From Sphingobacteriia bacterium (GTDB lineage Bacteria > Bacteroidota > Bacteroidia > Chitinophagales > Chitinophagaceae): a stretch of DNA of 64,000 bases. The notes beneath the pieces were generated by a model. That model ran no database searches and had not been told where the DNA came from. It was given only the letters and a program-made list of their open reading frames with translations. The stretch lies in assembly GCA_947452295.1 (NCBI GenBank), contig CANGCK010000010.1, positions 1 through 64,000 on the forward strand. The letters are read 5' to 3'. The position numbers and the translations under genes were made by a program. Of this stretch, positions 1 through 64,000 are shown in pieces; the stretch's first letter is position 1, and each line of letters starts with the position of its first letter.

Positions 1-37
1 GTACTCGCATCTAGCTGGGAGAGTAGGTAGCTGCCAT
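1..37 (+). rRNA. rrf: 5S ribosomal RNA, 3' end only (truncated by window start)
   Basis: '...GGGAGAGTAGGTAGCTGCCA' resembles the conserved 3' end of bacterial 5S rRNA and is followed by an intrinsic terminator. Confidence 0.85.
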
Positions 38-45
38 ATTTATTT

Positions 46-79
46 AAAAAGCCTTGTTGTTTACTCAGCAAGGCTTTTT
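46..79 (+). terminator. intrinsic terminator after rRNA operon
   Basis: Perfect arms AAAAAGCCTTG / CAAGGCTTTTT ending in T run. Confidence 0.85.
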
Positions 80-264
80 ACATTTATACCCCCAAGAAAA
101 TTTTCTAATTTATCTCCCCATACTTACCCATTACACTTTACTTCCTTAGCATTTAATCCTCCCCCAATTCTTTACTCTATATTATCTATTTTTTGCTTTA
201 CAATATGCTATTTAATACGCCCATGTATTTTTTAGAAAAATCCATTATCAATCATCCATTGATA

Positions 265-323
265 ATTATCAATTAATCATTGTCAATTATCCATTATCCA
301 TTATCAATTAATCATTGTCAATT
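265..323. repeat. 24-bp direct repeat ATTATCAATTAATCATTGTCAATT, two exact copies (265-288, 300-323), within a wider ATTATCC/AATTATC-rich tract (~240-323)
   Basis: Exact copies read directly in sequence. Confidence 0.8.
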
Positions 324-395
324 TCTTGTTTATTTATTTTTGCACTTGAAATTTATATCGCAAGCTTAATTGAATTCTTATTAACTTCAAATATT

Positions 396-1163
396 ATGAT
401 ATATCATCGATACTTTATTTTGTTAATTGTATTTTTTACTTATTGCCCCATTTTTAACATCTTTGCACATAATATAATTCCATTAACGTCTGGTGCCAAA
501 GTGTTGATTAAGGATACTAATAATTCCTTTAAGTCCATAAGTTTTATTAAACTTATCAAACAACCTATTTTTAAGAAACCCATTCGATTTTTAGATGGAA
601 TAATTTCCTCTAATGAATCAATTGATTTTACAGGTGATCATAAAAAAGACTTTATCATTAAACTTAAACCAGACTCTCTTGGACTTATTAAGGAATACTG
701 GGTAAATACTGATTTTTCTATCATAAAAAAAGTTTTTTATTCTAGTAATATATTTCATTATAGATGGTTTATTAACCTAGACTCAGACCCAGAACCTGAA
801 ATAATTGAAGCTATTGGTGATTCTAGTTATGCTAACTTTATGGTTGTAGATCAACAACTACACAAGGGTATAGATTCTGTTTTGTTCTATTTTAAACCTA
901 TTATAATTGATAATGGTAAACAATTTTGGAACAATCATAAAAATATTAAAAATATATATGCTCGAACTAATGGTTCATCCGTTAAAATATTATGTGCAAC
1001 TAATCCATCGAACAACACAATACTTTCCGATATTTTAGCAATTCAAAAAAAAATGCCGATTTTGTTTTTTACGGGTAAACAAACGCTATATCAAGAAACA
1101 TATAATATAAAAAACAAAGAATGGCTTTCTATAAAAGATATTCTTATTCGATTTAAAAATTAA
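396..1163 (+). CDS. hypothetical secreted protein, possible FG-GAP/VCBS-like acidic motifs (start probably 396, not 315)
   Basis: ORF; signal-peptide-like N-term MIYHRYFILLIVFFTYCPIFNIFA; DFTGDHKKDF and LDSDPEPEI segments. Confidence 0.55.
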   Translation: MIYHRYFILLIVFFTYCPIFNIFAHNIIPLTSGAKVLIKDTNNSFKSISFIKLIKQPIFKKPIRFLDGIISSNESIDFTGDHKKDFIIKLKPDSLGLIKEYWVNTDFSIIKKVFYSSNIFHYRWFINLDSDPEPEIIEAIGDSSYANFMVVDQQLHKGIDSVLFYFKPIIIDNGKQFWNNHKNIKNIYARTNGSSVKILCATNPSNNTILSDILAIQKKMPILFFTGKQTLYQETYNIKNKEWLSIKDILIRFKN

Positions 1164-1177
1164 TCTTAAATTTCAAT

Positions 1178-1828
1178 ATGAAAAAATTATTGCTGCTATT
1201 TTGTTTGTTTGTTATAGTTAATCATTCTTTTGCACAACCATTTATTGATGAAATTAAATCGTATCAACAACATGATCATATCAATCCCCCAGCTAAGCAT
1301 TCAATTTTATTTGTAGGTAGTTCTTCTTTTAGAATTTGGAAAGATTATCAAAAGTATTTTCCTGGTTATTCTATTATAAATAGAGGTGTTGGTGGTTCTT
1401 CCTTAACAGATATCATTCGTTATACCAATGATATTATCTTACCATATCAACCGAAGCAAATTGTTATTTATTGCGGAGAAAATGATTTTACATCTTCAGA
1501 TACAGTTACAGTAAATCATGTAGTAGATAGATTCAAACTGTTGTTTTTTAATATTCGCAAAGAAATGCCCAATATCCCTATTGCATTTATTTCAATAAAA
1601 CCCAGTCCCTCTCGATGGAAGTATAAAGCTCAATTTATTCTTGCAAATAACACCATTCAAAACTTTCTTAACACCCAGCAAAACACCAATTATATCAATG
1701 TTTGGGATAGTATGCTAGATGTGAATGGAAACCCCATCACTAGTATTTTTTTACAAGATAATTTGCATATGAATTCGAATGGTTATTTAATATGGCAAAA
1801 AATAATTGCACCCTATTTGGTTAAATAA
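1178..1828 (+). CDS. SGNH/GDSL hydrolase family protein
   Basis: Signal peptide; ILFVGSSSFRIWKD block I, GENDF, DNLHMNSNGY block V. Confidence 0.85.
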   Translation: MKKLLLLFCLFVIVNHSFAQPFIDEIKSYQQHDHINPPAKHSILFVGSSSFRIWKDYQKYFPGYSIINRGVGGSSLTDIIRYTNDIILPYQPKQIVIYCGENDFTSSDTVTVNHVVDRFKLLFFNIRKEMPNIPIAFISIKPSPSRWKYKAQFILANNTIQNFLNTQQNTNYINVWDSMLDVNGNPITSIFLQDNLHMNSNGYLIWQKIIAPYLVK

Positions 1829-1863
1829 ATTTTTACTTTAAGGGTAACTTTATAATATATTTT

Positions 1864-2481
1864 ATGCGACCTCTATTTATACTACTTGATCTTTATTTAC
1901 ATAACATTTTGAAATGGCTAAATGAATTAGATACATTTATTTTTCTTAAAATTAATACTGTATACACAAACCCTATTCTCGATAAAATATATCCTTGGTA
2001 TAGAGAAGGAAATGCTTGGATACCATTGTATCTTTTTTTGATTTTATTCATGGTTGTTAATTTTAATAAAAAATCTATTTCTTGGATAGTATTTGCAGTA
2101 ATAACACTTATTCTTACCGATCAAATGAGTAGTAGTATAATAAAACCTTTTTTTGAACGTCCTCGACCATGCAGAGATCCCATATTAATGTATCAGGTTA
2201 GATTATTATTAAACAATTGTTCTGGTGGTTATAGTTTTACATCATCCCATGCAACCAATCATTTTGGCTTTGTGGTATTTGTAATAATAACAATTGGACA
2301 TATTATTGGCAAATGGAAGTATTTGTTTATTCTATGGGCAATAAGTATAAGTTATGGCCAAATTTATGTAGGAGTTCATTATCCGTTTGATATTGTGATG
2401 GGAGGGCTAATTGGTAGCATGATAGGTTGGTTATCAGCTAGTTTTTATATTCGAAGAATTGGCTTGCCTAATTTTACTTAA
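1864..2481 (+). CDS. PAP2 superfamily phosphatase
   Basis: KPFFERPRPC ... SFTSSHATNHFGF ... GVHYPFDIVMGG motifs. Confidence 0.9.
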   Translation: MRPLFILLDLYLHNILKWLNELDTFIFLKINTVYTNPILDKIYPWYREGNAWIPLYLFLILFMVVNFNKKSISWIVFAVITLILTDQMSSSIIKPFFERPRPCRDPILMYQVRLLLNNCSGGYSFTSSHATNHFGFVVFVIITIGHIIGKWKYLFILWAISISYGQIYVGVHYPFDIVMGGLIGSMIGWLSASFYIRRIGLPNFT

Positions 2482-2491
2482 TTTTACTATA

Positions 2492-3787
2492 ATGACTCAA
2501 GTATTAGTAATATTATTGTTGATTATACTCAATGGACTTTTTTCGATGGCCGAAATTGCGCTTGTTTCAGCAAGAAAAGCCAGGTTAGAAGGTCAAGCCG
2601 CCAAAGGTGACATTGATGCTGCACGTGCATTAAAGTTAGCGAATCATCCCGATACCTTCTTATCTACTGTTCAGATTGGTATTACACTAATTGGCGTGTT
2701 GACTGGTATATTTTCGGGTGAAAATTTTAAAATTCCATTGACTAAATGGTTAGCTCAATTTAGTATGCTAAGTCCATATAGTAACTCTATTGCAACTACA
2801 ATCATCGTTATTACTATCACTTATCTTTCATTGGTTTTAGGGGAATTAGTTCCAAAAAGAATTGGACTTAGTAACCCAGAAGGTATCGCTAAATCGGTAG
2901 CCATTCCAATGGGTATTTTAAGTAAAGTCACATTTCCAATAATATGGCTATTGAGTAAATCATCCTATTTATTAGTACGATTACTGAATATAAAAGTCAA
3001 CGAAAATCAGGTTACCGAAGAAGAAATAAAAGCTATCATAAGTGAAGGAACAGAACAAGGTACCATTGAAGAAGCTGAACAAGAAATTATTGAACGAGTA
3101 TTTCATTTGAGTGATAGAAATATTACGTCATTAATGACACATAGAAGTGATATTGAATGGATAGATGGCAATAAAACGGTTGGTGATATACGATCAGCGT
3201 TTAAAGATTTAATTCATTCAATATATCCGGTTTGTGATGAAAATATTGATCATATTAAAGGCGTTGTTTCAATTAAAGACCTGTTTTCTGCTTCAGAAAA
3301 TGCAACTATTTTTTCAGTTATGAAAGATGCAATGTATGTTCCTGAAAATAACACTGCCTATCAGGTATTAGAAAAGTTTAAACAATCTAAAATTCATCAC
3401 TGTTTTATTGTAGATGAATACGGGAGTGTACAGGGACTTATGACATTGAACGATATTTTAGAAGCTATAGTTGGCGATATTCCTCAAGAAGAAGATGAGG
3501 CATATGAAATTGTAGAAAGAGAAGATGGCACTTATTTGATTGATGCACAAATTCCTTTTTATGACTTTTTGAGCCATTTTGATAAAACTGATTGGATGGA
3601 AATTGGTGAGCAAGACTTCAATACACTTGCGGGATTCATTATTCATCATTTAGAAAGGATTCCCAAAACAGGCGATTTATTGAAATGGAAAAGTTTTCAA
3701 TTTGAAATTGTCGATATGGATAACCATAGAATTGATAAAGTATTGGTGACAAAAGTACTAACTGATAATATTGCTTCAAATGATTAA
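2492..3787 (+). CDS. hemolysin/CNNM (DUF21-CBS-CorC_HlyC) family transporter
   Basis: DUF21 membrane domain, CBS pair, CorC_HlyC C-term; ATG at 2492. Confidence 0.9.
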   Translation: MTQVLVILLLIILNGLFSMAEIALVSARKARLEGQAAKGDIDAARALKLANHPDTFLSTVQIGITLIGVLTGIFSGENFKIPLTKWLAQFSMLSPYSNSIATTIIVITITYLSLVLGELVPKRIGLSNPEGIAKSVAIPMGILSKVTFPIIWLLSKSSYLLVRLLNIKVNENQVTEEEIKAIISEGTEQGTIEEAEQEIIERVFHLSDRNITSLMTHRSDIEWIDGNKTVGDIRSAFKDLIHSIYPVCDENIDHIKGVVSIKDLFSASENATIFSVMKDAMYVPENNTAYQVLEKFKQSKIHHCFIVDEYGSVQGLMTLNDILEAIVGDIPQEEDEAYEIVEREDGTYLIDAQIPFYDFLSHFDKTDWMEIGEQDFNTLAGFIIHHLERIPKTGDLLKWKSFQFEIVDMDNHRIDKVLVTKVLTDNIASND

Positions 3788-4272
3788 AAGTTCATTTTAA
3801 AAGTCCTTTCAGGATAATCTAATTTAAAACTTTTTTCTTCGCCCTTATTTTTTAAATGAAATATGTTGATTTGACTCGTTTCAAAGTCATATAAAATATT
3901 ACAATCAACTTCTATTTTGTTCAATTCTTTAATCCCTGCTACTTCAAAATAAATCCATGTACTTTCTTTAATGATTTCATAACCTATGAAGTTAAATTTC
4001 ACATTGGCATCATTGATTTTTAAGCGAAGATGTTTTACAATGTATTCTTCTAATTTCTGATTAATTAATAGTTTATTAATAGGATGTACTACGTCAATTG
4101 TTACTGAACTATTTTTTTGTATAGTTTTTTCAATATCGTCCGTAAAAATCCGAATACTAATTTCTGCTGTAGCTTCTTTAGCATTGTGATTGATGTCGAT
4201 TACCGACACAAAAAAAGGGTGTAACATTGCAAAACTAGCTGTAATCAACCATTGAACCATTATATTTGCCAT
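3784..4272 (-). CDS. DUF6702 family protein
   Basis: HPFFVSVIDINHNAKEATAEISIRIFTDDIE pattern; beside HupE/M1 peptidase. Confidence 0.7.
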   Translation of the reverse strand: MANIMVQWLITASFAMLHPFFVSVIDINHNAKEATAEISIRIFTDDIEKTIQKNSSVTIDVVHPINKLLINQKLEEYIVKHLRLKINDANVKFNFIGYEIIKESTWIYFEVAGIKELNKIEVDCNILYDFETSQINIFHLKNKGEEKSFKLDYPERTFKMNF

Positions 4273-4326
4273 TCAACCATCATTTTTTTTCATTACAAAT
4301 GTCGTGATTAATTTAACTTCACGCTT

Positions 4327-4914
4327 ATGAATGAATTTGTTTTATATTTAAAAATTGGGTTTCAACATATTGTTGATTTAAAAGGAATGGATCATCTTCT
4401 TTTTGTAATTGCATTATGTGTAAGATACCAATTTTCTGATTGGAAAAAATTATTAGTATTAGTTACTGCATTTACAATAGGTCATACTATTACATTAATA
4501 TTAAGTGTATTTGATTTAATCAACTATTCGATGAATTGGATAGAATTTTTAATTCCTGTTACAATTGTTATTACATCAATTAGTAATGTATTTGTTAAAA
4601 AATTTGTGTTTAAAGAGAAATTTCCTTCAATTTATTTTTTTGCTTTATTTTTTGGATTAATACATGGTCTGGGGTTTAGTAATTATCTAAAAAGTTTATT
4701 GGGAAAGGGAGAATCTGTAATTTTTCAATTACTTTCATTTAATATTGGGTTAGAATTCGGTCAATTTCTGATTGTATTATTTATATTATTAATAACATTT
4801 ATATTAATATCGCTGTTTAAAATCAACAGAAGAGAGTACATGCTATTTATTTCAGCAGTTACTTTTGCTTTGGCTTTGCAAATGGCAATAGAACGTTTAC
4901 CTTTCCACTTATAA
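4327..4914 (+). CDS. HupE/UreJ family membrane protein
   Basis: GFQHIVDLKGMDHLLFV ... AFTIGHTITL ... HGLGFSNYL ... NIGLEFGQ motifs. Confidence 0.85.
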   Translation: MNEFVLYLKIGFQHIVDLKGMDHLLFVIALCVRYQFSDWKKLLVLVTAFTIGHTITLILSVFDLINYSMNWIEFLIPVTIVITSISNVFVKKFVFKEKFPSIYFFALFFGLIHGLGFSNYLKSLLGKGESVIFQLLSFNIGLEFGQFLIVLFILLITFILISLFKINRREYMLFISAVTFALALQMAIERLPFHL

Positions 4915-4925
4915 AAAGAACAACT

Positions 4926-7325
4926 ATGAAAAAAATCGCAGTGGTTTTAATGATGTTTGGTTTTGCAATTACAGCTCGTGCACAAAACATCATGAACAAT
5001 CCAACATCTAATCATGGTAATAAGTTTGAGCAACTTGGTACTATTTTGCCAACCCCCAATGAGTATAGAACAGCTAGTGGGGCACCTGGAACTAAATATT
5101 GGCAACAACGTGCTGATTATGATATTAAATGTGAATTAGATGAGTCTAATTTAAAATTAAAAGGTACTGAGTTGGTAACTTATTATAATAATTCTCCAGA
5201 TATACTAACGTATATATGGTTGCAATTAGACGAAAATGAACACAGTACAATAAATAATGCGAATTATCAGGATGGATCAAGTTTAGGTCGTCAAGTGAAT
5301 AATCGAACATTAGATAATTTTATTGAAAATAAAAGCGACAATGGATATGGACACATTATTGCTAAATTAGTAGATGCAACAGGAAAGCCGTTAAGCTATA
5401 CTATCAATAAAACAATGATGCGAATTGATTTGCCTACGGCACTTAAGCCTGGACAAAAATTTATATTTAATTTAGATTGGAGTTATAAAATACCCAATAG
5501 GATGACTTTTGGTGGTAGAGGTGGTTATGAAACACTAGAAGATGGCAATAGCTTATTTACAATGGCACAATGGTTTCCTCGTTTATGTGTTTACAGCGAT
5601 TTTCAGGGATGGCAAAACCATCAATTTGTAGGTAGAGGAGAATTTGCATTGGTTTTTGGCAATTATTCTGTACAAGTTACTTTGCCAGCAGATCATATAG
5701 TGTTGGGTACTGGCGTTTGTCAAAATTACGCTCAAGTATTATCTACTGCACAGTTAGCGCGCTGGAATCAAGCTCAAAACGCAAAAGAACCAGTAGAAAT
5801 AGCCACATTAGATGAAGCTTTAAAGGCAGAGGGCAGTAAAAGTACACAGAAAAAAACATGGGTATTTAAAGCGGAAAATGTTAGAGATTTTGCATGGACA
5901 TCAAGTAGGAGGTATATTTGGGATGCTATGCCTGCATATATAGAAGGGAAAAAAGTAATGTGCATGAGCGGCTATCCTAAAGAAGCATATGGTTTATATC
6001 GTAAGTATTCAACCAAAGCGGTTGCACATACCATTAAATCTTATTCTAAGTTTTCTATTCCTTATCCATATCCTGTTGCTCAAAGTATTGAGGCTGCAAA
6101 TGGAATGGAATACCCTATGATTTGCTTTAATAATGGAAGAACAAATAAAGATGGCACATACAGTGAAGCTACCAAGTACAGTATGTTGGGTGTAGTAATT
6201 CACGAAGTTGGTCATAATTTCTTTCCAATGATTGTAAATAGCGATGAGCGTCAATGGAGTTGGATGGATGAAGGATTAAACACTTTTGTTCAATATTTAA
6301 CAGAAGAATTGTTCGATAACAAATACCCTTCTCGTCGTGGGCCAGCTTGGGCTATTGCAGACTATATGAAGCTTCCGAAAGATCAATTGGAGCCAATTAT
6401 GACTAATTCTGAAAATATTATTCAATTTGGACCAAATGCTTATTCAAAGCCTGCTACAGGACTAAATATATTGCGTGAAACAATAATGGGTAGAGAGTTG
6501 TTTGACTTTTCTTTTAGAGAGTATGCAAGAAGATGGGCATTTAAACATCCAACCCCTGCAGATCTTTTCCGTACAATTGAGGATGCGAGTGGTGAGGATT
6601 TAGATTGGTTTTGGAGAGGATGGTTCTATGGTATTGAACCTTGTGATATATCAATAGATACAGTAAAATTGGCAGTGATAGATCCTGTTTCAGCTCCAAT
6701 TACAGGTGCAGATGGTGCGGGAAGACCTCCATTTATGCGAAGCTTAGATAAACCACTATTTAGTGGTGTAAACGCGTTTGACGATATATCTAAAATACGC
6801 AATAGAAACGATAAGCGCATTCAATTTCAAACTGATGTAGATACTTCTCTAAGAGATTTCTATTGGAGGTACACTAGAGGAATTGAACCATATGATTCTA
6901 CTGTAAAATTTGCTACTCCCTCATTTGGCGGAAATATGGAAAGTATGACAGCGGAGGAGAAGGAAAAATATAAATCTACTCATTTATATGAAATTACTTT
7001 TAGCAATAAGGGCGGATTGGTAATGCCAATTATAGTTGAGTTCACTTTTGAGGATGGTACCAAGCAAACAGAAAAAATACCTGCTCAAATTTGGAGAAAA
7101 AATGAAAACAAAGTATCCAAGGTTTTTATGACCAATCAAAAAGCGGTTAAAATACAACTAGATCCAATGCGTGAAACAGCTGATATCAATGAATCTAACA
7201 ATACTTGGCCAACTTCAATTGTTGAGCCTAGTAAGTTCTCATTGTTTAAAGCCGGAGCAGCTAGAGGAAGAGGCCAGTCAAGTGGAGTAAACCCTATGCA
7301 AAATGCTTTGCCAAAAAGTAAATAA
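4926..7325 (+). CDS. M1 family metallopeptidase (secreted)
   Basis: Zn motif VIHEVGHNFFPMIVNSDERQWSWMDEGLNTF; signal peptide. Confidence 0.93.
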   Translation: MKKIAVVLMMFGFAITARAQNIMNNPTSNHGNKFEQLGTILPTPNEYRTASGAPGTKYWQQRADYDIKCELDESNLKLKGTELVTYYNNSPDILTYIWLQLDENEHSTINNANYQDGSSLGRQVNNRTLDNFIENKSDNGYGHIIAKLVDATGKPLSYTINKTMMRIDLPTALKPGQKFIFNLDWSYKIPNRMTFGGRGGYETLEDGNSLFTMAQWFPRLCVYSDFQGWQNHQFVGRGEFALVFGNYSVQVTLPADHIVLGTGVCQNYAQVLSTAQLARWNQAQNAKEPVEIATLDEALKAEGSKSTQKKTWVFKAENVRDFAWTSSRRYIWDAMPAYIEGKKVMCMSGYPKEAYGLYRKYSTKAVAHTIKSYSKFSIPYPYPVAQSIEAANGMEYPMICFNNGRTNKDGTYSEATKYSMLGVVIHEVGHNFFPMIVNSDERQWSWMDEGLNTFVQYLTEELFDNKYPSRRGPAWAIADYMKLPKDQLEPIMTNSENIIQFGPNAYSKPATGLNILRETIMGRELFDFSFREYARRWAFKHPTPADLFRTIEDASGEDLDWFWRGWFYGIEPCDISIDTVKLAVIDPVSAPITGADGAGRPPFMRSLDKPLFSGVNAFDDISKIRNRNDKRIQFQTDVDTSLRDFYWRYTRGIEPYDSTVKFATPSFGGNMESMTAEEKEKYKSTHLYEITFSNKGGLVMPIIVEFTFEDGTKQTEKIPAQIWRKNENKVSKVFMTNQKAVKIQLDPMRETADINESNNTWPTSIVEPSKFSLFKAGAARGRGQSSGVNPMQNALPKSK

Positions 7326-7350
7326 TCTTATTTAAATAGCAAGAATTTCA

Positions 7351-7386
7351 CAAAATGCCACCTTAAATTGGGTGGCATTTTGTATT
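7351..7386 (+). terminator. intrinsic terminator
   Basis: CAAAATGCCACC / GGTGGCATTTTG perfect 12-bp stem. Confidence 0.8.
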
Positions 7387-7405
7387 TTACAATTAAATAG
7401 CAACT

Positions 7406-8224
7406 ATGAAAAAATGGCTAAGCTTATTTGTTTTTATCTCAATTGTTAACTTTTCTTATGCTTCAATAGATACGGTTGCAATATTTAGTAATAGCATGCA
7501 TAAGCAAGTAAAATTGTTGGTTATCAAACCAGACTTATGTGCACCAAATCAAAAATTCCCAGTGGTGTATTTATTGCATGGGTATAGTGGTAATTATAGG
7601 TCTTGGTTAAAAGATGCTCCAGCACTTGCTCAGAAAGCAAATGAGTTTCAAACAATATTAGTGATGCCAGATGGGGGGTATAATAGTTGGTATTTAGATA
7701 GCCCTGTTGATAGTACTTACCGTTATGAAACCTTTATGATTAAAGAATTGGTTCCATTTATCGACGAAAAATTTCCTACGATAAATAGTCCTTTTTTTAG
7801 GGCTATTACAGGATTAAGTATGGGAGGGCATGGCGCTTTTTATTTAGCCATTAAACACAAAGATGTGTTTGGAGAGGCAGGAAGTGTATGTGGGGGGGTA
7901 GATATCCGTCCATTTCCAAATAGTTGGGATATGGCTAAAATATTGGGATCTCAAGCTTCAAATACAGCAAATTGGGAAAAAAATACTGTTATAAATTTAG
8001 TCGATTCTTTAAAAAATGGTGAATTACAATTGATTTTTGATTGTGGGGTGGAAGATTTTTTTCTAACTGTAAATAGAGCACTGCATGTTAAATTAAGTAA
8101 CAATAAAGTAGCGCATGATTATATTGAACGCCCTGGCACACATAATGCAGCTTATTGGAGAAATAGTATTGATTATCAATTATTGTTTTTTAGTAAGTGT
8201 TTCAAAAATAAAACTGAGCTTTAA
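7406..8224 (+). CDS. alpha/beta hydrolase-fold esterase (esterase D / acyltransferase-like)
   Basis: VVYLLHGYSGNYRSW; GLSMGGHGA nucleophile elbow; signal peptide. Confidence 0.87.
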   Translation: MKKWLSLFVFISIVNFSYASIDTVAIFSNSMHKQVKLLVIKPDLCAPNQKFPVVYLLHGYSGNYRSWLKDAPALAQKANEFQTILVMPDGGYNSWYLDSPVDSTYRYETFMIKELVPFIDEKFPTINSPFFRAITGLSMGGHGAFYLAIKHKDVFGEAGSVCGGVDIRPFPNSWDMAKILGSQASNTANWEKNTVINLVDSLKNGELQLIFDCGVEDFFLTVNRALHVKLSNNKVAHDYIERPGTHNAAYWRNSIDYQLLFFSKCFKNKTEL

Positions 8225-8228
8225 TTTT

Positions 8229-8522
8229 TCAATATACAATGTATCGGTAAGTACCATCTTTAAACATTCCGTTCATACTAACAAAAATGATTAAGTGGAG
8301 TATGTCAATTGGTAAATAAATAAACAATTGCTATAAACACATGAAATAGCCATAAGCAATGTGTGCATACCAAGCGAAATATTTATCAGGCGTATTCCAT
8401 GTGACCAATAAAATCAATAAATATATACACATGAAACTTATTTTATTTGTATTTAGATTGGCATTTATTTGCAATATTTTATTTTTAGTATGTTTATTTA
8501 TACAGCGAACGCATAATTTCAT
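8229..8522 (-). pseudogene. possible decayed minus-strand gene remnant with one in-frame TAG at 8331-8333
   Basis: Minus ORF 8331-8522 continues in the same frame past TAG as QLFIYLPIDILHLIIFVSMNGMFKDGTYRYIVY* down to TGA at 8229. Confidence 0.3.
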
Positions 8523-8718
8523 TCATCAACCAGATATCAATGCGCTAATGATTATTTTGGGTTGGATGGCTGCTCCATTTATTAATTTAGCTGCTTTCGT
8601 ATGGTATGTAGTTCTTATATTGAACAAGTCTGTTGTAAGATTGCCTAAATGGTTGATTTTAATTAACTTGTTCTTACTTTTAACCCAATTTTATGTGTAT
8701 TTAATAATGCCTATATGA
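8431..8718 (+). CDS. small hypothetical membrane protein (start probably 8431)
   Basis: Hydrophobic ORF overlapping the next start by 4 nt. Confidence 0.5.
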   Translation: MKLILFVFRLAFICNILFLVCLFIQRTHNFIHQPDINALMIILGWMAAPFINLAAFVWYVVLILNKSVVRLPKWLILINLFLLLTQFYVYLIMPI

Positions 8719-9497
8719 TTAACAATATCCTAAAAGACAAGCCTACTAAACTTTTTATTATTATAACGGCTTTTTTTGTGTCAAATGCTTTAATTGCTGA
8801 GTGTATCGGAGGGAAAATATTTTCATTAGAAAAATTATTTGGTTTTCAGCCATCAAATTTTACGATTTTTGGACAATCTGGTTTAGCCTTTAATCTTACT
8901 TGCGGTGTTTTGCTTTGGCCCTTAGAATTTATAGTAACTGATATAGTAAATGAATATTATGGCCCCAAGGCAGTAAGAAGAATTAGTTATACAGCAATCG
9001 TATTGATTTCTTATGCATTTATTCTATTTTATTCAGCAATGAAAATTCCTCCAGCAGATTTTTGGATAGGTTCTAAAAAAGAGGATGGTATCGATAATAT
9101 GCAAGTTGCATTTGGAGGTATTTTTGGGCAAGGAATGTGGATTATTGTAGGTAGTTTAATTGCATTTTTATTGAGTCAAATTATTGATGTACTTGTTTTT
9201 CATAAAATCAAAAAAGTAACAGGTGATAAATGGATTTGGTTAAGGGCTACTGGATCAACATTGGTGTCACAATTGGTAGATAGCTTTGTAGTATTATTTA
9301 TAGCATTCAAAATAGGGAATGGATGGAGTTGGCAATTGGTATTAGCTATATGTTTGGTTAACTATATTTATAAGTTTACAATGGCGATAGTGTTAACACC
9401 TGTTATTTACTTATTAGAGGAACAAATTGAAAAATACCTTGGGTTTGAAACAGCTCATAAAATGAAATTAGCTGCTATGGGTAAGGGTAACGAATAA
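8715..9497 (+). CDS. queuosine precursor transporter (YhhQ/VUT, DUF165 family)
   Basis: LLWPLEFIVTDIVNEYYGPKAVRRISY motif; 6 TM pattern. Confidence 0.9.
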   Translation: MINNILKDKPTKLFIIITAFFVSNALIAECIGGKIFSLEKLFGFQPSNFTIFGQSGLAFNLTCGVLLWPLEFIVTDIVNEYYGPKAVRRISYTAIVLISYAFILFYSAMKIPPADFWIGSKKEDGIDNMQVAFGGIFGQGMWIIVGSLIAFLLSQIIDVLVFHKIKKVTGDKWIWLRATGSTLVSQLVDSFVVLFIAFKIGNGWSWQLVLAICLVNYIYKFTMAIVLTPVIYLLEEQIEKYLGFETAHKMKLAAMGKGNE

Positions 9498-9508
9498 TAT
9501 TATATTGG

Positions 9509-10093
9509 ATGAGAGCTGAAAGAAGAAATCGATTAGAAGAAGTGTTAAAAAATAGACAGGGAAATTTAGCTGTGGTTATGGAGAATGTACATGACCCACA
9601 TAATATTTCTGCTGTTATGAGAACCTGTGATGCTGTAGGAATTCAAGATATTTATGTATTAAATAGTGAAATACCACGTCATGATTATTTTGGTGTAAAA
9701 AGCAGCAGTAGTGCTGCTAAATGGTTGACTGTACATCAATTTAATAACACATCTGCCTGTTTTGCTGAATTGAGGGCTAAATATGAGTTGATTTATACTA
9801 CACACTTAGGTGACGATTCTGTTGAGTTATATGATATTGATTTTACTAAAAGTATCGCTTTGGTATTTGGTAATGAACATGATGGTGTAAGTGAAGAGGC
9901 TAGAAAATTATCCGATGGTAATTTTATTATACCACAAATAGGAATGATAAAAAGTTTAAATATTTCTGTAGCTTGTGCCGTAAGTATTTATGAGGCCTAT
10001 CGACAAAAGAAAAACGCAGGTCATTACAATAATTTGACAAGCAATTACCCGGATATCTCTCAATTAAAGTCATTATGGGGTATTGAAGAGTAA
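9509..10093 (+). CDS. TrmH/SpoU family RNA 2'-O-methyltransferase
   Basis: ENVHDPHNISAVMRTCDAVG; FGNEHDGVSEE; NISVACAVSIYEAYR motifs. Confidence 0.9.
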   Translation: MRAERRNRLEEVLKNRQGNLAVVMENVHDPHNISAVMRTCDAVGIQDIYVLNSEIPRHDYFGVKSSSSAAKWLTVHQFNNTSACFAELRAKYELIYTTHLGDDSVELYDIDFTKSIALVFGNEHDGVSEEARKLSDGNFIIPQIGMIKSLNISVACAVSIYEAYRQKKNAGHYNNLTSNYPDISQLKSLWGIEE

Positions 10094-10104
10094 TTCGTTA
10101 AAAA

Positions 10105-11049
10105 TTATTTTGTTGAAATGCTTGTATCTTTTTTGTGTTTTGTTAAATAAGTTATACTGACATTTAATTCGAATCCAATTAATAAGATGAACGCATTGAT
10201 GTAAATGAGTAGCATGATAATTAGAACTGTACCAATTGAGCCATATACTTTATTGTATGCTGCAAAATTATTTACCCAATAAGAAAAAATTAGCGTAGTG
10301 CATAAAGTTAGTAAAGTTGCTAATATAGAGCCAGGTGAAACCAAATGCCATCTTTTTTTTACTGAAGGGGCATATCTATAAATGAAAGCAATTCCCAGAA
10401 AAAATAACCCTATGATGATACTCCATCTAACTGCATTTAACCAGGGTAAAACTGTTCTTTTTTTAAGGTGAAAAAGTTTTCGAATTAAAGCTGTTAATTG
10501 TTCTTGTCCCAACAATACCAATGTGGTAGAAATAATTAATAAAATTAAAATATTTGTTAATTTGATAGCCCTCCATCTTTGATGCAAAAAGAATACTTCA
10601 TTTTCTCTAATTGATTTATCAAATGTTCTTATAAATGCCATCATGGCGTTCGATGCATAAAAAATAATGAGCAGGAATCCAAATGAAAAAACACCAACAT
10701 TTCTAGTCATCAAATCATCTATTAAGTTGGCAATGAATTTGTAGGTATTTGAACTAGGGCTAATGTCTTTGAATAGTGTTAGGATTTGTAATTTTATTTT
10801 TATGAAATTGGGGAAGTATGGAATTATAGAAAATAAGAAAAGAATAGTTGCCGGTAGTGCCATGATTAGGTTGAATGCAATAGCAGCAGCCCTTTCATTT
10901 AATCCAATTTTTTTGATTTGTTTAATAAAAAACACCCCCACATCGTATAATGGTATACCTTGAAATCCGGGTATAATGATTATTTTACTTTTCTTGATAA
11001 AATAAGCAATAGGAGGGAACGATATTATTTTTTTTTCTAGCTTGGTCAA
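10105..11049 (-). CDS. YihY/BrkB family inner membrane protein
   Basis: RAAAIAFNLIMALPATILF ... GSIGTVLIIMLLIYINAFILLIGFELN. Confidence 0.88.
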   Translation of the reverse strand: MTKLEKKIISFPPIAYFIKKSKIIIIPGFQGIPLYDVGVFFIKQIKKIGLNERAAAIAFNLIMALPATILFLFSIIPYFPNFIKIKLQILTLFKDISPSSNTYKFIANLIDDLMTRNVGVFSFGFLLIIFYASNAMMAFIRTFDKSIRENEVFFLHQRWRAIKLTNILILLIISTTLVLLGQEQLTALIRKLFHLKKRTVLPWLNAVRWSIIIGLFFLGIAFIYRYAPSVKKRWHLVSPGSILATLLTLCTTLIFSYWVNNFAAYNKVYGSIGTVLIIMLLIYINAFILLIGFELNVSITYLTKHKKDTSISTK

Positions 11050-11051
11050 AC

Positions 11052-12116
11052 TTACTTTTTTTCTTGAAGTTTTTTTAATTGGTGTGCATCTAATTCCTTT
11101 TGATATTCATTTGCATATTTAATATGTTCCTCGTAATTACTGCTAAAGTGATGGTAACCGCTAAAATCACTTTTAGCAACAAAATAGATGTAATCTGTTT
11201 TGGGCGCATTTAAAACTATATCGATTGTTTTTGGAGATGGAGTACAAATAGGGCCGGGTGGGAGACCTTTGTTTTTATAAGTATTATAAGGTGATGGCGT
11301 TGTTAAATATTTTTCATATATGCGTGTAAGGGTAAAATCATTCATTGCAAATTTTATGGTAGGGCATGCTTGTAGTGGAATTTGCTTGTTGAGCCGATTA
11401 ATGTATACGCTTGCAATTTTATATTTATCTGAATCATAATTGGTTTCTTCTTCAACTATAGAGGCTAGTATGTATACTTGCTCTTTTGTAAATCCTAGAG
11501 CTTGAGCCTTAGTTAGTCGATCATTTCGTAACCAAAATTCGGTAGCTTCATTTGTTAATTTTTGTAAAATTTTATTGATAGAGGCATCATAATAAAAGCT
11601 GTAAGTATTGGGTATAATACTTGTAAATAAAAGTTCAGCGTTTGTATGGAAAGGTTTAAGTGAATCATCGGTATTGATGAAATTATACACTGCTGTAGAG
11701 TCTAGCGGGAAATTTTTACAAATTAGTTTCGTTAATTCTTCTTTTGTTCTAACTTTATTCAGTACAAATTTCACTTCTGTACTTCTACCTCTTCTGAGTA
11801 ATCGAATAATGTCAATAATGCTTTCCCCGTTTTTAATTTCATAAGTACCGGGTTTCATATTGTCCCATAAATTAATCGCTGCGCCAGCTATGCCTAATAA
11901 TTCGGTAAATTGTAGAATGCCAGCTTTTCTAAAATTTGCCAATACGATTGACTTATTGGTTTCAAATTTATTGATGGTAATATGCCTACTTTTTTCGGTA
12001 AAATTTGTTGCAGGTCCCAGAAATAACCAAATTCCTATAATCAGCGTAATAATGGCAATAAATAATATGGTAAGCCACTTTTTTTTGAGATTTCCTCCTT
12101 TCTTTTTAGTAGGCAT
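11052..12116 (-). CDS. mltG: endolytic murein transglycosylase MltG
   Basis: ILASIVEEET; LPPGPICTPSPKTIDIVLNAPKTDYIYFVAKSDFSGYHHFSSNYEEH. Confidence 0.93.
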   Translation of the reverse strand: MPTKKKGGNLKKKWLTILFIAIITLIIGIWLFLGPATNFTEKSRHITINKFETNKSIVLANFRKAGILQFTELLGIAGAAINLWDNMKPGTYEIKNGESIIDIIRLLRRGRSTEVKFVLNKVRTKEELTKLICKNFPLDSTAVYNFINTDDSLKPFHTNAELLFTSIIPNTYSFYYDASINKILQKLTNEATEFWLRNDRLTKAQALGFTKEQVYILASIVEEETNYDSDKYKIASVYINRLNKQIPLQACPTIKFAMNDFTLTRIYEKYLTTPSPYNTYKNKGLPPGPICTPSPKTIDIVLNAPKTDYIYFVAKSDFSGYHHFSSNYEEHIKYANEYQKELDAHQLKKLQEKK

Positions 12117-12146
12117 AAAAATTAATTACTTTAATGTAAAATAAAT

Positions 12147-12182
12147 AAAAAACCCTGTCTTTTGATAAAGACAGGGTTTTTT
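12147..12182 (-). terminator. intrinsic terminator (symmetrical) between mltG and secG
   Basis: AAAAACCCTGTCTTT/AAAGACAGGGTTTTT 15-bp stem, TGAT loop. Confidence 0.8.
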
Positions 12183-12195
12183 ATCACTTTTAAAA

Positions 12196-12546
12196 TTATT
12201 TTTTTAAACTATCAGCTACTGCAGGAGCAGTAGTAGCAGGAACTTGTTGTGGAGTTGCTGCGGGAGCAGATACATTCGTATTTACTTTTTGTAAGATAGA
12301 AGAGTCAACCTCATTATTTCCTGTTTTTAGGAAAAAGGTTGAAAACAGCGCTAATAAAGCAATAATGCCAGCAAAAATCCATGTTCCCTTTTCTAAAACA
12401 TCGGTTGTTTGCTTAACACCCATAAACTGGTTGCTAATACCCCCCACATTACCGGACAAACCTCCGCCTTTAGGGTTTTGTACTAAAACTATAAAGCCTA
12501 AAGCTACGGCTGCGATTACAATAAGAACCAAAAACAGAATGATCAT
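12196..12546 (-). CDS. secG: preprotein translocase subunit SecG
   Basis: GFIVLVQNPKGGGLSG; two TM segments. Confidence 0.93.
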   Translation of the reverse strand: MIILFLVLIVIAAVALGFIVLVQNPKGGGLSGNVGGISNQFMGVKQTTDVLEKGTWIFAGIIALLALFSTFFLKTGNNEVDSSILQKVNTNVSAPAATPQQVPATTAPAVADSLKK

Positions 12547-12547
12547 A

Positions 12548-13462
12548 TTAGATACCTTTTAGTTGTTGAATTTTGGATGCAAAATAAGCTGTTTTTTCAG
12601 GATTTGAGAAACTTAATTTTATAAATAGCTGAATTGCCTTGTCTATTTGCCCTTGTTTTACTAAAACTTCAGCCATTGTTTCTGTTAAAACTTCTTTTAA
12701 TTCTACAGAATTTTGTGCGATTTCGGCTACAGCGTTCTCTAATTCTACGTTTTTGGGTGAATTTATGCGTTCTTGCTTAGATTTTCTCATTACTTTAAGC
12801 CAATCTGTGAAAGTCAGTAATTTAGTAGTGAGTTTATCTTTAGGTAGTTCATTCAAGTCGATTTTTATCCCTTGCGAAGCAAAATAATCGATGGTATGTA
12901 ATTTTTCGTTTAAATTATCGGATTCAAGTGTATCATTAAGGTCTACTGGTTTTTTAAAATCGGCCAAGTGCCCCGCCAACATACTTGAAATTTTAGAATC
13001 TTCATTGTTTTTATGGGCATCGGCTGAATTATATTCAACTGGTGCTTCCTGAGGATAATCCCCAGAATTTGCATCAACAATGACGTCAAAATTAGTTGCG
13101 GTATTAAGCGTGCCGATGTTATCCATCAGCGTTTTTACGGTTTCAATGGTTGGAATAGTTGTATTAGTGATAGTACTATTCGACTCAACAGGTTCAACTT
13201 CAACAAATGTAGTTGGTGGAACTTCTTTAAAAGAATTGAGCTGATATTGAAGCCAATAGGGATTCGAGAAAAATAGCGCAGTTTTCATCGCCTGCGGAGT
13301 AGCTAAAGGATGTTTCTCTCTTTTAAGTTTAAGTGAAAATAGGTATTGAGCTGGTGAAAAATAGGGGTATCTCTTAACCATTTCTTCAATAGCTTCAATA
13401 TTCATGTCTGAAACAGATACCCTGCCTGTAAGTTTTTGTAAGGCCTTTTCTTGTGTAAACAT
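12548..13462 (-). CDS. hypothetical protein with C-terminal TPR-like helices
   Basis: ORF in operon with secG/lptE; C-term VLVKQGQIDKAIQLFIKLSFSNPEKTAYFASKIQQL. Confidence 0.65.
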   Translation of the reverse strand: MFTQEKALQKLTGRVSVSDMNIEAIEEMVKRYPYFSPAQYLFSLKLKREKHPLATPQAMKTALFFSNPYWLQYQLNSFKEVPPTTFVEVEPVESNSTITNTTIPTIETVKTLMDNIGTLNTATNFDVIVDANSGDYPQEAPVEYNSADAHKNNEDSKISSMLAGHLADFKKPVDLNDTLESDNLNEKLHTIDYFASQGIKIDLNELPKDKLTTKLLTFTDWLKVMRKSKQERINSPKNVELENAVAEIAQNSVELKEVLTETMAEVLVKQGQIDKAIQLFIKLSFSNPEKTAYFASKIQQLKGI

Positions 13463-13486
13463 CTTAATTTTTAATATACAATCTGG

Positions 13487-14011
13487 TTACCAGTTAGAAA
13501 AAATCCGGTTAAAGATTTCATCTGCCAGCGACCTTACCACCTCATCTAACAATTGACCTTCTGCTTGTTGAAGGGTAAGATTGGCTGAGTAATCAAAACT
13601 GCGTGATACATCAAATTCCTCTTCCTTATTTTCTAATGTTTTCTTTAAAACAATATGAATTGTTACAGTTAAACGATTGGTGGTAGCTTGCTGAGCAGAA
13701 ACGCCAACTGTTTGACTGGGGTCGTAATTCGTTATTGTTCCATTAATAACGTAATGAGCATCATCATTATTGGTTCGAGTGAGCTTTGTTTGAGAAATTA
13801 TTTTTGTTTGAACCTTATCGGTTAGTTTTGGGCTTAATTGAGGGTTTACATATCGGGCTCTATTTTCAATAAAACCAATTTTGACTGTTTTTACTTCCTG
13901 CGGTATTACGGCATCTTTAAATGAGTATATTTTGCAGCCTGAAAATAGGAGCAATAAAAATAGTATTCCAATAGATTCAAATATAAATATTTTATTATTC
14001 TTCGATGTCAT
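13487..14011 (-). CDS. lptE: LptE family LPS-assembly lipoprotein
   Basis: Lipobox LFSGC; YSFKDAVIPQEVKTVKIGFIENRA ... PQLSPKLTDKVQTKIISQTKL. Confidence 0.8.
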   Translation of the reverse strand: MTSKNNKIFIFESIGILFLLLLFSGCKIYSFKDAVIPQEVKTVKIGFIENRARYVNPQLSPKLTDKVQTKIISQTKLTRTNNDDAHYVINGTITNYDPSQTVGVSAQQATTNRLTVTIHIVLKKTLENKEEEFDVSRSFDYSANLTLQQAEGQLLDEVVRSLADEIFNRIFSNW

Positions 14012-15293
14012 ATTCTTTCAATTTACGGTAAAGTGTTCTTTCGCTAATGCCTAGATCTAATGAGGCGTCTTTTCTTTTTCCTTTGTGTTTCTTTAGTGCT
14101 TTTATAATGAGTTCTTTTTCTTTATCTATAATATTAAGTGATTCTTCGATTTCTTCATGCTGTTGAATATCATCATTATTTAATAAAACAGGTTGATTGT
14201 TTGTTGAATGATTAGGCAATAATGTAGTTTGACTGTGTACATTCGGTGCTACGGAATTTAAAGGAGAAGCATTGTTTAATGAAGTTGTGCCATTATCAGA
14301 AATTGTTGTAAAATCATTTAAAATAGACTCTTTGGTAAAGTTAGCTGCGGCTCCGGCCAGTGATGGGTTTTGAAGGATTTCAACAAACATTTTCTTTAAT
14401 TCAGTTACATCCTTCTTCATATCGAAGAAAAGTTTGTATAAAATTTCTCTTTCATTGGCGAACTCCCCAGTGGGAGATAGTTGACCTGCAAGAACAGGAA
14501 AACGATTTTCTCTTTTTTCTGGAAGAAAGATGCGCATTTCTTTAGCAGTAACAAGTGTTGCAGTGCTTAATACTGAAATTTGTTCAGCAATATTTTTAAG
14601 TTCTCTTACATTGCCGGGCCAGGGATAATTAATAAGTAATTGTTTGGCTTCATCATCTAATTGTACAGGAGTTGTTTTATATCTTTCTGCGAAGTCAACA
14701 ACAAATTTTCGAAAAAGTAAAATAATATCTTCTTTGCGGTCTCTTAAAGACGGAACTCTAATTGGTACAGTACTTAATCGGTAATACAAATCTTCTCTGA
14801 AACGGCCTTTTTGGGTAAATTCCAGCAGCTCTCTATTTGTGGCCGCAATAACACGAACATCAGTTTTCTGTACTTTTGATGAGCCCACGCGAATAAATTC
14901 GCCTGTTTCTAGAACTCTTAGTAATCTGGCCTGGGTTCCTATGGGCATTTCCCCGATTTCGTCCATAAAAATGGTACCACCGCTTACTGTTTCAAAATAC
15001 CCTTTTCTACTATCTACTGCTCCTGTAAAAGAGCCTTTCTCATGACCAAATAATTCAGAATCAATTGTTCCCTCTGGAATTGCGCCACAGTTTACCGCAA
15101 TAAAAGAGTTGTGTTTTCTTGCAGATAGCGCATGAATTATTTGAGAAAAGACTTCCTTACCAACTCCACTTTCACCCACTATTAACACGGTAAGATCTGT
15201 ACCTGCTACTTGAACAGCAGTATTTAATGCATGATTTAATGCAGGTGAATTGCCAATAATGCCAAAACGGTTTTTTATACTTTGTAAATCCAT
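13995..15293 (-). CDS. sigma-54-dependent transcriptional regulator (AAA+ EBP with C-terminal Fis-type HTH)
   Basis: GESGVGKE Walker A, GSFTGA loop, GGTIFMDEIGEM Walker B, C-term SERTLYRKLKEY HTH. Confidence 0.93.
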   Translation of the reverse strand: MDLQSIKNRFGIIGNSPALNHALNTAVQVAGTDLTVLIVGESGVGKEVFSQIIHALSARKHNSFIAVNCGAIPEGTIDSELFGHEKGSFTGAVDSRKGYFETVSGGTIFMDEIGEMPIGTQARLLRVLETGEFIRVGSSKVQKTDVRVIAATNRELLEFTQKGRFREDLYYRLSTVPIRVPSLRDRKEDIILLFRKFVVDFAERYKTTPVQLDDEAKQLLINYPWPGNVRELKNIAEQISVLSTATLVTAKEMRIFLPEKRENRFPVLAGQLSPTGEFANEREILYKLFFDMKKDVTELKKMFVEILQNPSLAGAAANFTKESILNDFTTISDNGTTSLNNASPLNSVAPNVHSQTTLLPNHSTNNQPVLLNNDDIQQHEEIEESLNIIDKEKELIIKALKKHKGKRKDASLDLGISERTLYRKLKEYDIEE

Positions 15294-15301
15294 ATAATCA
15301 A

Positions 15302-16735
15302 TTATTGAGTAGGGCCATCTACTATATTACCAAGTAGAGTAGCTCTAGTGCAGTTTTCAATTTTAACCCAAACATAATCCCCAGGATTAAACCCCTTGTT
15401 GGCCTTAGGGAAAACGGTGATTTTATTTTGACCAGTTCTACCTTGCCAATCGGCATCTCCTTTTCTACTGGTACTTTCAATGAGTACTTTAAATGTTTTT
15501 CCGATATCATTCTGATTGCTGCGGCTAGATAAAATACCTTGCATATCAACTATTTCCTGTAATCTTCTCTTTTTAACTTCTAAAGGTATATCATCCACGT
15601 ATCTTTTTGCTGCCAATGTTCCCGGGCGTTCACTATAGAAATACATATAACTCATATCGTAGTTACTGAATTCCATAATGCTTAATGTTTCTTGGTGATC
15701 CTCTTCTGTTTCGGTGCAAAAACCACTAATTACATCTGAAGTAATACTACAATTGGGTAATATGCTTCTTATACTATTAATTTTAGCGAGGTACCATTCT
15801 CTTGTATAAGTTCTATTCATTAATTGTAGTACACGTGTGCTTCCGCTTTGAACGGGAAGATGAATACATTTGCAAATATTGTCATATTTAGCCATGGTAT
15901 GTAGTACATCGTCTGTAATATCTTTTGGATGGGACGTACTAAAACGTACCCATAAGTTTGGATTGATGAGCGCCACTTTTTCTAGCAGTTGCGCAAATGT
16001 TGTTTGCGCTCCATTTTTTTCATCTACCCAATAATAGCTATCTACATTTTGTCCGAGTAGCGTTATTTCCTTATAGCCATCATTTACCAATGCTTCTACT
16101 TCTGCGATGATAGATTGGCTGTCTCTGCTTCTTTCCCTACCTCTTGTAAAAGGAACTACACAAAAGCTGCACATATTATTACAACCTCTGGTAATGGATA
16201 CAAATGCAGTAATACCATTTGTATTTAATCTTATAGGAGAAATATCACCATATGTTTCATCTCTACTTAAGAGTACATTAACACCTTTTTGTCCCCCTTC
16301 TGCCTCTTTAATTAGTGAAGGAAGCGTTCTGTAGGCATCGGGACCAATTACCAAATCAACCAATTTTTCTTCTTCTAATAGTTTGGCTTTTAACCTTTCA
16401 GCCATACATCCCAAAACGCCAATAAGCATTCCAGGATGACTTTTTTTCGCCTTTCTAAATTCTGTTAATCTTTTTCTAATGGTTTGTTCTGCTTTTTCTC
16501 TTATTGAGCAGGTATTTACTAGAACAAGATCGGCTTCTTCAAAATTGGTGGTAGCTCCGAACCCTTCGGAATTCAAAATGGAGGCTACAACTTCACTATC
16601 TGAAAAATTCATAGCACAGCCATAGCTTTCGATATAGAATTTTTTACTACTCTTAGGCGTACTAGAAATAGGTGTAAATGCTTCACCCTGGCGAAGTTCA
16701 TCATGTGTTTTATTAAGCGATTCAGCTAATTCCAT
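15302..16735 (-). CDS. miaB: tRNA-2-methylthio-N6-dimethylallyladenosine synthase MiaB
   Basis: [40 protein letters not shown] radical-SAM cluster; TRAM domain. Confidence 0.96.
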
Positions 16736-16825
16736 TTTTATAAATTAGATCAACAAAAGTACATGATTTAAGGAATATGTGCCAGTTTGTCAGCATTTGT
16801 TTATAAAAAAATTAATATGATGTCT

Positions 16826-16833
16826 TATATTTG
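16826..16833 (+). promoter_or_regulatory. candidate -7 box TATATTTG upstream of DUF3078 gene
   Basis: Matches Bacteroidetes TAnnTTTG; nearest upstream TTTG is 26 nt away, so the promoter is only partial. Confidence 0.45.
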
Positions 16834-16852
16834 CGGCGTTAAAAAATATCTT

Positions 16853-17806
16853 ATGAGAAAAAGAGTTTTCTTAAACGCAATATTTTTGTGTTTAGTAATA
16901 GCAGTTTCTGCTCAGGACAATGTAGTAGTTGGACTTAAAAAAGAAGCAAACAGAAGTATCAATAAAGTTCCGGACACTTCAGATAATTGGAGATGGAGAA
17001 GAGGGGGATTGATGAGTTTTAATTTAGCACAGGGGTCTTTAAGTAATTGGGCTGCTGGGGGTGATAATTTTTCCTTAACAGTTAATGGTTATTTCAATTA
17101 TTTCATTTATTATAAGAATAAACGACATAGTTTAGACAATAATTTTGATGTTAATCTTGGTTATGTTCAATCTACAAGCCTTGGCAGTAGAAAAAATGAT
17201 GACCGTTTTGATTACTTGAGTAAGTATGGATATAAAATGGATGATGGTGGAAAGTGGTACTTATCTGGTTTATTCAACTTTCGTTCTCAATTTTTTGATG
17301 GGTATAATTTTAATAACAATATTGCCGATTTTACCTCTTCATTATTGTCGCCTGGTTATGCAATACTTTCGGCAGGGTTTGATTATAAGCCAGATGCTAA
17401 ATTATCAATATTCCTTTCACCACTTACTTCAAGATGGGTATTAGTAATGAATAAAGCATTATCTGGTAAAGGTGTTTATGGGGTACCTAAAGGCGATAAT
17501 TCTGTCAATGAAATTGGTGCTTTTGCAACTGTGAATTATGCAAGTACGGTTGCTAAAAATATCAATTATAAAGGCAGATTAGATATGTTTACAAATTATA
17601 AAAACAATCCTCAGAATATAGATGTATTTATGACGAATATTTTTTCGTTTAAGATCAATAAATATTTTTCTGCAACATATACGCTTGATATGATTTATGA
17701 TGATGATGTTCGACTATTTGGAACCAATAAAACATCTCCAGCATTGCAAACTAAAAGTATGATAGGGATAGGATTTTTAAAGCAAATTGCACCTAAAAGA
17801 AAATAG
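16853..17806 (+). CDS. DUF3078 domain-containing protein
   Basis: WRRGGLMSFNLAQGSLSNWAAGGDNFSLTVNGYFNY; signal peptide from ATG 16853. Confidence 0.85.
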   Translation: MRKRVFLNAIFLCLVIAVSAQDNVVVGLKKEANRSINKVPDTSDNWRWRRGGLMSFNLAQGSLSNWAAGGDNFSLTVNGYFNYFIYYKNKRHSLDNNFDVNLGYVQSTSLGSRKNDDRFDYLSKYGYKMDDGGKWYLSGLFNFRSQFFDGYNFNNNIADFTSSLLSPGYAILSAGFDYKPDAKLSIFLSPLTSRWVLVMNKALSGKGVYGVPKGDNSVNEIGAFATVNYASTVAKNINYKGRLDMFTNYKNNPQNIDVFMTNIFSFKINKYFSATYTLDMIYDDDVRLFGTNKTSPALQTKSMIGIGFLKQIAPKRK

Positions 17807-17842
17807 CAATAATCAACAATTAGTGATTTATTTTAGAATTCC

Positions 17843-18964
17843 TTACACACTCTTTATTTTAAAAAGGTGTTTTATTTTGTTGGCCTTGTAATTAAGATCT
17901 TGGTAACTACTGTGTAATACAGTTACATGCCCCATTTTTCTGCCAGGTTTCGTTTGCAGTTTTCCATAGAGGTGAACAAAAGCGTTGTCTATTGATAATA
18001 CTTCTTCTAAACCTTCATAGTAGGGTGTTCCATTGAATCCCTCTTCGCCAATAATATTTATAATTGCAGCGGGTAGAATGGGAGTAGTGTTGCCTAAGGG
18101 ATAATTTAATATAATACGCCATAGCATATCATATTGACTGCAATGGTTGCCTTCGATAGTGTGATGGCCACTATTATGAACACGTGGTGCCGTTTCGTTT
18201 ACCCATACATCATCATTTACATCAACAAACAATTCTATAGCAAAAAGTCCGGGACTTTTTAAAGCCTTAACTAATTTAATAGCTATCGCTTCTACAACCC
18301 ATACAACTTTTTGTGGTAAAAGGGCTGGACTTATTTGATAATCGAGTAAGTTAAGTACTGGGTTTACCATCATTTCAGAAATAGGGTACAGTGCAGCATT
18401 ACCTTTTTCGTTCATTGCAACAATTATTGCAATTTCTTTTTTAATAGCTACTTTTTTTTCCAATACACTTGGGGCGTCAAAACCTTTTTCTATATCAGAA
18501 GTGGTATTAACTATTTGAACTCCTTTTCCATCATAGCCACCTTCAGCAATCTTATGTACTGCTGGTAAAAGATGCATATAATTGGAAATTTCACTTTTTT
18601 GTTGAGTAATGCTGAAGTCTGAACTAGGAATCTCATTGTCCTTATAAAACTGTTTTTGGGTTATTTTATTTTTAATAATTCTAATTGCAGCAGGGTTTGG
18701 AAATATTTTAACACCTTCTTTTTCGAGTTGTTCTAGCGCTTCAATATTTACGGCTTCAATTTCAATAGTTATGGCATCTAGGTTTTTTCCGAAGTTGTAT
18801 ACATCTTCAAAATCAGTAATATTGCCTTTGGTGAAGTGATTACATAAGTGCGCTGATGGGCAATTAGCGTCATTCTCCAACACAAAGGTTTCTACAGTAT
18901 AATTTGCGGCTGCTTGAAGTAACATACGACCTAATTGACCTCCACCTAAAATTCCTACTTTCAT
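17843..18964 (-). CDS. purK: 5-(carboxyamino)imidazole ribonucleotide synthase
   Basis: KVGILGGGQLGRMLLQAA; HNSGHHTIEGNHCSQYD. Confidence 0.95.
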   Translation of the reverse strand: MKVGILGGGQLGRMLLQAAANYTVETFVLENDANCPSAHLCNHFTKGNITDFEDVYNFGKNLDAITIEIEAVNIEALEQLEKEGVKIFPNPAAIRIIKNKITQKQFYKDNEIPSSDFSITQQKSEISNYMHLLPAVHKIAEGGYDGKGVQIVNTTSDIEKGFDAPSVLEKKVAIKKEIAIIVAMNEKGNAALYPISEMMVNPVLNLLDYQISPALLPQKVVWVVEAIAIKLVKALKSPGLFAIELFVDVNDDVWVNETAPRVHNSGHHTIEGNHCSQYDMLWRIILNYPLGNTTPILPAAIINIIGEEGFNGTPYYEGLEEVLSIDNAFVHLYGKLQTKPGRKMGHVTVLHSSYQDLNYKANKIKHLFKIKSV

Positions 18965-19104
18965 AAATCGAGCTGTTTAATGATGAGTTAATATTGATTT
19001 TCCGAACAATTTTGGTTTAAATAGTAAGAAATTTTAAAATTGTATTTATGAGATTTATGCGAAGATAATTAACCTATGTGATGTGCAAATAAAAAAAGGG
19101 TTAT

Positions 19105-20766
19105 CTACTTGATTAGCATTTTATTATTAAGGGAAGTTTCTTTATAATCTACTAATGCAAGAATTATGGCTTTATATGAAGCATATAGTTCACGATTTAT
19201 ATTGAATAAAGTAGAGATGTCTTTGGCAGCAAAAGTTTTATCACTAGCATGTGAATAGAACAGTTGAAGCTTATTATCAAAGTCTGTTTTGATTTGGTTT
19301 CTAATGTTGTTGATTTGAGAGTTAAACTTGGTGTTGTTTTCAATTAAAATTAATGCAGTATAAAAACCAGTTAATTCTTTTGTTAGTTGGAGGTATAAAT
19401 TATATTTATTTTCATTGATAGAATTACTCAATTCTACCAAGTCTGAATAAATATCTTTTATGCATTTCGCAGAATACATTGCATTTCTTACAGATTCAAT
19501 TAATACATTGATGCTAGCTATATTAGTTGGGTTACTTTCCTTTTCAAGCATTTTTGCATAAAAAGCGTGTATTTCGCCCGCTGCTTTTTTTAGTCGATTG
19601 TATTTTTCTGCATGTGAAAATGATTCAATTGTTTGATTTTCTATTGTTAATAATTGCTCAAATTGGGCATCGATTTTTTCTATAGACTTTATTTGAAATG
19701 CACTTAGATTTATATTGATTACTCTGCAGATGAAGAAGCCTACTTCTTTGTTAAACATATCTAATGCAGATGTTGATATTTCAAGAACTGAATGTGGTAA
19801 AAAATTTAATGCTGATGTATTGATTTCTTTAAATCGGGTTTCTAAAAATTTCCCAAAATAGTGTAGAAAAAAATAATAGGTTAACACTCCAACAACATTG
19901 ATTAGTGTTTGAAATGCAACCAATAAAAATATAGGGTCTTTAATTCCAATGACAATTTGAATAAAGGTTGCGATTGGGTCTAAAAAGATGAATCCCAAAA
20001 AAGTGGTGCTAAAATTGAAAATATTATTACCAAGTGCCACTCTTTTTTTAGCTGCAGTACCGCCAATTGATCCGATAAATAGTTTTATGGTAGTACCTAA
20101 TTCGGCACCTAAGACAACTGCAATGGCAATGTCAATTGGAATTAATTTTGCATAAAGTGCGCTTAATACCAAAACAACTGTTGCAGAACTTGTTTGAATG
20201 ATAGCAGTAATAATAAATCCAATTGCTAAAAAAACAATTCGATTGTAATGAAGGTAAATACTTAAATCAGTATGTTTAAGAACACCGTTCATACTTTCTT
20301 TCATGAATTGTAGACCTAATAGCAGGAACCCAAATCCGAGGAGTGTTCCGGATATTTTATAGATATTTTTTTTACGCTTAAAAATTGTCATCAATAAGCC
20401 TGCCATCCCAATTAGCGGGAAGGTAATCATATTAAGGTCAATTTTAAACCCAAGAAAAGCGATTAACCAACTGTTGAAAGTGCCACCAATATTTGCGCCT
20501 AAAACTACTGCTAATGCGTTTTGCATGCTTAATATACCTGCACCAACCAATGAAAGTACCATTAAGTTTACAATAGAACTGCTTTGCAAAATAGCTGTTA
20601 CTAAAGTTCCACTTATGATGGCAACAAATTTATTTTGGGTACTTTTTTGTAAGAATAGTTTGAACGACCGGCCTTCTAGTTGTTTTAAAAAATCTTCAAT
20701 GATATACATGCCATATAGAAAAAGGCCCAAGCCAGCACAGCGCATCCAAAAATCGGCAGATATCAT
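19105..20766 (-). CDS. Na/Pi cotransporter family protein with C-terminal PhoU-like region
   Basis: GTLVTAILQSSSIVNLMVLSLVGAG and AIIQTSSATVVLVL QSS repeats. Confidence 0.93.
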   Translation of the reverse strand: MISADFWMRCAGLGLFLYGMYIIEDFLKQLEGRSFKLFLQKSTQNKFVAIISGTLVTAILQSSSIVNLMVLSLVGAGILSMQNALAVVLGANIGGTFNSWLIAFLGFKIDLNMITFPLIGMAGLLMTIFKRKKNIYKISGTLLGFGFLLLGLQFMKESMNGVLKHTDLSIYLHYNRIVFLAIGFIITAIIQTSSATVVLVLSALYAKLIPIDIAIAVVLGAELGTTIKLFIGSIGGTAAKKRVALGNNIFNFSTTFLGFIFLDPIATFIQIVIGIKDPIFLLVAFQTLINVVGVLTYYFFLHYFGKFLETRFKEINTSALNFLPHSVLEISTSALDMFNKEVGFFICRVININLSAFQIKSIEKIDAQFEQLLTIENQTIESFSHAEKYNRLKKAAGEIHAFYAKMLEKESNPTNIASINVLIESVRNAMYSAKCIKDIYSDLVELSNSINENKYNLYLQLTKELTGFYTALILIENNTKFNSQINNIRNQIKTDFDNKLQLFYSHASDKTFAAKDISTLFNINRELYASYKAIILALVDYKETSLNNKMLIK

Positions 20767-20802
20767 ATATAAATATACACCTGCATTTAACGAAATAAAA
20801 TG

Positions 20803-21342
20803 TTAAAAAATTAAATCATTATTCCAATTGTTTTTTTGAATAGTGTACACAAAGTTTAATGTAGCTACTTCACCTACATATTGAATTTCTTCCGCTCTAA
20901 CTTTAACTGCTCCAATTTTTTCGATGGCTTTTTGAGATCGAATATTTAATGCGCCAATATCGAATTGAACCATTTCTACATGTTGAAACGCGTAATTTAT
21001 CATAAGCGATTTGGTTGATCTATTATAGGGCTTTCCCCAACAAGATCTGGCAAAAAAAGTGTACCCGATTTGTATGCTATTGGTAATCGTATTTAAATGA
21101 TAGAAACGGGTAGATCCTATTGGAATACCTGTTTTTGTATCAGTGATGATGAATGCGCCATTTGACTCGATGGCACCCTTGAAAAAAATTTCAAAAACGT
21201 TTTTTTGATACCTAAGTTTACTAGGATGTTGCTCCCAAATTAATGGATCGGAGGCAATTTGGTATAAAATATCGAAGTCGGTATCTTTTAAAGGAATCAA
21301 AGTTACCCATTCATTTGCAAGCGTTAATGGTTGTAAATTCAT
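20803..21342 (-). CDS. GNAT family N-acetyltransferase
   Basis: RimJ/RimL-like layout: GSTRFYHL ... IGYTFFARSCWGKPYN ... NIRSQKAIEKIGAVKV. Confidence 0.88.
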   Translation of the reverse strand: MNLQPLTLANEWVTLIPLKDTDFDILYQIASDPLIWEQHPSKLRYQKNVFEIFFKGAIESNGAFIITDTKTGIPIGSTRFYHLNTITNSIQIGYTFFARSCWGKPYNRSTKSLMINYAFQHVEMVQFDIGALNIRSQKAIEKIGAVKVRAEEIQYVGEVATLNFVYTIQKNNWNNDLIF

Positions 21343-21371
21343 GTACTTATGATAAATTTTAAAGAAAGTAT

Positions 21372-21809
21372 TTATACACGATAATAGTCAGCCTTCCAAT
21401 CTTGAATTGCTTGTTTAATTTGTTTATTCGTTAATAGTTCTTTTTCGGCACGATCAGCAAGATGAACAAATTCATTATCTGATGCGAATCTTAGGGCTAT
21501 GATTTGTGAAATAGCTAAATTTTTACTCAATAATTTGCCAGTTAAAACAAAGTAACGAAGATTTTCTTCTGCTCTAATGGCTCTGTCTTGCGATTTTAAA
21601 GCGAAACCTCTGTAAATGAATAAGCTGATCAGAAGAAAAAGTCCAATCAATACTAACATTGTTGAAACTTCAATATTATCGTTTGCTTTTATGGAATGGA
21701 ACAAATGTATAAAAGCTAAAGCATTGATTGTTAATACAATTGAAAATAACCCATAATGATAAATAGGGACGATTTGTGCGTGGTTTGAAAAATTTTGTGA
21801 TTCTTTCAT
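21372..21809 (-). CDS. DUF6526 family protein
   Basis: QNFSNHAQIVPIYHYG; RAIRAEENLRYFVLTGKLLS; QIIALRFASD. Confidence 0.75.
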   Translation of the reverse strand: MKESQNFSNHAQIVPIYHYGLFSIVLTINALAFIHLFHSIKANDNIEVSTMLVLIGLFLLISLFIYRGFALKSQDRAIRAEENLRYFVLTGKLLSKNLAISQIIALRFASDNEFVHLADRAEKELLTNKQIKQAIQDWKADYYRV

Positions 21810-21967
21810 TGCTATACTTGTTGGTTTGATAACTTGAAAGTAGTCTTTTTTTTAATAATGTATCGGCAATTATATTAATAACATACTATCTAATAGGGTT
21901 ATATTGATATTACTTAAACAGGTATCGTTAATTAGCGAGAATTAGAATAGATAAAATGCGATTAGTT

Positions 21968-22014
21968 AAAAAAAATCCCCCAGCAACCTTTTTTATTGGG
22001 TTCTGAGGGATTTT
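21968..22014 (-). terminator. intrinsic terminator downstream of ahcY
   Basis: Imperfect GC-rich stem AAAATCCCcCAGcAACC/GGGTTCTGAGGGATTTT, with A-run on + (U-run on -). Confidence 0.65.
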
Positions 22015-22033
22015 GAATCAATCGAAAAATATA

Positions 22034-23359
22034 TTAATAACGATACATTTCAGCTTTGAATGGTCCGGTTTTGCTGATGCCTAAGTATTCTGCTTGTTCA
22101 GTTGTTAATTCATCTAAAACAGCTCCTACTTTAGCAAGGTGCAAACGGGCTACTTTTTCATCTAAATGTTTAGGCAACACGTAAACTTTGTTTTCGTATT
22201 TGGTATGATTTTGCCATAATTCTATTTGCGCCAATGTTTGGTTAGAGAAAGAGTTACTCATTACAAATGAAGGATGCCCTGTAGCGCAACCTAAATTTAC
22301 CAATCTACCTTCTGCAAGTACAATAACATCTCTACCATCGATATTGTACAAATCAACTTGAGGTTTAATTGTGTCTTTAGTATTTCCATAATTGGCATTT
22401 AACCATGCCATATCAATTTCAATATCAAAGTGCCCGATGTTACAAACAATTGCTTTGTCTTTCATCAAGCGAAAATGTTTTTCAGTAATTAAATCTCTAC
22501 AACCTGAAGCTGTAACAATGATGTCAGCTTCTTTAACTGCTTCAATCATTGGCTTTACTTCAAATCCTTCCATAGCAGCTTGAAGTGCACAAATAGGATC
22601 GATTTCTGTTACAATTACTCTACATCCAGCACCTCTAAGTGAAAGTGCAGAACCTTTACCCACATCACCATATCCACCAACAACAGCAATTTTACCAGCC
22701 ATCATTACATCTGTAGCTCTGCGAATAGCATCTACCAATGATTCTTGACAGCCATATTTATTGTCGAATTTAGATTTTGTAACTGAATCGTTTACATTGA
22801 TTGCAGGGATTGGTAATGTACCTTTTGCCATGCGTTCGTATAAGCGATGAACGCCAGTTGTTGTTTCTTCAGACAAACCTTTAATATCTTTTACTAAAGC
22901 GGGATATTTATCGAAAACCATATTGGTTAAATCGCCCCCATCGTCTAGAATCATATTTAAAGGACGGTCAGCACCACCAAAAAACAATGTTTGTTCAATA
23001 CACCAATCGGCTTCTTCTTGTGTTTGGCCTTTCCATGCAAATACACCAACACCAGCAGCGGCAATAGCAGCAGCAGCTTGGTCTTGTGTAGAAAATATAT
23101 TACAAGAACTCCATTTTACTTCAGCGCCTAAAGCAACTAATGTTTCAATTAAAACGGCGGTTTGAATGGTCATGTGTAGGCAACCAGCCACCCGTGCACC
23201 TTTTAGTGGTTGAGACGCACCATATTCAGCACGCAATGCCATTAAACCAGGCATTTCGGCTTCTGCTAAACGGATTTCTTTACGACCCCAATCTGCGAGG
23301 CTAATATCAGCAACTTTATATTTAAGGCTGAAATCTAATGATGAAGCTAATGTAGACAT
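22034..23359 (-). CDS. ahcY: adenosylhomocysteinase
   Basis: [32 protein letters not shown]-term [12 protein letters not shown]. Confidence 0.97.
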
Positions 23360-23430
23360 AATAGATGTTTTATGAAGTGCGAAGTTAGTTTGGTGGAATA
23401 AAATAACATGTATTTTAATAAATATAGGAT

Positions 23431-23464
23431 ATTATGCTATTTATATTACCTTTATTAGCATAAT
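23431..23464. promoter_or_regulatory. inverted repeat ATTATGCTA-N16-TAGCATAAT in divergent ahcY/Lrp intergenic region (possible operator)
   Basis: Exact 9-bp arms; extends to GAT..ATC with one bulge. Confidence 0.5.
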
Positions 23465-23477
23465 TATCGTTTTTACT

Positions 23478-23972
23478 ATGCCTACAAGCCCTCAAAGAGC
23501 CGATTCCACTATTGGCATTGCATTGGATGCTAAAGATTTAGCTATTTTAAAATTATTACAGCAAAATGCTCGTATTACTGTGAAAGAAATTTCAGCGCAT
23601 ATTCATTTGAGTACAACACCCGTTCATGAACGTATAAAGCGACTAGAGGAATCAGGTGTTATTAAGCAATACGCTACTTTGCTAGATCATTCAAAAGTAA
23701 AGAAAGGGTTGATGGTAATTTGTTATGTATCGTTGAAACAACACGATAAAACAGCCGGAGGGAAGTTTATTAAAAGAATACATGAATTAAATGAAGTGAT
23801 TGAATGTTATAATATTTCTGGAGAATTTGACTTTATGTTGAAAGTGGTTGCAGAAAATATGGATGATTATTATGACTTCCATGTAAACAAATTAAGCCAA
23901 GCCGAAAACATTGGCCATGTACAAAGTGTATTTGTAATGGGAGTAATCAAGCAAACACATATTTTAGTGTAA
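23478..23972 (+). CDS. Lrp/AsnC family transcriptional regulator
   Basis: LAILKLLQQNARITVKEISAHIHLSTTPVHERIKRLEESGVI HTH; AsnC ligand domain. Confidence 0.94.
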   Translation: MPTSPQRADSTIGIALDAKDLAILKLLQQNARITVKEISAHIHLSTTPVHERIKRLEESGVIKQYATLLDHSKVKKGLMVICYVSLKQHDKTAGGKFIKRIHELNEVIECYNISGEFDFMLKVVAENMDDYYDFHVNKLSQAENIGHVQSVFVMGVIKQTHILV

Positions 23973-23993
23973 GGAATAAAAAAAGGCAACTAT

Positions 23994-24476
23994 TTAAACA
24001 TTGATCCCCATTATAAAATCATCCATTACAAAGCCATGTTCAAGTTCTAGTATAGATTCTTCTATAATAGAGAAGCCTTGTTTTTTGTAAAATGAAACTG
24101 CTTTATTTAGTTTATTGACCCTTAAAATGACTTGAGTACCTCCCAATTTTTTAGCGTGCTCAATTGCTTGATTAATTAATGCTTTTCCAGTTCCTGTTTT
24201 TTGTGAAGCAGGTAATACATATAATTTATTGAGTTGATAAATTGATCCCTCATCATTAGAAATAGACGCAAAGCCAATGGGATGATTGTTTTCTTCTGCT
24301 ATATAAAATTGATGACCTTCGTTAAATTGTTTTTGCAAAGAGCCGTCACTATACATTCGAATTAGCATATAAATTAACTGATCGTGAGAAATGATGTTAC
24401 TGTAAGTATCCGGCCAAGTATTTTCTGCAATAGATCGTATGGCAGGTATATCACTTAATGTTGCTAAACGAATCAT
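23994..24476 (-). CDS. GNAT family N-acetyltransferase
   Basis: LYVLPASQKTGTGKALINQAIEHAKK; NKAVSFYKKQGF. Confidence 0.92.
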   Translation of the reverse strand: MIRLATLSDIPAIRSIAENTWPDTYSNIISHDQLIYMLIRMYSDGSLQKQFNEGHQFYIAEENNHPIGFASISNDEGSIYQLNKLYVLPASQKTGTGKALINQAIEHAKKLGGTQVILRVNKLNKAVSFYKKQGFSIIEESILELEHGFVMDDFIMGINV

Positions 24477-25132
24477 TTTACATAATTTTTAAATATTCTC
24501 TTGGGCCTTGTTGAAATTTTTTTCGTTAACCAATGCGAAACAAAAGCACTGGCAGTTCCTACCATCGCCCCCATAAGTACGTCTGATGGATAATGTTGAC
24601 CCAGGTACATTCTTGAATAGCCAACAGATGCAGCCCATGCAAATGCAGGGGCTGCTATATACCATTTTTTAGAGATTAATGTTAAAGACATTGCTGTTGA
24701 AAAAGCTGTTGTGGTATGGCCAGAAGGAAATGATTTTCCCGATTCTTTTTTATTGGGATATATTTCTATGTATGTTTCATAAGGCCTTGGGCGATTAAAG
24801 ATCATTTTTGCTGCTTCAGTGGTAGCAGAGGCTAAGGCTAAGCTACCTAATACTTCAAATGATTTGATTTTTAATTTTTTATCGTGTGTTATAATTGCTG
24901 TTGTTAGCATTCCTACTGGTACAGCTACTGAAAGGGGTTCTGCTGAATAAGAGATTCCTTTCCAAAAGAGGCTATTAGGTGATTTTGGATTGATATCCCT
25001 AAGGGTATTAACTTCCCACTCTGATTGAGCATTGGCTTTAATATTGTAACAAAGTATCATTACAATAAGCAATGATTGCAGCAGCTTATTTTTATCAATG
25101 AAATTTTTTGGGGAGGCTAATTTATTAAGCAA
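24473..25132 (-). CDS. PAP2 superfamily phosphatase
   Basis: IFNRPRPYE ... SFPSGHTTTAFS ... YLGQHYPSDVLMGA. Confidence 0.92.
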   Translation of the reverse strand: MLNKLASPKNFIDKNKLLQSLLIVMILCYNIKANAQSEWEVNTLRDINPKSPNSLFWKGISYSAEPLSVAVPVGMLTTAIITHDKKLKIKSFEVLGSLALASATTEAAKMIFNRPRPYETYIEIYPNKKESGKSFPSGHTTTAFSTAMSLTLISKKWYIAAPAFAWAASVGYSRMYLGQHYPSDVLMGAMVGTASAFVSHWLTKKISTRPKRIFKNYVK

Positions 25133-25168
25133 TGGTTTATATTTAAGTAAAAAAATGTTGGAATGTTC

Positions 25169-27835
25169 TTAAAGTGATTTAAGGCTTTCTTCAATTGTAG
25201 CAATTCTAGCTTCGGCGTCGGATTGTTTTTTACGTTCCAATTCTATCACTTCTGGTTTGGCATTTTGAACAAACTTATCGTTGCCTAACTTTTTCATTAC
25301 AGACGCTAAAAAGTTTTGTTCATAGGTTAAATCCTTAATGAGTGAAGCTTTCATTGCTGCAGTATCTAGTTGTTTTTCTGCTTCAATAAAAAACTGATCT
25401 TTCTCCACATTTACCATAATCGTATTGGGTACTGAAGAAGTGGTGTAGAATATTTCAGCAGCATTTACTTGTTTGGTTAATATTGATTCGATTGCATGAT
25501 AGGAAACAACATTTGCAGTATTGATATGAAGTTTGATAGTGTCTTTAGGTTTGATTTGATTTTTGTTTCTCGCATCTCTTAATGAACTAATTACTTGTTT
25601 AAGCAGTTCACCGCCCGTTAATATTTCGGTATTAATTGAAGCAATAGGCGCATATTGTTTAACGCAAAGGTCTTCTGATTGTGGTTTTAACAAATGGTAT
25701 ATTTCTTCTGTGATGAATGGCATAAAAGGATGTAACAACTGCATTAGTTTTTCAAAATAGCCAATGGTCTTATGATAAATCTCAGTATCAATGGGTTGTT
25801 CAAATCCGGGCTTAATCCACTCTAAATACCAGCTGCAAAAGTCATCCCAAATTAAAGAGTATATTGTTTTGAGTGCCTCACTTAATCTGAATTGTGTTAG
25901 CATTGCATCTACATCGATACTAACTTGGTTGAGTCTTGTTTCAAACCAATCTAATGCAAAATTATTTGTTTGGTTGTTATGTGTTGTAACAGCAATACGG
26001 TCTTCCCAACCTTTTACTAATTTTAACGCATTCCATAATTTATTGTTGAAGTTTCTTCCTTGTTCTAATGCCGATTCATCAAATAAAATATCATTACCTG
26101 CAGGGGAGGCAATCATAATACCAAAGCGAACAGCATCTGCGCCATATTGGTCAATTAGTCCAAGTAGATCTGGCGAGTTTCCTAAGCTTTTACTCATTTT
26201 TCTGCCTTGCTTATCACGAACAATTCCAGTGAAATAAACATCTTTAAAAGGCTTTTGGTGTTGGTATTCATGACCGGCCATAATCATTCTAGCTACCCAA
26301 AAGAAAATAATTTCAGGGGCGGTTACCAAAGTGTTGGTTGGATAATAATACTTTAACTCTTCATTTCCAGGATTGGAAAGCCCTTTAAATACTTCAAATG
26401 GCCAAAGCCAGCTAGAGAACCAAGTATCTAAACAGTCGTCATCTTGTCTGATTTGTTCAATGCTGAAAGACGTTGCTGCTTTTTTGTTGATTTCAATTAC
26501 AGCTTCAGCTGCAGTTTTCGCTACAGCATAAGTACCATCGGGAGCATACCATGCTGGTATTCTGTGCCCCCACCAAAGTTGGCGGCTAATGCACCAATCT
26601 TTAATGTTTTCCATCCAGTGGCGGTAAAGGTTCTTAAATTTTGCCGGATGAAAATGTATATCATCATTTAACACAGAATCAAGCGCTGGAGTGGCTAAAT
26701 TTTTCATACTAACCCACCATTGTAGGCTTAATCTAGGCTCTACTACAACATCGGTTCGCTCGCTAAATCCTACTTGATTGGTATATTCTTCTATTTTTAC
26801 AATATGCCCTTTAGCTTCTAATGCTGGGATTATTTTTTTACGTACTTCAAATCGGTCTTCACCTATATATAATTGGGCAGCTTCGCTCATGGTACCATCA
26901 TCGTTCATGGTATCAATTACTTCGAGATTGTATTTATTTCCCAATTGATAATCGTTCATATCATGCGCGGGCGTAACTTTTAATGCGCCAGTTCCAAAAT
27001 CGAGGGTTACATATTCATCCGGTATAATCTTAATTTTTCTATTGATAAGTGGAACATAGGCATATTTACCATGTAAATGAATATACCGTTCATCAGTAGG
27101 ATTTACACAAATGGCGGCATCACCCAAAATTGTTTCTGGACGAACAGTGGCAATGGTGATATAGTCTTTGTTAGGGGTTAGTTCAGTTGTGCCAAAATTA
27201 TTATTGTCTGCGTTACCTCCTTCAATAGCATAACGGATATAGTATAATTTACTTTGCACTTCTTTATAAATTACTTCTTCGTCGCTTAGTGCTGTTTGCG
27301 CTTTTACATCCCAGTTTATCATCCGTTTGCCCCGGTAAATATGTCCCTTTTTATATAGGTCTATAAATACATTGATAACGGAATCGTAGTAATCGGGATC
27401 CATGGTAAAAGAGGTGCGATCCCAATCGAGGCTGCAACCCATTTTACGTAGTTGTTGTAAAATAATACCACCATATTTGTCTTTCCATTCCCAAGCATAG
27501 GATAAAAATTCATCTCTCGATAAAGAGGATTTGGCGATTCCTCTTTCGCGAAGCATAGCAACCACTTTAGCTTCAGTTGCAATAGAAGCATGGTCGGTGC
27601 CAGGTACCCAACAGGCATTTTTCCCTTGCATCCGAGCTCTTCGAATTAATATGTCTTGAATGGTATTGTTTAAGCAATGTCCCATATGTAAAACGCCTGT
27701 TACATTTGGCGGCGGAATAACCACGGTATAAGGTTCTCTCTCATCAGGCTTACTGGAAAAATATTTTTTAGATAACCAATGTTCATACCATTTAGACTCA
27801 ATTGGTGTTGGTAGGTAATTTTTGCTCAATTCCAT
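25169..27835 (-). CDS. valS: valine--tRNA ligase
   Basis: PPPNVTGVLHMGHC and GRKMSKSLGNS signatures; C-term coiled coil. Confidence 0.98.
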   Translation of the reverse strand: MELSKNYLPTPIESKWYEHWLSKKYFSSKPDEREPYTVVIPPPNVTGVLHMGHCLNNTIQDILIRRARMQGKNACWVPGTDHASIATEAKVVAMLRERGIAKSSLSRDEFLSYAWEWKDKYGGIILQQLRKMGCSLDWDRTSFTMDPDYYDSVINVFIDLYKKGHIYRGKRMINWDVKAQTALSDEEVIYKEVQSKLYYIRYAIEGGNADNNNFGTTELTPNKDYITIATVRPETILGDAAICVNPTDERYIHLHGKYAYVPLINRKIKIIPDEYVTLDFGTGALKVTPAHDMNDYQLGNKYNLEVIDTMNDDGTMSEAAQLYIGEDRFEVRKKIIPALEAKGHIVKIEEYTNQVGFSERTDVVVEPRLSLQWWVSMKNLATPALDSVLNDDIHFHPAKFKNLYRHWMENIKDWCISRQLWWGHRIPAWYAPDGTYAVAKTAAEAVIEINKKAATSFSIEQIRQDDDCLDTWFSSWLWPFEVFKGLSNPGNEELKYYYPTNTLVTAPEIIFFWVARMIMAGHEYQHQKPFKDVYFTGIVRDKQGRKMSKSLGNSPDLLGLIDQYGADAVRFGIMIASPAGNDILFDESALEQGRNFNNKLWNALKLVKGWEDRIAVTTHNNQTNNFALDWFETRLNQVSIDVDAMLTQFRLSEALKTIYSLIWDDFCSWYLEWIKPGFEQPIDTEIYHKTIGYFEKLMQLLHPFMPFITEEIYHLLKPQSEDLCVKQYAPIASINTEILTGGELLKQVISSLRDARNKNQIKPKDTIKLHINTANVVSYHAIESILTKQVNAAEIFYTTSSVPNTIMVNVEKDQFFIEAEKQLDTAAMKASLIKDLTYEQNFLASVMKKLGNDKFVQNAKPEVIELERKKQSDAEARIATIEESLKSL

Positions 27836-28018
27836 GTTGAAAATATAAGTAGTTAGTACTTTTTATAGATAAAATGCAAATTTAAGGAAACGAAAGGAGG
27901 GTTGTAAATAAAAAGCGGTAGTTATATTCAGTAAAAACTCAGTTTGAGAAGCTTCAAATCGTTATTTTCGGCTTTTGGCAACAAAAATGATCAATTTAAC
28001 TACTTAATTAAGGCGAAT

Positions 28019-28552
28019 ATGCAGTTTGCAATAGTAGATATAGAAACTACAGGTGGATTTCCTAGTCAGCATGGCATTACCGAAATTGCTATAGTATTGC
28101 ATAATGGTACTGAAATTGAAGGCAAATACGAAACATTAATCAACCCTCATCAGCCAATACCTCCTTTTGTGATAGGGATGACTGGAATTTCGGATGCAAT
28201 GGTGCGTGTTGCACCTTCTTTTCATGAAGTTGCTGATAGGGTATATAATTTATTACACAATAGGGTTTTTGTTGCACATAATGTAAATTTTGACTTTGGA
28301 TTTGTTCAACATCATTTACAGTTAGCTGGGTTTGATCTAAAATCGCCTAAACTATGTACAATTAGATTGAGCAGGAAAGCGTTTCCGGGATTTAAGAAAT
28401 ATGGATTAGGGCATTTATGTAGGGAGTTAAATATCGATATTGAAAATAGACATAGGGCTGGTGGCGATGCAGCAGCAACTGCAAAAATATTAGATTTAGT
28501 ATTACAAAATAATGGACATCGGTTAATTGCCGAAATGCTCAAAATAAAGTGA
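28019..28552 (+). CDS. DnaQ-like 3'-5' exonuclease (start probably 28019)
   Basis: FAIVDIETTGG ExoI, VAHNVNFDFGFV ExoII, HRAGGDAAATAKI ExoIII. Confidence 0.9.
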   Translation: MQFAIVDIETTGGFPSQHGITEIAIVLHNGTEIEGKYETLINPHQPIPPFVIGMTGISDAMVRVAPSFHEVADRVYNLLHNRVFVAHNVNFDFGFVQHHLQLAGFDLKSPKLCTIRLSRKAFPGFKKYGLGHLCRELNIDIENRHRAGGDAAATAKILDLVLQNNGHRLIAEMLKIK

Positions 28553-28719
28553 CAAATTTCAAACATCATCCTTTTCTTTCTTTGAGTAGTTGCTATTAAC
28601 GATTAAAGAAAAAGGTAATGGTTTTATAAAATAATTCTTTGATTAACAAATACGATTTAATAAAATTTTAGGGTAAACTTTCCTTACATTCGCCTCCTTA
28701 TCACTAATAAAAAAAATTT

Positions 28720-30981
28720 ATGTCTTTTGCTCCTATAATTGCTACAAAGCTAAGTTTACGTGCATCCCAAGTAGAAACGGTATTGGGTTTATTGCAAGAA
28801 GGATCTACTATTCCATTTATTGCTCGATATAGAAAAGATAGTACTGGTAATTTAGATGAGGTACAAGTGCAGCAAATTCAAGATGAACAAAAAATAATGG
28901 TGGCATTTACCGAACGGAAAACCTTTATTGAGAAAACAATTACCGAGCAAGGTAAAATGACCGAAGCATTGCAAGGAAAAATTGATGCAGCTAATACATT
29001 GTTAGAATTAGAGGATATTTATTTGCCCTATAAAGTAAAACGTAAAACAAAGGCTGTAGTGGCTCGTGAAAATGGATTGGAGCCCTTGTCGGATTTTTTG
29101 TTAGCGCAAAGCAATGGACTGCCAGAAGAAGAAGCTGCCAAATATTTTAATGAGAAAGTAACTACTATTGAGGAAGCATTGCAAGGTGCAAGAGACATCA
29201 TCGCAGAGAATGTTAATGAGAACGCAGACTTGCGAGCCAAAATGCGTAAGTTTTTTGAGGACAATGCAGATATGCAGTGCAAAGTGCTTGCAGATAAAGA
29301 AACAGAAGCGATAAAGTATAAAGATTATTTTGATTTTTCTGAACCAATTTATAAAATTCCTTCGCATAGAATATTGGCTATTTTAAGAGGATTTTTAGAA
29401 GGTTATCTTCGGATGAATATAGCTCCCATAGAAGAAGATGCATTATATCTAATAGAAAATCAGTACATAAAAGGCATGAATCCATCGTCTGATCATATCC
29501 GAAAAGCAATTAAAGATGCTTATAGAAGATTGTTACAACCTAGCTTAGAAACGGAATACAGAACTGCACTTAAGCAAAAAGCCGACGAAGAGGCTATTAA
29601 TGTTTTTGCTGAAAATCTTCGTCAATTATTACTAGGAGCTCCTTTGGGAAGTAAAAGAATTTTAGCCATAGACCCGGGCTATAGAACAGGTTGCAAAGTG
29701 GTTTGTTTAGATGAAAAAGGCGAATTGTTAACTACCGATTTGATTTATGTGCATGAAAACAATCGGATGTTAGATAGTGAATATAAAATCAAAGATTTGG
29801 TTAAAAAGTTCGATATACAGGTTTTTGCAATTGGGGACGGAACTGCTGGTAGAGAAACAGAGCAGTTTATTAAAAAAATGAACTTAGGGTTGCCAATATT
29901 TCTGGTGAACGAAGATGGGGCTTCTGTATATTCTGCATCTGAAATTGCTCGGGAAGAGTTTCCAGATTATGATATTACAGTGCGAGGATCTGTTAGTATA
30001 GGACGAAGATTAATGGATCCATTGGCGGAGTTAGTAAAAATTGATCCTAAAAGTATTGGAGTTGGACAATATCAGCATGATGTAAATCAATTTAGGTTAA
30101 AAGAAAAATTAGATCAAACAGTAATAAGTTGTGTGAACACGGTGGGTGTAAATTTAAATACTGCTAGTAAAAAATTATTGTCCTATGTAAGTGGAATTAC
30201 AGATGCTGTTGCAGAAAATATTGTTCAACATAGAAAAACATTGAGCAGATTTTCTAATAGAGAAGAATTACTTAAAGTGCCAAGATTAGGGGCAAAAGCA
30301 TATGAGCAATGTGCCGGTTTTCTTAGAATACCTGATGCTGTTCATCCCTTAGACGCTAGTGCAGTTCATCCAGAGGCATACCCAATTGTTGAAAAAATGG
30401 CATCCGATTTAAATAAAACAGTGCGAGAATTAATTGGTAATGATGCATTATTAAAATCCATCGATACCAAGAAATATGTAACAGACCAAATTGGTGTATT
30501 GGCTTTAAATGATATTGTAAAGGAATTGCAAAAGCCCGGACTTGATCCACGAAGTGAGTTAGAGCAATTTGAATATGCTAATATTTATTCAATTGAAGAT
30601 GTAAAAGTGGGCGACATTTTACCTGGTCAAGTTACAAATCTTACACGCTTTGGTGCATTTGTAGATATAGGTGTAAAACAAGACGGATTGGTGCATGTAA
30701 GCGAAATCGCGAATAGGTTTATATCAGATCCAGGTGAAGCATTGAAACTTGGACAGAAAGTACAAGTCAAAGTGTTGGAAGTTGATGCGGTAAGAAAAAG
30801 AATTGCGTTATCTATAAAGCAAACTGAGATGGAGGGTAAAAGAAGTGAAATAAGTAGGCCAATAATTAAATCCAATCCATCAAAATATCAACCCAATCAA
30901 TCAATCAATTCACCAGAAGACTTAAGCTCACTGAACGTTAATGATGCATTGCAAGCGTTGAAAAAGAAGTTTGGCAAATAA
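28720..30981 (+). CDS. tex: Tex family RNA-binding transcription accessory protein
   Basis: TIPFIARYRKDSTGNLDEVQVQ; YqgF-like DPGYRTGCK; HhH; C-terminal S1 domain. Confidence 0.96.
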   Translation: MSFAPIIATKLSLRASQVETVLGLLQEGSTIPFIARYRKDSTGNLDEVQVQQIQDEQKIMVAFTERKTFIEKTITEQGKMTEALQGKIDAANTLLELEDIYLPYKVKRKTKAVVARENGLEPLSDFLLAQSNGLPEEEAAKYFNEKVTTIEEALQGARDIIAENVNENADLRAKMRKFFEDNADMQCKVLADKETEAIKYKDYFDFSEPIYKIPSHRILAILRGFLEGYLRMNIAPIEEDALYLIENQYIKGMNPSSDHIRKAIKDAYRRLLQPSLETEYRTALKQKADEEAINVFAENLRQLLLGAPLGSKRILAIDPGYRTGCKVVCLDEKGELLTTDLIYVHENNRMLDSEYKIKDLVKKFDIQVFAIGDGTAGRETEQFIKKMNLGLPIFLVNEDGASVYSASEIAREEFPDYDITVRGSVSIGRRLMDPLAELVKIDPKSIGVGQYQHDVNQFRLKEKLDQTVISCVNTVGVNLNTASKKLLSYVSGITDAVAENIVQHRKTLSRFSNREELLKVPRLGAKAYEQCAGFLRIPDAVHPLDASAVHPEAYPIVEKMASDLNKTVRELIGNDALLKSIDTKKYVTDQIGVLALNDIVKELQKPGLDPRSELEQFEYANIYSIEDVKVGDILPGQVTNLTRFGAFVDIGVKQDGLVHVSEIANRFISDPGEALKLGQKVQVKVLEVDAVRKRIALSIKQTEMEGKRSEISRPIIKSNPSKYQPNQSINSPEDLSSLNVNDALQALKKKFGK

Positions 30982-31026
30982 AGAAATATTGTTTTTATAT
31001 TTATACCAACAATAAATAAAATAAAT

Positions 31027-31401
31027 ATGAAAAAAGCTGCTATTATTTACTGGTCTACTACCATTCTAATTTTCTTATTTGAAGGTTTGATGCCAGCATT
31101 AACCTCTCAAACAGAAATGGCAAAAGAAGGAATTAGGCATTTGGGTTATCCAGCATATTTTGGTACTGCTTTAGCAGTGTTTAAAGTATTGGGTTCCATT
31201 GTATTGATTTTGCCAAAATTTCCAAAAAGAATGAAAGAATGGGCATATGCTGGATTTGCATTTGATTTCATTTTTGCGGCAATTAGTTTAGCAGCTGTGG
31301 ATGGATTTAATGCAATGGTATTTTTCCCGGTGTTTACCTTTATAGTTTTAGGAATATCATACTATTATTATAATCAATTGAATACAGTTCAGTCGCAATA
31401 A
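31027..31401 (+). CDS. DoxX-like family membrane protein
   Basis: RHLGYPAYFGTALAVFKVLGSIVLILPKFPKRMKEWAYAGFAFDF. Confidence 0.88.
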   Translation: MKKAAIIYWSTTILIFLFEGLMPALTSQTEMAKEGIRHLGYPAYFGTALAVFKVLGSIVLILPKFPKRMKEWAYAGFAFDFIFAAISLAAVDGFNAMVFFPVFTFIVLGISYYYYNQLNTVQSQ

Positions 31402-31465
31402 TTTTTCAGTTTGGCGTTTTTTATTTGGTTATGTTGTAGAAAGGACTGAATAGTTAACAATAAAT

Positions 31466-31510
31466 AAAACAGCTCAAGCCATCTTTTTAAAGATGGCTTG
31501 AGCTGTTTTA
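31466..31510. terminator. bidirectional intrinsic terminator between convergent genes
   Basis: AAAACAGCTCAAGCCATCTTT ... AAAGATGGCTTGAGCTGTTTT near-perfect 21-bp arms. Confidence 0.85.
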
Positions 31511-31592
31511 TTTTCAATCCTTTACAAATAAAAGTGTTAAGTCATTTAATTTACTCGTACGGTTTTTTATACAATGTACTTAAATAATAGGG

Positions 31593-34010
31593 TTAATTTT
31601 TCTTTACATATTTTTCTAGCCACTCAAATTGTTCCCAAAGCGTATGTAAAATGTTTTCTTTACCTCTGTATCCATGTGCTTCGTAAGGCAAATACACAAA
31701 GCGAACTATACCTCCATTGCCTTTAATAGCAGCAAATAAACGTTCGCTATTAATTGGGAAGGTTCCGGTATTGTCATCTGCTTCTCCGTGTATTAAAAGG
31801 ATGGGTGTTTTAATTTTATCGGCATAACTAAATGGACTCATCTCATAATACAATTGTGGTGCTTGCCAGTAAGTTCTATCTTCATTCTGAAATCCAAATG
31901 GAGTAAGGGTTCTATTATAAGCACCACTTCTTGCTATACCTGCTTTAAATAAATTGGTATGCGCTAGTAAGTTAGCAGTCATAAATGCGCCATAGCTATG
32001 ACCACCTACGGCAACCCTTTTTTTATCTGCAACGCCTCTATTCGATAATTCGTTGATGGCGGCTTCGGCATTTAATTGAAGTTGTTCTATAAAACTGTCA
32101 TTCGGTTTTTTATCGCTACTAGCTGCTACAATGGGCATTTCTGCATTGTCTAAAATAGCATAACCTTGTGTAACATAATAAATAGGCGACCCCCAACTAA
32201 GTGTTGTAAAACGGTCTTTGCTTCCTCTTATTTGTGCTGCATCTGAAGCCGAGTTAAATTCTCTTGGATATGCCCAAATTAATAGGGGAAGTGGACCATC
32301 TTTTTCTTTATTATACCCCTTGGGTAAGTATAAATCGCCAGTTAAATCTACTCCATCAGCTCGTTTATATTTTACTTTTTCTTTCGTAACACCGAATAAA
32401 GCAGGATATGGATTACTGAAATTTGTAATGGCTTTTTCCGAAAAATCACCAACTAAGTTTTTAATATAGTAATTAGGCACCGCTGTTTGAGATTCTTTTC
32501 TTGTAAGGACGATCAATTTATTTGGATCTAATACTTCTGTAACATATTCAAATAAGCCTTCTGAGCAGCGCCAAATGATTTCATTCTGGAGGGTACTTAA
32601 ATTAAATCTGGCCAAAAAAGGCAAATCTCCTTTTGGGGAAGAACCAGTTGTATTATTCATTAACAAATAATTTCCATTGTTAATGGTTAGCAATACATCT
32701 CTTCCGTACTTATTTTTTATCATTACAGGTGTGCCAGGATTATTGTAAGCATCAGTTAAATTTCGTTCATAGAGTAATGTGGTTTTGCCAGTTTCGGAAT
32801 TATATCGGCTTACGCTGGTAATTTGTTTGATTCGAGAAATTTCTTGTACTAAAGCAATCAAACTATTCCCCCAATTGGCACCTGCATACCTATATTTGGT
32901 TTTAAATAACTCTTTAGGGGTGCCGGTAAAAGGCGCACTTATTGAATAAACTACGTCGTGAAAAGGCATTTCTTTTTTTATCAATCCACTATCTAACGGA
33001 GATGCCCAGGTAATAGTGGCTGCTTCATCGTCTTTCCAATCGAAGTTTCTTGGAACATTTTGTGTATTATCATAACCAGATGGAGTACCTTCTGTAGAAG
33101 GTAATTCCGCCAATACTTTTACCAATTTGCCGGATAAATCGGTGATGTTGATGACAGATGGAAAACCATTTGCAGTAACCAAATAAGAAAATGGTTTTTG
33201 AATTTGTTTGAGTAATAAATAGTTTTTATCGGGCGATATACTAAAACTGCTTAATATAGCGGGTTTACCTACATTTGTTTCTATCCCATTTTTATTTTGA
33301 ACGAGTTGAACTGTTGCATAAAATTCGAAAATTTGTTCATCATAAGGACTTTTAATGAGGTCTTGAAAAGTTGCACTAGGGGCAGCTTTTCCTAAATTTT
33401 GTTGGATGGTTGGTCCCTTTGGAGTGATAGGCTTTTTAGGAGCATTTGCCGCCGTTTGGGTGGTGGCTTTATATAAAATCGTATTATCATCTACCCACAA
33501 ATATGAAGACCCCAATATATTATTTACCGGCTTTTTATTGATCCTTACCGCTTTTTTTGTAGCAACATCAATAATATAAAGATCTACTTGTGTGGCTGTT
33601 GTATGTGTAAATGCAATTTTATTTTCCGATGGGCTCCAACTAACATTTCCTGCCAATAAATTATTGGGTAATCCATTAATGGTATACTCTTTACTTTGAT
33701 TTACATCCTTCAAAATAAAATTATTGATAAAGTTTTGTCTACTTAAAGAAAAATTTCCGGGATTAAGTCTTAGTCCAGCAACGCGTAATTCTGGTTGTCC
33801 TAATTCTTCCACTGTTGGATAGGAATTACGTTCACTTACTAACATCCAACTTGCCTTTCCATTAATACTTATTGATGGGGTTGGTTTAGCTAACAATAAA
33901 TCGGCTATTTCTTTAGGTGGCACTTGGTAACCAAGTGCATTTTGTGCTATCAATGTATAAACTGATAGTAAAAATGTAATACAAAAACTACATATAATTT
34001 TCTTTTGCAT
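31593..34010 (-). CDS. S9 family (prolyl oligopeptidase) serine peptidase
   Basis: VAVGGHSYGAFMTANLLAH; HGEADDNTGTFP; YEAHGYRGKEN catalytic motifs. Confidence 0.93.
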   Translation of the reverse strand: MQKKIICSFCITFLLSVYTLIAQNALGYQVPPKEIADLLLAKPTPSISINGKASWMLVSERNSYPTVEELGQPELRVAGLRLNPGNFSLSRQNFINNFILKDVNQSKEYTINGLPNNLLAGNVSWSPSENKIAFTHTTATQVDLYIIDVATKKAVRINKKPVNNILGSSYLWVDDNTILYKATTQTAANAPKKPITPKGPTIQQNLGKAAPSATFQDLIKSPYDEQIFEFYATVQLVQNKNGIETNVGKPAILSSFSISPDKNYLLLKQIQKPFSYLVTANGFPSVINITDLSGKLVKVLAELPSTEGTPSGYDNTQNVPRNFDWKDDEAATITWASPLDSGLIKKEMPFHDVVYSISAPFTGTPKELFKTKYRYAGANWGNSLIALVQEISRIKQITSVSRYNSETGKTTLLYERNLTDAYNNPGTPVMIKNKYGRDVLLTINNGNYLLMNNTTGSSPKGDLPFLARFNLSTLQNEIIWRCSEGLFEYVTEVLDPNKLIVLTRKESQTAVPNYYIKNLVGDFSEKAITNFSNPYPALFGVTKEKVKYKRADGVDLTGDLYLPKGYNKEKDGPLPLLIWAYPREFNSASDAAQIRGSKDRFTTLSWGSPIYYVTQGYAILDNAEMPIVAASSDKKPNDSFIEQLQLNAEAAINELSNRGVADKKRVAVGGHSYGAFMTANLLAHTNLFKAGIARSGAYNRTLTPFGFQNEDRTYWQAPQLYYEMSPFSYADKIKTPILLIHGEADDNTGTFPINSERLFAAIKGNGGIVRFVYLPYEAHGYRGKENILHTLWEQFEWLEKYVKKN

Positions 34011-34095
34011 AGTCGGTGTTTAAATCATTATATAGTTCTAAAATAGCAATAAAACCCTTTGCGCGTTGGTCTATTTGATGAAAGGCTAAAAAATA

Positions 34096-34127
34096 TTTGC
34101 TTTTATACTTTCTCCGTTGTAGTTTTG
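34096..34127 (+). promoter_or_regulatory. predicted Bacteroidetes-type promoter for his leader: TTTG (34096-34099) N20 TAGTTTTG (34120-34127)
   Basis: Exact match to TTTG-N19..21-TAnnTTTG, a few nt upstream of the leader ATG. Confidence 0.75.
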
Positions 34128-34135
34128 TTACACAA

Positions 34136-34186
34136 ATGATAATATTAATACATATACACCATCATCATTACTTGCCCATTGGGTAG
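34136..34186 (+). CDS. his operon leader peptide MIILIHIHHHHYLPIG*
   Basis: ATG ATA ATA TTA ATA CAT ATA CAC CAT CAT CAT TAC TTG CCC ATT GGG TAG; 5 His of 16 codons; upstream of hisG with attenuator helices. Confidence 0.88.
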   Translation: MIILIHIHHHHYLPIG

Positions 34187-34248
34187 GCTGTTGATGTGTA
34201 TATATGCTATACTAAACATTGAAGCTTACCATTAGGTAGGCTTTTTTT
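34152..34248 (+). promoter_or_regulatory. his transcription attenuator (leader RNA with alternative helices)
   Basis: AGCTTACC (34223-34230) can pair with GGTAGGCT at 34182-34189 (antiterminator) or with the copy at 34235-34242 (terminator); His codon run 34152-34164 can pair with 34192-34203. Confidence 0.85.
34222..34248 (+). terminator. attenuator terminator hairpin upstream of hisG
   Basis: AAGCTTACC-ATTA-GGTAGGCTT followed by T run. Confidence 0.85.
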
Positions 34249-34260
34249 ATTTTAATAATT

Positions 34261-35139
34261 ATGAGTAATCAAGAACCTAACAAAACTAAGTTAAAACTAG
34301 CCATTCAAAAGAGTGGCAGATTGTATGAAGATTCAATTCGTCTGTTAAAAGAATGTGGGATAGATGTAAGTAATGGAATGAATAAATTAAAGGCAGATGC
34401 AACTAATTTTCCACTTGAAGTGTTTTTTTTGAGGGATGATGATATCCCTCAATATGTAGAAGATGGAGTAGCGGATATTGGCTTTGTTGGAGAGAATGTA
34501 GTATTTGAAAAAAATAAAAAGGTAATAATAACTGAGAAACTAGGATTTGGTAAGTGTAGATTGAGTATTGCCATTCAGCGAAATGAATCCTATTCAGGAG
34601 TAGATTATTTAGCTGGCAAAAAAATTGCTACCAGTTATCCGGTTATTTTAGCAGATTACTTATCCAAAAACAATATAGAAGCGGAGATTCATGAAATCAG
34701 CGGGAGTGTTGAAATAGCACCTGGCATTGGATTAGCCGATGCTATTTGTGATTTAGTAAGCAGCGGCTCTACCTTATTTATGAATGGATTGAAAGAATCT
34801 GAAGTTATTCTTCAATCACAAGCGGTATTAATAAAAAATGAATTGCTTGATGCTTCGAAGCAACAGTTATTAGATCGGTTAATCTTTAGAATTGAATCAG
34901 TTAAAAAAGCTAAAAACAATAAGTATATTCTGTTAAATGCGCCTAATAATAATTTACAACAAATAATTAGTTTATTACCAGGCATGAAAAGTCCAACTGT
35001 ATTGCCTTTAGCAGAAGCGGGATGGAGCAGTGTGCACAGTGTTTTGAATGAAAATGAATTTTGGGATATCATTGAACAATTAAAAGCAGCAGGTGCCCAG
35101 GGTATTTTAGTAATTCCAATTGAGAAAATGATTATTTAA
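34261..35139 (+). CDS. hisG: ATP phosphoribosyltransferase (long form)
   Basis: LKLAIQKSGRLYEDSIRLLKECGI; DIGFVGENVV; DLVSSGSTLFMNGL. Confidence 0.96.
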   Translation: MSNQEPNKTKLKLAIQKSGRLYEDSIRLLKECGIDVSNGMNKLKADATNFPLEVFFLRDDDIPQYVEDGVADIGFVGENVVFEKNKKVIITEKLGFGKCRLSIAIQRNESYSGVDYLAGKKIATSYPVILADYLSKNNIEAEIHEISGSVEIAPGIGLADAICDLVSSGSTLFMNGLKESEVILQSQAVLIKNELLDASKQQLLDRLIFRIESVKKAKNNKYILLNAPNNNLQQIISLLPGMKSPTVLPLAEAGWSSVHSVLNENEFWDIIEQLKAAGAQGILVIPIEKMII

Positions 35140-35261
35140 TTTTTTGGGTAGTGTCAAAAAACATTATCGGTTGTATTGATTTTTACACAAAAATTAATTT
35201 TAACTATAAAATGATAATCAATTGAATTAATTGGGCTAATGAAATAAATAAATTGTAACGC

Positions 35262-36545
35262 ATGATTATAAACATATTTCCATCCAGGGCAACATGGAAA
35301 AACATATTGTCGAGACCAACATTCAATAACGATACGCTGGTTGAAAAGGTGGCGCATGTATTAAAGGAAGTAAAAAATACGGGAGATCAATCTATTCATC
35401 TGTATACTAAACAATTTGACGGCATTGATTTACCTGATTTTTCGGTAACTGCAGAAGAAGTTAATGCTGCAATAAAGTTGGTATCATCCGATTTGAAGGC
35501 TGCAATTGAATTAGCTGCTAAAAACATACGTACATTTCATGAAAAACAAGTAAGTACGTTAGAAGAGATTTCAACAATGCCAGGAGTAAAGTGCTGGCGA
35601 AAATCGGTTGGTATAGAAAAAGTAGGTTTATATATACCTGGTGGAACAGCGCCATTGTTTTCAACTATTTTAATGTTGGGTATACCGGCTGTTATTGCTG
35701 GTTGTAAAGAAATTGTGTTATGCAGTCCACCAGATAAAAATGGTCAACTTAATCCTGCAATTTTGTATGCGGCCAAATTAGTAGGGATTCGAACTATTTT
35801 TAAAATTGGTGGCGTGCAAGCTATTGCCGCCATGGCTTACGGTACCGAAACGGTTCCTCAAGTATATAAAATATTTGGTCCAGGCAATCAATATGTAACT
35901 TGTGCAAAACAATTAATACAACAAGAAGGGATTGCCATTGATATGCCGGCTGGGCCAAGTGAAGTATGTGTGATTGCCGACGAGTATGCAGTTCCTGAAT
36001 TTGTTGCCGCAGATTTACTGAGTCAGGCTGAACATGGAACTGATAGTCAGGTATTATTGGTAAGTACCAACCAGTTTATAGTAGATGAGATTTTGAAAGA
36101 AGTAGATGAACAGTTAACTGTATTGCCAAGAAAAGATATTGCATCTCAGGCACTTAAAAATAGCCAAGCTATTATTGTAGAAAATATAGCAGCAGCCATT
36201 GAATTGGTAAATGAATATGCGGCAGAACATTTAATTGTTGCTTGTAATAATGCAGATGAAATAGCTGATAAAATAGTTAATGCCGGTTCAATTTTTTTAG
36301 GTAATTACTCTCCCGAAAGTGTGGGTGATTATGCTAGTGGAACCAATCATACTTTGCCCACTAATGGATTTGCTAAAGCATATAGTGGTGTAAGTGTTGA
36401 TAGTTTTGTAAAAAAAATCACTTATCAAAAAATAACTCCCGATGGGTTGAAAAATATAGGCAATGCCGTTGAAATAATGGCTGCTGCAGAAGGGTTAGAC
36501 GCGCATAAAAGAGCGGTAAGTGTTCGATTGAAAACCATTGAATAA
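35262..36545 (+). CDS. hisD: histidinol dehydrogenase
   Basis: VGLYIPGGTAPLFSTILMLGIPA; DMPAGPSEVCVIAD; QAEHGTDSQ. Confidence 0.97.
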   Translation: MIINIFPSRATWKNILSRPTFNNDTLVEKVAHVLKEVKNTGDQSIHLYTKQFDGIDLPDFSVTAEEVNAAIKLVSSDLKAAIELAAKNIRTFHEKQVSTLEEISTMPGVKCWRKSVGIEKVGLYIPGGTAPLFSTILMLGIPAVIAGCKEIVLCSPPDKNGQLNPAILYAAKLVGIRTIFKIGGVQAIAAMAYGTETVPQVYKIFGPGNQYVTCAKQLIQQEGIAIDMPAGPSEVCVIADEYAVPEFVAADLLSQAEHGTDSQVLLVSTNQFIVDEILKEVDEQLTVLPRKDIASQALKNSQAIIVENIAAAIELVNEYAAEHLIVACNNADEIADKIVNAGSIFLGNYSPESVGDYASGTNHTLPTNGFAKAYSGVSVDSFVKKITYQKITPDGLKNIGNAVEIMAAAEGLDAHKRAVSVRLKTIE

Positions 36546-36632
36546 TTATTTAGAAAAAATGGCTTTTCCTATTGTTAAGTACATTGTATAAAGATTACAA
36601 AAAAATGATTTTTAAATAGTTCAATAAATAAT

Positions 36633-37694
36633 ATGTCATTTGATATTAATCGGTTAATTAGACCAAATATTGCAAAGCTATTGCCGTATTCATCTGCCAG
36701 AGATGAATTTAGTGGAGAAGCAAAAGTGTTTTTAGATGCCAATGAAAACAGTTTGGGGTCTCCTTTAATGAAATGGTATAATCGGTATCCCGATCCACAT
36801 CAAAAAGCGGTTAAGGACAAAATTGCAGCAATAAAACGCATACCTGCTCCGCATATATTTTTAGGTAATGGAAGTGATGAATGCATTGATGTTATTTTTC
36901 GTTGCTTTTGTGAACCGGGGTTAGATGAAGTAATTATTTGTCCACCTACCTATGGGATGTATGAAGTAAGTGCCAATATTAATCATGTTGGGGTAAAAAA
37001 AGTACCCTTGTTGCCAGATTTTCAGTTGGATTTGGTTCATCTAGAAAATGCCATTACAGATCATACTAAAATTATTTGGATATGTTCACCCAATAATCCT
37101 ACAGGTAATTCATTAAATAGGGTAGATATTGAAACGGTCTTGAACAATTTTAATGGCTTAGTAGTTATAGATGAGGCATATATTAATTTTGCCAAGCAAA
37201 AATCTTTTGTACAAGAATTAAGTGAATATGGCAACTTAATTGTGCTCCAAACTTTCAGCAAAGCTTGGGGTTTAGCAGGGTTAAGGTTGGGTATGGCCTT
37301 CGCTTCATTGTCCATCATAGAAGTGTTGGACAAAGTGAAGCCACCATATAACATTAGCCAAGCATCGCAAGAATTGGCATTAAAAGCTTTGGAAGAAATT
37401 GGACAGGTGAATGATATGATTAAAATAATTGTTGACATGCGCGAAGCATTGGCAGCGGTTTTCTTGTCGATGCCAACGGTAGAGAAAGTCTACCCTTCGG
37501 ATGCCAATTTTATTTTGGTGAAACTAGCAGATGCTCGTAAAGTATATGATTTTCTGCTAACTAAAGGAATTGTTTTGCGTGATAGAAGTAATGTTGCGTT
37601 ATGTGAAAATTGTTTAAGAATTACTATTGGAACTGAGCAAGAAAATACATTATTAGTTGAGGCGATGCATGATTGGTATCAATTGAATCCTTAA
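36633..37694 (+). CDS. hisC: histidinol-phosphate aminotransferase
   Basis: LGNGSDECID; SPNNPTGN; VIDEAYINF; FSKAWGLAGLRLG. Confidence 0.96.
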   Translation: MSFDINRLIRPNIAKLLPYSSARDEFSGEAKVFLDANENSLGSPLMKWYNRYPDPHQKAVKDKIAAIKRIPAPHIFLGNGSDECIDVIFRCFCEPGLDEVIICPPTYGMYEVSANINHVGVKKVPLLPDFQLDLVHLENAITDHTKIIWICSPNNPTGNSLNRVDIETVLNNFNGLVVIDEAYINFAKQKSFVQELSEYGNLIVLQTFSKAWGLAGLRLGMAFASLSIIEVLDKVKPPYNISQASQELALKALEEIGQVNDMIKIIVDMREALAAVFLSMPTVEKVYPSDANFILVKLADARKVYDFLLTKGIVLRDRSNVALCENCLRITIGTEQENTLLVEAMHDWYQLNP

Positions 37695-37718
37695 TTTTAT
37701 ACTTATAAAAAACAAACT

Positions 37719-38960
37719 ATGCGTATATCTTTTTTCCTATTTTCAATAATCATGTTGCAAGTGTCTTGTTGGGCACAATTTAACGATGTTGTGATAAAAA
37801 CACCGAATGGGTTTTCTACCACTAATGTGGCATGGGACTTTGGTCGTGTTCGTCATATTGTTGTAAATAGCAATGGTGATTTGTACATGAAGTTAGAAAA
37901 GCTATATAATGGTAAAGGCATTGTTAGATTACGAGATTTGAATAAGGATGGCAAAATGGACGATACATTGCGCTTTGGAAATTATGTTGGAACAGGGATT
38001 GCCATTAAAAATGGGTATTTATATGCATCATCTAATTCAGAAGTATTTCGTTATAAGTTAGATGCACAACAGAATATTGTTGATACAGAAAATCCAGAGA
38101 AAATTATTACAGGATTGGTAGATAAAAGACAGCATGCTTCTAAATCGATCACGTTAGACGAGGCAGGTAATATTTATGTAAACATCGGCGGGCCTAGTAA
38201 TGTATGTCAGGAACAAGATCGACAAAAAGGTTCTAAGGGAATGATGCCTTGTCCGCTTTTAGAAACTGCGGGTGGAATTTGGCAATTTAAAGCCGATAAA
38301 TTAAATCAGTCTTATGCTGAGGGAATTCGCTATGCAACTGGGATTAGAAATTGTGTAGGATTAGATTGGAACAAAGAGGTAAATGAATTGTTTATAACGG
38401 TACATGGAAGAGATATGTTATATCAAGATTACCCGACATTATATGATCAAAAACGAGGTGCTGAATTACCGTCAGAAACTATGTATATGGTTAAGAAAGG
38501 AGATGATTGTGGATGGCCTTATGTGCATTGGGATCATATTCAACATAAAAAAATATTGAATCCGGAATATGGCGGTGATGGGAATAAAACCGGTGTAGAA
38601 AATGCGATCAGTCCATTGATGGGTTTCCCTGGTCACATGGCTCCTAATGCTTTGTTGATTTATACGGGTAATCAATTTCCAGAAAAATACAAAAATGGAG
38701 CATTCATTGCTTTTCATGGAAGTTGGAATAGAGCGCCTGAAAACCAAGAAGGTTTTTATGTGGTATTTGTACCTATGAAAAACGGTAAGCCTACAGGCAA
38801 TTGGGAAGTTTTTGCAGATGGTTTTTCGGGAATGGAAAAAGTAACCAATTTAAGTAGTGCCAAGCATCGTCCATGTGGTTTGGCTCAGGGTCCGGATGGA
38901 GCTATTTATGTTTCGGATGATGTAAAAGGCCATGTTTGGAAAATTCAATACAATCAATAA
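37719..38960 (+). CDS. secreted PQQ-dependent sugar (sorbosone/glucose) dehydrogenase-like beta-propeller protein
   Basis: Signal peptide; ATGIRNCVGLDWN; GDDCGWPYVHWD; AFHGSWNRAP; GPDGAIYVSDD. Confidence 0.9.
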   Translation: MRISFFLFSIIMLQVSCWAQFNDVVIKTPNGFSTTNVAWDFGRVRHIVVNSNGDLYMKLEKLYNGKGIVRLRDLNKDGKMDDTLRFGNYVGTGIAIKNGYLYASSNSEVFRYKLDAQQNIVDTENPEKIITGLVDKRQHASKSITLDEAGNIYVNIGGPSNVCQEQDRQKGSKGMMPCPLLETAGGIWQFKADKLNQSYAEGIRYATGIRNCVGLDWNKEVNELFITVHGRDMLYQDYPTLYDQKRGAELPSETMYMVKKGDDCGWPYVHWDHIQHKKILNPEYGGDGNKTGVENAISPLMGFPGHMAPNALLIYTGNQFPEKYKNGAFIAFHGSWNRAPENQEGFYVVFVPMKNGKPTGNWEVFADGFSGMEKVTNLSSAKHRPCGLAQGPDGAIYVSDDVKGHVWKIQYNQ

Positions 38961-38972
38961 GACCAAAGCTAC

Positions 38973-39386
38973 ATGAGAAAAATAGTTGTAAGTATTGTAT
39001 TATTACTCGGATTTATAATGATGGTTCAGTCTCAAACAATAGATATAAAAACCAAATCCAGTATTTCTAGAGGAAAAATTGTATATGAAAAATATTGCCT
39101 TACCTGTCATCAAGCTGATGGTGGGGGCGTTCCAAGAATGAATCCCCCCATCATTCAAACAACTTATGTATCGGGGAGTAAGGAACGATTAATTGGGATT
39201 GTATTGAAAGGACTTAATCAGCCAATTGAAGTAAATGGTGATGAGTATGAAAATCCAATGGCATCGCATGCTTATTTGAGTGATTTGCAAATTGCAGATG
39301 TATTAACATTTGTACGAAATTCATTTGGCAATAAATATCCAGCTGTATTGCCTTCGGAAGTTAAAGTGGTAAGAGCAAAAAAATAG
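38973..39386 (+). CDS. secreted c-type cytochrome
   Basis: Signal peptide; single CLTCH heme motif; distal Met region NPMASHAYLSD. Confidence 0.93.
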   Translation: MRKIVVSIVLLLGFIMMVQSQTIDIKTKSSISRGKIVYEKYCLTCHQADGGGVPRMNPPIIQTTYVSGSKERLIGIVLKGLNQPIEVNGDEYENPMASHAYLSDLQIADVLTFVRNSFGNKYPAVLPSEVKVVRAKK

Positions 39387-39388
39387 TG

Positions 39389-40519
39389 ATGCAAAGAATT
39401 TTATTTATAGACAGAGATGGAGTGGTTTTAGAAGAGCCACCGCAAGATTTTCAGGTAGATAGTATTGCAAAAACAAGCTTTGTGAAAGGGGCAATTTCGC
39501 AGCTTTCGCATATCGCTTCGGATTTTGATTTTTATAAAGTGATGGTAACTAATCAAGATGGATTGGGAACTGATAGCTATCCTGAACATGATTTTCATCC
39601 ATATCATGATTTAATGGTACGAACATTGGCTGGAGAAGGATTTGTATTCGATGAAATGATCATAGACAGAACATTCGCATCTGAAAATAAACCTACTCGA
39701 AAACCGGGAACTGCTTTGTTAAATCATTTTATCAACAATGAAGCGTTTGATATTGCCAACTCTTTTGTAATTGGCGACAGATGGAGTGATATACAATTAG
39801 CTAAAAATTTGGGATGTAAAGCAATTTATTTGAAATCTGGATTGCATACATTAACAGCTGAACAAACGGATTTATACAAAGACACCATTGTGCTAGAAAC
39901 TACCGAATGGCAAGCTATTTATGCATTTCTTAAATTAGGCCTTAGAAAAGTAGCACATCAACGGAATACCAATGAAACGAGTATAAGTATATCACTTAAT
40001 TTAGATGGGTCTGGTAAATCTTCTATTCAAACAGGGATTGGTTTTTTTGATCATATGTTAGACCAGATTGCTCGTCATGGGAAAATGGATTTAAGTATTG
40101 AGACCAAGGGGGATTTACATATTGATGAGCACCATACCATTGAAGATACGGGTATTGCATTAGGAGAGGCCTTTTCATTAGCACTTGCCGATAAAAGAGG
40201 TATGGAGCGATATGGTTTTGCATTACCTATGGATGAATCGGAAGCAAAAGTGTTAATAGATTTTGGTGGAAGAAATTGGATGGTATGGAATGCCGTATTT
40301 AACCGAGAGAAAATAGGAGAGATGCCCACTGAAATGTTTTTTCATTTTTTTAAATCATTCAGTGATGCAGCCAAGTGTAACTTAAATATAGAATGTAAGG
40401 GTGATAATGAACACCATAAAATAGAGGCCATTTTTAAAGCTTTTGCTAAAGCAATACGGATGGCAGTAAAACGAGACCCATTATCAAATCATTTACCTTC
40501 AACCAAAGGTGTTTTATAG
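39389..40519 (+). CDS. hisB: bifunctional histidinol-phosphatase / imidazoleglycerol-phosphate dehydratase
   Basis: HAD FIDRDGVVLEEP N-term; GIGFFDHMLDQIARHG, DEHHTIEDTGIALG, EHHKIEAIFKAFAKA C-term. Confidence 0.96.
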   Translation: MQRILFIDRDGVVLEEPPQDFQVDSIAKTSFVKGAISQLSHIASDFDFYKVMVTNQDGLGTDSYPEHDFHPYHDLMVRTLAGEGFVFDEMIIDRTFASENKPTRKPGTALLNHFINNEAFDIANSFVIGDRWSDIQLAKNLGCKAIYLKSGLHTLTAEQTDLYKDTIVLETTEWQAIYAFLKLGLRKVAHQRNTNETSISISLNLDGSGKSSIQTGIGFFDHMLDQIARHGKMDLSIETKGDLHIDEHHTIEDTGIALGEAFSLALADKRGMERYGFALPMDESEAKVLIDFGGRNWMVWNAVFNREKIGEMPTEMFFHFFKSFSDAAKCNLNIECKGDNEHHKIEAIFKAFAKAIRMAVKRDPLSNHLPSTKGVL

Positions 40520-40996
40520 GCTTTTTTGACGTTTCCAAGTATCAGTTCTGCCAATAATTGAAAAGCCTATAAAGCCTCTAAGCTCAATTGTATTTTCATC
40601 TATCATAGTGATTTTACAACTGTATTCATTTCCCGAATTCGGATCATATACACTACCTTCTTTCCATGAATATTCTTTGATGAATTTGAGGTCTTTAACA
40701 TTAACCAATCCTAAAATTGGCCTGCTGCGCAATTTGGGCTCTTTGTTTTTTACATCTGTTTGAGGTTTGCCTGTAGTTGGGTCTATAGGTGTTTTTAACC
40801 ATACAATCTTCCCGAAATAATTATTCCCTTGCTTGTAAATTTGTACTAATCCATTTCCTGATCCAGGCTTCCACAAGCCTACAATTGCATCAGGATTGGG
40901 CGTATTCCCCAATACAGTTGTAGTACCCCAGAATAGTTGAGCCGTAAAACAAAATAATAGAAAAGTGCTTTTCTGGAGTAATGATTTCATAAACAA
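40514..40996 (-). CDS. DUF2147 domain-containing secreted protein
   Basis: IVGLWKPGSGNGLVQIYKQGNNYFGKIVWLK; LRGFIGFSIIGRTDTWKR. Confidence 0.88.
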   Translation of the reverse strand: MFMKSLLQKSTFLLFCFTAQLFWGTTTVLGNTPNPDAIVGLWKPGSGNGLVQIYKQGNNYFGKIVWLKTPIDPTTGKPQTDVKNKEPKLRSRPILGLVNVKDLKFIKEYSWKEGSVYDPNSGNEYSCKITMIDENTIELRGFIGFSIIGRTDTWKRQKSL

Positions 40997-41186
40997 TAGA
41001 TTATCTGGGGTTAATTATAATAGTAAATATACATAAAGCCTTAATAAGCTAACCATTATTTGTGATTAATTATTTTGTTTTTCCCTTCAGATTCCCCATC
41101 TTTGTAATAGTATAATTTAAACTTTAGCGGATGTGTTCTGTTGAACTTGTAGGAATTTGAGCAGAATTTTATAAAAAAAGTTTTAG

Positions 41187-41243
41187 ATGAAATTAATAAA
41201 CAAACATTGGTGGTGGCATACTGATTCCTTACTGGGGTTATAA
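41187..41243 (+). CDS. trp operon leader peptide MKLINKHWWWHTDSLLGL*
   Basis: ATG AAA TTA ATA AAC AAA CAT TGG TGG TGG CAT ACT GAT TCC TTA CTG GGG TTA TAA; three tandem Trp codons upstream of trpE attenuator. Confidence 0.88.
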   Translation: MKLINKHWWWHTDSLLGL

Positions 41244-41304
41244 TGTCATTGCTGCAATTCAATGTATATAATTTTAAAGCCCCGGATATAATCGGGGCTT
41301 TTTT
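41234..41304 (+). promoter_or_regulatory. trp transcription attenuator (alternative helices)
   Basis: GGGGTTATAATGT (41234-41246) can pair imperfectly with ATTTTAAAGCCCC (41271-41283), competing with the terminator stem. Confidence 0.75.
41276..41304 (+). terminator. attenuator terminator hairpin upstream of trpE
   Basis: AAAGCCCCG-GATATAAT-CGGGGCTTTTTT. Confidence 0.88.
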
Positions 41305-41336
41305 GTTGAAATAATTGAATAATATGCTAGATTAAT

Positions 41337-42749
41337 ATGAATAAAATAAAAGTAGAAACCGTTGTAAAAAAAATGCTGGGTGATGTGTATACTCCAGTAG
41401 GCATATACTTGCGTTTGCGAGATCGTTATAGAGATACTATTCTTTTGGAAAGTACCGATCACCATGTAGCTGAAAACAGTTATTCCTTTATTTGTATCAA
41501 TGCAATTGCAGGTATTGAAATTACTTCATCAGACAGTATTGAATTTAAATTGCCGGGTAAACCAGCTGAACATTTGAATATAAACAATACGAATAGCGTT
41601 GCTGGTGTGCTTTGGGATTTTATGCAAAATTTTTCGGTAAACGTAGGTATCGATAAAGCAATAAAATTTGCGCAAGGATTATATGGTTATACAAGTTTTG
41701 ATGCTGTACAATTTTTTGATAAGGTTCAGTTAAGTCAAAAATCAATTACAAGTATCCCCTTAATGCGTTACAGATTATATCAATATGTAATTGCTTTTAA
41801 TCATCATAAAGACGAGTTGTATGTATGTGAAAATAAAATTGAAGGGTTAGATGGAGATGTGGCTGCGGTAGAATCGTTGATTAAAAATAAAGATGTACCT
41901 GTTTATCCATTTAAATTAAAGGGCGAGGAACGATCTAACCTTACAAACGAAGCATATATAGATATGGTTCGAAAAGGCATTAAAAGTTGTTTACGTGGCG
42001 ATGTTTTTCAAATTGTATTGAGTCGTAGGTTTGAACAAGAATTTGTAGGTGATGAATTTAATGTATATAGAGCCCTTCGGAATATAAATCCATCTCCATA
42101 TTTATTTTTCTTTGATTATGGTGAGTATAAGATCTTTGGTTCTTCACCCGAATCGCAGTTGGTTATTCAACAACAACAAGCGGTAGTGCATCCTATTGCG
42201 GGCACATTTAAAAGAACCGGCGACGATAAAACAGATCGGGCTGAAGCGGAACGATTGTTAATGGATGCCAAAGAAAACGCAGAACATGTGATGTTGGTTG
42301 ACTTAGCACGGAACGACTTAAGTAGGGTTTGTACTGATGTTGAAGTGAAACAATACCGACAAGTGCAATACTACAGTCATGTTATTCATTTGGTGAGTGA
42401 AGTAATAGGTAAAGTGAAAGAAAACCAAAACCCATTTGAACTATTTGCAAAAACCTTTCCTGCCGGCACTTTAAGTGGTGCGCCAAAAATAAAAGCTTTA
42501 TCGTTAATAGATGATTATGAGCCTACTAACAGAAGTTTTTATGGCGGTGGTATTGGATTTATGGGGTTTGATGGAAGTTGCAATCATGCAATAATGATTC
42601 GTACATTTTTATCTCAACAAAACACTTTGATTTGTCAGGCCGGTGCAGGTGTTGTAGCGTTGAGTATACCTGAAAATGAGTTACAAGAAGTGAACAATAA
42701 ATTAAACGCATTGAAAACTGCAGCAAAAGCAGCTGAACTAATTCATTAA
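41337..42749 (+). CDS. trpE: anthranilate synthase component I
   Basis: FQIVLSRRFEQEF; PIAGTFKRTGDDKTDRAEAERLL; LVDLARNDLSRVC; PAGTLSGAPKIKAL. Confidence 0.95.
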   Translation: MNKIKVETVVKKMLGDVYTPVGIYLRLRDRYRDTILLESTDHHVAENSYSFICINAIAGIEITSSDSIEFKLPGKPAEHLNINNTNSVAGVLWDFMQNFSVNVGIDKAIKFAQGLYGYTSFDAVQFFDKVQLSQKSITSIPLMRYRLYQYVIAFNHHKDELYVCENKIEGLDGDVAAVESLIKNKDVPVYPFKLKGEERSNLTNEAYIDMVRKGIKSCLRGDVFQIVLSRRFEQEFVGDEFNVYRALRNINPSPYLFFFDYGEYKIFGSSPESQLVIQQQQAVVHPIAGTFKRTGDDKTDRAEAERLLMDAKENAEHVMLVDLARNDLSRVCTDVEVKQYRQVQYYSHVIHLVSEVIGKVKENQNPFELFAKTFPAGTLSGAPKIKALSLIDDYEPTNRSFYGGGIGFMGFDGSCNHAIMIRTFLSQQNTLICQAGAGVVALSIPENELQEVNNKLNALKTAAKAAELIH

Positions 42750-42761
42750 TTTTTTTTGAGT

Positions 42762-43361
42762 ATGAGAAAGATTTTAGTTTTTGATAATTATGATTCATTT
42801 ACTTATAACTTAGTACAGTTAGTATCGAGGATTTGCAAGGGCAATAGTATTATTGATGTGTATCGAAATGATGAAATATCATTAGATAAAGTGGCCGAAT
42901 ATGATAAGATTCTTTTATCTCCTGGACCAGGTATACCTTCTGAAGCAGGTCTATTACTTCCATTAATTAAGCGGTATGCAGCAAGTAAATCTATTTTAGG
43001 CGTTTGTTTGGGGCATCAGGCTATAGGGGAAGCTTTTGGGGCTGAATTATCTAATTTATCTAATGTTTACCATGGTATTGCTACGCCCATCAAAATAAAT
43101 AATGAAGAAATAGGTACAAAAAGTTATTTATTTAATGATTTGCCCAATGAACTTATTGTTGGAAGATATCATAGCTGGGTGGTAAATAACGCACATTTTC
43201 CTGCTGATTTAACTGTTACAGCCATTGATGATAACGGTTATATAATGGCACTTCAACATAAGCAGTATGATGTTCAGGGAGTACAATTTCATCCTGAAAG
43301 TGTATTAACACCTGATGGAGAAAAAATGCTCAATAATTGGCTAACTAGTGAATCAAAATAA
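42762..43361 (+). CDS. trpG: anthranilate synthase component II (glutamine amidotransferase)
   Basis: DNYDSFTYNLVQL; LSPGPGIPSEAG; GVCLGHQAIGEAFG; QFHPESVLTPDG. Confidence 0.96.
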   Translation: MRKILVFDNYDSFTYNLVQLVSRICKGNSIIDVYRNDEISLDKVAEYDKILLSPGPGIPSEAGLLLPLIKRYAASKSILGVCLGHQAIGEAFGAELSNLSNVYHGIATPIKINNEEIGTKSYLFNDLPNELIVGRYHSWVVNNAHFPADLTVTAIDDNGYIMALQHKQYDVQGVQFHPESVLTPDGEKMLNNWLTSESK

Positions 43362-43447
43362 GGAATATGAAAGACGTCATGAATCATTTCAAATGAAGAT
43401 GAGAGTAAAACGAATATCATTTGCATAAAATCAATACAAATATTTAG

Positions 43448-44440
43448 ATGAAAAAAATATTGCAATATTTATTTGAGCATAAAACGCTATCAAGACAACA
43501 AGCGAAAGAAATAATTATCAATATGTCGGCAGCACAATATAACGATGCTGAATTGGCAGCCTTTATTACTATTTTTTTAATGCGCAGTATTACCATTGAA
43601 GAGCTCAGTGGGTTTAGTGATGCATTGTTAGAATTATCTGTAAAAGTGAATTTTACGGGAGGCAAATTATTGGACATTGTTGGTACCGGTGGGGATGGAA
43701 AAAACTCTTTTAATATTTCTACCCTTGCTTGTTTTATAGTGGCTGGTGCCGGACAAAAAGTTACTAAACACGGTAATTATGGCGCTTCAACTATAAGTGG
43801 TTCATCTAATGTAATGGAACAAATTGGCTATACATTTAAAAATGATAATAATGCCTTACAGAAAGAATTAGATATTGCCAATATTTGTTTTTTACACGCG
43901 CCTCTTTTTCATCCTGCTTTAAAAATTGTTGGACCGATTCGAAAAAATTTAGGTGTCCGCACTTTTTTTAATATGCTTGGCCCCATGGTAAATCCTGCAA
44001 AACCCGATTTTCAATTAGTAGGTGTATATAATGTTGAAATGGCAAGAATATATAATTATTTATTGCAAGAGAAAGGGAAGGCCTTTACCATAATTCATAG
44101 TTTAGATGGATATGATGAAATTTCATTAACCAATGATACTAAAGTAATTTCTAACAACGGGGAAAAAATTATGACTCCTCATCAGTTAGGAAAATTAGTG
44201 GTTTCACCCAATGAAATACATGGCGGAAATACGGTTGAAGAATCTGCTAGCATATTTTTACGTATTATTAAAGGGGAAGGGACTAAAGCGCAAAATGCAG
44301 TTGTTTTAGCAAATGCAGCAATGGCTTTGTATTGTACGGGTACTTATGAAAATTATGAGACTGCATTTCAAGCAGCCGTTTTTAGTTTAGAAAGTGGTAA
44401 AGCATATGAAGGATTAAAAAAACTCATTGCTTTACAATAG
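43448..44440 (+). CDS. trpD: anthranilate phosphoribosyltransferase
   Basis: DIVGTGGDGKNSFNIST; KHGNYGASTISGSSNVME; LGPMVNPAKP. Confidence 0.97.
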   Translation: MKKILQYLFEHKTLSRQQAKEIIINMSAAQYNDAELAAFITIFLMRSITIEELSGFSDALLELSVKVNFTGGKLLDIVGTGGDGKNSFNISTLACFIVAGAGQKVTKHGNYGASTISGSSNVMEQIGYTFKNDNNALQKELDIANICFLHAPLFHPALKIVGPIRKNLGVRTFFNMLGPMVNPAKPDFQLVGVYNVEMARIYNYLLQEKGKAFTIIHSLDGYDEISLTNDTKVISNNGEKIMTPHQLGKLVVSPNEIHGGNTVEESASIFLRIIKGEGTKAQNAVVLANAAMALYCTGTYENYETAFQAAVFSLESGKAYEGLKKLIALQ

Positions 44441-44475
44441 CGTATATCAATTTAAATAATTACACACTTATTTGT

Positions 44476-45273
44476 ATGAATATTTTAGAAAAAATAATTG
44501 AACAAAAAAAAATAGAGGTAGGGGATAGAAAATTACTTAGGTCGATTGGTGATTTAGAAAAAGAAAAATATTTTTCTAAAGAAAACATCTCCTTAAAATC
44601 TTTTGTTTTACATCCCGAAAAAACAGGTATTATAGCAGAATATAAAAGACAGTCGCCTAGCAAAGGGATCATTAATCATCATTCTACTGTTGAAGATGTG
44701 ACTGCAGCTTACACTGTTAATGGTGCATCTGGGCTGTCGGTACTTACAGATGAATTATTTTTTGGCGGTACTATTTCTGATTTAATAAAAGCAACTGCAA
44801 ATAAAATACCCTTGCTTAGAAAAGATTTCATGATAGATGAATATCAATTGATTGAAGCAAAAGCATATGGGGCAGATGTAATATTATTAATAGCAGCATG
44901 CTTAACTCCTGCAGAAGTAAAAAAAATGGCAACAACAGCTAAGCAGCTTGGATTAGAAGTATTACTCGAAATACATAATGAACAAGAACTTGATCATATT
45001 TGTAATGAAGTTGATTTAGTAGGAGTAAATAACCGTAACCTTAAAAATTTTGAAGTAAAAATAGAAACATCATTGCAATTAATTTCACAAATTCCTGAAA
45101 GCAAACCTGCAGTTGCAGAAAGCGGTATAAATCAGGTTGAAACAATAATAACGCTTCAGAATGCAGGGTTTAAAGGATTTTTAATAGGCGAACATTTTAT
45201 GAAAAATGAACAGCCTGCCATTGCATTTGCAGATTTTGTAAATCAATTAAAATCCATGCAAGATGCGAATTAA
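44476..45273 (+). CDS. trpC: indole-3-glycerol phosphate synthase
   Basis: IIAEYKRQSPSKGII; LLRKDFMIDEYQLIEAKAYGADVILLI; VGVNNRNLKNFEV. Confidence 0.97.
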   Translation: MNILEKIIEQKKIEVGDRKLLRSIGDLEKEKYFSKENISLKSFVLHPEKTGIIAEYKRQSPSKGIINHHSTVEDVTAAYTVNGASGLSVLTDELFFGGTISDLIKATANKIPLLRKDFMIDEYQLIEAKAYGADVILLIAACLTPAEVKKMATTAKQLGLEVLLEIHNEQELDHICNEVDLVGVNNRNLKNFEVKIETSLQLISQIPESKPAVAESGINQVETIITLQNAGFKGFLIGEHFMKNEQPAIAFADFVNQLKSMQDAN

Positions 45274-45931
45274 GGTATGTGGCTTAACAACAGCAACACA
45301 GTTTGCAGAATTAGATGATTTAGGTGTTGATTTTGGTGGGTTTATATTTTATCCGCAATCCCCCCGATATGTATTCAATCATTTATCAACTGAAGATATT
45401 CGTCGTTTAAATGGAAGCAAAATTCATAAAGTAGGCGTTTTTGTAAATGAAACGATTGATCAGCTTTTAAAAATGGTGGATGAATGTGGTATTAACATGG
45501 TGCAATTGCATGGTGATGAAACCCCTCATTACTGTGAGAAAGTGGCAGAACATGTTACCGTAATTAAAGCTTTTAGGTTAAGGGATGAAGATGATGTACT
45601 GTGGAAGATAAAAGATTTTAAGGAAGTAGTTGATATGTTTTTATTTGATACTGCAACTCCTGCGTATGGGGGATCTGGTAAACGATTTAATTGGAACATA
45701 TTAGCGGGTATTTCAATAGACAAACCTTTTTTGTTAAGTGGGGGCATTGGCTATGATGATGTTGAATTAATAGAACAATTTTTGCGAAATGAAGTTTCAA
45801 AGGATCTTTTTGCAATAGATGTAAACAGCAAATTTGAGCTATCACCAGGGATAAAGAATATTTCTTTAATTGAAAATTTCCTACAACGTATGAACAGTAG
45901 TTTACAATTTCACTCAACCGTTAAAATTTAA
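45263..45931 (+). CDS. trpF: phosphoribosylanthranilate isomerase
   Basis: [36 protein letters not shown]. Confidence 0.96.
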
Positions 45932-45942
45932 AGCATTTATAT

Positions 45943-47124
45943 ATGATCGATTATCAACAACCCTCGGTACAAGGCTATTACGGACAGTTTGGTGGCGCTT
46001 ACATTCCAGAAATGCTACATGGCAATGTGGAAGAATTGCGCCAGCAATATTTGTCGATTATGCGAGAGCCCTCTTTCATCGAAGAATTTGAAGCATTATT
46101 AAAAGATTATGTAGGCAGGCCAACACCTTTGTTTTTAGCCGAAAGATTAAGTGCTGAATTTAATACCACAATTTATTTAAAGCGCGAAGATTTATGCCAT
46201 ACTGGTGCTCATAAAATTAATAATACAATTGGTCAGATTTTGTTAGCAGCTCGTTTGGGTAAGACACGTATTATTGCCGAAACTGGCGCAGGTCAACATG
46301 GTGTTGCAACTGCTACGGTTTGCGCACTTAAAGGTCTTTCTTGTATAGTTTATATGGGTGAAAAAGACATTGAACGTCAGGCTCCTAATGTGGCGCGAAT
46401 GAAAATGTTAGGTGCAACAGTTGTGCCAGCAACCAGTGGTAGTAAAACATTGAAGGATGCTACCAATGAAGCTATTCGTGATTGGATTAATCACCCAAAT
46501 GATACGCATTATATTATTGGTAGTGTGGTAGGACCTCATCCTTATCCGGATATGGTAGCTAAATTTCAAAGTGTTATCAGTAAAGAAATTCGTATTCAAT
46601 TGAAAGAAAAAACTGGTAGTGAATTGCCTACTCATGTAATTGCTTGTGTAGGTGGAGGTAGTAATGCTGCCGGCGCCTTTTATCATTTTTTAAATGAATC
46701 ATTAGTTAAAATTATTGCAGTTGAAGCAGCAGGTCATGGTGTTAATTCGGGTATGAGTGCGGCAACTTCTCAATTAGGAAAACCTGGAATTCTACATGGC
46801 AGTAAAAGTCTATTGATGCAAACAGCTGATGGCCAAGTGGTTGAACCACATAGTATTTCCGCAGGATTAGATTATCCTGGTATTGGCCCATTACATGCCA
46901 ATTTATTTGAATCAGGCAGAGCCACTTTTTTAAGTGCAACGGATGAAGAAGCGCTAGACGCCGCATTTCATATCAGTAAAACAGAAGGCATTATCCCTGC
47001 ATTGGAAACTGCACATGCTTTTGCTGTATTAGGAAAATTAAATCTGAAAAAGTCAGACGTGGTAGTTATTTGTTTGAGTGGCCGGGGCGATAAAGATTTA
47101 GCAACATACATGAACTATTTATAA
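45943..47124 (+). CDS. trpB: tryptophan synthase beta subunit
   Basis: [47 protein letters not shown]. Confidence 0.98.
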
Positions 47125-47173
47125 TGATTACATTACGGAGGTATTGTTAATCTTTAATATTAAACACAATTCT

Positions 47174-47953
47174 ATGTCTAGAATACAAGATATATTTAAA
47201 CAAAAAAAACAAAAAGTACTCAACGTATATTTTACTGCTGGATATCCTGCATTAAATGATACATTAACTATTATGCAATCATTGGCATTGGCGGGTGTTG
47301 ATATTATTGAAATTGGTATGCCATATAGTGATCCACTTGCCGATGGACCAGTTATACAAGATAGTAGTTCAAAAGCACTAGCAAATGGCATGAGTATTCA
47401 ATTGTTGTTTGAACAGTTGAAACAATTTCGAAAAGTTGATACATTAACGAATACCGGTGTTGTATTGATGGGGTATATGAATCCGGTGTTGCAATATGGT
47501 TTCGAAAAATTTTGCGCAGATGCCGCAGCTGTTGGTGTTGATGGGTTGATATTACCCGATTTGCCAGAGTATGAATTTGAACATGAATATGGTGCTATTA
47601 TTAAACAACATGCACTCGACTTTATCTTTCTTGTAACACCTGAAACTACACCTGATAGAGTCAATAAATTAGATGCATTAAGTTCAGGATTTTTATATGC
47701 AGTCAGTTCATCTGCAACTACCGGTGGTGATAAAGATTTTTCTGAAGTAGAAATTTATTTACAAAAATTGCAGCAAATGAATTTGAACAATCCTGTAATG
47801 GTGGGATTTGGTATTAAAGATAAGTTAACTTTCGAGTCGGCTTGTAAATTCGCAAATGGCGCTATAATAGGTAGCGCATTTATTAAAGAATTGAATAACA
47901 ATAATAAAGTGGATGTAACCGCCAACAATTTTGTACACGCTATTCTTCGTTAA
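47174..47953 (+). CDS. trpA: tryptophan synthase alpha subunit
   Basis: YFTAGYPALNDT; IEIGMPYSDPLADGPVIQ; GLILPDLP. Confidence 0.96.
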   Translation: MSRIQDIFKQKKQKVLNVYFTAGYPALNDTLTIMQSLALAGVDIIEIGMPYSDPLADGPVIQDSSSKALANGMSIQLLFEQLKQFRKVDTLTNTGVVLMGYMNPVLQYGFEKFCADAAAVGVDGLILPDLPEYEFEHEYGAIIKQHALDFIFLVTPETTPDRVNKLDALSSGFLYAVSSSATTGGDKDFSEVEIYLQKLQQMNLNNPVMVGFGIKDKLTFESACKFANGAIIGSAFIKELNNNNKVDVTANNFVHAILR

Positions 47954-47971
47954 CGATTAAATATTTATCTA

Positions 47972-48562
47972 GTGAATTTGGTAATCATTAAATACAATGC
48001 AGGTAATATACAGTCTGTTTTATTTGCTCTTGAAAGAATTGGTGCAACCGCTACAGTAACAGATGATTTAGACATTATTCAATCTGCTGACAAAGTGATT
48101 TTCCCAGGTGTTGGCGAAGCAAGTACAGCAATGAACTATTTAAAATCCAAAAAAATGGATCAATTGATAGTTAAACTAAAACAACCGGTGTTAGGTATTT
48201 GCTTGGGGATGCAGTTGATGTGTAAATATAGCGAGGAAAACAATACCGATTGTTTAGGTATTTTTGATGAATCAGTGAAAAAGTTTATTGCATCATCCAA
48301 TGAAATTAAAATACCTCAAATTGGATGGAATAACATTTACCATTTACAATCACCTTTGTTCCATCAAGTTCAAGAAAACAGCTTTTGTTATTTTGTTCAT
48401 GGCTATTATGCTTCATTGGGTGAACATACTATTGCGACTACTAATTATGGAATTGAATACAGTGCGGCTTTAAATAAAAATAATTTTTACGGCACTCAAT
48501 TTCATCCCGAAAAAAGCGCTTCAATCGGTGAACAAATTCTACAAAATTTTATAAACATTTAA
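47972..48562 (+). CDS. hisH: imidazole glycerol phosphate synthase subunit HisH (GTG start)
   Basis: IKYNAGNIQSV; VIFPGVGEASTAM; GICLGMQLMCKYSEE; YGTQFHPEKS. Confidence 0.95.
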   Translation: MNLVIIKYNAGNIQSVLFALERIGATATVTDDLDIIQSADKVIFPGVGEASTAMNYLKSKKMDQLIVKLKQPVLGICLGMQLMCKYSEENNTDCLGIFDESVKKFIASSNEIKIPQIGWNNIYHLQSPLFHQVQENSFCYFVHGYYASLGEHTIATTNYGIEYSAALNKNNFYGTQFHPEKSASIGEQILQNFINI

Positions 48563-48566
48563 TCCA

Positions 48567-49283
48567 ATGCAAATTATACCTGCAATTGATATTATAGAGG
48601 GTAAATGCGTTCGGCTTACCCAAGGTGATTATGCACAAAAAAAAATTTATAACGAGCATCCATTAGAAGTTGCTAAAATGTTTGAAGACGCAGGTATTAC
48701 CAGGCTTCATTTGGTTGATTTAGATGGTGCTAAAAAAGGAGAAGTGCAAAACTGGAAAGTTTTGGAATCAATTGCTTCAAATACAAAGTTAGTAATTGAT
48801 TTTGGTGGTGGAATAAAGCGGGAAACTGATTTGAAAATTGTATTAAATGCAGGTGCAGCTATGGCCACCATTGGGAGTTTAGCAGTAAAAAATGCTGATC
48901 TGTTTATAGATTGGGTGAGCACATATGGATCTGATCGATTTTTTTTAGGTGCAGATGTAAGAGATGAAAAGATAGCAGTGGGTGGGTGGTTAGAAACAAC
49001 AGATGTTACGATTGTTGATTTTTTAAAAAATTATTTGCAAAAAGGGATCAACCATGTTTTTTGTACCGATATAAGTAAAGATGGCAAATTAGAAGGCCCA
49101 TCGATTGAATTGTATCAAAATTTGATTCATCAATTGCCCGAATTAAATTTAGTAGCTAGTGGCGGCGTAAGTGCATTAACAGATTTAGTTGCGCTGAAAA
49201 CAATCGGATGTACAGGGGTAATTATCGGTAAAGCCATATATGAGGGTAGAATTTCACTATTGGATTTGTGTGAATTTATTTAA
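48567..49283 (+). CDS. hisA: phosphoribosylformimino-5-aminoimidazole carboxamide ribotide isomerase
   Basis: IIPAIDIIEGKCVRLTQGDY; LHLVDLDGAKKG; CTDISKDGKLEGPS; GVIIGKAIYEG. Confidence 0.97.
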   Translation: MQIIPAIDIIEGKCVRLTQGDYAQKKIYNEHPLEVAKMFEDAGITRLHLVDLDGAKKGEVQNWKVLESIASNTKLVIDFGGGIKRETDLKIVLNAGAAMATIGSLAVKNADLFIDWVSTYGSDRFFLGADVRDEKIAVGGWLETTDVTIVDFLKNYLQKGINHVFCTDISKDGKLEGPSIELYQNLIHQLPELNLVASGGVSALTDLVALKTIGCTGVIIGKAIYEGRISLLDLCEFI

Positions 49284-49305
49284 TGATTAAAAAATAAATA
49301 CTATT

Positions 49306-50064
49306 GTGCTTACAAAAAGAATCATTCCTTGTTTAGATATTAAAGATGGGAGAACAGTTAAGGGAATTAATTTCGAAAATATTCGTGATGCAGGAGATCC
49401 AATTGAATTAGGTGCTTTATATGCCGCACAGGGCGCCGACGAGTTGGTTTTTTTAGACATAACAGCCACCAATGAGCGTAGAAAAACATTGAGTGAATTG
49501 GTTAATAATATCTCTCATCACATTAATATCCCATTTACTGTTGGTGGTGGAATATCATCAGTTGAAGATGTACGTGTTTTACTACAAAATGGTGCTGATA
49601 AAATTTCAGTGAATACTTCAGCATTTAATAATCCAGCATTGCTAAATCAACTGGCATTGGAATTTGGTTCGCAATGTATTGTATTGGCCATCGACACTAA
49701 AATGGAACCCGATGGCAACTGGTATGTTTATTTAAATGGTGGGCGGATAAAAACAAATGTACTTTGTAATGATTGGGCAAGGCAAGGGGTTGATTTAGGT
49801 GTAGGGGAAATATTATTAACCTCCATGAACAATGATGGAACCAAGAAAGGGTTTGCATTAGATATTACCAGACAATTAGCCACTAGTTTGCCAGTACCAG
49901 TAATTGCTTCGGGTGGTGCAGGTACAATGGACCATTTTGTGGATGTTTTTGAAGATGCAAGGGCAGATGCAGCATTAGCTGCCAGTATTTTTCACTATAA
50001 AGAAATTGAAATACCCGTTCTTAAACAATATCTTTCTAAAAAAGGCATTTTTATGCGATTTTAA
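49306..50064 (+). CDS. hisF: imidazole glycerol phosphate synthase subunit HisF
   Basis: [53 protein letters not shown]. Confidence 0.97.
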
Positions 50065-50081
50065 TTCCTGAAATTTGTATT

Positions 50082-50678
50082 ATGACTATTGATTTTGCAA
50101 AATATCCAGATGGACTAGTGCCTGCTGTAATTCAAGATTATTCCACCCATAAAGTATTGATGTTGGGTTTTATGAATGAAGAAGCCTATCAGCTAACCAA
50201 TACATTGGCTAGAGTAACTTTTTATAGTAGAAGTAAACAGCGATTATGGACAAAAGGCGAAGAAAGCGGTAATTTTTTAGAAGTGCGCTCAATTGCTGTA
50301 GACTGTGATAATGATAGTTTATTAATAAAAGTACATCCCTTAGGACCCACTTGTCATACGGGTGCCGATACTTGTTGGGATGAATCCAATCATTCTGATA
50401 ACTTTTTAGAATACCTGGAAGAAATCATTCAATTGCGTAAACAGGCTGGTGTAGAGGAGTCCTATGTAGCTAAAATGTTTGCCAAAGGATTAAATAAAAT
50501 TGCCCAAAAAGTGGGGGAGGAAGCCGTAGAAATGGTAATTGAGGCAAAAGACAACAATGAAGAGCTGTTTTTAAATGAATCTGCTGATCTTCTTTTCCAT
50601 TATTTGCTCTTACTTAACGCAAAAGGCCATAATTTAGCGGAGGTTTTAACAATACTTAAAAAACGTCATTCCAAATAA
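50082..50678 (+). CDS. hisIE: bifunctional phosphoribosyl-AMP cyclohydrolase / phosphoribosyl-ATP pyrophosphatase
   Basis: MLGFMNEEAYQLT; SRSKQRLWTKGEESGN; GPTCHTGADTCW; GEEAVEMVIEAKDN. Confidence 0.96.
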   Translation: MTIDFAKYPDGLVPAVIQDYSTHKVLMLGFMNEEAYQLTNTLARVTFYSRSKQRLWTKGEESGNFLEVRSIAVDCDNDSLLIKVHPLGPTCHTGADTCWDESNHSDNFLEYLEEIIQLRKQAGVEESYVAKMFAKGLNKIAQKVGEEAVEMVIEAKDNNEELFLNESADLLFHYLLLLNAKGHNLAEVLTILKKRHSK

Positions 50679-50679
50679 T

Positions 50680-51762
50680 ATGAATAAAATCCTATGCGCA
50701 CTTATATTGATGGTAAGTAATGCAACCAATGCTCAAAACAATGTTGAGATAAAAGGCGTTGTAAAAAATGCTCAACCTAATGCCATTATTTATTTAATGA
50801 GGGGTTCCGACAGTAAAATGTTAACTACAGACACAATTCGGAATGGCACTTTTTCACTAAAAACAGTACTTTCTGAACCAGATATTTTTCAGGTTGGTTT
50901 TGTCGGATCTAACCAGGGTGTTGATTTGTTTATGTATGATTGCAGTGTAGTTGAAATGAATGGAGATGTAAATGATTTTAAAAATATTACAGTAAAAGGT
51001 TGCCAAATACAAGATGATTATGCATCATTTAAACAAGGATTTAATCCATTGCGCGATCGATTGAATGCGTTAGCTAACTTGGTGAATACCGAAAAAAATG
51101 CTCCCAAAAGAGATTCTTTATTGGCATTATTTGAAACAACTAAACTAAGTGTAATCCAAAAAACCAGTGAATTTACTAATAACAAAAAATCATCACCAGT
51201 ATCAAGTTTTTTATTATATGTAATAAGTCCACTTTTAAATGGTGTTGTTGATTTAGACACTAGGTATAAGCAGTTAACCCCTGAAGCTAAAATAGGTGCT
51301 TTTGCACGAATGGTGGAAAGTACAATCACAAGCGCTAATGCCAATGGTATAGGCACCCCCGCACTTAATTTTAGTCAAAAAGATACTGCTGGTAAAGTTG
51401 TAACGCTTTCTTCTTTTAAAGGGAAATATTTATTACTAGATTTTTGGGCCAGTTGGTGCGGTCCTTGTAGGGCAGAAAACCCTAATGTGGTAAACGCTTA
51501 TAAAATGTTTAAAGATAAAAATTTTACCGTTTTAGGTGTTTCTTTAGATCAAAGTAAGCCCAATTGGTTAGCCGCTATTAAAAAAGACAACCTTACCTGG
51601 ACACATGTGAGTGACTTGAAATATTGGAGCAATGAAGTTGCCCAGTTGTATCGAATTCAAAGTATCCCAGCTAATTTTTTAATTGATCCGGCAGGTAATG
51701 TAATTGCAAAAGATTTAAGAGGGGAACAATTATTGAATACATTAAAAGCATTATTGAAATAA
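50680..51762 (+). CDS. TlpA-like thioredoxin-fold oxidoreductase with N-terminal DUF4369-type domain
   Basis: LLLDFWASWCGPCRAENP active site; signal peptide. Confidence 0.92.
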   Translation: MNKILCALILMVSNATNAQNNVEIKGVVKNAQPNAIIYLMRGSDSKMLTTDTIRNGTFSLKTVLSEPDIFQVGFVGSNQGVDLFMYDCSVVEMNGDVNDFKNITVKGCQIQDDYASFKQGFNPLRDRLNALANLVNTEKNAPKRDSLLALFETTKLSVIQKTSEFTNNKKSSPVSSFLLYVISPLLNGVVDLDTRYKQLTPEAKIGAFARMVESTITSANANGIGTPALNFSQKDTAGKVVTLSSFKGKYLLLDFWASWCGPCRAENPNVVNAYKMFKDKNFTVLGVSLDQSKPNWLAAIKKDNLTWTHVSDLKYWSNEVAQLYRIQSIPANFLIDPAGNVIAKDLRGEQLLNTLKALLK

Positions 51763-51813
51763 TTGTTTATTGCCTGTAGGGTTAATACCTGATTTAATTT
51801 TTATTCCTTAATA

Positions 51814-54258
51814 ATGAGGATAATTGCGTTATGTTTTTTATTGCTGTTGTTAAGTAAGTTATTGACTGCTCAACCAATAAATAATAAAGATAAGTCGCAG
51901 TTTGGTATTATAATCGGAACTTTGGTAGCGTCTTCTACTGGAAAAGCGGTACCTTTTGCTAATATTACATTGCAATTGATTGGCAATGACTCCTTCATTT
52001 TTCGTGCTGTATCCGATAAAAATGGATCATTTGAATTTAATAATTTAAAGTTTGGTTATTATAGATTCCGTGCCAGTTCTATTGGATTAACGAATACTAT
52101 TATTGATAGTATTTATTTACGTGCTGATAGATACGATTTTAATTTAGGTGATATTAAAATGACTACCAGTAATAATCATCTGAATGAAGTGATTGTATAT
52201 GCGGAAAAACCATTGATTGAAAATAAAGATGATAAGTTAACCTACAATATTGGCGAAAGTGCATTAAGTAGTGGTACTAATACTGCAGAGTTGTTGAAAA
52301 ATATCCCATTAATCAATAATGATCCCAATGGTAAAATTTTGTTGAAGGGGAAAGAGCCTAAAATCTTGATTGATGATAAGCCAACAGAATTAAATGCGCA
52401 ACAATTACAAGATTTATTGGAAAGCTTGCCAGGAAACAGTATCGAAAAAATAGAAGTAATGACCAATCCTCCACCTCAATATGCTACTGAAACAGGAGGG
52501 GTTATAAATATCGTTACCAAAAAAGGTAAAATAGGGTGGGTTGGTAAATTGAATCTTGCTCTAGGTTCTAGAGGGGAAGGTAACTTCTCTGGAAATGTAA
52601 GTTATAGAAATAAAAAAATATCATTTAATCAAACTTTTAGTGAAGGGATTAGCCAGATTAAAAGTAATAGTGCTAGTAACCGTCAAAATATTTATACCGA
52701 CTCCATCAATCATTTAATTACTGCAGGGAATTCAATTAATAAAAATAATCGCCCAAATTGGAGGTCGCAAGTTGATTATGAATTCAATAAAAACAATATG
52801 GTTGGTTTTGTTTATCAAAGCAACTTAAATTATTTTGATAACAATAGTTATACAACTTACACCAGTTTTAACCGGTACAATTCTCCCTATAAAATTATTG
52901 ACAGAACAAACAGTAGTATGGGTAATGGTTGGTCAAATAATTTAACGCTTTCATTTACACATAAAGGGAAAAATTTAGCTGAAGTACTTCGTTTAATTTT
53001 TATTGGCAACTTAAATACGAACCTGAATGATCGAAATTTTTTACAGCATTTTTATACTGGGAACTTTTTGCCAAATGGAATAGATTCTAATCTGAATCAA
53101 TCTTTTAACAATGCAAATAAAAATGCATCAGTTAGGTTAGAATATACTAAGCCCTTTCATAAAATTACCAATAATTTTTCCGGAGGCATAAGCTATAGTC
53201 CATCAACGATGCGAAACAGTTTGCAATCATATCATGTAAACCAGCTAAATGGAATAAAGGATCCAATTGATTTAATGAGCAATGAATTTATATTCCGTCA
53301 AAATATTTTTACTGTTCGTGTAGGGTTGAGCCTGCTTTTTAAAAATGATGTAAGGTTTATTATTGGCGCTCAAGCAGAACAAACGTTAATGCAGTTTGAT
53401 TTCATTAAAAACAATTTAAATAATGTTCAACACATTTACTGGAATATGCTTCCCAATGTAACTTTTCGCAAAGAGTTTAGTAAGTCATTGAATACTAGTA
53501 TTATTTACCGAGCAACTATAAAAAGACCAGGTATAACCGAATTAAATCCTACTATTGATTACAGTGATCCATATACATTGAGATTCGGGAATCCTTTGTT
53601 GATGCCATCTTTGGCCCATAATTTTGATTGGAATATAGGTTATACAAAGGGCAAATATTATATCAATACTTCTTTTGGATTTAATAAAATTAAGAATGTA
53701 ATGAATAATATTCGTTCATTAATAGAGGGGGGTAAAACACAAGTTGCTTGGTTGAATATAGCAGATAGAAATGAATATGAAGGCACAGCTTTTGGCGGTT
53801 ATACATTTAATAAAAAATTTAGAATGAATGTAAGTGTTGGGTATACTTATAATCAATACAGTAGTCGCGAAAAACAATTGTATGCTTATAGAGATGGCGG
53901 TACTTTGTATACAACTTGTAATTTTAATTTTACCCCTACTAATTTAATGACTATCGAAGGTGCAGCACGCTATAATAATTTTTCTGATCCACAAGGCAGG
54001 AGTCGTTCTTCAATTAACTTAAATATGGGGTTACAAAGAAAATTTTTGGATAGAAGATTAATCGTTGCTTTTAATGTAATTGATCCATTTACTGCACAGC
54101 AATACCTTACAATTACTCAAGGTCCAAAATTTTACATTGAAAGCCTTGTTGCAACCACCACTAGAAATTTCAGGGTTTCAATTAGTTATCAATTGAATAA
54201 TGCATCGAAAAAACAACGGTTAATCGCTACAAATACCGCGATTCCTTCCAATAAATAG
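51814..54258 (+). CDS. outer-membrane beta-barrel / TonB-dependent receptor-like protein with N-terminal carboxypeptidase-regulatory-like domain
   Basis: CarboxypepD_reg-like fold; plug LLKNIPLINNDPNGKILLKGKEPKILIDDKPTEL ... IEVMTNPPPQYATETGGVINIVTKKG. Confidence 0.92.
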   Translation: MRIIALCFLLLLLSKLLTAQPINNKDKSQFGIIIGTLVASSTGKAVPFANITLQLIGNDSFIFRAVSDKNGSFEFNNLKFGYYRFRASSIGLTNTIIDSIYLRADRYDFNLGDIKMTTSNNHLNEVIVYAEKPLIENKDDKLTYNIGESALSSGTNTAELLKNIPLINNDPNGKILLKGKEPKILIDDKPTELNAQQLQDLLESLPGNSIEKIEVMTNPPPQYATETGGVINIVTKKGKIGWVGKLNLALGSRGEGNFSGNVSYRNKKISFNQTFSEGISQIKSNSASNRQNIYTDSINHLITAGNSINKNNRPNWRSQVDYEFNKNNMVGFVYQSNLNYFDNNSYTTYTSFNRYNSPYKIIDRTNSSMGNGWSNNLTLSFTHKGKNLAEVLRLIFIGNLNTNLNDRNFLQHFYTGNFLPNGIDSNLNQSFNNANKNASVRLEYTKPFHKITNNFSGGISYSPSTMRNSLQSYHVNQLNGIKDPIDLMSNEFIFRQNIFTVRVGLSLLFKNDVRFIIGAQAEQTLMQFDFIKNNLNNVQHIYWNMLPNVTFRKEFSKSLNTSIIYRATIKRPGITELNPTIDYSDPYTLRFGNPLLMPSLAHNFDWNIGYTKGKYYINTSFGFNKIKNVMNNIRSLIEGGKTQVAWLNIADRNEYEGTAFGGYTFNKKFRMNVSVGYTYNQYSSREKQLYAYRDGGTLYTTCNFNFTPTNLMTIEGAARYNNFSDPQGRSRSSINLNMGLQRKFLDRRLIVAFNVIDPFTAQQYLTITQGPKFYIESLVATTTRNFRVSISYQLNNASKKQRLIATNTAIPSNK

Positions 54259-54269
54259 CAATTAGCTTA

Positions 54270-54782
54270 TTAACTGTTTGCTATATGAAGTTTTGTTTTT
54301 AACCAGCTGTTCTTTATGGGAACCATCCATTCTGTCATCAACATTTTTTTGGTGGCAACTAAATTATTGAAATAAATGGTTTCGGGTTGAATGAAGTTAT
54401 TTTCAAGTGCATAATTAAGTTGTGAAAGAGGTAGCATTTGCACTTTGTCATTAACGATAAAAGCCAAATTTTGACGGTTAAACAACTCTACTTTTAATTT
54501 TTTTTCTATTGCCTGAATTGCATGAATGGAGCTGTCTGTGCTGCAACCGCCAACCTTAGCGGCACTTTCATCGGCCATCAATACTATAAATTGACCAAAA
54601 AATAAATTGCCGTAACCTTTTACAGATGCTCCATGGCTTTTCCAATTAGTAATAAATTCTGTTAAAATATCTTCAATGTCAAATGCTTCCGACATAGAAA
54701 ACAAACGACTGCTTTGGTAAATCCAAACTTTAGCATCTTCTGAAAAATCTGCTGGTATATGTTGTTGGTAATTTAGGTCCAT
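54270..54782 (-). CDS. conserved hypothetical protein (Bacteroidota orphan family)
   Basis: Intact ORF adjacent to Fe-S gene; no recognised fold. Confidence 0.65.
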   Translation of the reverse strand: MDLNYQQHIPADFSEDAKVWIYQSSRLFSMSEAFDIEDILTEFITNWKSHGASVKGYGNLFFGQFIVLMADESAAKVGGCSTDSSIHAIQAIEKKLKVELFNRQNLAFIVNDKVQMLPLSQLNYALENNFIQPETIYFNNLVATKKMLMTEWMVPIKNSWLKTKLHIANS

Positions 54783-54790
54783 AGTAATTT

Positions 54791-55570
54791 TTATTGCATG
54801 TTTGAAGCTATTAATTCTGCTATATCTAGTACTGCCACTTCATTTTCTTTTTCTCTATTTTTTACGCCATCTGTCATCATGGTATTACAAAATGGACAAG
54901 CAGCTGCAATTACTTTAGCACCTGTTTCTAATGCCTCATCTGCTCTATCCATATTAATTCTTTTGTTGCCAGGTTCATCTTCTTTAAACATTTGTGCACC
55001 TCCGGCTCCGCAGCACAATCCATTAGTTCGGCAACGTTTCATTTCTACTAATTCTGCATCTAATGCTTCTAATACTTTACGCGGTGCTTCATAAATATTG
55101 TTAGCGCGACCTAAATAACAACTATCGTGGTAAGAAATCTTTTTACCTTTAAATTCACCTCCTTCTTTTATTTTAATACGTCCTTCATCAATAAGTTGTT
55201 GAAGTAAGCTAGTGTGATGTATTACCTCATACGTACCACCTAACTCAGGGTACTCGTTTTTAAGGGTATTGAAGCAATGCGGACAGGTGGTCACTATTTT
55301 TTTGATACCATACCCATTTAAAACCTGAATATTTTGGTAAGCCATCATTTGAAATAAAAATTCATTACCTGCTCTTCTAGCCGGATCACCCGTACAGGCT
55401 TCTTCTTTGCCCAAAATGGCAAATTTGATTCCTACTTTATCTAAAATAGTAGCAAAGGCTTTGGTGATTTTTTGTGCACGTTGGTCGAAGCTGCCCGCGC
55501 AACCTACCCAAAACAAAACTTCGGGCGTTTCGCCAACTGCCATCATTTCTGCCATTGTTTTCACCTTCAT
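54791..55570 (-). CDS. (Fe-S)-binding protein with CCG domains (HdrB/LutA-like)
   Basis: ACTGDPARRAGNEF; CPHCFNTLKNEYP; SYHDSCYLGR; GLCCGAGGAQMF; CPFCNTMM. Confidence 0.93.
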   Translation of the reverse strand: MKVKTMAEMMAVGETPEVLFWVGCAGSFDQRAQKITKAFATILDKVGIKFAILGKEEACTGDPARRAGNEFLFQMMAYQNIQVLNGYGIKKIVTTCPHCFNTLKNEYPELGGTYEVIHHTSLLQQLIDEGRIKIKEGGEFKGKKISYHDSCYLGRANNIYEAPRKVLEALDAELVEMKRCRTNGLCCGAGGAQMFKEDEPGNKRINMDRADEALETGAKVIAAACPFCNTMMTDGVKNREKENEVAVLDIAELIASNMQ

Positions 55571-55682
55571 ACAAATATTTTCAACAAAAGTACATAGAAA
55601 TGAACAATAGATAATAGTTACTGAAGATGTTTTGAATGATTTATACCTTTACTATTCAATAAAAGAATTTCACACCATAGTT

Positions 55683-56318
55683 ATGCAAATCATCATTTAT
55701 TTATCACTGGGCTTTTTAGTAAGTTTTTTAGGTCAATTACCGCTGGGTAACATGAGTTTTACCAGTACACAAATATGTTTACAAGAAGGGTTTAAGAAAG
55801 CATGGCAATTTGCTATCGGAGTGGCATTAGTGGAGATGGTTTATTTGAGGTTTGCCCTTACGGGTATGGATTGGGTAACCCAACACAGGATTTGGTTTTT
55901 AGCATTGGGTTGGGTTACAGTTGTACTTTTTTTGGTATTGGGTATTTTGGCTTTTGTAGCTGCCAGCAAACAAGCCGGTGAGAAAAAGTCGATTGTACTT
56001 AAAAATAGTTTACACCGTTTTTTATTAGGATTGATGATGAGTGCGCTCAATCCAGTACAAATTCCATTTTGGTTTTTATGGACTACTACCTTGTTTCAAA
56101 TGGGTTTATTGCCCGCACAAAGAATTGCTTTTAATGTATTTACTATTGGAGCAGGGTTGGGTACAATTGGTGGCCTTGCTGTATATATTCATGGCGGAAA
56201 CTGGTTGGTTACTAAATTAAACACCAGTAATAAAACCCTAAACAAAATAATGGGTATTATATTTATCGCAACTGCTTTATTACAATTGTGGAGAATTTTG
56301 TTTAAACCTTTCGTTTAA
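55683..56318 (+). CDS. LysE family translocator
   Basis: GFLVSFLGQLPLGNMSFTSTQICLQEGFKKAWQFAIGVALVEMVY. Confidence 0.82.
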   Translation: MQIIIYLSLGFLVSFLGQLPLGNMSFTSTQICLQEGFKKAWQFAIGVALVEMVYLRFALTGMDWVTQHRIWFLALGWVTVVLFLVLGILAFVAASKQAGEKKSIVLKNSLHRFLLGLMMSALNPVQIPFWFLWTTTLFQMGLLPAQRIAFNVFTIGAGLGTIGGLAVYIHGGNWLVTKLNTSNKTLNKIMGIIFIATALLQLWRILFKPFV

Positions 56319-56362
56319 CGATTTTGATTATATTGGGCATATACTACAACAATACCCATAAT

Positions 56363-57721
56363 TTACTGCATTTCTGTAGCCCATTGGTCTCTATCATCGG
56401 GTGAGAATTTCCATGGAGCAAAATTATTTTCTATATTACTAAATGTGCTATTCCATTCTTGTGGGGCATTGCTTTCTTCCATAATTAATGACCGGCGTAA
56501 TTCGATAATAATTTCTAGTGGGGAAATGCTTACAGGGCAGGCTTCCACACAAGCATTACAGGTAGTGCAAGCCCTTAATTCTTCTGTTGATATATAGTTG
56601 TGTAACAATGATTTACCATCTTCTTTATAATTACCATTCCTATTGATGTTTATTCCTACCTCTTCTAAACGATCTCGGGTACTCATCATGATTTTTCTTG
56701 GACTTAATAGTTTGCCTGTACTATTAGCAGGGCAAGCTGTAGAACATCTACCACATTCTGTACAGCTGTATGCTTCCATTAAGTTTTTCCAACTAAGGTC
56801 AAATACATCTTTAGCCCCAAAACTAGCCGGTGGTACTGCATCTACAGGGGCTAATTCGGGTTGCATTGCATACAAAACTTCATTTTGAATTGCAGGCATA
56901 TTTTTGATTTTTCCGGGTACTTCTAAACGAGTAAAATATGCATTTGGAAAAGCTAAAATAATGTGTAAGTGTTTTGAATAAGGGAGGTAATTCAAGAAAG
57001 CAAAAATTCCTATGATATGAAGCCACCAAGCGGTTCTTTCTAAAATAATTAACCCGTTTACAGATAGGGTACTGAATAGTGGCGTTAAATGGGTTGAAAC
57101 AATAAATGTGCCCGTAGTATGGTAATGTTCAGCCCCCATATTCTGCAACACTTGGTCTGCAGCATTCATGCTTAAAAACAATCCCATCAAAATAATTTCA
57201 GTGAATAAAATATAGTTGGCATCACTGCGTGGCCATCCATTCAAATCACTGCTGATGAATCTCTTTATTCGAACAATATTTCTGCGCAGCAAAAAAATCA
57301 CACAAACTATACTGACTGCAAAAGCTAATATTTCAAAAAAATCAATTAAAAAAGTATAATAACTTCCCAAATAAGGTAAAAACAGTCGATGTGTACCTAT
57401 TAATCCATCTAACACAATTTCTAATACCTCTATATTAATAATAATAAAGCCAACATAAATAATCAAATGCATGATGGCTACTAAAGGATTCTTGAACATC
57501 TTTTTTTGTCCAAATGCCAGTAAAATTAAATTTCTCCAACGTTTTCCAGACTGATCATTGAGTTGTTCATCTTTCCCTAAAAAAATATTTCGCTTAATTT
57601 CAGCTGTTTTTTTTGCAAAAAAATAAATGCCAATCGCGGCCAATAATAAAAATGCTATTTGAAATACAATTTGCATAAAAATGAGTTGTGCCGCTAAGAT
57701 ACTAATTTCAGTCTGCATCAA
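56363..57721 (-). CDS. membrane (Fe-S)-binding protein, 4Fe-4S dicluster (HdrDE/NarI-like fusion)
   Basis: N-terminal TM bundle; CTECGRCSTACPA and CTTCNACVEACPV cluster motifs. Confidence 0.93.
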   Translation of the reverse strand: MMQTEISILAAQLIFMQIVFQIAFLLLAAIGIYFFAKKTAEIKRNIFLGKDEQLNDQSGKRWRNLILLAFGQKKMFKNPLVAIMHLIIYVGFIIINIEVLEIVLDGLIGTHRLFLPYLGSYYTFLIDFFEILAFAVSIVCVIFLLRRNIVRIKRFISSDLNGWPRSDANYILFTEIILMGLFLSMNAADQVLQNMGAEHYHTTGTFIVSTHLTPLFSTLSVNGLIILERTAWWLHIIGIFAFLNYLPYSKHLHIILAFPNAYFTRLEVPGKIKNMPAIQNEVLYAMQPELAPVDAVPPASFGAKDVFDLSWKNLMEAYSCTECGRCSTACPANSTGKLLSPRKIMMSTRDRLEEVGININRNGNYKEDGKSLLHNYISTEELRACTTCNACVEACPVSISPLEIIIELRRSLIMEESNAPQEWNSTFSNIENNFAPWKFSPDDRDQWATEMQ

Positions 57722-57772
57722 TCAATGGAAGATTGCATTTATTGTTGTTATTTTGGGGAATAATTTAATAAA

Positions 57773-58273
57773 ATGTCTACAAAAAGATATATTCTTACTC
57801 GGGAAGAAGCTGCGCAAAAATTACTTCGAATGAGTATTCAGTTAGCTGAAAATCTTACCGACAGTGATGCTCCCGTAATTTTAATGGGAGTGAAGATGAA
57901 TGGGTTGGTATTGGCCGAAAAAGTATGTGAAATACTTAAAAGCTATATTCCTCAATCAATACAAATTATTGCTGTTGAATTAGATAAACTAAATCCAATG
58001 CACGTTTCAATTAGTGAAACAATTTCTTTTGATGGTAAGAATATAGTATTGATTGATGATGTTGCTAATAGCGGACGAACAATGTTGTATGCGCTTAAAC
58101 CATTATTGGAAGCTTCTCCAAGAAGTATTCAAACTATGGTATTAGTAGAAAGAATGCATAAATTATTCCCTGTAAATCCCGATTATGTGGGACTTTCATT
58201 GGCTACTACTCAAGCCGATCATATACAAGTAGAAGTTGAAAATGGCCAAGTTATGGGTGCATTTGTTTGTTAA
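57773..58273 (+). CDS. phosphoribosyltransferase family protein (PyrR-like)
   Basis: VILMGVKMNGLVLA; PRPP loop IVLIDDVANSGRTM. Confidence 0.9.
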   Translation: MSTKRYILTREEAAQKLLRMSIQLAENLTDSDAPVILMGVKMNGLVLAEKVCEILKSYIPQSIQIIAVELDKLNPMHVSISETISFDGKNIVLIDDVANSGRTMLYALKPLLEASPRSIQTMVLVERMHKLFPVNPDYVGLSLATTQADHIQVEVENGQVMGAFVC

Positions 58274-58362
58274 AAGGATTTTTGGGATAAAGAATACAAT
58301 TGGCAATTCTTTATATGGCATTATCGAAATTTATGATTAAAATTGTTATCTAAAATCGAAGT

Positions 58363-60090
58363 ATGGACAGTGTTATACAAGAAAGAATTAATGTTTGGGT
58401 TAACGGTAATTACGATGTTGAATCAAAAAATACTATCGCCACTCTTCAACAAACCAATCCTGAAGAATTAGCAGATTCGTTTTATAGGAATCTTGAATTT
58501 GGTACTGGTGGACTACGCGGTCTTATGGGCGTGGGTACCAATAGGGTTAATAAATATACAATTGGAATGGCCACACAAGGGTTTGCCAATTATTTAAAAA
58601 AGACTTACGGAAAAGAAGAAGTTAAATTGGCTATTGCTCATGATAGTAGAAACAATAGTCGGTTTTTTGCGGAAACAACAGCCAATGTTTTTGCAGCCAA
58701 TGGCTTTAAAGTGTATTTGTTTGAAGCGCTTAGGCCAACACCTGAGTTGAGTTTTGCTATTCGTCATTTAGGTTGTAAAGCAGGTGTAGTATGTACAGCA
58801 TCTCACAATCCAAAAGAATACAACGGTTATAAAGCTTATTGGGACGATGGTGGTCAGTTGGTGCCTCCGCACGATAAAAATGTTATTGCAGAAGTAGAGT
58901 CTATTAAAGATGTGAATGAAGTGCAATGGGAGGGAGGAGCAGCCAATATCACCATTATTGGCAAAGAGTTGGATGATGCTTATTTGAACATGGTAAAAGG
59001 CTTGAGTGTATATCCTGATGTGATTGCCAAACAGCACAATCTTAAAATTGTATATACCCCAATTCATGGAACAGGAATAATGCTGGTACCTGAAGTGTTG
59101 AATAGATTTGGATTTACCAATGTAACAGTGGTAGATGAGCAAGCCACACCGAATGGCAATTTTCCTACTGTGGTATACCCGAATCCAGAAGAAAGCGAAA
59201 CAATGAGTATTGGATTGCAAAAGGCTAAATCATTGGATGCAGATATTTTGTTAGGGACAGATCCGGATGCAGATAGAGTCGGTATTGGTGTGAAAAATCA
59301 CAAAGGCGAGTGGGTTTTGATGAATGGTAACCAAACTGCTGTTTTGGCTTTTGCTTATATGATTGAAGCTAGAAAGGCCAAAGGAATAGCCCGTTCAAAT
59401 GATATGGTAATTACTACAGTGGTAACAACCGAAATGATTAATAGAGTAGCCGAACAAAATGAAGTAGGTTGTTACAATGTGTTAACAGGATTTAAATGGA
59501 TTGCAGAAAAAATTAAAGAATTAGAGGGAAAAGAAAATTATATCATTGGCGGAGAAGAGAGTTTTGGATTGATGATAGGCAATCAAATTCGAGACAAAGA
59601 TGCGGTTAGTGCTGTTGCATTAATGTGCGAAATGGCTGCATATGAAAAAAATCTAGGAAAAACATTATTCGATAAAATGATTGAACTCTATATTCAATAT
59701 GGGTTCTATTATGAAAGCCTTATAAGTATCACCAAAAAGGGAATGAATGGCCAGAAAGAAATTGCTGATATGATGGAAGGGTATCGCAATAATCCACCAC
59801 AACAAATTAACCAATCTGCTGTTGTTACCTTGCTGGATTATGCGTTGCAAATGGGTAAAAATTTGCAAACTGGTGAAACCTGGACCATCCAACTACCTAA
59901 AAGCAATGTATTACAATTTATTACTGCCGATGGTAGTAAAATTTCTGCCCGTCCATCTGGTACAGAGCCTAAGATTAAATTTTATTTTAGCGTGAATACT
60001 ACTTTGGCAAACAAGGAAGAATTTGATACCAAACAGTTGATATTAGAACAACGCATTCAGGGTATAATAAGTAGTATGAACCTAAAATAA
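58363..60090 (+). CDS. phospho-sugar mutase (phosphoglucomutase/phosphomannomutase)
   Basis: VVCTASHNPKEYNGYKAYW; GTDPDADRVG; GGEESFG; SARPSGTEPKIKFY. Confidence 0.96.
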   Translation: MDSVIQERINVWVNGNYDVESKNTIATLQQTNPEELADSFYRNLEFGTGGLRGLMGVGTNRVNKYTIGMATQGFANYLKKTYGKEEVKLAIAHDSRNNSRFFAETTANVFAANGFKVYLFEALRPTPELSFAIRHLGCKAGVVCTASHNPKEYNGYKAYWDDGGQLVPPHDKNVIAEVESIKDVNEVQWEGGAANITIIGKELDDAYLNMVKGLSVYPDVIAKQHNLKIVYTPIHGTGIMLVPEVLNRFGFTNVTVVDEQATPNGNFPTVVYPNPEESETMSIGLQKAKSLDADILLGTDPDADRVGIGVKNHKGEWVLMNGNQTAVLAFAYMIEARKAKGIARSNDMVITTVVTTEMINRVAEQNEVGCYNVLTGFKWIAEKIKELEGKENYIIGGEESFGLMIGNQIRDKDAVSAVALMCEMAAYEKNLGKTLFDKMIELYIQYGFYYESLISITKKGMNGQKEIADMMEGYRNNPPQQINQSAVVTLLDYALQMGKNLQTGETWTIQLPKSNVLQFITADGSKISARPSGTEPKIKFYFSVNTTLANKEEFDTKQLILEQRIQGIISSMNLK

Positions 60091-60098
60091 AGTTGCAC

Positions 60099-60106
60099 TA
60101 TATTTG
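60099..60106 (+). promoter_or_regulatory. candidate -7 box TATATTTG directly upstream of pcm
   Basis: TATATTTGCGGC, identical 12-mer to 16826-16837; no good -33 box seen. Confidence 0.4.
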
Positions 60107-60110
60107 CGGC

Positions 60111-60779
60111 ATGCAGTCAAGCGGAACGTATAAAGATGATTTTAGGCATCAAGGGATGCGAAGAAAGTTGATAGACAATTTACGCGGTAAAGGTATTACA
60201 GATGAAACGGTACTTAGTGCGATGAATACCATTCCTCGGCATTTTTTCTTGGATATGGCATTCGAAAAAATTGCTTACGAAGACAAAGCATTTCCTATTG
60301 CAGCAGAACAAACCATTTCTCAACCCTATACCGTAGCTTATCAAACCCAATTATTGCAAATAAAAAAGGGAGATAAGGTATTAGAAATTGGAACCGGAAG
60401 TATATATCAAACTACCATACTTGCCGAAATGGGCGCTCAGGCTGTTTTTACCATTGAACGACAAAAAAAATTATTTGATTTACAAAAAAATTACGTGTTT
60501 AAGGGGAAGTATTTAAACATCAAGTTTTTCTATGGAGATGGGTTTATAGGATTGCCCACTTATGCACCTTTCGATAAAATATTAATTACTGCAGCAGCCC
60601 CATTTATTCCACCTAAATTGGTTGAGCAACTTAAAATAGGTGGTTTTATGGTGTTGCCGGTTGATGAAGGAGAAAATCAACGAATGCTGCGCATCACTAA
60701 ATTGGCAGATGGTAGTATTCAACAGGAACAGTTTGAGGAGTTTTCATTTGTACCCATGCTCGCAGGTAAAAATCTATAA
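60111..60779 (+). CDS. pcm: protein-L-isoaspartate O-methyltransferase (start 60111 or 60156)
   Basis: QTISQPYTVAYQTQLL; VLEIGTGSIYQTTILAEMG; ILITAAAPFIPPKLVEQLKIGGFMVLPV. Confidence 0.94.
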   Translation: MQSSGTYKDDFRHQGMRRKLIDNLRGKGITDETVLSAMNTIPRHFFLDMAFEKIAYEDKAFPIAAEQTISQPYTVAYQTQLLQIKKGDKVLEIGTGSIYQTTILAEMGAQAVFTIERQKKLFDLQKNYVFKGKYLNIKFFYGDGFIGLPTYAPFDKILITAAAPFIPPKLVEQLKIGGFMVLPVDEGENQRMLRITKLADGSIQQEQFEEFSFVPMLAGKNL

Positions 60780-60780
60780 A

Positions 60781-60830
60781 AAAAAACGGGGTTATTTTCA
60801 ATGATTGATGTTGAAAATAACCCCGCTTTT
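60781..60830. terminator. bidirectional intrinsic terminator between convergent pcm and beta-barrel gene
   Basis: CGGGGTTATTTTCAA / TTGAAAATAACCCCG perfect 15-bp stem flanked by A and T runs. Confidence 0.9.
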
Positions 60831-60846
60831 AAGTTGAAAAAGTCAA

Positions 60847-63510
60847 TTACTGCATCATTTCCATACCACCACTTTGATCTGCTTTTGTATTCTTACGTTT
60901 AAACAAGCTCACATCAAACTTACCAAAACGGTAACTAAAGTTCAATCTCAAAATTTGAGGGTCTCTTCTTCGTTGGCTGGTTTGGTTGAATAAGCTACTT
61001 GATGAATATGATTCAAATAATTGTGTTCTAAAAATATCATTCATACTTAAAGTAAGATTGGCTGTTCTTCCTTTCTTCCATGTGAAATCTTTACGAAATG
61101 CAAGATCTACACCATATCTAGGGAGATTATAACCTTGCGATCCAGTTTGTGGACCACCGCCAAACATCATTCCGCCGCCACCCATTCCGCCTCTTCCACC
61201 ACCGCCTGAACTAGCCGGTAATACTGTTTTAGCTTGATAATCACCACTTAACTGTATAGAAAACCCTTTTGACACTTTAAAATTATTATTAACTTTTCCA
61301 AACCAACTTAATTGCTCCTGGGTTAAATTAGTTTGTCCAGGTACATTCGCATTTATTTTAGAATTAAATAAGTTTAAACTTACCGTCATTTCCCACCACT
61401 TATTTAAGCTACTCTTATTGCTTAATTCAATACCATAAGTAAATGCTTCGTTTGCATTGATATAAGTATTAAAGTATGCACTATCACCTGGTATTAAACT
61501 GTTCTTGTCGCGATAAATGTATCGCGTAATAAGATCCGTTGAGTATTTAAAATACGCAGTTGCCAAAAAGTTTGCCCCTTTTTTATAGGCGTTATTCCAG
61601 GAAAATTCCAAAGAATTGGTAAACTCTGGTTTAATTGCAGGGTTACCTACATTTATATTTTGAGGATCCGAATAATCTGGAAAGGGCATTAACTGAAAGA
61701 AATTGGGTCTATTAATTCTACGAGAATAGTTAATTTGATAATCTTGTTTGTCATTTAGCTTGTAAGTAATAAATGCGCTTGGAAATAAACTCAATGGATA
61801 ATCTACTTTAAATGTAGCAGAATCCGCCCCTGATGCATTTAGTAATGTTCCGGTATATGTAGAACTTTCTGCTCTTAATCCTAGTTGGTAACTCCATTTT
61901 TTTACTTTGAAGCTATAGGTTGAATAGGCAGCATATACTTGATCAATATATTTATATTTACTGCTAATCGCAGGTATTAATACATAATCATTCGATGTGC
62001 TACTAAATCTATATTGGTTTAATATATTGTTAAAGTCTCTAATTGCACCCCTTGCTCCAGCTTCAATTTTCGAGTCATCTGTTAATGGGTTTTCATAATC
62101 TAATTGAAATGTATGATTGATGGTATAACCATCTCCTAAACCTTTTTGCAAAATAGCGTTACTTTTTACACTGCCATCTTTATTGAAAGTTTGGGTATTG
62201 ATATTGCTTTCACTACTATTGTCGCTTTTATTGTAGTTGTAGTCTGTGGCTATATTATGCCCATTTTTGGCGAAGTTGTGTTTGTAACTCAATTGCGCAC
62301 CAATGTTTTTGAAATTCATAGTGGAAATAGTTCCAATATTAGAGAAAGATGAATAGTTGCCTGCAATTATAGAGTCTACTTTTTGTACTTGATCGTTATC
62401 GAACTTCCCTTTATTGTAGTTCGCAGTTACCGATATTGTATTTCTGTTGTCTACAAAATAATCAATACCTCCTCTTAAAAAGGCAAAATAACCATTACTG
62501 GTTGAGTTGGTGGTATTATGCACGTTACTTAGTGTGCTCAGTAAATTATTACGATCTGTAATTCCTTCTGAGATAGATTTACGCTCATTAAACATTCCAC
62601 TACCAGTGAAATTAATTTTGTTTTGGCGTAAGTTCATATCTGCTCCTATATTCAATTTCCCTCTTGAATCTACTCCAGATCTTACCCCTCCATTATAACC
62701 TGTTTTTTTATTTCTTTTCAACACAATATTTAAAATACCAGCATTACCGCCTGAAGCGTCGTATTTGGCTGAAGGGTTGGTAATTAGCTCTACTTTATCA
62801 ATAATGTCGGCAGGTATTTGATCTAATGTAATTGTAGTAGGGCGGCCATCAATGAAAATGGTAGGTGCAGCATTTCTCATGGTTACATTACCATCTATAT
62901 CAACATTTAATGAAGGGATATTTTTCATTAATTCTGTAGCAGTTTGTCCTGAACCCATTAAATTTTTATCGACGTTAAAAATTTTTCGATCAATACCCAT
63001 TTCAAACTGCGATTTGGAAGAAGACGTTACTGTTACATTCCCCAAATTGGTGGCATCTTCTTCAAGTTTTAGGTTACCTAAATCCTTATCTACCATTCCC
63101 AGCATTTGTTGCATATTGCCTCCTGCCATGCCTCCCTGTGGCATTTTTATACCAAAACTTATACCTTGTTCCAGTTTTTTATAACCTAAAGAGGTAAGTG
63201 TTAATTTAAAGTTTCCGAATGGAGAAAGGTTTTCAAAACTAAAATCACCGTTGGATTTGGTAATAACTGTTCCAAGAATAGCCTCTTTCATTTTTTTAGA
63301 TACGGTATCAAATTTGTTGCCTTTTAATTGTACCGTAACACCTTCTATTGCTTTTGATGTTTTACTGTCTATAATTTTGCCATAGAAATGGCCAATATTC
63401 ATGTTCTGACCATTACCACCTGTTCCCGGGCGACCACCCATTCCTGGAAACTGTGCAGAAATACTAAATGGAATAATGAAAATAAATAATACAAAAAAGA
63501 AATTACGCAT
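60847..63510 (-). CDS. outer-membrane beta-barrel family protein (TonB receptor-like, CarboxypepD_reg N-term)
   Basis: Signal peptide; GKIIDSKTSKAIEGVTVQLKG; plug LMKNIPSLNVDIDGNVTMRNAAPTIFIDGRPTTI; barrel C-term. Confidence 0.92.
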   Translation of the reverse strand: MRNFFFVLFIFIIPFSISAQFPGMGGRPGTGGNGQNMNIGHFYGKIIDSKTSKAIEGVTVQLKGNKFDTVSKKMKEAILGTVITKSNGDFSFENLSPFGNFKLTLTSLGYKKLEQGISFGIKMPQGGMAGGNMQQMLGMVDKDLGNLKLEEDATNLGNVTVTSSSKSQFEMGIDRKIFNVDKNLMGSGQTATELMKNIPSLNVDIDGNVTMRNAAPTIFIDGRPTTITLDQIPADIIDKVELITNPSAKYDASGGNAGILNIVLKRNKKTGYNGGVRSGVDSRGKLNIGADMNLRQNKINFTGSGMFNERKSISEGITDRNNLLSTLSNVHNTTNSTSNGYFAFLRGGIDYFVDNRNTISVTANYNKGKFDNDQVQKVDSIIAGNYSSFSNIGTISTMNFKNIGAQLSYKHNFAKNGHNIATDYNYNKSDNSSESNINTQTFNKDGSVKSNAILQKGLGDGYTINHTFQLDYENPLTDDSKIEAGARGAIRDFNNILNQYRFSSTSNDYVLIPAISSKYKYIDQVYAAYSTYSFKVKKWSYQLGLRAESSTYTGTLLNASGADSATFKVDYPLSLFPSAFITYKLNDKQDYQINYSRRINRPNFFQLMPFPDYSDPQNINVGNPAIKPEFTNSLEFSWNNAYKKGANFLATAYFKYSTDLITRYIYRDKNSLIPGDSAYFNTYINANEAFTYGIELSNKSSLNKWWEMTVSLNLFNSKINANVPGQTNLTQEQLSWFGKVNNNFKVSKGFSIQLSGDYQAKTVLPASSGGGGRGGMGGGGMMFGGGPQTGSQGYNLPRYGVDLAFRKDFTWKKGRTANLTLSMNDIFRTQLFESYSSSSLFNQTSQRRRDPQILRLNFSYRFGKFDVSLFKRKNTKADQSGGMEMMQ

Positions 63511-63646
63511 ATTGAACTTATTATTATATGCAAATGTGCTTAAGGTTAAGCAATTATTATGCCTCCTTTATACAAGCGGTAATATGACAAACTTAAATGG
63601 ACAATTGTTTGATGAATATCCCCAATAATGGTTTTTATTGATTGAT

Positions 63647-64000
63647 TTATGCAATCAGCGTTAATAAAACTTGTAATAAACCAATGATAAATCCTAATAC
63701 ACCGCCAATTATTTCCACAAACCTAAATTCCTTCGACATAATAGCATTTAAGATTTCTTCTAGTTTGTCGGAGGAGAAACCACTAACTTTCTCAGTAACA
63801 ATTTTTTCAAGGTCAAGATCGCTTTTCAAGTTCGACATATAATTTTTCATGATTTCGGGAAAAATTACGGTCAATTCATTCACAAAAACCTTTTTTAAGT
63901 CAGCAATAGTTTTTTCCCCAATAAACATACTAATCATAGGCAATTGCTCAGCAAGTTTCACACGCAGAAAATGTTCAATATGCTCTTCCACAAAAGGCAT
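63647..64000 (-). CDS. DUF445-like membrane protein, C-terminal part (truncated by window end)
   Basis: FVEIIGGVLGFIIGLLQVLLTLIA C-term; runs off window. Confidence 0.65.
   Translation of the reverse strand: MPFVEEHIEHFLRVKLAEQLPMISMFIGEKTIADLKKVFVNELTVIFPEIMKNYMSNLKSDLDLEKIVTEKVSGFSSDKLEEILNAIMSKEFRFVEIIGGVLGFIIGLLQVLLTLIA

Follow-up and report, generated by a model that had tools for sequence, protein, structure and literature searches.

Ribosome-mediated attenuation of the his operon is classical in E. coli. Among the Bacteroidota, Bacteroid-trp is a listed RNA motif (PMC2864571), and the main text of a transcriptome study of F. psychrophilum offers clues that operons for amino-acid biosynthesis are under leader-peptide attenuation and reports a structured 5' element of hisG that has no Rfam hit (PMC9723704). 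A preliminary description of the present locus had implied more novelty than is due, since Bacteroid-trp (RF01692) and, going by that main text, the F. psychrophilum hisG element and its attenuation clues (PMC9723704) were already known. Here we looked at the element upstream of hisG in the window, i.e. the whole 64,000-nucleotide stretch of Chitinophagaceae DNA that was analysed (Table 1).

Judged on its sequence, the element is very probably a ribosome-mediated transcription attenuator of the his operon, and histidine in plenty should halt transcription at this switch ahead of the his genes. Ribosome-mediated his attenuators have a leader ORF with His codons before a his gene and an intrinsic terminator, here lying between the leader and hisG, and both features are present at the locus. 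The third feature of the class, an antiterminator that depends on the position of the ribosome, is found computationally, by folding under ribosome masks and by complementarity of the arms across families.

Table 1. Features of the his leader region, the genes that follow it and the sister leaders of the same genome.
Feature	Position	Strand	Basis or remark
Candidate sigma-A -33 element (Bacteroidota type), TTTG	34096-34099	+	sequence compared with published consensus
Putative Bacteroidota -7 box TAGTTTTG	34120-34127	+	ends 8 nt 5' of leader ATG
Histidine leader peptide ORF, MIILIHIHHHHYLPIG then stop	34136-34186	+	direct reading; ATG 34136, TAG 34184-34186
Regulatory codons CAT ATA CAC CAT CAT CAT (five His)	34151-34168	+	
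Outer 1:2 helix	34152-34164 (His-codon strand) with 34192-34203	+	folding
Inner hairpin CTTGCCC:GGGTAGG	34171-34187	+	sequesters segment 2 without ribosome; 84% of cells paired (95 sequences)
Segment 2, antiterminator 5' strand	34182-34202	+	its GGTAGGCT holds the leader stop TAG
Segment 3, antiterminator 3' strand	34208-34230	+	its AAGCTTACC doubles as terminator 5' arm
Intrinsic terminator (3:4, loop ATTA, T tract)	34221-34249	+	consensus scan, folding, covariation
hisG, ATP phosphoribosyltransferase, controlled gene	34261-35139	+	Pfam PF01634, PF08029
Remaining first his block	35262-40519	+	
hisD	35262-36545	+	
hisC-like aminotransferase	36633-37694	+	
GSDH-like (glucose/sorbosone dehydrogenase) protein	37719-38960	+	
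Cytochrome c	38973-39386	+	
hisB	39386-40519	+	
Trp leader peptide before trpE, MKLINKHWWWHTDSLLGL then stop	41187-41243		terminator about 41277-41306
Phe leader peptide before pheA, MQTKMSNWFYFFFYFFFGRSNRVLFAKA then stop	contig C1		terminator present; TATATTTG 5 nt before leader ATG
Ile/Val-rich leader peptide before ilvE-ilvD-ilvB-ilvN-ilvC block, MTIIIVMVIIIIPVMQGDVL then stop	contig C46, about 26540	-	with terminator
Lys-rich leader peptide, MINNKHTKRIKKPR then stop	contig C53:18818-18939		weak cross-hit of the his-element covariance model R1

The leader peptide carries five His residues, at codon 6 and at codons 8-11, and the corresponding CAY/His pattern CAYNNNCAYCAYCAYCAY has a single match in the 64 kb where 0 are expected. 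The neighbouring gene 5' of the leader (31593-34010) lies on the opposite strand, so that the plus-strand terminator at 34221 can serve only a transcript begun in the gap. The promoter, the transcription start, leader translation and the histidine response are all inferred from sequence. A scan for sigma-70 promoters gave 0 sites on the plus strand, as expected for Bacteroidota. The candidate upstream element was matched to the Bacteroidota -33 consensus, TTTG / TAnnTTTG (PMC7366714, PMC6847099), and the -7 box has a G at a position where the revised consensus TAHHTTTG disfavours it. As transcription in F. johnsoniae starts 4-5 nt downstream of the -7 box (PMC6847099), the predicted 5' end of the leader RNA lies at its ATG or no more than about 5 nt before it, and for this window at ~34132-34133, i.e. 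3-4 nt 5' of the ATG. At 29/30 same-genus loci the TTTG of that box precedes the leader ATG by 4-9 nt; the gap is 4 nt at 16 of the 30 loci and 7-9 nt at 13, and the start site is predicted from this spacing. Leaderless or near-leaderless starts are rare across Bacteroidota: leaderless mRNAs make up 5.5% in F. psychrophilum according to the main text of that study (PMC9723704), and 3.7% of 5' UTRs in B. thetaiotaomicron are shorter than 10 nt (PMC7366714). A leaderless start as a general property of Bacteroidota his leaders was rejected, the -7 boxes found in families f25, f36, f23 and f24 lying nearly all 13-48 nt 5' of the leader ATG.

On direct reading, every coordinate previously assigned to the leader, the arms, the ATTA loop and the T tract was correct to the base, and the proposed 12-mer duplication (34178-34189 / 34231-34242) is present and extends to 17 nt at 88%. 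The motif GGTAGGCT thereby occurs twice, at 34182-34189 and 34235-34242, and both copies compete for AGCTTACC (34223-34230). The antiterminator formed with the first copy spans 34182-34230 with about 20 pairs and -18.0 kcal/mol, which is longer than the preliminary description had stated. The terminator that it placed just before hisG was recovered by the consensus scan (34221-34244 with a T tail; 2 terminators in the region vs 0.3 expected) and covaries in relatives. The strand folds at -34.5 kcal/mol against -20.4 +/- 3.3 kcal/mol in shuffles (z -4.2). Folded with no ribosome it adopts a long hairpin in which segment 2 is tied up in the inner hairpin, and in this fold the His codons pair with 34192-34203 as had been suggested.

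The effect of the ribosome was modelled by barring the stretch it covers from pairing, either with the RNA folded up to 34231, when segment 4 is not yet out, or with the whole leader. Up to 34231, a stall at His codon 6, 8, 9, 10 or 11 gave the antiterminator a probability of 0.99, compared with 0.004 with no ribosome and 0.000 when the ribosome occupied the stop codon. When the whole leader was folded, the terminator reached 0.998 whether the ribosome was at the stop or absent. These values bear out the earlier proposal that a ribosome finishing the leader masks the antiterminator arm and favours termination. At equilibrium with segment 4 out, a stalled ribosome left the antiterminator at 0.46-0.56 (codons 9-11) or 0.17-0.25 (codons 6 and 8). 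As the equilibrium share during a stall is only 0.17-0.56, the switch relies on segments 2 and 3 folding together before segment 4 emerges, an order of emergence which co-transcriptional, classical attenuation also assumes.

The element would then work as follows. Transcription would start at ~34132 and the His-rich leader would be translated almost from the first nucleotide. When charged His-tRNA is ample, the ribosome would reach the stop codon and, this codon being inside the antiterminator arm, cover segment 2, leaving the 3:4 terminator to form before hisG. When charged His-tRNA is scarce, a ribosome stalled on codons 6-11 would cover CTTGCCC and leave GGTAGGCT free, segment 2 would pair with segment 3 and the polymerase would continue into hisGDC..B. 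In the absence of leader translation, segment 2 would be held in the 1:2 structure and termination would again be the default.

We compared the regions upstream of hisG in relatives by counting short ORFs with at least 3 His in 7 residues. Such a leader precedes hisG in 30/30 same-genus loci, with 15 or 16 codons and the parts in the same order, and in 78/80 loci of named relatives; hisG regions lacking the His-rich ORF or covarying helices, which would have spoken against the preliminary description, are thus not what the relatives display. The closest named relatives in the genome collection are Sediminibacterium and other Chitinophagaceae, and the genus of the 30 loci is probably Sediminibacterium or a near relative. 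In a phylum-wide sample of Bacteroidota, made up of 120 loci at which the start of hisG could be located, 81/120 have at least 3 His in 7 residues and 69/120 at least 4, vs 1.3% and 0.2% in shuffles and 0.8% and none on the reverse strand. Over the genus, named and phylum sets the shuffles gave 1.0-1.8% and the reverse strand at most 3.7%. Amino acids other than His departed from shuffled rates by small amounts at most, except for Asn in the genus set, an excess that is no separate signal because Asn is part of the same leader. A clear leader was found in 12/21 families of the phylum-wide sample and not found in the other 9/21. A covariance model (R1) built from 95 own-family sequences recovered the element in 113/150 genomes of the family, the model set and the search set overlapping, and had weaker matches in several other families.

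Conservation of the structure was examined in an alignment of 95 distinct own-family sequences. For the terminator, 94% of cells are paired and there are 58 double-change cells against 21.5 +/- 3.2 when shuffled (0/500 shuffles reach 58). The 1:2 structure shows pairing in 66% of its cells (inner hairpin 84%), and its 59 double-change cells compare with 42.1 +/- 4.1 in shuffles. In the antiterminator core, which is nearly invariant within the family, pairing reaches 97% of cells; as the core hardly varies, covariation within the family speaks neither for nor against this pairing. The slow change would be explained by a three-way constraint, in which segment 3 has to fit both segments 2 and 4 and segment 2 holds the stop codon. 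Across families, complementarity of segments 2 and 3 beats composition-matched shuffled arms (p<=0.05) at 73% of 164 loci and at 53% of the 60 loci outside the own family. The arm sequences are unrelated between families (GGTAGGC/GCTTACC here, TCAAGCG/CCGTTTGA in f25 and AGACGG/CCGTCT in f24). On these comparisons, the logic of competing arms is kept across families despite different arm sequences.

The his genes of the window belong to an interlaced his-trp cluster with the order leader-hisG-hisD-hisC-(GSDH-like)-(cytochrome c)-hisB, trp leader-trpE-G-D-C-F-B-A, hisH-hisA-hisF-hisIE, in which the trp and late his genes, except trpE, hisA and hisF, were named by eye from the sequence. The GSDH-like and cytochrome c genes (37719-39386) are inserted between hisC and hisB. 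The last four his genes (47972-50678) start 18 nt after trpA, apart from hisGDC-B, and appear to sit downstream of the trp attenuator. If hisH has no promoter of its own, the late his genes would be under the trp attenuator and only the early ones under the his attenuator.

Sister leaders were sought in the own genome in stretches around named genes, and the same layout recurs before trpE, pheA, the ilv block and, in relatives, asd. A leader with WWWH precedes trpE at 22/22 same-genus loci with enough upstream sequence; the trp leader of the window scores under the gathering scores of Trp_leader and Bacteroid-trp (21.9 of 49 bits for RF01692). The Lys-rich leader lies directly 5' of asd (aspartate-semialdehyde dehydrogenase) in six other genomes of the family, with the core KHTKxxKK, a terminator and complementary arms, and had no Rfam match. 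The pattern [TIV]K..KK occurs in a short ORF in 25/35 asd upstream regions of the family (22/29 without the cross-hits) vs 0.3% in shuffles; none of 28 additional asd loci had the leader, and 26 of these belonged to other families. In the own genome asd is on contig C73, which begins 124 nt before the gene, and we infer from the relatives that the leader on C53 is linked to it. This leader looks like an apparently undescribed lysine attenuator, with Lys as the likeliest sensed residue, although the Thr or His codons of the same peptide may also serve. At both the asd and ilvE loci, near-identical short units (ACACATGAAATAGCCATAAGCAA...GGCGTATTCCATGTG) separate the leader terminator from the structural gene. 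They lie at the end of contig C53, at the start of C73 and before ilvE, stand in tandem at one place and look like a dispersed intergenic repeat family.

Other explanations of the locus were weighed against these data. One 113-nt locus might in principle arise by chance, with a CAT-rich ORF and an ordinary terminator happening to fall in an AT-rich gap. However, the leader occurs at 30/30, 78/80 and 81/120 loci where shuffles give about 1-2%, and this, together with 0 pattern matches expected and the covariation, refutes a chance origin, to which we give practically no weight. It is very unlikely that the leader peptide instead controls translation of hisG, by coupling, re-initiation or release of the start site, with the hairpin being mRNA structure near the start codon. 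Short upstream ORFs have been proposed to boost translation of the next gene in Bacteroidetes at a distance of 11-14 nt (PMC4833913); however, the leader stop is 74 nt from the hisG start here and at a variable distance in relatives, a covarying terminator with a T tract stands between the two, and re-initiation does not require two alternative arms.

Since a terminator and an antiterminator by themselves do not prove that the sensor is a ribosome, an attenuator bound by a ligand or protein (riboswitch, T-box-like or TRAP-like) with an incidental ORF was also considered. Such a sensor is still less likely, as no Rfam family reaches gathering score here, the His codons are kept where the RNA sequence is otherwise unrelated, and the same layout comes with Trp codons before trpE and Phe codons before pheA. 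A similarly slight chance is left for an additional role in trans, besides attenuation, of the leader peptide or the short terminated RNA, like peTrpL/rnTrpL of S. meliloti. A leaderless leader peptide and its terminated RNA provide a precedent (PMC7298713) and the C-terminal L-P-x-G stretch shows good conservation among close relatives, but the RNA arms that overlap those codons account for this conservation.

Ribosome-mediated attenuation requires a ribosome close behind the polymerase, and leaders of this kind therefore make transcription-translation coupling directly testable in Bacteroidota, which lack Shine-Dalgarno sequences. On balance we lean towards a broader reading, in which Bacteroidota would have widespread leader-peptide attenuators outside Rfam, serving His, Trp, Phe and Ile/Val at the least and, before asd in Chitinophagaceae, lysine, with the leader ORF in this family lying at or a few nt from the 5' end so that ribosomes would load on nearly leaderless RNA without a Shine-Dalgarno sequence. 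If this is true, transcription and translation would be tightly coupled in Bacteroidota, and the near-leaderless start would provide a natural test of translation initiation in the phylum. The Lys-rich asd leader, if confirmed, would add one more amino acid sensed by leader-peptide attenuation.

At gathering score, Rfam 15 had no family at the his element and none in 20 relatives, yet a His-rich leader stands before hisG in about two thirds of the sampled Bacteroidota loci. The search with the Rfam His_leader model that had been proposed for this locus gave no match, RF00514 being absent from the 19 matches at E up to 10, and RF01692 was not among these matches either. Failing this family test leaves the claim of a like mechanism untouched. 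A weak match to Phe_leader (22 of 55 bits) rested largely on the terminator and was rejected. A literature search, in which coverage of subscription journals was thin, found no fuller description of a Bacteroidota his leader.

Like the enterobacterial his attenuator RF00514, the present element has its His codons clustered within a short leader peptide and mutually exclusive antiterminator and terminator helices before hisG. The two probably differ in segment layout: here the leader stop lies inside the antiterminator arm, this arm is a near copy of the terminator 3' arm and the start is predicted to be near-leaderless. Bacteroid-trp (RF01692) is likewise a leader RNA of the Bacteroidota that encodes a short peptide and follows the same logic; Rfam describes it as a tryptophan peptide leader, and it senses Trp and not His. 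The hisG element of F. psychrophilum is also from the Bacteroidota, upstream of hisG and without an Rfam match, and the main text of that report gives no peptide, mechanism or extent for it (PMC9723704). The Chitinophagaceae element shares the logic, but not the arm sequences, with the f25 loci, a family that is probably Flavobacteriaceae. The trpL of S. meliloti also has its leader ORF at the 5' end of the transcript, but it is from an alphaproteobacterium, concerns tryptophan and has a reported start site, whereas the start here is predicted (PMC7298713). The his element thus very probably belongs to a known class. What the present analysis adds is its spread across the phylum, the near-leaderless start that is predicted here and the sister leaders of this genome.

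Follow-up and report, generated by a model that had tools for sequence, protein, structure and literature searches.

The trp genes in the 64,000-nt stretch of Chitinophagaceae DNA analyzed here (the window) are very probably controlled by a ribosome-mediated transcription attenuator, as modeled from the leader sequence, its conservation, and its predicted folds. Unexpectedly, the operon under its control is a trp-his supraoperon, trpEGDCFBA-hisHAFI, and we favor, at a probability of roughly 0.6, a model in which its leader would sense His as well as Trp. For Chitinophagaceae in general, such dual sensing is probable, if unproven. The relevant features of the window are as follows:

34136..34186, + strand: His leader peptide MIILIHIHHHHYLPIG (stop) before hisG, with a terminator (34221-34244, followed by a T run) and, 12 nt before the ATG, a promoter
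40514-40996, - strand: short reverse-strand gene upstream of the leader
41073..41104, + strand: Bacteroidota-type promoter, TTTTG (-33-like, 41073-41077) and CATCTTTG (-7-like, 41097-41104), 26 nt apart; motif and spacing as in relatives
41105..41186, + strand: long 5' UTR, including ~75 nt absent from L032, the nearest relative, and from other relatives
41187..41243, + strand: leader peptide ORF MKLINKHWWWHTDSLLGL (stop), from translation; kept in relatives
41204..41265, + strand: predicted 1:2 pause hairpin, Trp-His codons paired with sequence just 3' of the leader stop, -20.5 kcal/mol
41208..41216, + strand: three Trp codons in tandem (TGG TGG TGG), primary sensing codons; conserved
41217..41219, + strand: His codon CAT immediately 3' of the Trp run, possibly a second sensing codon
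41232..41285, + strand: predicted antiterminator 2:3, 41232-41239 paired with 41278-41285, -15.3 kcal/mol with a ribosome stalled at the Trp/His codons
41276..41304, + strand: predicted intrinsic terminator 3:4 with T run; compensatory stem changes in relatives
41337..47953, + strand: trpE, G, D, C, F, B, and A ORFs; gene order equal in relatives
47972..50678, + strand: hisH, hisA, hisF, and hisI ORFs directly after trpA

Promoter and trp-his gene order

The promoter was recognized by aligning the upstream sequences of relatives, in which a -7-like CATATTTG (TTTG) is positioned 11 nt upstream of the leader ATG, with a TTG another 26-27 nt upstream. Promoters of both the window and its relatives fit the Bacteroidota consensus TAnnTTTG / TTTG (PMC7366714). 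A first-pass annotation of this DNA had reported no full promoter, a statement that the Bacteroidota-type elements overturn; a scan of the window for sigma-70 promoters performed no better than on shuffled sequences. The promoter of the window is ~80 nt upstream of the leader ATG, and the ~75-nt extra stretch between them, which is absent from L032 and occurs as a single copy in the genome, could be a matter of assembly.

Gene names in the window were assigned from family knowledge and are in that sense presumptive. The order is hisG, hisD, hisC, a PQQ-type dehydrogenase-like gene, a cytochrome c-like gene, hisB, the short reverse gene, the leader, trpEGDCFBA, and hisHAFI. The gap between trpA and hisH measures ~20 nt, and a scan of this gap detected no promoter-like site before hisH. 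Since hisG is preceded by a separate His leader and hisHAFI are located behind the trp genes, the his pathway is split between a unit under the His leader and a unit led by the trp genes.

Leader peptide and predicted fold competition

The 18-codon ORF with three TGG codons described in the first-pass annotation was upheld by translation. Another His codon is found at 41205-41207, and His codons thus occur on both sides of the Trp run. When short ORFs with three tandem Trp codons were counted on both strands of the window, the leader was the only one, where an order-1 Markov model predicts 0.033 per 64 kb, i.e., the arrangement is well above chance. The leader has no Shine-Dalgarno-type start. 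Letters and coordinates of the proposed terminator, AAAGCCCCGGATATAATCGGGGCTTTTTT at 41276-41304, proved to be accurate, the quoted letters of the segments at 41234-41246 and 41271-41283 agreed with the sequence, and trpE was indeed found downstream of leader and terminator. Although a convincing 1:2 pause hairpin had been reported as missing, one is predicted at 41204-41265. Folding of the region 41165-41312 as a whole is more stable than that of any of 200 shuffled versions (z = -3.9).

To judge conservation, trpE-upstream regions were compared at ~180 loci, nearly all of them from Chitinophagaceae. The first-pass annotation had named loss of the Trp run among orthologues as evidence against attenuation; the run was found to be conserved, within a leader core of WWWHTNSxRGL, and the leader frame and Trp codons are kept while the surrounding DNA changes. 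A terminator was detected in 176 of 178 loci, and the Trp codons pair with bases just after the stop codon (1:2) in 157/176. Pairing of the leader tail with the 5' arm of the terminator averaged -13.8 kcal/mol (shuffled tails, -7.2), and tails swapped between loci reached -12.5, almost equal to the native value. Since swapped tails pair almost as well, the tail is a shared element, and support for antiterminator pairing comes less from lineage-specific covariation than from complementarity and conservation. In RNAalifold consensus structures, compensatory changes fell mainly in the terminator stem, while those in the 1:2 stem were one-sided. One clade (L041-L047, L049-L051, L136, and L137) has a single Trp codon followed by His, e.g., MKRNYTNNGWHFISDKG (stop), and retains both terminator and antiterminator.

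Under the proposed mechanism, RNA polymerase would pause at the 1:2 hairpin during translation of the leader. With plentiful Trp-tRNA, the ribosome would proceed to the stop codon and cover segment 2 (41232-41246), allowing the terminator to form. With Trp-tRNA in short supply, it would stall at TGG-TGG-TGG and leave segment 2 free to pair with the 5' terminator arm, so that transcription would continue into trpE. The His codon lies within the same stall window as the Trp run, so a shortage of His-tRNA would be expected to have the same outcome.

Stall positions were modeled by folding, with the leading edge of the ribosome assumed to lie 12 nt away from the first base in the A site. For the window, stalls with the A site at any codon from Lys to Thr+2, both His codons included, are predicted to keep the antiterminator whole, whereas A-site positions from Asp+3 onward destroy it. 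Among relatives, the antiterminator mostly starts 10-16 nt from the first base of the His codon, and a stall at this codon is predicted to leave the antiterminator free. When a ribosome was placed on the codon following the Trp run, before synthesis of the terminator 3' arm, 2:3 was predicted to form in 95% of loci, and when it was placed on the stop codon, the 3:4 terminator was predicted in 98%. In equilibrium folds with a stalled ribosome, the terminator still wins in 97% of loci, suggesting that the switch must act during transcription, like other attenuators. The leader with its control codons, the terminator, the mutually exclusive antiterminator, and the 1:2 hairpin that characterize a trp-type attenuator are thus all present; leader translation we infer, and pausing is predicted. 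The first-pass proposal of Trp attenuation is therefore supported by the Trp run, the terminator, and the alternative pairings kept in ~180 relatives, but it was incomplete in that it missed the hairpin, the promoter, the trp-his supraoperon, and the His codon.

The His codon and linkage to his genes

Among Chitinophagaceae, His directly follows the Trp run in 83/86 his-linked operons vs. 24/44 unlinked ones (Fisher P = 9 × 10^-9), and the evolution of the His codon is correlated with that of his linkage on a TrpE tree (Pagel P = 1.5 × 10^-5). Under the Pagel model, the rate of His loss is 0.13 in linked lineages vs. 1.88 in unlinked ones, a ~14-fold difference, and the number of Trp codons showed no such effect. 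Both CAT and CAC are used for His, and the lineage with one Trp codon still has Trp-His. An independent-pairs test restricted to supported branches yielded five pairs, too few for significance. Retention of the codon in operons that contain his genes is likely due to selection for His sensing.

The association was also followed in other families. A class-level sample outside of Chitinophagaceae had His in 4/4 linked vs. 4/25 unlinked leaders (P = 0.003). Family f16 was then chosen for a prospective test because both operon types occur there, and His was found in 17/21 linked vs. 14/23 unlinked of its newly examined leaders (P = 0.19), a non-significant difference in the same direction, with four linked leaders lacking His after the run and 14 unlinked leaders having it. 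This outcome weighs against generality of the association. Correlated evolution was not significant in f16 alone (Pagel P = 0.29). As an after-the-fact explanation of the weak trend, co-transcription of trp and his genes is less sure in its linked operons L256 and L258, in which ~2.2 kb separate trpA from hisH; in L258, two further, widely spaced genes occupy this interval. These genes (L258 7761-9766) resemble a DAHP synthase and an aromatic amino acid hydroxylase. Pooling of the three family strata gave a CMH P of 1.8 × 10^-9, and all families together gave a Pagel P of 7.9 × 10^-8; the pooled association is driven mainly by Chitinophagaceae.

The weak association in f16 would fit a leader that responds to Trp only, an explanation that we consider possible but less likely than not. 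CAY would then be kept for its role in 1:2 pause pairing (GGCAY with RUGCC/RUGUC), and its association with his genes would stem from shared ancestry and from a general relaxation that followed splitting of the operon. Bases of this codon do pair in the 1:2 stem, the third often with the third (last) base of the stop codon, which provides a reason at the RNA level to keep CAY. Unlinked operons also need the stem, yet in them the His position can be taken by Gln, Leu, Pro, Ser, Asn, or Tyr, and His is kept in the divergent linked leaders L041, L049, L050, L185, and L187 despite a shifted or absent pairing partner. As for relaxation, other leader positions are likewise lost faster in unlinked lineages (N+3, P = 5 × 10^-4; RG, P = 0.005), so this process may supply part of the His signal; nevertheless, the association of His with linkage persists within strata of tail conservation. 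Considering these results, we judge codon meaning to be a likelier cause of His retention than stem constraint, and both may act.

Two other explanations, each very improbable, would dispense with ribosome stalling altogether. The terminator could simply mark the 3' end of an upstream unit next to a chance Trp-rich ORF, given that hisB and the reverse gene at 40514-40996 are located upstream; however, it is a + strand terminator, the leader is the sole + strand gene directly before it, and an ORF of this kind is rarely expected by chance (see above). This explanation was refuted by the conserved leader, the promoter, and the competing folds. A leader bound by protein or tRNA could also be envisioned, since a TRAP-like site or a T-box controls trp genes in other systems, but an Rfam search of the window found neither a T-box nor another family at gathering score, and translated Trp codons and the leader frame are maintained amid changes in the flanking DNA.

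Returning to an attenuator that reads both amino acids, the odds are slightly better than even that it came to do so as operons fused downstream and that the His codon decays where the fusion is broken, in which case the leader would record operon architecture across the family. If the His codon is sensed, this would be a natural case, represented by dozens of lineages suited to examining it, of a regulatory sensor rewired by one codon upon operon fusion or split, and hisHAFI, although apart from the His-leader-controlled hisGDCB, could remain coupled to histidine supply. With one or two His codons, the leader would be a weak sensor beside the His run before hisG.

Relation to known leaders

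The Bacteroid-trp RNA motif (RF01692) is a described trp leader of this phylum (Weinberg et al., 2010; PMC2864571). Both it and the present element are trp leader RNAs of Bacteroidota in which a leader containing Trp codons precedes the trp genes. Against this model, the score of the window is 21.9 bits, compared to a gathering threshold of 49, and 0/20 Chitinophagaceae loci match it; the two matching loci that were found are trp-only operons with WWWK or WWWS leaders. An Rfam search of the window returned nothing at gathering threshold, and 20 relatives likewise fell below all thresholds. The earlier description of the element as unannotated is accurate in this sense, but its type is known in the phylum.

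The best sub-threshold Rfam match of the window was the E. coli-type Trp_leader, RF00513 (25.1 bits, E = 0.0035, gathering 41), which has the same order of leader peptide, 1:2, 2:3, 3:4, and terminator. The window differs in its three Trp codons plus His, its lack of a Shine-Dalgarno-type start, and its trp-his operon; its relatives differ further in having a promoter close to the ATG. In E. coli trpL, an Arg codon directly follows two Trp codons, in the place taken by His here. In the leaders of the thr and ilv operons, one peptide includes codons for several amino acids made by the operon; those amino acids come from one branched pathway, whereas Trp and His come from separate pathways that share PRPP. 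Signs of leader-peptide attenuation at amino-acid operons were reported in a transcriptome study of Flavobacterium psychrophilum (PMC9723704). In the literature covered by our search, nothing relevant was found on Trp-His leaders or on trp-his supraoperons. The core finding is therefore a new lineage of a known attenuator type, with the probable His input as its new element, and Chitinophagaceae gain a clear trp attenuator not detected by present RNA models.

Several minor observations concern the surrounding genes. The His leader region (34097-34252) has a promoter of the form TTG...TAGTTTTG, 1:2 and 2:3 pairings, and a terminator, and H-rich leaders also precede hisG in three relatives (L038, L048, and L054). 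The genes between hisC and hisB (37719-39386) resemble a PQQ/glucose dehydrogenase and a small cytochrome c, and a cytochrome c-like gene precedes hisB in the same few relatives. Lastly, a second trpE-like gene of the genome, at G000:C43:10164-10721 (L002), has 37% identity over the C-terminal half and probably encodes another chorismate-using enzyme.
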